IMG/VR virus record: IMGVR_UViG_3300035698_002337
Location: 1 to 21,011 of that record
Strand: one strand, 5' to 3'
DNA: 21,011 nucleotides
Source: a virus
Shown: in pieces, positions 1-21,011 of the stretch
How the letters are laid out: every line of letters begins with the position of its first letter
Position numbering within the stretch: the first letter of the stretch is position 1
Made by a program: the position numbers and the translations under genes
Notes under the pieces: generated by a model
Seen by the model: the letters and a program-made list of their open reading frames with translations, nothing else
Databases searched by the model: none
What the model was told of the DNA's origin: nothing

Positions 1-20
1 AATGTGTCAATTTTAATCAT
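1..20 (-). CDS. Start of a leftward gene, cut by window edge
   Basis: Reading the minus strand from 20, an ATG opens a frame beginning MIKIDT and runs off the left edge, so only six residues are visible. A ribosome site AAAGGGG lies on the minus strand at 33-27, inside the end of the preceding 22-residue ORF. It would be the second gene of a leftward operon starting at the promoter at 137-109. Nothing can be said about function. The start call rests only on the ribosome site and operon position. Confidence 0.4.
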
Positions 21-21
21 T

Positions 22-90
22 TTATACCCCTTTCAATAGGTTAGTTATTAACTCAATAATCATCATTTGTATTTTTACTAGTTTATCCAT
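22..90 (-). CDS. Small hydrophobic leftward ORF, 22 aa
   Basis: A minus-strand ORF of 22 residues beginning MDKLVKIQMM and ending LLKGV. Directly upstream (minus strand 100-94) is GAGGTGG, a strong ribosome site, and upstream of that a sigma-70-like leftward promoter with a short leader. The peptide is rich in Ile, Leu and Met with three Lys, which would suit a short amphipathic helix. The next leftward gene starts two bases after its stop, so it could be a leader peptide that couples translation. I do not recognise it. Support comes from the ribosome site and promoter, not from homology. Confidence 0.4.
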   Translation of the reverse strand: MDKLVKIQMMIIELITNLLKGV

Positions 91-108
91 TAACCACCTC
101 ATTTATTT

Positions 109-137
109 ATACTAACATAATTTGTTAGTACTGTCAA
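109..137 (-). promoter_or_regulatory. Leftward sigma-70 promoter with overlapping inverted repeat
   Basis: On the minus strand, -35 TTGACA lies at 137-132. A 17-base spacer ends in an extended TGT, followed by -10 TAGTAT at 114-109. This has the same architecture as the seven rightward promoters in this window, with a weaker -10. An inverted repeat ACTAAC/GTTAGT (111-116 and 124-129, 7-base spacer) covers the -10 and half the spacer, where a repressor could block polymerase. Downstream come the GAGGTGG ribosome site and the 22-residue ORF. Confidence 0.6.
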
Positions 138-367
138 GATATTTATTTATTTATTTTTATATGTCATATAATAAGGTATTGCATTAATCATGCCATAATG
201 ACATTTATGTAATTACATATAGTTATCGACTTCGTGTACCAGGATGCTTGTACATAATTTAGACATACAGGACCATTTATGACACTATTATGCATTATTA
301 TGCACCAATTATATGCAATACACTATTAAGTATATGATATTATTACATATGCTATTTTCATAAATAT
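138..367. other. Non-coding divergent intergenic region
   Basis: No credible ORF is visible on either strand. It separates the leftward promoter at 137-109 from the rightward promoter at 368-396. It holds a perfect 14-bp palindrome TATGTAATTACATA at 206-219 and a loose inverted pair ATGTCAT/ATGACAT (161-167, 198-204), plus repeated TTATGCA words around 287-317. The TATGT/ACATA half-sites recur in the direct repeats at 1264-1313, so they may be sites for one DNA-binding protein; that is inference. Confidence 0.4.
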
Positions 368-396
368 TTGACATTACATGTAAAGTGTGATATAAT
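368..396 (+). promoter_or_regulatory. Rightward extended -10 sigma-70 promoter
   Basis: Perfect -35 TTGACA (368-373), 17-base spacer, extended TGA (388-390) and perfect -10 TATAAT (391-396). A 10-bp palindrome TTACATGTAA (374-383) fills the spacer just after the -35 and could be an operator. The transcript would start near 403 and reach the 86-residue gene at 441. Confidence 0.9.
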
Positions 397-440
397 AAAG
401 TAGTGGATGTTAAAGATAAGCATCCTTATGAGGGAATGCA

Positions 441-701
441 ATGACCGAAGTAAAAGATATTAACAATGCGAGTATAAGTAATGTATTGTTACTAGATGAC
501 TTATTTAGTAAGTTACTATTAAGGATACAATACATGTCAAGAGGAGACCTAAGATTCTATACTAGCTGTAAATATCAATATATCTATAAGAGGTATCTAT
601 CAACTAAACAATATATTATACTAGTAGAGATTGCTAACAAGCCTAATATCAAGAAGAGATCAATTTATAAACAGAAGTACTATAAAGGTAAGGATATATA
701 G
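441..701 (+). CDS. Hypothetical small basic protein, 86 aa
   Basis: An 86-residue protein behind a perfect promoter (368-396) and a moderate ribosome site (GAGGGA around 430-435). It is rich in Lys, Arg, Tyr and Ile, with a strongly basic C-terminal half (repeated YIYKRY and IYKQKYYKGK-like stretches), so nucleic-acid binding is conceivable but no domain is recognisable. It stands alone: upstream is the divergent promoter region and downstream the repeat-rich non-coding segment. Its place beside a candidate origin/control region suggests an early regulatory or host-takeover role, which is inference only. The promoter makes expression likely. Confidence 0.65.
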   Translation: MTEVKDINNASISNVLLLDDLFSKLLLRIQYMSRGDLRFYTSCKYQYIYKRYLSTKQYIILVEIANKPNIKKRSIYKQKYYKGKDI

Positions 702-763
702 TATACTATCAGATGATATACTAGTGTGCTTATACGCGTTACATAACGTCATACATACAACGC

Positions 764-798
764 TATCATAATACTGATCGTGTTATCATTATACTGAT
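764..798 (+). repeat. Two 15-bp direct near-repeats, 20 bp apart
   Basis: TATCATAATACTGAT at 764-778 and TATCATTATACTGAT at 784-798 match at 14 of 15 positions. The phase is 20 bases, about two helical turns. A degenerate third copy (TATCACTACTGTAAT) begins near 810. Confidence 0.7.
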
Positions 799-834
799 AG
801 CATTACAACTATCACTACTGTAATTATACCGGTA

Positions 835-848
835 ACGTACTGGTACGT
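835..848. repeat. 14-bp inverted repeat ACGTAC-TG-GTACGT
   Basis: Perfect 6-bp arms around a TG centre, ending four bases before the 11-bp array. A third ACGTAC overlaps at 845-850. It is more GC-rich than its surroundings and operator-like in shape. No known binding protein can be assigned. Confidence 0.6.
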
Positions 849-852
849 ACAG

Positions 853-936
853 CTACTAGCATACTACTAGCATACTACTAGCATACTACTAGCATACTAC
901 TAGCATACTACTAGCATACTACTAGCATACTACTAG
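853..936 (+). repeat. 11-bp tandem array (CTACTAGCATA), about 7.6 copies
   Basis: The 84 bases at 853-936 are an uninterrupted perfect array of CTACTAGCATA, ending mid-unit where the sequence diverges at 937. The period is close to one B-DNA turn, so a bound protein would see every copy on the same helix face. There are no spacers, so it is not CRISPR. It lies in non-coding DNA between repeat pairs and fits an iteron-like origin element or a multi-copy binding site; replication slippage could also have expanded it. Confidence 0.9.
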
Positions 937-979
937 GTTGGGTACGTGTGAGCCTCCACACAACTCACTCACTCCACAC

Positions 980-1001
980 CAACTTACCACCAACTTACCA
1001 C
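980..1001 (+). repeat. 11-bp tandem duplication CAACTTACCAC
   Basis: Two perfect adjacent copies (980-990 and 991-1001). The sequence differs from the array at 853-936, but the unit length is the same 11 bp. Confidence 0.75.
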
Positions 1002-1048
1002 CGCATAATAATTATTACTAAGCACATGGTATACTTATTGCAGTACAC

Positions 1049-1117
1049 GCAAGAATCATGCCAAGTCGTAGTACTGGTAATGGTACGCTTATTGCTAATG
1101 CAAGAATCATGCCAAGT
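1049..1117 (+). repeat. 18-bp direct repeat pair
   Basis: GCAAGAATCATGCCAAGT occurs at 1049-1066 and 1100-1117, 51 bases apart. Related sequence upstream of each (GGTATACTTATTGC near 1028 and GGTACGCTTATTGC near 1082) shows that a longer imperfect unit of roughly 36-39 bases was duplicated. A G-rich stretch with four runs of three or more G follows (1125-1161). Confidence 0.8.
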
Positions 1118-1200
1118 GTTGGTAGGGGGTAGGGGTAGGAAGTTATATAGTGTGGGGAGGGTTATCTTACCCTCAACAAACAAAAAAAATGGAAAAGTAC

Positions 1201-1229
1201 TTGACTTCTACCTTATCATATGCTATAAT
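1201..1229 (+). promoter_or_regulatory. Extended -10 promoter reading into repeat region
   Basis: -35 TTGACT (1201-1206, one mismatch), 17-base spacer ending in TGC, and perfect -10 TATAAT (1224-1229). The predicted start near 1236 is followed by about 190 bases without a gene carrying a good ribosome site. The transcript is therefore either a small RNA or a long leader for the gene at 1425. A 21-residue frame at 1266-1331 starting MYIDIN has no ribosome site. Confidence 0.7.
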
Positions 1230-1263
1230 ATAAAGTCGAGACAATTAGTATTACCTAGTTAAA

Positions 1264-1313
1264 TTATGTATATAGACATAAATCCAAAACTACTTTTTAT
1301 GTATATAGACATA
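1264..1313 (+). repeat. 17-bp direct repeat pair, 33-bp phase
   Basis: TTATGTATATAGACATA at 1264-1280 and 1297-1313. Each copy is an imperfect palindrome (TATGT, 6 bases, ACATA), and the 33-bp phase puts both on one helix face. They lie between two promoters and look like paired operators. Confidence 0.75.
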
Positions 1314-1351
1314 GTTTATAGTTTACTGTAAACCATCAACTATAAACTATG
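1310..1351. repeat. 14-bp-arm inverted repeat with nested palindrome
   Basis: CATAGTTTATAGTT (1310-1323) is the exact reverse complement of 1338-1351, with a 14-base loop. Overlapping it is a 13-base palindrome GTTTAC-T-GTAAAC (1321-1333). In RNA this would be an AT-rich stem-loop; in DNA it is operator-like. No U-run follows, so it is not a simple terminator. Confidence 0.7.
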
Positions 1352-1361
1352 TACCCTACAG

Positions 1362-1383
1362 TTTGCAATTCGCGAATTGCAAA
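1362..1383. promoter_or_regulatory. 22-bp perfect palindrome abutting a promoter
   Basis: Positions 1362-1383 are a perfect 22-bp palindrome with core GCAATTCGCGAATTGC. It ends six bases before the -35 of the 1390 promoter. That position suits an activator or repressor dimer controlling the small-gene operon at 1425. It could also fold as a hairpin in a transcript from the 1201 promoter, but no U-tract follows. Confidence 0.7.
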
Positions 1384-1389
1384 TAGTAC

Positions 1390-1418
1390 TTGACATTTGT
1401 GTCAGTGTGTGGTATAAT
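1390..1418 (+). promoter_or_regulatory. Rightward extended -10 promoter, possibly leaderless mRNA
   Basis: Perfect TTGACA (1390-1395), 17-base spacer ending TGG, and perfect TATAAT (1413-1418). The expected transcription start, about seven bases after the -10, coincides with the ATG at 1425, so the first gene would be leaderless. Confidence 0.9.
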
Positions 1419-1424
1419 ATAAAT

Positions 1425-1517
1425 ATGAAGTGTCAGAAATGCGGATGTAATGAAATGATAGAAAAGATGGGTTGTTGGATATGCTCTAAATGTAGAGTAA
1501 TAGTGAGGTATAAATGA
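1425..1517 (+). CDS. Cys-rich mini zinc-ribbon-like protein, 30 aa
   Basis: A 30-residue protein with six cysteines: C3-x2-C6-x-C8 near the start and C17-x2-C20-x2-C23 in the middle. The two CxxC knuckles resemble a minimal zinc ribbon, with a basic tail (VIVRYK). There is no ribosome site; the ATG lies at the predicted transcription start of the 1390-1418 promoter, so it would be translated from a leaderless mRNA. Its stop overlaps the next start by four bases (ATGA at 1514-1517), and the ribosome site of the next gene is embedded in its last codons, both signs of a real coupled gene. Function is unknown; a metal-binding regulator or adaptor is plausible. Confidence 0.6.
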   Translation: MKCQKCGCNEMIEKMGCWICSKCRVIVRYK

Positions 1518-1648
1518 ATGATGTAACTATGGTTAGAGCTGTTGCTTCAATAGCAGTATGTGGTTTAGGTGGGTTCAGTATGTATTTAACTGAAGGCCAG
1601 ACTGGAATTGGCTGGGCTATATTAGGGATACTCCTAATTTGGGGTTAA
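1514..1648 (+). CDS. Small membrane protein, 44 aa
   Basis: A 44-residue hydrophobic protein starting MNDVTMVRAV, with a ribosome site GTGAGG (1503-1508) and a four-base ATGA overlap with the zinc-ribbon-like gene. It has two hydrophobic stretches, about residues 6-22 and 31-43, joined by a short turn (LTEGQTG), so a two-helix hairpin in the inner membrane is likely. It ends almost directly in the second segment (LLIWG). Possible roles are holin-like or a membrane-acting small phage protein; neither is supported by a motif. It is the second gene of the 1390-promoter operon. Confidence 0.6.
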   Translation: MNDVTMVRAVASIAVCGLGGFSMYLTEGQTGIGWAILGILLIWG

Positions 1649-1771
1649 TGGTGAAAAGGACGTACAATTACAGGAAGTTACATATCTAACTAATGGTACA
1701 TAACTACATGATATCATTGGAGAATGTAGTAGTGTTACTGGAATTAGCCAGTACACATATATGAGGTGATT
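1649..1771. other. Short gap with only tiny ORFs
   Basis: About 120 bases between the 44-aa and 67-aa genes. A 13-residue frame starts at 1648 and a 23-residue frame (MVHNYMISLE...) spans 1693-1764. Neither has a well-placed ribosome site. A 10-bp palindrome ATGATATCAT sits at 1708-1717. Confidence 0.35.
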
Positions 1772-1975
1772 ATGTTTAAATTTTTGGCTAGTGAATTAAG
1801 TATAGCAATATCTATAATAGTTGGTACATACACCCTCCTTCTATTTTTTATTACGGCTGTAAATATGTCTGATATAGGTACTGAAAATGGACCGAACTGT
1901 AATGTAGTTAAGCGAGTGGATTATTTATTCCCATGTAGGCCGTTGGCTTGCTGGCTAAACAAGGAGGTAAAATGA
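1772..1975 (+). CDS. Small single-pass membrane protein, 67 aa
   Basis: Start at ATG 1772, chosen over a GTG at 1766 because GAGGTG (1763-1768) is then a correctly spaced ribosome site. It has one strong membrane segment at about residues 9-30, rich in Ile, Leu and Phe, after a short N-terminus. The C-terminal tail of about 37 residues has three cysteines and a basic end. It could be a signal-anchor protein; no family is recognised. The stop overlaps the next ATG by four bases (1972-1975), and the next gene's strong AAGGAGGT site lies in its last codons, so the two are translationally coupled. Confidence 0.65.
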   Translation: MFKFLASELSIAISIIVGTYTLLLFFITAVNMSDIGTENGPNCNVVKRVDYLFPCRPLACWLNKEVK

Positions 1976-2151
1976 CAACAGAAACTATGGAGCAAATGTC
2001 AGAGATAACTGAGATAATTAAGAAGGAGATAGGTGTCGATATAGAAGGTACTGAACCAGAGATCTATGTGACAGCAATACTTAAGACGTTGATATTATTG
2101 AAATCTAATGTGACTGAGTGTAATGGATGTAAGGGTAAGGAGTGTAAATGA
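1972..2151 (+). CDS. Small acidic protein with Cys tail, 59 aa
   Basis: Start at ATG 1972, with a near-perfect ribosome site AAGGAGGT at 1961-1968; an upstream TTG at 1948 in the same frame is less likely. The 59-residue product is acidic and helical in its first two thirds (TETMEQMSEITEIIKKEIG), followed by a second helix (VTAILKTLILLK). It ends with C-x2-C-x4-C (TECNGCKGKECK). The Cys cluster may bind metal with a partner. It overlaps both neighbours by four bases (ATGA), so it belongs to a coupled run of small genes. Function unknown. Confidence 0.65.
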   Translation: MTTETMEQMSEITEIIKKEIGVDIEGTEPEIYVTAILKTLILLKSNVTECNGCKGKECK

Positions 2152-2630
2152 TTACAATTGCTGACAAAATGTATTTTGGTGTGCCTAATGATACTAAATC
2201 AGCGGCAAAAGCAAAAACTAAGTTAATGAAGAAGTTCTTAATTGTTCAACATGGTGATAAGAATTATGTTGAGATGCCTGGGAATAAGGATGAGATGGAC
2301 ATAGGTAAGTATATGTTCGACTTTACACTAGACCAACAAGTAGGTATTACATTTAAAGATATGTATGATATGTATAGTAGTATACCTAAGAATCTTATCG
2401 ATCAGTATGAACAATGTATAAAGGATCTTGAGGGATTAAATCCTAATGAAGAGAAAGATGATGAAATGTATTGGGTTTTAAGCTTTAAGGCTAAGGAATT
2501 TGAGAACTTTATAGAGAAGTATCTAAATGACTTAAAGAAAGAACAAGAGGCCACTAGAAAAGATGTTATGGACTATATAGAAGAAAATAAGAAGAAGGAT
2601 GACGAGAAGCGTAATATTAAACCTAAATAA
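2148..2630 (+). CDS. Hypothetical protein with C-terminal coiled coil, 160 aa
   Basis: A 160-residue protein with a ribosome site (AAGGAG near 2136) inside the upstream gene and a four-base ATGA overlap. The N-terminal half (about 1-75) looks globular and mixed. The C-terminal third (about 115-160) is highly charged, Lys/Glu-rich and helical, likely a coiled coil (EKYLNDLKKEQEATRKDVMD). It is the last gene of the operon that starts at the 1390 promoter; a new promoter lies 18 bases past its stop. I do not recognise the family. Confidence 0.7.
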   Translation: MITIADKMYFGVPNDTKSAAKAKTKLMKKFLIVQHGDKNYVEMPGNKDEMDIGKYMFDFTLDQQVGITFKDMYDMYSSIPKNLIDQYEQCIKDLEGLNPNEEKDDEMYWVLSFKAKEFENFIEKYLNDLKKEQEATRKDVMDYIEENKKKDDEKRNIKPK

Positions 2631-2648
2631 CTTATTTTAACGAATCAT

Positions 2649-2677
2649 TTGACATTCGTTGTTATTTGTGGTATAAT
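2649..2677 (+). promoter_or_regulatory. Rightward extended -10 promoter
   Basis: Perfect TTGACA (2649-2654), 17-base spacer ending TGG, and perfect TATAAT (2672-2677). The transcript would start near 2684, just upstream of the AAAGGAG site of the 9-residue leader ORF at 2705. Confidence 0.9.
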
Positions 2678-2704
2678 ATATACATAGTGAAAGGAGAAAA
2701 CACT

Positions 2705-2734
2705 ATGAGGTACCATATTCTCAGAGCCCTCTGA
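2705..2734 (+). CDS. Putative 9-residue leader peptide
   Basis: A mini-ORF (MRYHILRAL, then TGA) with a strong, well-spaced ribosome site AAAGGAG (2690-2696) about 20 bases after the predicted transcription start of the 2649 promoter. Its last codons and stop coincide with the 5' arm (2725-2731) of a terminator-like stem whose 3' arm and T-run lie at 2775-2788. A ribosome finishing the peptide would mask that arm. This is the layout of a translation-linked attenuator for the gene at 2799. It is called from arrangement only; the peptide has no obvious run of a regulatory amino acid. Confidence 0.45.
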   Translation: MRYHILRAL

Positions 2735-2788
2735 CTAGACAAGCAATGCTCATATTTTCGAGCGGTCGACATTCGAGGGCTATTTTTT
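2725..2788 (+). terminator. Terminator-like attenuator stem upstream of the 2799 gene
   Basis: AGCCCTC (2725-2731) pairs perfectly with GAGGGCT (2775-2781), followed by A and six T (2783-2788). A smaller stem GCTC/GAGC (2748-2751, 2760-2763) can form within the 43-base loop. The structure lies between a promoter and its first substantial gene, so it would act as a conditional terminator rather than an operon end. The long loop makes efficiency uncertain. Confidence 0.5.
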
Positions 2789-2798
2789 CGAGGTAATT

Positions 2799-3485
2799 AT
2801 GAAATACACTGATTTCGATAACAGGGATACATGTCTTCAAATTAGCCATTATACATGGGCCAAATTAAACCAAAAAGAGATAATTAAACCAGAGGAAGCT
2901 AGGCATTTCGCAGAGATGTTATATAATGAATGTGAGCTAGATACTATTCTACACCAACGTAAAAATAGAACATATAGATGGTCTAATAGTGACGGACTAA
3001 CTAAATGGTTATACGATAACTTATTGAAATATATACATGTAGATCCGTATAAGGGATTAAATGGAGATCAAATTAGGGCATTAGCTTTAGTGATATACCG
3101 CTTTAAAAAACGTAAGGATAAGTTCTGTATCTGTGAAAACATAGTGTTAGGTTTCATATTAAGACTAGGATTCGCACCATCTCTTATGGAGCATTGTTTA
3201 TTTAAACCACAAGCCTATGTATTATTACTTAAATCGTACAAGTATTACTATCTTAATCCTTTATACTGGGTATCACGATTAGCATTTCATTTCAGTATGA
3301 AACGTAATCTCAAACAACCAATTAAAGGACATACTACTAATAAGATAAGCTTAATACCGACAATGTACTACTTAGGTTATGAAATTCCAGAGAAATCTTA
3401 TACTGACGCTGTGTATAATAGATACTATGATGGTGAATTAGCAGAACTAATGATTAAAGCTGTTGACAAACTACGTGACATGTGA
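2799..3485 (+). CDS. Hypothetical protein, 228 aa
   Basis: A 228-residue, basic, aromatic-rich protein that I do not recognise. The start at 2799 follows GAGG (about 2790-2793). It has no signal peptide; a central segment (about 115-160) is hydrophobic and rich in Leu, Tyr and Phe, but charges interrupt it. Two cysteines at about 110-112 (FCICEN) and scattered others form no clear zinc site. It is the main gene of the transcript from the 2649 promoter and lies behind the attenuator-like structure. Its 3' end contains the complete promoter for the next gene (3463-3491). Confidence 0.75.
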   Translation: MKYTDFDNRDTCLQISHYTWAKLNQKEIIKPEEARHFAEMLYNECELDTILHQRKNRTYRWSNSDGLTKWLYDNLLKYIHVDPYKGLNGDQIRALALVIYRFKKRKDKFCICENIVLGFILRLGFAPSLMEHCLFKPQAYVLLLKSYKYYYLNPLYWVSRLAFHFSMKRNLKQPIKGHTTNKISLIPTMYYLGYEIPEKSYTDAVYNRYYDGELAELMIKAVDKLRDM

Positions 3486-3491
3486 TATAAT
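3463..3491 (+). promoter_or_regulatory. Promoter overlapping the end of a gene
   Basis: Perfect TTGACA (3463-3468), 17-base spacer ending TGA, and perfect TATAAT (3486-3491). The -35 and spacer lie in the last codons of the preceding gene, which therefore encodes both protein and promoter. The predicted start near 3498 coincides with the AGGAGGT ribosome site (3498-3504), giving a very short leader before the ATG at 3509. Confidence 0.85.
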
Positions 3492-3508
3492 ATAATTAGG
3501 AGGTAGGT

Positions 3509-3898
3509 ATGGCGGCTTATACAGAACAATGGCGTGTATTCGCGGATGAATCCGTAGAGATAACATTGGAATCAATACAAGAGGCGTTTAAAATATTACT
3601 CTCGGCAGGTGGTGAATCAGACCCACTGGGTATTTTAAGATACTCTATGGGATCATTCAGAGGACTTAATATTGAAATAGAAGACGAAGAAGATGATATC
3701 TCCAAGGAATTCGAAGATTTCCTAGATGAAATAGATGCAACTGGTCATGTAGATAATGACTCTTTTAAAGATAGTTGGGGAAAGGCTACGTCTACACCAG
3801 AAAAAAAGAAAGAGTGTCATTGTGGACTAGATTCTTCTGGATGTGGTGGTGAGCATGCTGACTACTGCCCAAAGTACGAGGATGATAATGAAAAATAG
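3509..3898 (+). CDS. Acidic protein with C-terminal Cys/His cluster, 129 aa
   Basis: A 129-residue protein with a strong ribosome site AGGAGGT (3498-3504) and its own promoter. Residues about 56-75 are extremely acidic (IEIEDEEDDISKEFEDF). The C-terminus carries C103-H-C105, C112, H116 and C120, a plausible zinc-binding knot. The acidic middle could mimic DNA or bind a basic partner, but no family is recognised. Its 3' end overlaps the phosphoesterase gene by 11 bases, so the two are co-translated. It heads the operon containing the nucleotide-metabolism genes. Confidence 0.75.
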   Translation: MAAYTEQWRVFADESVEITLESIQEAFKILLSAGGESDPLGILRYSMGSFRGLNIEIEDEEDDISKEFEDFLDEIDATGHVDNDSFKDSWGKATSTPEKKKECHCGLDSSGCGGEHADYCPKYEDDNEK

Positions 3899-4523
3899 TA
3901 ACAGAGTATTCTTTTTCTCTGACCCACATTTTAATCATGATAATATAATAAAATACTGTAAACGTCCATTTAAATATGTATCTGATATGAATGAGACAAT
4001 AATAAAGAATTACAACTATCTAGTTAAGGATAATGACATAGTATACTGGTTAGGCGATGTTGGTTTCTCAAAGGACAAAGAACTAAAGAGCATAATAGAC
4101 AGAATGAATGGGAAGAAGATACTTATAAAAGGTAATCATGATAAAGCATCTAGATCACATTATATTAACTCTGGCTTTATGGATGTATTAGAATCAGCCA
4201 AGATAATGATAGGTAAAAGATGTGTTCAATTACAACACTACCCTAATCGGACTTTTTTGGAGTGCTTGGCAGTAGTTAAATGCTATTTATTTAATAGTCA
4301 TAAAAGAGGTTATGGATGTGTATCTAAATGGAAGAGGGCTAAACAAGAATTAAAAAATTATAGTAAGAATAAAGTTAATGGTAAAATATGGACACTTTGT
4401 GGACATGTTCATGAAAGGTGGAAAATTAGAAGTAAGAATATAAATTGTTCGGTTGATCAATGGGATTATAAACCAGTATCAACTAATAGTATTATTAAGA
4501 TCATTGATGGGGCGGGTAAATGA
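3888..4523 (+). CDS. Calcineurin-like metallophosphoesterase, 211 aa
   Basis: A metal-dependent phosphoesterase of the calcineurin-like fold; members hydrolyse phosphomonoesters or phosphodiesters with two metal ions, and small phage versions are common, usually without a known substrate. All signature motifs are present: D12-x-H14 (SDPHFNH), G56-D57, G82-N-H-D85, H117 and G172-H-V-H175. The start at 3888 was chosen over in-frame upstream starts because it follows GAGG (3878-3881) and matches the fold's N-terminus. It overlaps the upstream gene by 11 bases and the HAD gene by four. A second, unrelated-looking phosphoesterase lies at 6441. Family call is secure, substrate unknown. Confidence 0.9.
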   Translation: MKNSNRVFFFSDPHFNHDNIIKYCKRPFKYVSDMNETIIKNYNYLVKDNDIVYWLGDVGFSKDKELKSIIDRMNGKKILIKGNHDKASRSHYINSGFMDVLESAKIMIGKRCVQLQHYPNRTFLECLAVVKCYLFNSHKRGYGCVSKWKRAKQELKNYSKNKVNGKIWTLCGHVHERWKIRSKNINCSVDQWDYKPVSTNSIIKIIDGAGK

Positions 4524-5065
4524 AACCTAAAGCAACTATTTTAGATATTGATGATACCTTAGTAAATTTCATTTCTCATCTATGTACTATACATAATAAT
4601 AAACACGGGACATCATATTCTAATGAAGATCTGACAGAATGGAAACTCCCAGATGATCTTATGTCTACATTTAAAAAGTACGAAAACTGGATCTATGTCT
4701 CTGCTCCAGTAATACCTAAAGTTAAGGAGAGATTAGAATATTTTCGTGGTAAGGGTTATAAGTTAATTTGTATGACAGCACGAGAAGAGGCATTTAAAAG
4801 GCAAACTGAATTTAATCTAGAGCTTAATGGTATACATTATGATGATATATATTTTAATAAGAATAAGTCTTTAAAAATCAATAGATTATCTGAAAAGTAT
4901 GATATATTAGCTTTTGCGGATGATCGCGCTGCTACTGTTAATAAAGTAGCTAGAGATACAGATGTTAAACATGTCTATTTAATTAATATGCCTAATAATA
5001 GGAATGCTGAAATAGAAAACAGAGTTATAAGAATAAATAGTATTAAAGACATCGAGGAGGTGTAA
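4520..5065 (+). CDS. HAD-superfamily phosphatase, 181 aa
   Basis: A haloacid-dehalogenase-fold phosphatase. Motif I is D9-I-D11-D-T13 (LDIDDTL), motif II is T86 (CMTAR), motif III is probably a Lys near 116-119, and motif IV is D134-D135 (FADDR). The spacing and the NF segment after motif I resemble phage 5'-nucleotidase or polynucleotide 3'-phosphatase domains, but no kinase domain is fused. The likely role is dephosphorylating a nucleotide or nucleic-acid end in the cytoplasm. It overlaps the phosphoesterase by four bases (ATGA) and the diphosphohydrolase-like gene by one (TAATG), which places it in a nucleotide-processing cassette. Confidence 0.85.
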   Translation: MKPKATILDIDDTLVNFISHLCTIHNNKHGTSYSNEDLTEWKLPDDLMSTFKKYENWIYVSAPVIPKVKERLEYFRGKGYKLICMTAREEAFKRQTEFNLELNGIHYDDIYFNKNKSLKINRLSEKYDILAFADDRAATVNKVARDTDVKHVYLINMPNNRNAEIENRVIRINSIKDIEEV

Positions 5066-5466
5066 TGAGTTGTAATTGCAAAGATGGATTAGAACTTGTA
5101 AGTGGTATGAAAGTCAGGTATCCTTGCGTTGAATGTCGTGGGAAACTAGAACCATATACACCACCAGATTTACCAATACCAACCAGTGAAGGTAAAAAAT
5201 TCGATGATGGTAAGTTACGTATGGATCTAATTCCACCAGAAGTTATAGAGGAACTAGCTAAGGTACTGACTTTTGGTGCTATTAAGTATGATGATAATAA
5301 TTGGCAGCAAATTGAGGATAAGAGATTCAGAGCAGCAGCTATGAGACATAAGATCGCCAGGGAAAAAGGCGAAATATTTGATTCAGAATCTAATCTAAGA
5401 CACAGAACGCATGAACTATGTAATATAGCATTTTTACTATGGAAAGAAATTAACAATGAAAAATAG
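5065..5466 (+). CDS. dATP/dGTP diphosphohydrolase-like protein with Cys-rich N-terminus, 133 aa
   Basis: From about residue 44 it matches the phage dATP/dGTP diphosphohydrolase-like domain (DUF5664-type): KFDDGKLRMDLIPP (45-58), then VLTFGAIKYDDNNW (67-80), then a helix with ESN...HRTHEL (108-118). Such proteins are placed with MazG-like NTP pyrophosphohydrolases and would cleave dNTPs to dNMP and pyrophosphate, adjusting pools during replication. The first 25 residues add C3-x-C5 and C21-x2-C24, a mini zinc knuckle that I would not expect in the minimal domain. The ribosome site is GAGGAGGT. It overlaps the HAD gene by one base and the small membrane ORF by 11. Substrate is not shown. Confidence 0.8.
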   Translation: MSCNCKDGLELVSGMKVRYPCVECRGKLEPYTPPDLPIPTSEGKKFDDGKLRMDLIPPEVIEELAKVLTFGAIKYDDNNWQQIEDKRFRAAAMRHKIAREKGEIFDSESNLRHRTHELCNIAFLLWKEINNEK

Positions 5467-5548
5467 ATATGAGAATGCTCTTGGAATAATAGTGTGTATT
5501 CTCGCATGGTTAACTCTTTTTGCTGGAATATGGATAGGAAGATGGTAG
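5456..5548 (+). CDS. Small membrane peptide, 30 aa
   Basis: A 30-residue ORF starting MKNRYENALG with one hydrophobic helix at about residues 9-27 (IIVCILAWLTLFAGIW) and a short basic end (GRW). It overlaps the previous gene by 11 bases, using the same AATGAAAAATAG junction as the phosphoesterase start at 3888. A weak ribosome site GGAAAG lies near 5441. N-terminal Lys/Arg and the single helix suggest an inner-membrane peptide, perhaps a lysis or regulatory micropeptide. It is the last gene before the 5557 promoter. The call rests on composition and gene coupling. Confidence 0.5.
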   Translation: MKNRYENALGIIVCILAWLTLFAGIWIGRW

Positions 5549-5556
5549 TAAAAAAC

Positions 5557-5585
5557 TTGACAGACTCTATTAAATATGATATAAT
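5557..5585 (+). promoter_or_regulatory. Promoter of the protease/packaging operon
   Basis: Perfect TTGACA (5557-5562), 17-base spacer ending TGA, and perfect TATAAT (5580-5585). The predicted start near 5592 gives a leader of about 12 bases with GGAGG (5595-5599) before the ATG at 5604. Confidence 0.9.
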
Positions 5586-5603
5586 ATAGAATATGGAGGT
5601 TAA

Positions 5604-6431
5604 ATGTTTAAATTAATTACTTTAGTATGTACATTATTTCTGTGGACAAACGTAATGTCTAAAACAATAACTTTAACTAGGAGGAATTCAGTAATACTAA
5701 CGGGTAAGATAGATTCTCAAAGTACCTCTAGGATAATGGGTAAGTTACTATTACTAGATCTTATAGATAGTGGAGATCCAATATACTTAGTGTTAAACTC
5801 TCCTGGTGGATCAATTAACTCAGGGCTAGAGCTTGTGGAGTTAACTAAAGGGATGAGAAGACCGGTACATACAATCGCAGTATTTGCAGCTAGTATGGCA
5901 TTTACATTACACCAGCTGCTTGGTATAAGATATGTGTTTAATTTCAGTACACTGATGGCTCATAAGGCTTTTGGTAGATTTGGTGGTGAATTCCCTGGTC
6001 AAATTGATAGTAGATATAATTTCTGGAAACATAAGCTACGTAAAATAGATAGAGTTATCGTAGCAAGACTTAAAAAGTACACAGTTAAACAATGGGAAAA
6101 AATGTATGAGAATGAATATTGGGTAAATGGATTCGATTCAATTAAGGGTGGTTTCTCAGACCAGAAGGTTTCTTTTCGATGTGATAAAGATTTAATGACA
6201 ATAAGAGTACAAAGTTTAACATTCTTTGGCCTCAAGTTTAAGGTTCAATGGTCGAACTGTCCACTAATAACAGCGCCATTAAGTGTTAAGATTGGTGGGA
6301 ATAGGAAAAGAGTTACAATAAAAGAAGCACGCGAGGTTATCCAAAAAGTAAAGTATATGTTTGATTTTAAAAGCTGGGACATAGACGAGATAAAGAGAAT
6401 AAACACGTTTGACTATGTTCCACAGAATTAG
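5604..6431 (+). CDS. ClpP-like serine protease with signal peptide, 275 aa
   Basis: A ClpP/crotonase-fold peptidase-like protein. Residues 1-19 look like a signal peptide (K3, then the hydrophobic run LITLVCTLFLW), so the product is probably exported or membrane-tethered. The core has the oxyanion strand NSPGGS (65-70), the nucleophile S97 in FAASMA, and the base H120 in LMAHKAF. The catalytic acid is unclear: the aligned position holds E171, with D178 nearby (EYWVNGFDSIK). About 85 residues after the core are an extension not found in ClpP. It heads an operon with a second ClpP-like protein, TerS and TerL. An exported ClpP-like enzyme could act in the envelope or be a non-proteolytic relative. 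Fold is secure, role unknown. Confidence 0.8.
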   Translation: MFKLITLVCTLFLWTNVMSKTITLTRRNSVILTGKIDSQSTSRIMGKLLLLDLIDSGDPIYLVLNSPGGSINSGLELVELTKGMRRPVHTIAVFAASMAFTLHQLLGIRYVFNFSTLMAHKAFGRFGGEFPGQIDSRYNFWKHKLRKIDRVIVARLKKYTVKQWEKMYENEYWVNGFDSIKGGFSDQKVSFRCDKDLMTIRVQSLTFFGLKFKVQWSNCPLITAPLSVKIGGNRKRVTIKEAREVIQKVKYMFDFKSWDIDEIKRINTFDYVPQN

Positions 6432-6440
6432 GGGTAAAAT

Positions 6441-7160
6441 ATGAAGGTTATTAATATAGGTGATTTACATCTTGATTACGCAATGAACAAGATGATTAGA
6501 AAGGCAATAAAGAGGGTTGAAGAAGAGCAACCAGATGTTGTTATACAAGGTGGTGACTTATATGACCAATACATGTATAGTCAATTTGATAATAATATGA
6601 ATTTCGTAACACCAAAAGATGAGCTACAAAGAGCACGTAAAACAGCAGTTAAATTTTGGAAGGATATACAAAAAGCTGCTCCAAATGCTAAATGTATACA
6701 ACTCATTGGTAATCACGATGTTAGGATACTTAGAAAATGTGCTAAAAAATATCCAGAAGCTTATCATATAATCGAAAAGGAATTTAAAGATTTATATAAG
6801 TTTAAGGGAGTTACTGTTAAATTAAGTGATCGTGACTATGTTAAATATGATGGTGTAGTTTATTGCCATGGATGGGCAGCTAAACATCTAGATCATTTTA
6901 AATCAAATGTAGTAAGACAACATGATCATAAAGCATGGATGTTTATAAGACCAAAAACTAATCTAGTAGATGGTGGTGGTATAACATTTAAATGTACTTA
7001 TACTATAGAACGATCAGATAATATAGAATTTGAAATATCATGTGGTACATTTTGTGACGAGAAAAAAGTACCTTTTGGTTATGTTAATTCTAGAAGAACC
7101 AATTGGCAACCAGCCATTTCCATAATTACTAAAGATTACGCTAGATTGGAGATATTGTAG
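6441..7160 (+). CDS. Metallophosphoesterase, Mre11/SbcD-like motifs, 239 aa
   Basis: A second calcineurin-like phosphoesterase. Motifs: G7-D8-x-H10 (IGDLHLD), G38-D39-x-Y-D (GGDLYD), G90-N-H-D93, H143 (CHGW), then H161-D-H163 (QHDHK) where the family usually has GHxH. The order and N-terminal GDLHLD start resemble DNA-repair nucleases of the Mre11/SbcD group, but the long capping domain is absent, so a small phosphodiesterase is the safer call. Ribosome site AGGGG lies at 6430-6434, nine bases after the exported ClpP-like gene. It is followed by the cytosolic ClpP-like gene with a one-base stop/start overlap (TAGTG). Confidence 0.85.
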   Translation: MKVINIGDLHLDYAMNKMIRKAIKRVEEEQPDVVIQGGDLYDQYMYSQFDNNMNFVTPKDELQRARKTAVKFWKDIQKAAPNAKCIQLIGNHDVRILRKCAKKYPEAYHIIEKEFKDLYKFKGVTVKLSDRDYVKYDGVVYCHGWAAKHLDHFKSNVVRQHDHKAWMFIRPKTNLVDGGGITFKCTYTIERSDNIEFEISCGTFCDEKKVPFGYVNSRRTNWQPAISIITKDYARLEIL

Positions 7161-7714
7161 TGTCAAAAAAGAAGTTCTTAGAGAATGATCAATATTGGGT
7201 AGAGACTGGTGTTGATCTTGAGAATAGAAAGATAATGTTAGATGAAGATATAGATGAATATAGCGTTGGGTGGGCTATACGTGGCATGGCTACAATGGAG
7301 AGGGCGTCTAATAAACCTATAGACATATATATAAATAGTTATGGTGGTTCTGTGTATGATGGATTAGCCTTGTATGATACAATACTAAAAAGTAAATGTA
7401 TAGTAAGAACACATGCAATGGGAAAAATTATGAGTATGGGGTTAATGATATATTTAGCAGGTGCAGAACGATATTCTATGCCATATGCTTCATTTATGAA
7501 TCATGGTATTTCTAGTGCAGCATGGGGAAAGTTATTCGAAATGAAAATAGAGGTAAGGGAATCAGAAAGATTAGAAGAGATATGTTTAGAGATTCTAGAT
7601 GAGAGAACGCTAAAAGGAAAAGCTTACTGGAAGAAACGATCAAAGTACGAAGATAGTTATTATGATAGGGATAAGGCTATAGATCTGGGGATAGTAATAA
7701 ATGAGTACGAATGA
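7160..7714 (+). CDS. ClpP-like serine protease, no signal peptide, 184 aa
   Basis: A typical-length ClpP-family peptidase. Strand IYINSYGGSV (57-65) supplies the oxyanion region, S92 (KIMSMG) is the nucleophile, H115 (FMNHG) the base, and D165 aligns with the catalytic Asp of ClpP, since the following DRDKAIDLG matches the end of the fold. The triad is thus complete. It starts with GTG (7160), spaced from GGAG (7148-7151) and overlapping the previous stop. Phage ClpP-like proteins often act as prohead proteases; here it sits upstream of the terminase genes, not beside the coat gene. It could process capsid or scaffold, or partner the exported paralogue. No ClpX-type ATPase lies in the window. 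Confidence 0.85.
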   Translation: MSKKKFLENDQYWVETGVDLENRKIMLDEDIDEYSVGWAIRGMATMERASNKPIDIYINSYGGSVYDGLALYDTILKSKCIVRTHAMGKIMSMGLMIYLAGAERYSMPYASFMNHGISSAAWGKLFEMKIEVRESERLEEICLEILDERTLKGKAYWKKRSKYEDSYYDRDKAIDLGIVINEYE

Positions 7715-8297
7715 TAAGAGTTTAACTACTGTAGTTTCATCTTCCTTACTAGAACAATTATGTGGTATACCAGATGAAATTGACCAACTTACAGAGGAAG
7801 AGTTAATCGCAGAAATAAATCCTAATAGGAATTTAAAGAGACTACGGTCCAGATTTAATTATGAGAGGAACTTAGCTCAATTTGAAGGACGTAAAATGAG
7901 TATTACAGTAGTATGTGATGGTGTTATACATCCACATTACTGGAGTAAATTAGCAGAGAATAAACATAAACTAGCTTATATAACTAGGCCATTAGCACAT
8001 ATACAAGAAGAATTACATGTATTACAGGCAGACTTTATGGAGGGTTTTAGAAGCCTATCTGAATTAGACCCAACCAACTTACCGACGAGTATAAAAGTAA
8101 GTGAGTGGATAAGTGCGGCTAAAATGGTTATAGACCGTACTGCACCAGTTGTACAGAAAGTACATAGTATAAATGAGAATCGTAATAACAAGGAGAATAG
8201 ACCAAAAGAACTAGAGGATATAAATGAAAAGATAAAACAATTAGAGGAAAAACTTGGAAAAGAAAAAGACGACGAAGGTCACAGTAGAAAAAAATAG
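7701..8297 (+). CDS. Putative terminase small subunit, 198 aa
   Basis: Called mainly from position: it lies immediately before the large terminase, as small subunits usually do, and has a suitable size. The small subunit binds the packaging site and hands DNA to the large subunit. The first 60 residues are helical and charged, a central part (about 66-120) is mixed, and residues about 165-198 form a Lys/Glu coiled coil (ELEDINEKIKQLEEKLG). A clear helix-turn-helix is not evident. It overlaps the ClpP-like gene by 14 bases and the large terminase by 44, indicating tight coupling. An unrelated accessory protein remains possible. Confidence 0.5.
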   Translation: MSTNDKSLTTVVSSSLLEQLCGIPDEIDQLTEEELIAEINPNRNLKRLRSRFNYERNLAQFEGRKMSITVVCDGVIHPHYWSKLAENKHKLAYITRPLAHIQEELHVLQADFMEGFRSLSELDPTNLPTSIKVSEWISAAKMVIDRTAPVVQKVHSINENRNNKENRPKELEDINEKIKQLEEKLGKEKDDEGHSRKK

Positions 8298-9825
8298 ACT
8301 TGATTACTTAGAACGGTTAGAAGACGAAGTAAAACTAAATGAAATGAAGCGTCAATTACCGCATCTATATCTACATAAATTATATACATGGCAAGAAGAG
8401 TTTATAAATGAGACAAATAGACAGTGCTGGATAACTGCAGCTAACCAATCTGGGGAATCATCAGCACAGATAATAAAGTGTGTAACTTTAGCTACAGAAC
8501 CTAAATTATGGGATAAATTCTTCCCATTAAGACAACCATCAACATTCTACTATTTCTATCCGACTAAAGGAGATTCATCTAAAGAGTTTAAGGAGAAATG
8601 GGTTAAAACATATTTACCTAAAGGCGAGATGAAAAATCACCCTCAGTATGGATGGAAAGAAGATATAAGACAAAAAGACATATATGCTATATATTTTAAT
8701 ACTGGAGTATCCATATATTTCATGTCATACGAAATGAAGGATTTACAAGCTGTTACTCTAGACGCTGCATTCTGTGATGAGGAGATACCACAACACCTCT
8801 ACCCTGAAATCAATGCTAGGTTATTCGCTACAGAAGGACTATTCTCATGCGTTTTTACTGCTACGAAGGGTCAAGACTGGGTTAAGCGAATAATTGAAGG
8901 CACAGGTGAAGACAGGGTCTTTCCTGATAGTTGGAGAAGACAAGTGTCTATGTATGATTGTCAATTATACTCAGATGGTACACCAACTAAATTTACCGAT
9001 GCTTATATAGAAAGAAGGAAAAGATCATTGCCTAACGAAACAGAGATACAGCGTAGAGTGTTTGGCAAATTTGTTATTTTAGGTGGTTTAGTATTTCCAG
9101 AATATAAAATGTCTAAGCATTTCGTTAAATCACATATAATCAATAAATCATGGTTAATATATGCAGGAATAGATATGGGAAGTGGTGGTGAGAATAATCA
9201 CCCTGCTGCCATTGGATTCGTTGCTGTTAATCCAGAACATACAAAGGCAAGGGTTTTTAAAACCTGGAGAGGTGATTTTATACCAACAACAGCTACTGAT
9301 ATACTAGATAAGTATCTAGAAATGAGTAAGGGTCTCAATGTAGTTAGAGCTGTTTACGATTATGCTGGTCAAGGTCAAGATTTTAAGGCTATAGCTGATT
9401 CACGAGGTATACCAGTAGTACCAGCAGATAAACGTAAAAGAGAAGAGGGCATTGATTTAATGAATGTCCTGTTTAAAAACAGCATGTTATATGTATATGA
9501 TGTATCCGATGGTAAGAAACTTAATGAAGAGTTTATAACATTAAAACATGAAACAGCTAAAACAAAGGCTAAAGATGATCTAATAGACGCTGTGAAGTAT
9601 ATAATGAGAGAAATACCATTCGACTACTCAATATTAAATCTACCTGAACCAGAAAGAGTCGATGAATATAAGAATTTAAATGAGAGAGAAAGAGCTGGTT
9701 TAAGAAATAAAGGCATAAATGTCGATGAATTTGATGAAGATGTTGACGGTGTAGTCGATGCTTATGACTCAGAAATAGCATCATTCAATGATTTTCATGA
9801 TAATGATGACGATTTTCCTTGGTAA
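8254..9825 (+). CDS. terL: Terminase large subunit, 523 aa
   Basis: The packaging motor: an N-terminal ATPase and a C-terminal RNase-H-like nuclease. The ATPase has a Walker A-like segment at 62-70 reading AANQSGESS, a Walker B FCDEE (173-177), and coupling motif TAT (202-204). The nuclease carries D307 (YAGIDMGSGG), D369 (AVYDYAG) and D442 (KDDLIDA). The usual Walker A lysine is replaced by E68 (GES instead of GKS), a one-base change from AAA. A TTG start at 8254 is chosen because GAGG (8244-8247) is well spaced; the next in-frame ATG is 30 codons later. It overlaps the upstream gene by 44 bases and ends the operon from the 5557 promoter. The acidic tail (DNDDDFPW) may bind the portal. Confidence 0.93.
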   Translation: MEKKKTTKVTVEKNRLDYLERLEDEVKLNEMKRQLPHLYLHKLYTWQEEFINETNRQCWITAANQSGESSAQIIKCVTLATEPKLWDKFFPLRQPSTFYYFYPTKGDSSKEFKEKWVKTYLPKGEMKNHPQYGWKEDIRQKDIYAIYFNTGVSIYFMSYEMKDLQAVTLDAAFCDEEIPQHLYPEINARLFATEGLFSCVFTATKGQDWVKRIIEGTGEDRVFPDSWRRQVSMYDCQLYSDGTPTKFTDAYIERRKRSLPNETEIQRRVFGKFVILGGLVFPEYKMSKHFVKSHIINKSWLIYAGIDMGSGGENNHPAAIGFVAVNPEHTKARVFKTWRGDFIPTTATDILDKYLEMSKGLNVVRAVYDYAGQGQDFKAIADSRGIPVVPADKRKREEGIDLMNVLFKNSMLYVYDVSDGKKLNEEFITLKHETAKTKAKDDLIDAVKYIMREIPFDYSILNLPEPERVDEYKNLNERERAGLRNKGINVDEFDEDVDGVVDAYDSEIASFNDFHDNDDDFPW

Positions 9826-9894
9826 TAGTGCCAATTATTACTACTAATCCTACAAGTTATTGAAATTACTACATGTTATATTTTACCCATATAT

Positions 9895-9923
9895 TTGACA
9901 TACATGTTTTTTTATGTTATAAT
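9895..9923 (+). promoter_or_regulatory. Promoter of the capsid operon
   Basis: Perfect TTGACA (9895-9900), 17-base spacer ending TGT, and perfect TATAAT (9918-9923), in the 151-base gap after terL. The predicted start near 9930 leaves a leader of about 47 bases before the ATG at 9977. No other convincing promoter is seen between here and the right edge, so it may drive portal, scaffold, coat and beyond. Confidence 0.9.
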
Positions 9924-9976
9924 AATAGTTACATAGTACCATTATATCACAAATTCGTAGTGGAGTCAAGTTATTT

Positions 9977-10285
9977 ATGGAAAAAGTTAAAAAAATAAAA
10001 AAGTCTAAAGAAACTGTCGATATAATTAAAATAATAAAGGAATGTTCTAACTCAGATGTACGTTACATTAAAATAGGCGACATTGAGATAGAATTTAATG
10101 AACGTAAAGTTAAACCTGATGTAATTGCAGAATTACCAGAAGATCCTGAGTTTGACAAGGAAGCAAAAGAAGGTAAGAAGGATATGGATGAGTTTTATAG
10201 AACATTAGAGCAAGAGAATGAAATTGCCGATGATTTCGAGAAGCATGAAGCAGATGCCGTTATGAATGCTATGGAGGCCGAATAA
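9977..10285 (+). CDS. Small acidic protein upstream of portal, 102 aa
   Basis: A 102-residue protein with a Lys-rich first 20 residues and a strongly acidic remainder (EDPEFDKEAKEG and DFEKHEADAVMNAMEAE). It is probably largely helical. The ribosome site is modest (GGAG at about 9962-9965, somewhat far from the ATG). It is first in the capsid transcript and overlaps the portal gene by one base (TAATG). It may be a virion accessory or assembly factor. No family is recognised. Confidence 0.7.
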   Translation: MEKVKKIKKSKETVDIIKIIKECSNSDVRYIKIGDIEIEFNERKVKPDVIAELPEDPEFDKEAKEGKKDMDEFYRTLEQENEIADDFEKHEADAVMNAMEAE

Positions 10286-12363
10286 TGCCATCAGAACAAA
10301 CTGCAAATGATTTAGCGGTCAATTTTCAGCAAGCAGAAAAGGTAGATCAATCTACTGTACGTGGAATGAGACAGAATGTAAAATTAGTTAATGCCGACCA
10401 TTATGCTAGTAATAACAATAATAACTCAGTTAATGAACGTAAAAAAGTAAGTGTTAAAGGAAAACAACAACTTAGACTCACATTTAACTTTATACATCGT
10501 GTAAGAAATTTCTTTACAAATAGAATATTTAATTTAGCTCCTGGTGTTGTAGTAGGTCCTAGATCTGATAGTGAAATACAAGATCAAAAAGCTGCTGAAC
10601 AACATGGTTATATTTGGGATTATATTTGTAATATACATAATATAAGAGATAAACTAAGACATTGGATAGATGACTTTTTTGATTTAGGTGAAGTTGTTCT
10701 GAAGCTTGGTTGGAATCCGACATTAGGTAAACCTTATGCTGGACCAGTACAACAAGAAATGGAGCAGACTATAGATGAGTTTGGTAATATTACTGAAGTA
10801 CCATTAGGAGAACCATTCCAAGAAATGGTAGTTCCTGGTGATGTTGAATACGAACGTATATTTGCATTTGATCTATTTAGAGATCCTGCTGCAAAATCAA
10901 TGGATGAAGCAAGATACTTTATTATAAGAAAACTAGTGGATAAGAAGGAGTTAGCTAAACAATACCCTGATGCTGATGTTGAAAGAATGGCTGAAGATAA
11001 TTACGATGATACTTTTGTAGTTTTTAATGCTACTAATGGAGCTTATGAAAAGACTAAGAACGACCAAGTTTTAATTATGGAACATTTTTATAAGCCTTGC
11101 CTAGCATATCCTGATGGATATTACTATATTGCTACAAAACACGACATATTAGCCCAAGGCAAATTACCAGGCGGAAGATTTCCTATAATATGGAGAGGTT
11201 TTGATGAAGCCCAAACTAGTGCAAGAGCATTCAGTTTAATAAGACAAATTAAAAGTCCACAAGCTGAAATAAATAGATGCCTTTCTAAAATAGCAGAACA
11301 CCACATATCTTTAGGTGATGATACTGTATTTGTTCAAAGGGGTACTAAAGTTGCACCTGGAGGTTATATAAATGGGCAGAAAGTTGTCAAACATACTGGC
11401 CCACAGCCAATGGTGGTGGGGGGCCGTAGTGGCGAGCAGTACGCGGATCACTTACTTAGAATGGTCAACTGGATTGAAAGAATTGCTGGGATCGACCTAT
11501 TTGATGAAAAAGCAGGTGGCCAAGATGCTTGGGCACAAGTCCATAAAGGGTTAAAAGAAAAAGAGAAGTTCTCTAAATATGGTGAAAAAATTGAAAGTAT
11601 GTTAAAAGAAGTGTGTGAGATGTCTTTAGAACTTTACAAAGAAAATGCACCTGATGAGCTTCTTATACGTATATTTGGAAGAAAAGAAATACCTAATTTA
11701 GCTGAATTTAGAAGTATAGAGAATTTAGCATATCAAATTAAAGTAGATCCAGGTAATAAGGATGCCGATGAACAAATGAGAGAGCAACTAGTAGCCAATA
11801 CAATTTTACAATACTCTCCAGAAATGCCATCGGAACAAAGAGCATTATTAATTAGAAATATGCCACTTGGTGGGAACAATGAGGATTTCGAACAAGAATC
11901 ATTAGCCAAATACGATCAAGCTAAGAATTTAGCACTTGCTATAGAGAGAACTGGCGAACCATTACCGAAGGTTAATTACTATGTAGATAAGGATTATATT
12001 AAAGATTATTTAGTAACTAGGAGAACTAGGCCAGAAATGCAATTCCTACCACAAGAAATTATACAGAGATATGATACTCTAATACAAGAATTAGAGCAAT
12101 TAAAAGCAGAAGAAGTCCAGAAGACACAAGCAATGAATGCAGACTTTATTCCTACTGGTGGAGATGAGATTAAAGTAGATATTTATGAAGAAGTCCCTGC
12201 TTCAAATGGAGGTACTAAATCAGAACGAGCAACGATAAAGACAGAAACTTGGTACTGGATGAAAGATAGACTACGACAACAAGGTTCTTTACGTGGTGGT
12301 TTAGCTGCATCAAATGATGCAGATGTTAGTAATATTAGTGATTTGATGGATAACCAGGCGTAA
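10285..12363 (+). CDS. Portal protein, P22-like size, 692 aa
   Basis: A large protein directly after terL and before the scaffold and coat genes, the canonical portal position. Its length is close to P22-type portals. Visible features include a basic early helix region (VRNFFTNRIFNLAPG, near residue 72), a central stem and clip region with Gly/Pro loops (RFPIIWRGFDEAQT), and a Lys/Glu helix (GLKEKEKFSKYGEKIESML). The Gln/Glu-rich C-terminal helix (about 590-625) would suit the barrel region of P22-like portals. It forms the dodecameric ring for DNA entry and motor docking. Positions about 11401-11450 encode PQPMVVGGRSGEQYAD with unusually GC-rich codons. It overlaps the upstream gene by one base. 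Confidence 0.85.
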   Translation: MPSEQTANDLAVNFQQAEKVDQSTVRGMRQNVKLVNADHYASNNNNNSVNERKKVSVKGKQQLRLTFNFIHRVRNFFTNRIFNLAPGVVVGPRSDSEIQDQKAAEQHGYIWDYICNIHNIRDKLRHWIDDFFDLGEVVLKLGWNPTLGKPYAGPVQQEMEQTIDEFGNITEVPLGEPFQEMVVPGDVEYERIFAFDLFRDPAAKSMDEARYFIIRKLVDKKELAKQYPDADVERMAEDNYDDTFVVFNATNGAYEKTKNDQVLIMEHFYKPCLAYPDGYYYIATKHDILAQGKLPGGRFPIIWRGFDEAQTSARAFSLIRQIKSPQAEINRCLSKIAEHHISLGDDTVFVQRGTKVAPGGYINGQKVVKHTGPQPMVVGGRSGEQYADHLLRMVNWIERIAGIDLFDEKAGGQDAWAQVHKGLKEKEKFSKYGEKIESMLKEVCEMSLELYKENAPDELLIRIFGRKEIPNLAEFRSIENLAYQIKVDPGNKDADEQMREQLVANTILQYSPEMPSEQRALLIRNMPLGGNNEDFEQESLAKYDQAKNLALAIERTGEPLPKVNYYVDKDYIKDYLVTRRTRPEMQFLPQEIIQRYDTLIQELEQLKAEEVQKTQAMNADFIPTGGDEIKVDIYEEVPASNGGTKSERATIKTETWYWMKDRLRQQGSLRGGLAASNDADVSNISDLMDNQA

Positions 12364-12420
12364 TATGGTGGTCCTATGGGTGATTTTAAACAGTAGTCGT
12401 AAGCTACAGAGAGGTTAAGA

Positions 12421-13575
12421 ATGAGTGATGGGAATGATTTAGACAAGTTAAGTGAAATGTTAAATGAAGTTACTGCTGGTGCAGGACTTGGTATTGATGA
12501 GGACGAGAAGGATCTAGTTGAAAACGAAGATCTTAATGTGGATTTGTCTGAAGAAAAAGTTGATGATGTCGAAAGCATCGAAGTAAAAAAAGAAGATGAG
12601 CAAGTTAAAGAAGAAGTTGAAGAGAAGGCTGAAGAAGTAGTTGATGACAATTTCGCAGATGCAGAGCTTGCAGAAGAAGACCAATCGAAAGTTGGCGAGG
12701 AAGAGAAATATGTTCCTAATTATAAATACTCTGTTAGAGGAGAGGAAAAGGAAGTTCCTGATTATCTAAGAGTATCTGTTGTTAATGCTGAAAGCGAAGA
12801 ACAAATTAGAGATATATTGACAAGAGTTGAAGGAATAGATGGTATTAAAGAAAGCAGGGATAAGGCAGTTGCTGAAGCAAGTGATTTTGCTGCTAAGTAT
12901 ACTGAATCTGATCATGTTAATAAACAGCATGATGCATATTATAATAGTCTTAATTCACTTATTGAAGGTAAGGATTGGGATAACTTTTATGATAAAGCTG
13001 GTATCACCGAAAATGATGTCTTAGATCATGCAGAAGAACTCCTAAGAAGAAGGGAATTAACACCCTCCCAGCAAATATCTATCCAAAATGAGGCTAAAAC
13101 TCGTATGGATAACATCCAGAATGACACTAGAAATAGTGAAGTTGAGTCACAGAATATAGACCTACAACAAAGACTAGACAAAATGGAAGTCGATACAGTA
13201 TTCGCTAGACCTGAAATTTCTGAAGCTGAGAAACTATTTGATGAGAGATGTGGTAAACCTGGAAGCTTTAAACGTGCTGCAGGTGAGATAGGTAATGCTG
13301 TCTACAACACACCTAATAGAATATCAGTTCTTGAAGCTTGTCAAGAGACAATTAATAGATACGGTATTAAAGCCGTAGATAAAGCTCCCGAAAAAGAAGT
13401 TGTTGTTCCGCAAGAACACAAAGAAGTAGAGGGAGTAGAAAAAAGAGTAGTAGTAAGAAAAGTAGATCATATTCCATCAGTTAAGCATAACGCATCTAAA
13501 ACACCTGTACAAAGAGTTGTTAATGATGTAGATGATATGTTTAGAGAAGCTGATGAATATTTATCTAAACAATAA
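12421..13575 (+). CDS. Scaffolding protein, 384 aa
   Basis: A highly charged, helix-rich protein between portal and major capsid genes, the classic scaffold position. The first 100 residues are extremely acidic (runs of Glu, Asp, Val). The middle (about 125-265) looks helical and coiled-coil-like, and the C-terminus becomes basic (EKRVVVRKVDHIPSVKHN), as expected for a tail that contacts the coat protein. It would guide procapsid assembly and then leave or be degraded; the ClpP-like protein at 7160 is one candidate protease, by inference only. Ribosome site GAGG is at 12411-12414. Assignment depends on position and composition, not on a sequence motif. Confidence 0.7.
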   Translation: MSDGNDLDKLSEMLNEVTAGAGLGIDEDEKDLVENEDLNVDLSEEKVDDVESIEVKKEDEQVKEEVEEKAEEVVDDNFADAELAEEDQSKVGEEEKYVPNYKYSVRGEEKEVPDYLRVSVVNAESEEQIRDILTRVEGIDGIKESRDKAVAEASDFAAKYTESDHVNKQHDAYYNSLNSLIEGKDWDNFYDKAGITENDVLDHAEELLRRRELTPSQQISIQNEAKTRMDNIQNDTRNSEVESQNIDLQQRLDKMEVDTVFARPEISEAEKLFDERCGKPGSFKRAAGEIGNAVYNTPNRISVLEACQETINRYGIKAVDKAPEKEVVVPQEHKEVEGVEKRVVVRKVDHIPSVKHNASKTPVQRVVNDVDDMFREADEYLSKQ

Positions 13576-13593
13576 ATTTAAAGGAGAGCTAAA

Positions 13594-14877
13594 ATGGCTA
13601 CAACAATAGTACAAACCTTTTCAACTTTAATGAAAGCTTATGAACCACACATGCTTATCAAGGCATCGCTTCCTAAGTTTAATTATCTTTGGAAAAACCT
13701 AAGAAAAGACAAAAGTTGGTTTGCAGGTCAGGTTTATTATGTACCTTTCGAATCAGGTGAAATTAGTAATGCAAGTCTCGGTGCTTTAACAGACGAAGAT
13801 GAGATTACTGAAGCACAGGTTCAAAAAGGATCAATTAGTACACAACCTGAAATGTATAACGCTATGGTATTTAACCATAAAGATTTAGATAGTGACAATG
13901 TAAAAGCTTCTTTTATGAAGTTATATCCAGCTAAAGTAAGACAATTTGCAAAATGGTGTTCTTCATTAGTATCACAACAGCTTTTAAATGGTCCTGCCAT
14001 TAGTAAAATGAAGGCAGTTGTAGACGGTGGAGTAGATCCAGTAGCAAATGACGGTGTTATTTATTTTGAGAATCCTGAGAGATTGAGGGTAGGACAAAAA
14101 ATAGCTATCCATGATACAGTTAAAGGTCTTATCGCAGCAGCTTATGTAAAAAACATAGTTGTATCTAGTGGTAGATGTATCGTTACTTCTAATGTTACAT
14201 TAGCCACAGTAGTAAATTTTACTGTTGGTGGTGTTCAGGTAACTGAAGCGAATAGTGGAGCTTGTTATATTCCTGGTGGAGATCCAGCTACAGCTAATAA
14301 TTTTACTAGTTTGAGTTCAATACTTCTTCCAAGTGGAACTGGTGATGGCTCAGCCAATCTATATGGCATAGCTAAGACAAGTTATCCATTTTTGCAATCA
14401 GTTGCAATTAATGGAGCAGCTATTGATGAAGATAACATTCTTGATGAATTAATGGATGCATTTTCTGATGTATCACAATTAGGTCAAGGTGATCCTTCAA
14501 TTATGTTAATGTCTATTAAGCACGCTAATTCAATTAGTAAGCTTATCAAAGAGAACTTTAGAGGTTCTTATTCAGCAAGTCCAATGAAAAAAGTTGGGTT
14601 TGGTCAGAAATCATTTATGATTAGTGGCCCAGAAGGTGATATCGAAGTAGTTTCAATTAGAGAAATGAATTCAGATCTTATCTATATACTTGATTGGTCT
14701 TCTTTACTATTTGCTGGTTCTAAGTTCTTCGAACCTATGGACTATGGAAATGGAAGAAATTTCTATATCAAGAGAGCAACAACTGGCGTTAAGTATATCA
14801 GTGATTTGAAATTTTACGGAGATTTGGTTTGTATTAACCCATCTCATAATGGTGTTGTTTACAGTATCAGTTATTAA
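13594..14877 (+). CDS. Major capsid protein, 427 aa
   Basis: A 427-residue protein following the scaffold with an excellent ribosome site AAGGAG (13581-13586). Size and gene order match P22-like coat proteins of HK97 fold. The N-terminal helical arm is followed by a likely E-loop segment (VPFESGEISNASLG, about 50-63). A Gly/Ser/Val-rich beta insertion spans about 165-250. The C-terminal A-domain contains PSIMLMSIKHANSISKL and ends with an Ile/Tyr strand. The segment LYGIAKTSYPFLQS is of a type I associate with phage coat proteins. It should be the most abundant structural protein. Gene order and composition make the call strong, though no motif is absolutely diagnostic. Confidence 0.85.
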   Translation: MATTIVQTFSTLMKAYEPHMLIKASLPKFNYLWKNLRKDKSWFAGQVYYVPFESGEISNASLGALTDEDEITEAQVQKGSISTQPEMYNAMVFNHKDLDSDNVKASFMKLYPAKVRQFAKWCSSLVSQQLLNGPAISKMKAVVDGGVDPVANDGVIYFENPERLRVGQKIAIHDTVKGLIAAAYVKNIVVSSGRCIVTSNVTLATVVNFTVGGVQVTEANSGACYIPGGDPATANNFTSLSSILLPSGTGDGSANLYGIAKTSYPFLQSVAINGAAIDEDNILDELMDAFSDVSQLGQGDPSIMLMSIKHANSISKLIKENFRGSYSASPMKKVGFGQKSFMISGPEGDIEVVSIREMNSDLIYILDWSSLLFAGSKFFEPMDYGNGRNFYIKRATTGVKYISDLKFYGDLVCINPSHNGVVYSISY

Positions 14878-14891
14878 GGTATTTAATTATT

Positions 14892-14915
14892 GGAGGGAGA
14901 TATGTTTCTCCCTCC
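14892..14915 (+). promoter_or_regulatory. Strong GC-rich hairpin after the coat gene
   Basis: GGAGGGAGA (14892-14900) and TCTCCCTCC (14907-14915) form a perfect 9-bp stem with a 6-base loop, 14 bases past the coat stop. No U-run follows, so it may be an mRNA-stabilising or processing hairpin, or a weak terminator setting coat versus fibre levels. Its 5' arm is also a strong ribosome-site-like sequence with an ATG in the loop (14902) opening a 30-residue frame that overlaps the next gene; the stem would hide that start. Confidence 0.6.
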
Positions 14916-14966
14916 TCCTACTTTGGCTGTCAGAGATGGTGAAGTAGTAAAAGAAAGGAAAACGAT

Positions 14967-16271
14967 ATGTCTTTGGCATTATCAGATAAATTAAAAGGTT
15001 TTTTAAATGGAATGAACTCAAGTGCTAAACAAGCAAAACTTGGTTTAATAATTCAGAGATTAATTGCTGGTATAGGTTCTGATCTAGCACCAGGAAAAAT
15101 ACTCGTTGGTAATTCTGTTGGTGTAAGCGCACCAGTAGATGTATCAGGAGCAGCTACTTTAAATAGTTCTGGAGTATTACAAATTGATGCGGTAGATCCA
15201 GACGAAATTGATTTAGATTTAACATTAAAACCGTGGACATTTGCAGGAGTAAAAACAGGCGGTAATGTCGAAGATTGGATTGGCCCAGATGGAAGGCTTC
15301 TTCAATGTCTTAATATAGGTGACAAAACATCTGCAGCTACTTGGGTTAGAGGAACAGGATTAGAGCCTACTATTAATAATACAGATAATAGAGGTTGTGA
15401 ACTTTCATTAAATGGTTATGCTTCTGGTGCTGATGGTTCCTTCGTAGCAGGTACTGATGACTTTTTTGTAGAAGCTAAAATTACAGTTGGAACAGTGCTA
15501 TCACTAGATGAAGTATATGTAGGCTTTAGAAAAGCAGAACCATTTGAAGCTGCCTTTGATGATTATGATGAAGCATGTGCAATAAATGTAGATAAGGGTG
15601 GAATTGGTCTAGAAACTATTTTAAATGGTGGAGGCACAGGAGACAAAGATACCACTCAAACAATAGGAGATGGTGAATACATCATCGCAAGAGTTGAGCA
15701 TAAAGCAAGCGTAGGACTATCAAGTGCTATAACTTTAGCAACAGAATTTAGATCAGATTTTAATGCTCATTTAATTTATGCAACACAGCACACCGCTTCT
15801 CTAGATGATGTAAATCAAATAACTTCTCCAGTACCTACAGATTTACCTAGTTTAATAGTTATGGTTACAGAAGCATTAACTGGCTTTGATGTACATGAAG
15901 ATGATTCAGAACTAGTAACACCTATTTATCATGATGCTCAAGAAACTGGAGATTGTTCTCTTGCATCAATTACAGCACCTACAGACTTACCAACATGTAT
16001 TGCAAGACTGAATGATCTTAAAGCTAAGTTTAAAGTTCATGATGATGACGCAACTAGTCACGCAACACAAACAGACTTTCCAATTGCAGCAGTAGCCGCA
16101 GGTTGTGTTACTTTTTATGTTGGAGATAACGCAGTATTAGCACCCCCTACAGCAACTACTAATTTTACTTTTGATGATACTGAAGAAGTAGTTCCTTTTA
16201 TCAGGATCTTAAAAGATGTTGGTGGAGCAGCAACAACTGCAATTTCAAGTTTTAAGTGTGGGAGGTTGTAA
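14967..16271 (+). CDS. Head-fibre/decoration-like protein A, 434 aa
   Basis: A putative virion surface protein, paralogous to the next gene along its whole length. An N-terminal helix (1-35) is followed by GKILVGNSVGVSAPVDVSG (43-61), a 'VGN..GV' beta motif common in phage fibre proteins. A beta-rich Gly domain follows (about 85-245), ending at DGEYIIARVEHKASVGLSSA. Residues about 255-370 form a helical region with three repeated units, each with paired His and mostly an Asp: H268/H275, H310/H322 and H358/H365. The end is SFKCGRL. It lies directly after the coat gene, so a capsid-associated fibre or decoration is likely, but a tail role cannot be excluded. Ribosome site is AAAGGA (around 14952). 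Confidence 0.7.
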   Translation: MSLALSDKLKGFLNGMNSSAKQAKLGLIIQRLIAGIGSDLAPGKILVGNSVGVSAPVDVSGAATLNSSGVLQIDAVDPDEIDLDLTLKPWTFAGVKTGGNVEDWIGPDGRLLQCLNIGDKTSAATWVRGTGLEPTINNTDNRGCELSLNGYASGADGSFVAGTDDFFVEAKITVGTVLSLDEVYVGFRKAEPFEAAFDDYDEACAINVDKGGIGLETILNGGGTGDKDTTQTIGDGEYIIARVEHKASVGLSSAITLATEFRSDFNAHLIYATQHTASLDDVNQITSPVPTDLPSLIVMVTEALTGFDVHEDDSELVTPIYHDAQETGDCSLASITAPTDLPTCIARLNDLKAKFKVHDDDATSHATQTDFPIAAVAAGCVTFYVGDNAVLAPPTATTNFTFDDTEEVVPFIRILKDVGGAATTAISSFKCGRL

Positions 16272-17576
16272 ATGGCATTAGCTTTATCAGATAGAGTAAG
16301 AAAATTTATAAATACTATGAATTCTGCAGCTAAACAATCAGTTCTTGGTAATTTGATTAATAATCTTATTGAAGGTACTGGCTCAGATTTAGCATCTGGG
16401 AAAATTCTTGTAGGTAGTTCTGATGGAGTAAGTGCCCCAGTAACAATGTCTGGTCACGGAATACTTAATGATGAAGGATCAATATACGTAGCTAAATTAG
16501 ATAAAAGAGAAATAGATCTTGATCTTACAGATAAACCAGTTCAATTTGCAGGAGTATTAACAGACACCAATATAGAGGATTACATTTGCGCAGAAAAAGT
16601 ATTATTACAAAGCACGGCTATAGGAACACATGATTCAGCTTCTACATGGCTAAGAGGCTCAGGTATTAAGCCTGATCTAGACGCAACAAATGATGAAGGT
16701 TGTGAAATAAATGCAGAGGTTTCTGGAACAAATATAAATTTTGTAGCAGGAGCAGACGACTTCTTTTTTGAAGCTAAATTTGAAAACACAGTAGTAGCTT
16801 CTTTAGATGAGTGTTATTTTGGTTTTAGAAAAGTTGAAGCTGTCAATGCAGTATTTGATAATTACAGTGACGCAATAGCAGTAAACGTAAAGGCTGGTGC
16901 TATAGGAATTGAATCTATTTTAGATAATGCAGCAACATCTGATACTGATACAACAGATACTATTACTGATGGTGAATACATCATAGCAAGAGTTGAACAT
17001 AAATCTAGTGTTGGACTTTCTAGTGCAATAACATTAGCGACAGCTTTAAAAGCTACAATTAATGCTCATTATGCTGATCAAGGTTCAGGTGGAGAAGAAC
17101 ATATTGCTGCTGATACAGCAATGGCTGTAGATACTCCAACAAATTTAGCAACTTTACTTTTGTCGATAAACGAAATACAAGATTCATATGTCGCACATAA
17201 TGTTGATGCTAATCTTGGTGCTGCATGGGTTTATCATCAAGCTGATGGAGATGATGATGCACTAGCTAGTGCAACAAATCCAACAGATTTACCAGAAGCT
17301 ATAGCAGTATTAGCTGATCTAAAAGCAAAATTAAATTTACACATGGCTGATAATGTATCTCACAGTGCTGGTAACTCTCCACAAGAGGCTGTAGTTGATG
17401 CAAGCTCAGTTACAATTACTACAGGTGTAAATGCAGCATTAGCAGCTCCCTCCGCAACAGCTCAATTTGTTTTTGATGATGGAGAAATAGTAATGCCTTT
17501 TGTAAGATTATTACAAACAGCAGTTACTCCAGGACAAGTAAATTACTTACACAGCTTTAAGTGTGGTAAATTATAA
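16272..17576 (+). CDS. Head-fibre/decoration-like protein B, paralogue of A, 434 aa
   Basis: Starts at the base after the stop of gene A; its ribosome site GGGAGG is built from A's last codons. It has exactly the same length and domain order: N-terminal helix, GKILVGSSDGVSAPVTMSG (43-61), beta domain, DGEYIIARVEHKSSVGLSSA, then the three-unit His/Asp repeat (H266/H277, H309/H322, H357/H364) and C-terminal SFKCGKL. The block encoding GEYIIAR is nearly identical in both genes at DNA level (15669 and 16968 onward), which supports an old tandem duplication with divergence elsewhere. The two may form a hetero-oligomeric fibre or give alternative receptor contacts. It overlaps the next gene by one base. 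Confidence 0.7.
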   Translation: MALALSDRVRKFINTMNSAAKQSVLGNLINNLIEGTGSDLASGKILVGSSDGVSAPVTMSGHGILNDEGSIYVAKLDKREIDLDLTDKPVQFAGVLTDTNIEDYICAEKVLLQSTAIGTHDSASTWLRGSGIKPDLDATNDEGCEINAEVSGTNINFVAGADDFFFEAKFENTVVASLDECYFGFRKVEAVNAVFDNYSDAIAVNVKAGAIGIESILDNAATSDTDTTDTITDGEYIIARVEHKSSVGLSSAITLATALKATINAHYADQGSGGEEHIAADTAMAVDTPTNLATLLLSINEIQDSYVAHNVDANLGAAWVYHQADGDDDALASATNPTDLPEAIAVLADLKAKLNLHMADNVSHSAGNSPQEAVVDASSVTITTGVNAALAAPSATAQFVFDDGEIVMPFVRLLQTAVTPGQVNYLHSFKCGKL

Positions 17577-17782
17577 TGACAAATAATGAAAGACTTGCTG
17601 CCTTGGAAACAGGGCAGCAGTACTTAAAAGAAAAAGTAGACAGTATGGATCTTAAGTTAGATACTAACTTTAAGTTAGTTATAGAGAAATCTGTTTCAAA
17701 AGGTGAAATTAACGCACACAGGGGCTTATTCGCAGTAATTATAGGGGCTTTAATAACCCTTGCTGCCAAAGTAGGTCTATAA
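17576..17782 (+). CDS. XhlA-like coiled-coil/transmembrane protein, 68 aa
   Basis: A 68-residue protein with an N-terminal coiled coil (about 4-35, NERLAALETGQQYLKEKVD), a basic link with one His, and a single C-terminal membrane helix (about 49-67, GLFAVIIGALITLAAKVGL). This layout is that of XhlA/hemolysin-type proteins, which work with holins in lysis. It starts within the stop of protein B (TAATG). Lying among fibre-like genes is unusual for a lysis gene, and no endolysin is visible nearby, so a virion-anchored or membrane-interacting role in entry is also possible. The family resemblance is by layout only. Confidence 0.6.
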   Translation: MTNNERLAALETGQQYLKEKVDSMDLKLDTNFKLVIEKSVSKGEINAHRGLFAVIIGALITLAAKVGL

Positions 17783-17791
17783 GGAGTTTAA

Positions 17792-18607
17792 ATGGCAAGT
17801 TCAAAGATAATTAGACCTAGTAATGGAGTGGAAGTGCTTTTGGCTCCAGAATCACCGCAGGCATTTACTGCTGCGTTTGTAGATCTCGGTGAAGAGATAG
17901 ATGCAAGAGTATGTGATTCAATCGGTCTTTCAGTAGTAGTAGATATTGGAACGAGCACAGAAGTGCAAATAAGAGCGGTAGGAAAAGCATACACTTCACT
18001 AGAAGCTGGATGTAGATTAGCTAAAGACATAAGAGATAAACTAAATGCACATTATAATGATGCAACAGAGCACACATCAGGAATACAAGCTAATGTACTA
18101 TCTGGTGCTGAAGACTTCCCTTCACTAGTAAAACTAGTAACAGAACTATTAGTAAGTTATGAAGCAAGTGATGCAGATGCAGAACTAGGTGCAGCTTGGT
18201 TATACCATGCAGCGCAAGAAACAAATAATGCCTCACTAATAGGTGTTGTTGCTCCAACTAATTTAGCAGAATGTCACGTTAAATTAGAAGACTTAAGAGC
18301 TAAAATATTAATACATTTTGCTGATGGTGGTGGAACACCGCATACAACTGGTGATAGTACAGTAGTTACACATTTAGCAGACACAGAGTATTACCTTCCA
18401 ATTAGGAGCGTTAGTGCGAGCGATGTGAAAGTAGAAGATGAATATATTGAGTTAAATGTAGATGCTGATCAGAACTTAATACTTGAAGTAGATACAAATA
18501 AAGTAGTAAGATATGTACAGTTTCAAGTTAAAGATGCTGCTGCTGGAGATGGTCAAATAGATTCAGCTCTAGTAACCTTTAATAAAAGAATATCTAGAGG
18601 AAAATAA
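17792..18607 (+). CDS. Structural protein C sharing the His/Asp repeat domain, 271 aa
   Basis: A strong ribosome site AAGGAG precedes the ATG. The N-terminal part (about 1-70) is beta-rich (GVEVLLAPESP...VVVDIGTST) and unlike A and B. Residues about 70-190 carry the same three-unit helical domain as A and B: LNAHYND...H94, then DADAELGAAWLYH139, then H175FAD...H184. The second unit has Ser where A and B have the first His (S126). The C-terminal part is another beta segment (ADTEYYLPIRSV...QFQVKD). Sharing only the repeat domain shows domain shuffling within the cassette. A virion component that docks to A or B is likely. It overlaps the next gene by one base. Confidence 0.65.
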   Translation: MASSKIIRPSNGVEVLLAPESPQAFTAAFVDLGEEIDARVCDSIGLSVVVDIGTSTEVQIRAVGKAYTSLEAGCRLAKDIRDKLNAHYNDATEHTSGIQANVLSGAEDFPSLVKLVTELLVSYEASDADAELGAAWLYHAAQETNNASLIGVVAPTNLAECHVKLEDLRAKILIHFADGGGTPHTTGDSTVVTHLADTEYYLPIRSVSASDVKVEDEYIELNVDADQNLILEVDTNKVVRYVQFQVKDAAAGDGQIDSALVTFNKRISRGK

Positions 18608-18768
18608 TGGCTATAACAGGTAAGCATATTACTGAAGTTAGAAAGAAGTCACATAAGAAGTCTAACAAAGCTGGAAGTAAAAAAGATCAGAATGCAACAT
18701 CTTCTAAAGAAACATTCACTAGTGGTGATTATAAAAAAGTTGGTTCTAGACGGAATAGTGGAGCATAA
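18607..18768 (+). CDS. Small Lys/Ser-rich protein, 53 aa
   Basis: A 53-residue ORF beginning MAITGKHITE, its ATG overlapping the previous stop by one base (TAATG). It is strongly basic (VRKKSHKKSNKAGSKKDQN) and has no hydrophobic core, so it is probably disordered or folds on a partner such as DNA or an acidic virion protein. The only support is operon coupling and the lack of any gap: the next gene begins three bases after its stop and would take its ribosome site (TGGAG, 18759-18763) from this ORF's last codons. Confidence 0.6.
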   Translation: MAITGKHITEVRKKSHKKSNKAGSKKDQNATSSKETFTSGDYKKVGSRRNSGA

Positions 18769-18770
18769 AT

Positions 18771-19010
18771 ATGGATAATAAAATAGGTTCACAAACTCCT
18801 GCAGATGTTTCTAAGATAGATAGTTTAGCTACTGATGGACTTAATGGAGTTATGTACATATCAGGAACAAATAATAATGATTCTGGAATAAGTGAAGCAA
18901 TGTCAAGTAGAGTTGCTACAGGAACTAAAGTATGGGCTAGAGCAGCTTGTATTGGAGCAACTGCAAAAACAATAAACGTATATTTTGGAATTCATGAGTA
19001 TGAAGGCTGA
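18771..19010 (+). CDS. Small virion-like protein, 79 aa
   Basis: A 79-residue protein with ribosome site TGGAG (18759-18763) embedded in the end of the preceding gene. Composition is Gly, Ala, Ser, Asn-rich with beta propensity (LNGVMYISGTNNNDSG, then KTINVYFGIHEYEG), typical of small structural or decoration proteins. There is no signal peptide or membrane segment. It may be a tail or fibre-tip component. No family is recognised. Confidence 0.65.
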   Translation: MDNKIGSQTPADVSKIDSLATDGLNGVMYISGTNNNDSGISEAMSSRVATGTKVWARAACIGATAKTINVYFGIHEYEG

Positions 19011-19063
19011 ATAATAACAACAACTTATAGCGCCAGTTAAGTGTAGCGTGAAAGGAGCCAAAA

Positions 19064-21011
19064 ATGGCTAGAGATGGATACGGGGAAGAGTTTAGAAAAC
19101 AATTTGAAAATTTAACGACAATTGAGAAGAATGCTACCGATGCGATAAGTGGACGTAAATGTTACGATACAGATTTAAATAGAATCTTTGTCGGTAACGG
19201 CGTTACTTGGGAGGAGGTAGCTAATGCAGATGATTTATCTACACAATATTTAGAAGATAATTTCTTATCAAACGTAAAAGAAGGTTCTGCGAATACAAGT
19301 TTAATAGATAACGCTGCTACTAATCCTATGAAGAATACATATGGATTGGGTGGTCTTGATTTTGCAGATTTAAGATATAAGGCAGGTAGATCTAGAATAG
19401 AGGTTTATTCTATAATACTTACCGATGAGTTCTTTGAAGGAAAACCAACATGGAAAATAGCCGCTGGTTGTGGACCAAAAGGCTTTAGAGATCAAGTTAG
19501 ATTCGTAGGTGGTGGATGGGCTAATGCTGTTTCCGCGGCCGCTGGAGCACATGTCCAAACAACTATAGATGGTGATTATATACTAGTTACCGGTTTAATG
19601 GATGATTTTGCTTTCTTAATGGCACCACATGCAAATGCACCAGATGCAGTTGATATAAAAATAGATACAGAAGATACCGGTACGGATTTATCAATGGTAC
19701 AATCTACTGCCTTATTAGCATACAATGTAAGACCTAATGTAATTATAGCAGATGGTTCAATTAAGGCTAAGATAACAACATTAGGAGGACATGGATTACA
19801 TACCGTTATAATAACACCACATGATAGTGGTACTGATGACACATTTAATATATGTGGGTTTGAGTTAATAACAACTACGCCGATAGAACAAGCAGGTGAT
19901 GCTTTTGTAGGTATAACAGAAAATTCATTTACACAACAAAATGTAACTGACCCTACAATTTCAGGGAGTAAGGGTGGATTTTCTTATAGGTATATAGACC
20001 CTGACGATAGTATAAGGAAATGGGCAACACAAGAACCAGATGACTCAGATATTAGCACTGATTTAACAGTGATATTTGGTACTGGAACAGATGCTATAAC
20101 AGTAACAGATAGTTCAGATTTCGCAGTTGATGACATTATATTAATTTACAGTGATGCCGAAGGGTATACTATAAGTGAAAAATTCGTAATAGATAATATA
20201 CCTAGTGCAACAGCAATAGAATTGGCTGCAGCATCAACAGTTACTGACAGGGCAGCAGGAGCATATGATTTCCCTGTAGGGGCAATAGTAGAACATTATG
20301 GAAGATGTGATTATTCTGGTGCAGGATCAGTAGATCATTCAAATGAAATAATTACTAGAAGTTATCATCCTAGGATATTTGGTGCTGGTCATGCTGACGA
20401 TTTTCAAGATCAAGGAGATGATGTTAATGATGCTTTATCATTTACATTAGATAATGGGTCAGGCTCATTATGGTGTAATGATTGTAACCTTGGGACTGGG
20501 GCACAGTTAAGAACGCAAGTAGGGCTTCAAATGGATGACGGGACTGCTAATAGAATGGCGTTTATCTTTAACGGTACTGGTTGCGATTTAATATTTAATA
20601 CTACAAATACAGTAGCTGATATAGATATTTATTTAGACGGTGTGAAAATATATGATTATATTATTGGAGCTACTTCTACTTTTGAAAAATTGAAAGTTTG
20701 TAGTAATCTCCCATATGGTACTCACTTTTTACAATTCCATCAGATGTCTGCTGTTGCTGGACAAGACTCACAATTACTAGTTAGGATAATAGAGTATGGT
20801 GTTAAAGAGCCTTCTGAATTAGATGATCTGGATATTGGTAATCTTATAGCTAGGCGTGACCTTACATCAGATTATGTTTTCAATAATGCAGTTGGCCCCG
20901 ATAGCTTCTCTAAGGGTTGTACATATTACGCACCAAATAGAGGGTGGAAATTAACAGATAGTTCTACAGCATGGGCAATAAGTAGTTCTGTATCAGCATC
21001 ATTTTTTGATG
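19064..21011 (+). CDS. Large fibre/spike-like protein, right end missing, over 649 aa
   Basis: Starts at ATG 19064 after AAAGGAG (about 19050-19056). The frame stays open to the right edge, so at least 649 residues are encoded. Residues 26-50 (DAISGRKCYDTDLNRIFVGNG) match the short beta segment often found at the start of phage tail fibres. The rest is beta-rich, with Gly, Thr and Asp repeats. Two stretches look like related jelly-roll edges, each with a glycine-histidine turn: GGHGLHTVIITPHD (about 241-254) and NLPYGTHFLQFH (about 548-559), resembling carbohydrate-binding accessory modules. It is probably a receptor-binding fibre or spike; any enzymatic part would lie beyond the edge or is not evident. 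Confidence 0.8.
   Translation, partial: MARDGYGEEFRKQFENLTTIEKNATDAISGRKCYDTDLNRIFVGNGVTWEEVANADDLSTQYLEDNFLSNVKEGSANTSLIDNAATNPMKNTYGLGGLDFADLRYKAGRSRIEVYSIILTDEFFEGKPTWKIAAGCGPKGFRDQVRFVGGGWANAVSAAAGAHVQTTIDGDYILVTGLMDDFAFLMAPHANAPDAVDIKIDTEDTGTDLSMVQSTALLAYNVRPNVIIADGSIKAKITTLGGHGLHTVIITPHDSGTDDTFNICGFELITTTPIEQAGDAFVGITENSFTQQNVTDPTISGSKGGFSYRYIDPDDSIRKWATQEPDDSDISTDLTVIFGTGTDAITVTDSSDFAVDDIILIYSDAEGYTISEKFVIDNIPSATAIELAAASTVTDRAAGAYDFPVGAIVEHYGRCDYSGAGSVDHSNEIITRSYHPRIFGAGHADDFQDQGDDVNDALSFTLDNGSGSLWCNDCNLGTGAQLRTQVGLQMDDGTANRMAFIFNGTGCDLIFNTTNTVADIDIYLDGVKIYDYIIGATSTFEKLKVCSNLPYGTHFLQFHQMSAVAGQDSQLLVRIIEYGVKEPSELDDLDIGNLIARRDLTSDYVFNNAVGPDSFSKGCTYYAPNRGWKLTDSSTAWAISSSVSASFFD

Follow-up and report, generated by a model that had tools for sequence, protein, structure and literature searches.

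A packaging gene cluster in an uncultivated tailed phage

The DNA analysed here, which we call the window, is one whole IMG/VR virus record of 21,011 bp and is a fragment of a genome. At positions 8254–9825 of the plus strand, it contains a gene for a large terminase (TerL). The gene begins with a TTG codon, preceded by an AGAGG-like ribosome-binding site. As first annotated, the frame is open; it runs unbroken for 523 codons. The gene directly upstream (7701–8297, plus strand) is a small terminase candidate by position only. Its product has no family match and is 66% identical to the equivalent protein of a related virus record, IMGVR_UViG_3300033388_002455 (47.8 kb, hereafter L001). Further plus strand genes encode a P22-like portal protein (10285–12363) and a candidate major capsid protein (13594–14877). 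The former matches PF16510 (43 bits) and phrog_156 and is 79% identical to its L001 equivalent. The latter, with a weak sub-threshold match to SU10_MCP, is 84% identical. For TerL the value is 71%. Both records have the gene order ClpP-like protease, TerL, portal and capsid protein. From TerL through to the capsid protein, no conserved gene is interrupted and synteny with L001 is maintained.

Two ClpP-like proteases are encoded close together in the window (5604–6431 and 7160–7714). The first has a signal-peptide-like hydrophobic N-terminal stretch, likewise present in the L001 homologue. Two adjacent 434-residue proteins (14967–16271 and 16272–17576) have similar N-termini and sequences, and apparently result from tandem duplication. 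In L001, where there is a single copy, one and the same stretch is matched by both.

We assigned TerL using profiles and structure. The protein matches phrog_2 (E = 4e-18) and, marginally above the cut-off of 22 bits, Pfam Terminase_6N (22.8 bits). An AlphaFold2 (AF2) model, built from an alignment of 68 sequences, has a mean pLDDT of 90.2. The model comprises an ATPase and an RNase H-like nuclease fold, and resembles the terminases of D6E, P74-26, P22, Sf6, HK97 and T4. The best structural match is the large terminase of D6E (PDB 5oe8, 5oea; Z = 21.8 over 368 residues), with the two domains set differently (rmsd 15 Å over both). Individually, the ATPase domain aligns with that of P74-26 (Z = 20.5, 2.8 Å, 214 residues) and the nuclease domain with that of P22 (Z = 19.1, 2.8 Å). 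The nuclease domain also resembles the G20c and Sf6 structures. HK97 TerL (PDB 6z6d) shares the fold with Z = 16.8.

Most catalytic motifs are present. Walker B and the catalytic glutamate form the sequence FCDEE (residues 173–177, 8770–8784), in which D175, E176 and E177 are invariant among relatives. In the coupling motif T202-A203-T204 (8857–8865), T202 and T204 are likewise invariant. In the nuclease core D307, D369, D442 and D445 (9172–9591) are invariant. Hence, the initial annotation was correct in describing Walker B, the TAT motif and the nuclease aspartates as intact. Arg189 (8818–8820) is also invariant. In a weak local alignment to 5oe8, E176 and R189 fall on the D6E catalytic Glu143 and trans-arginine finger R158, respectively (PMC5727402). 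Some homologues have intein-like inserts. In L178 and L179 these occur at Walker B (IFC...N-CDEE), in frames of 796 and 696 residues; in L007:1082-3451 the insert lies in the nuclease motif (KDDA-CFVAGT...) of a 789-residue frame. We conclude that the window encodes an ordinary TerL, a packaging ATPase and nuclease, from an uncultivated tailed phage. This assignment rests on fold, homology and all motifs but Walker A, where the P-loop lysine is missing. The doubt concerns activity of the protein as recorded.

Glutamate occupies the Walker A lysine position

The Walker A loop reads AANQSGESS (residues 62–70, 8437–8463, plus strand), exactly as initially described. In the AF2 model, it lies between a strand (residues 57–62) and a helix (68–81). 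The codons are A62 GCA (8437), A63 GCT (8440), N64 AAC (8443), Q65 CAA (8446), S66 TCT (8449), G67 GGG (8452), E68 GAA (8455), S69 TCA (8458) and S70 TCA (8461). Relatives align here with AANQ[IVTL][GS]KS[ST]. Thus, Glu68 (8455–8457) stands at the position of the Walker A lysine.

To place this substitution, 80 distinct relatives were gathered by scanning IMG/VR and bacterial genome contigs. The patterns of the main viral scan left out residue 68, so the set was not selected for lysine; the pattern for bacterial genomes permitted either lysine or glutamate. Lysine is found in all 79 relatives covering the loop and, after two further scans and a wider count by motif, in 83 of 83 distinct P-loop regions, the window being the sole exception. 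We aligned the closest TerL homologues, as the initial annotation suggested. The window alone has glutamate and no relative reads GES. The relatives share 29 invariant columns, and the window agrees with them at 28, deviating only at Lys68.

L001 belongs to a clade with loops of the form AANQ[I][GS]KS. L001 and the other members have the Walker A lysine, where the window has glutamate and, in place of isoleucine, Ser66. The common forms are ISK (n = 51) and IGK (n = 28). Serine replaces the glycine before the lysine in most members (ISKS). The D6E P-loop has Lys47 and Arg44, where the window has glutamate and glutamine. A P-loop arginine is reported for the T4, Sf6, P74-26, D6E, lambda and phi29 terminases (PMC5727402). 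The clade as a whole has none, and contains Asn and Gln at positions −4 and −3.

We also searched for other GES terminases. None was found among the 14 stretches returned by a codon-pattern scan of IMG/VR, a partial search using TCN serine codons only. Among 50,697 phage records, tblastn gave no match to the window TerL, and a clade member gave one weak match, to Achromobacter phage CF418P1. L001 is the sole close relative recovered for both TerL and the capsid protein, and the collections may omit the records nearest the window. With the nearest relative only 71% identical, a small cluster of strains with Glu68 could be hidden.

A second private change and the search for a substitute base

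Ser66 (TCT, 8449–8451, plus strand) is a second window-only residue, and was not recognised as such in the initial annotation. Relatives have isoleucine in 76 of 79 cases, and valine, threonine and leucine once each. The L001 codon is ATA, which differs from TCT at all three bases. Hence, Ser66 did not arise by a single-base event, and one wrong base cannot explain both Ser66 and Glu68. The proximity of these private changes, at a distance of only two residues, hints mildly at linkage. It is mainly for this reason that we keep a functional reading open, in which Ser66 and Glu68 co-evolved in a working motor and the charge at the phosphates is supplied from outside the loop, for example by Lys110, the conserved Lys115 or Arg189 in trans. 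Ser66 needs no partner, however. Among terminases sampled from bacterial genomes and read by eye, serine lies two residues before the lysine in 13 of 34 canonical P-loops (e.g. RSGKT, GSGKS and SSGKT). Since serine is common here, Ser66 looks like ordinary variation.

Both deviations lie within 9 bases, so a local assembly flaw over codons 66–68, a misjoin or read-end noise, might have made both residues wrong. We consider this improbable. The frame is kept, codons 63–65 and 69–76 are as expected and Ser66 is, by itself, a common residue in terminases.

Some terminases do shift their catalytic basic residue, which favours the idea of a motor that uses another one. In terminases of the lambda/Mu type, as in the window, the classical position is not occupied by lysine (lambda: PMC9410871), but they have a lysine at the motif start. 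HK97 TerL has the classical K60 and an additional K57, three residues earlier (PMC9410871); the window has neither, and contains Gln65 at the earlier site. From residue 57 to residue 74 the window TerL contains neither Lys nor Arg, and the lambda/Mu motif-start lysine is absent. A relocated lysine of the lambda, Mu or HK97 type was rejected accordingly. We classified 43 phrog_2 loci from bacterial genomes by eye, of which three were unreadable. In the remainder a P-loop lysine was present in 40 of 40 terminases, 34 in canonical form and six of the early lambda/Mu type (EKSRRIG, AKGRRFG).

Some positions are basic in the window but seldom in relatives, including Lys110 (basic in 4% of relatives) and Arg255 (1%). 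Lys110, located in the helix that follows the second strand of the AF2 model, is the only one of these that we would name as a candidate for a compensating residue. The near uniqueness of Lys110 fits a deviant motor. However, no relative shares the arrangement, with the caveat that a very small clade could be missed at 71% identity, and a glutamate side chain would be negatively charged next to the phosphates. Hence, the proposal that the motor uses another residue was not borne out: no basic residue occupies the alternative positions, GES is unshared and the loop does not vary within the clade. We regard a natural, working deviant motor as unlikely. More doubtful again is its most specific form, a viral packaging ATPase that works with Glu in place of the P-loop Lys, together with Ser66, by drawing charge from another residue in cis or from a neighbouring subunit.

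The gene is otherwise intact

We next considered the state of the gene and genome. Compared with L001, pN/pS is 0.27 for TerL and 0.25 for its ATPase part. The portal (0.22) and capsid protein (0.21) have values close to that for TerL. By this measure, TerL is under purifying selection. No integrase was found among ten further window proteins scanned with PHROGs. Prophage decay was therefore rejected as the main cause, with the genes intact and syntenic and pN/pS low. The initial annotation had proposed that the genome, perhaps a decaying prophage, carries a defective terminase. Within the window, decay finds no support; a single real inactivating mutation may still apply.

In that case, the recorded base would be correct and the sequenced genome a variant defective for packaging, the mutation having become fixed in a subpopulation that is short-lived, complemented or a dead end. 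Examples would be unpackaged intracellular DNA, or a genome rescued by wild-type siblings during mixed infection. A very recent inactivating mutation would look like this, a lone substitution with the rest of the gene intact. In HK97 TerL, K60A abolishes ATPase activity and packaging, and so kills function (PMC9410871). Similarly, changing the predicted catalytic residues of T4 gp17 leads to loss of stimulated ATPase activity and packaging (PMC3012670). Glutamate at residue 68 should be worse than alanine. The protein as recorded should fold and may keep nuclease activity, but should not power packaging. As the window is a fragment, the genome may encode another terminase outside it; L001 gave a single TerL match. 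Against a defective variant, one would not expect the majority consensus of a replicating phage to carry a lethal mutation in its motor. In addition, no frameshifts or other lost catalytic residues occur in the window and no integrase was among the proteins scanned. We view this explanation as tentative.

Private changes are not rare in these genes. At least one non-conservative private change at a conserved column is carried by 24 of 81 TerLs and 17 of 79 portals. Glu68 stands out from this background solely by hitting a catalytic residue. The window portal also has such a change, E27G (codon GGA, 10363–10365). All 78 relatives have E or D here, L001 has GAA, and the change is A to G immediately after G. 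Given the background, it proves nothing, and a contig-wide excess of errors was rejected.

A wrong consensus base is the most probable explanation

The window codon for residue 68 is GAA and that of L001 is AAA. As the initial annotation stated, one base separates them. The change sits at the GGG/AAA codon boundary, where GGGAAA becomes GGGGAA, and so repeats the preceding base. Copying of the preceding base is a usual form of short-read miscall, but this makes a weak argument. The pattern fits an ordinary transition as well as a common miscall, and we give it little weight.

We infer that Glu68 is most likely a wrong base in the consensus of a single metagenome contig, with a probability of roughly 0.55. 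This reading is supported by the constant lysine (79 of 79 relatives, 83 of 83 P-loop regions), the retention of 28 of 29 invariant columns, purifying selection and synteny. Further support comes from the one-base distance, the common background of private changes, the lack of a second GES record in the TCN-codon scan and the loss of ATPase activity and packaging in the HK97 and T4 mutants. Moreover, with many contigs scanned, a few such cases would be expected from consensus errors alone. Three observations run counter to a wrong base. Ser66, two residues away, is not explained by the same single error; other genes of the window give no sign of a high error rate; and a real A to G mutation would look identical. 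Thus, of the origins first put forward, base error stands as the most economical, although a real mutation predicts the same sequence.

The wrong base ranks first because it needs one base in one record. The dead variant, which comes second, needs a lethal majority allele. A working deviant, placed third, needs compensation unsupported by relatives, and the local assembly flaw follows. If the consensus is indeed wrong, the P-loop of the phage itself is probably normal, of the ANQSGKS type, and its DNA would be packaged by a standard pentameric TerL motor.

Implications

A real glutamate in a working motor would violate a rule that is nearly universal among P-loop NTPases. Such a phage would then offer a natural experiment on stabilisation of the ATP gamma phosphate by terminases. 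On present evidence, the finding is one of caution: in a metagenome contig, a single base can mimic the loss of a key residue, and the warning sign is a change absent from every relative. We conclude that the Glu68 TerL most likely reflects a one-base consensus error or a non-functional variant rather than a novel type of motor.
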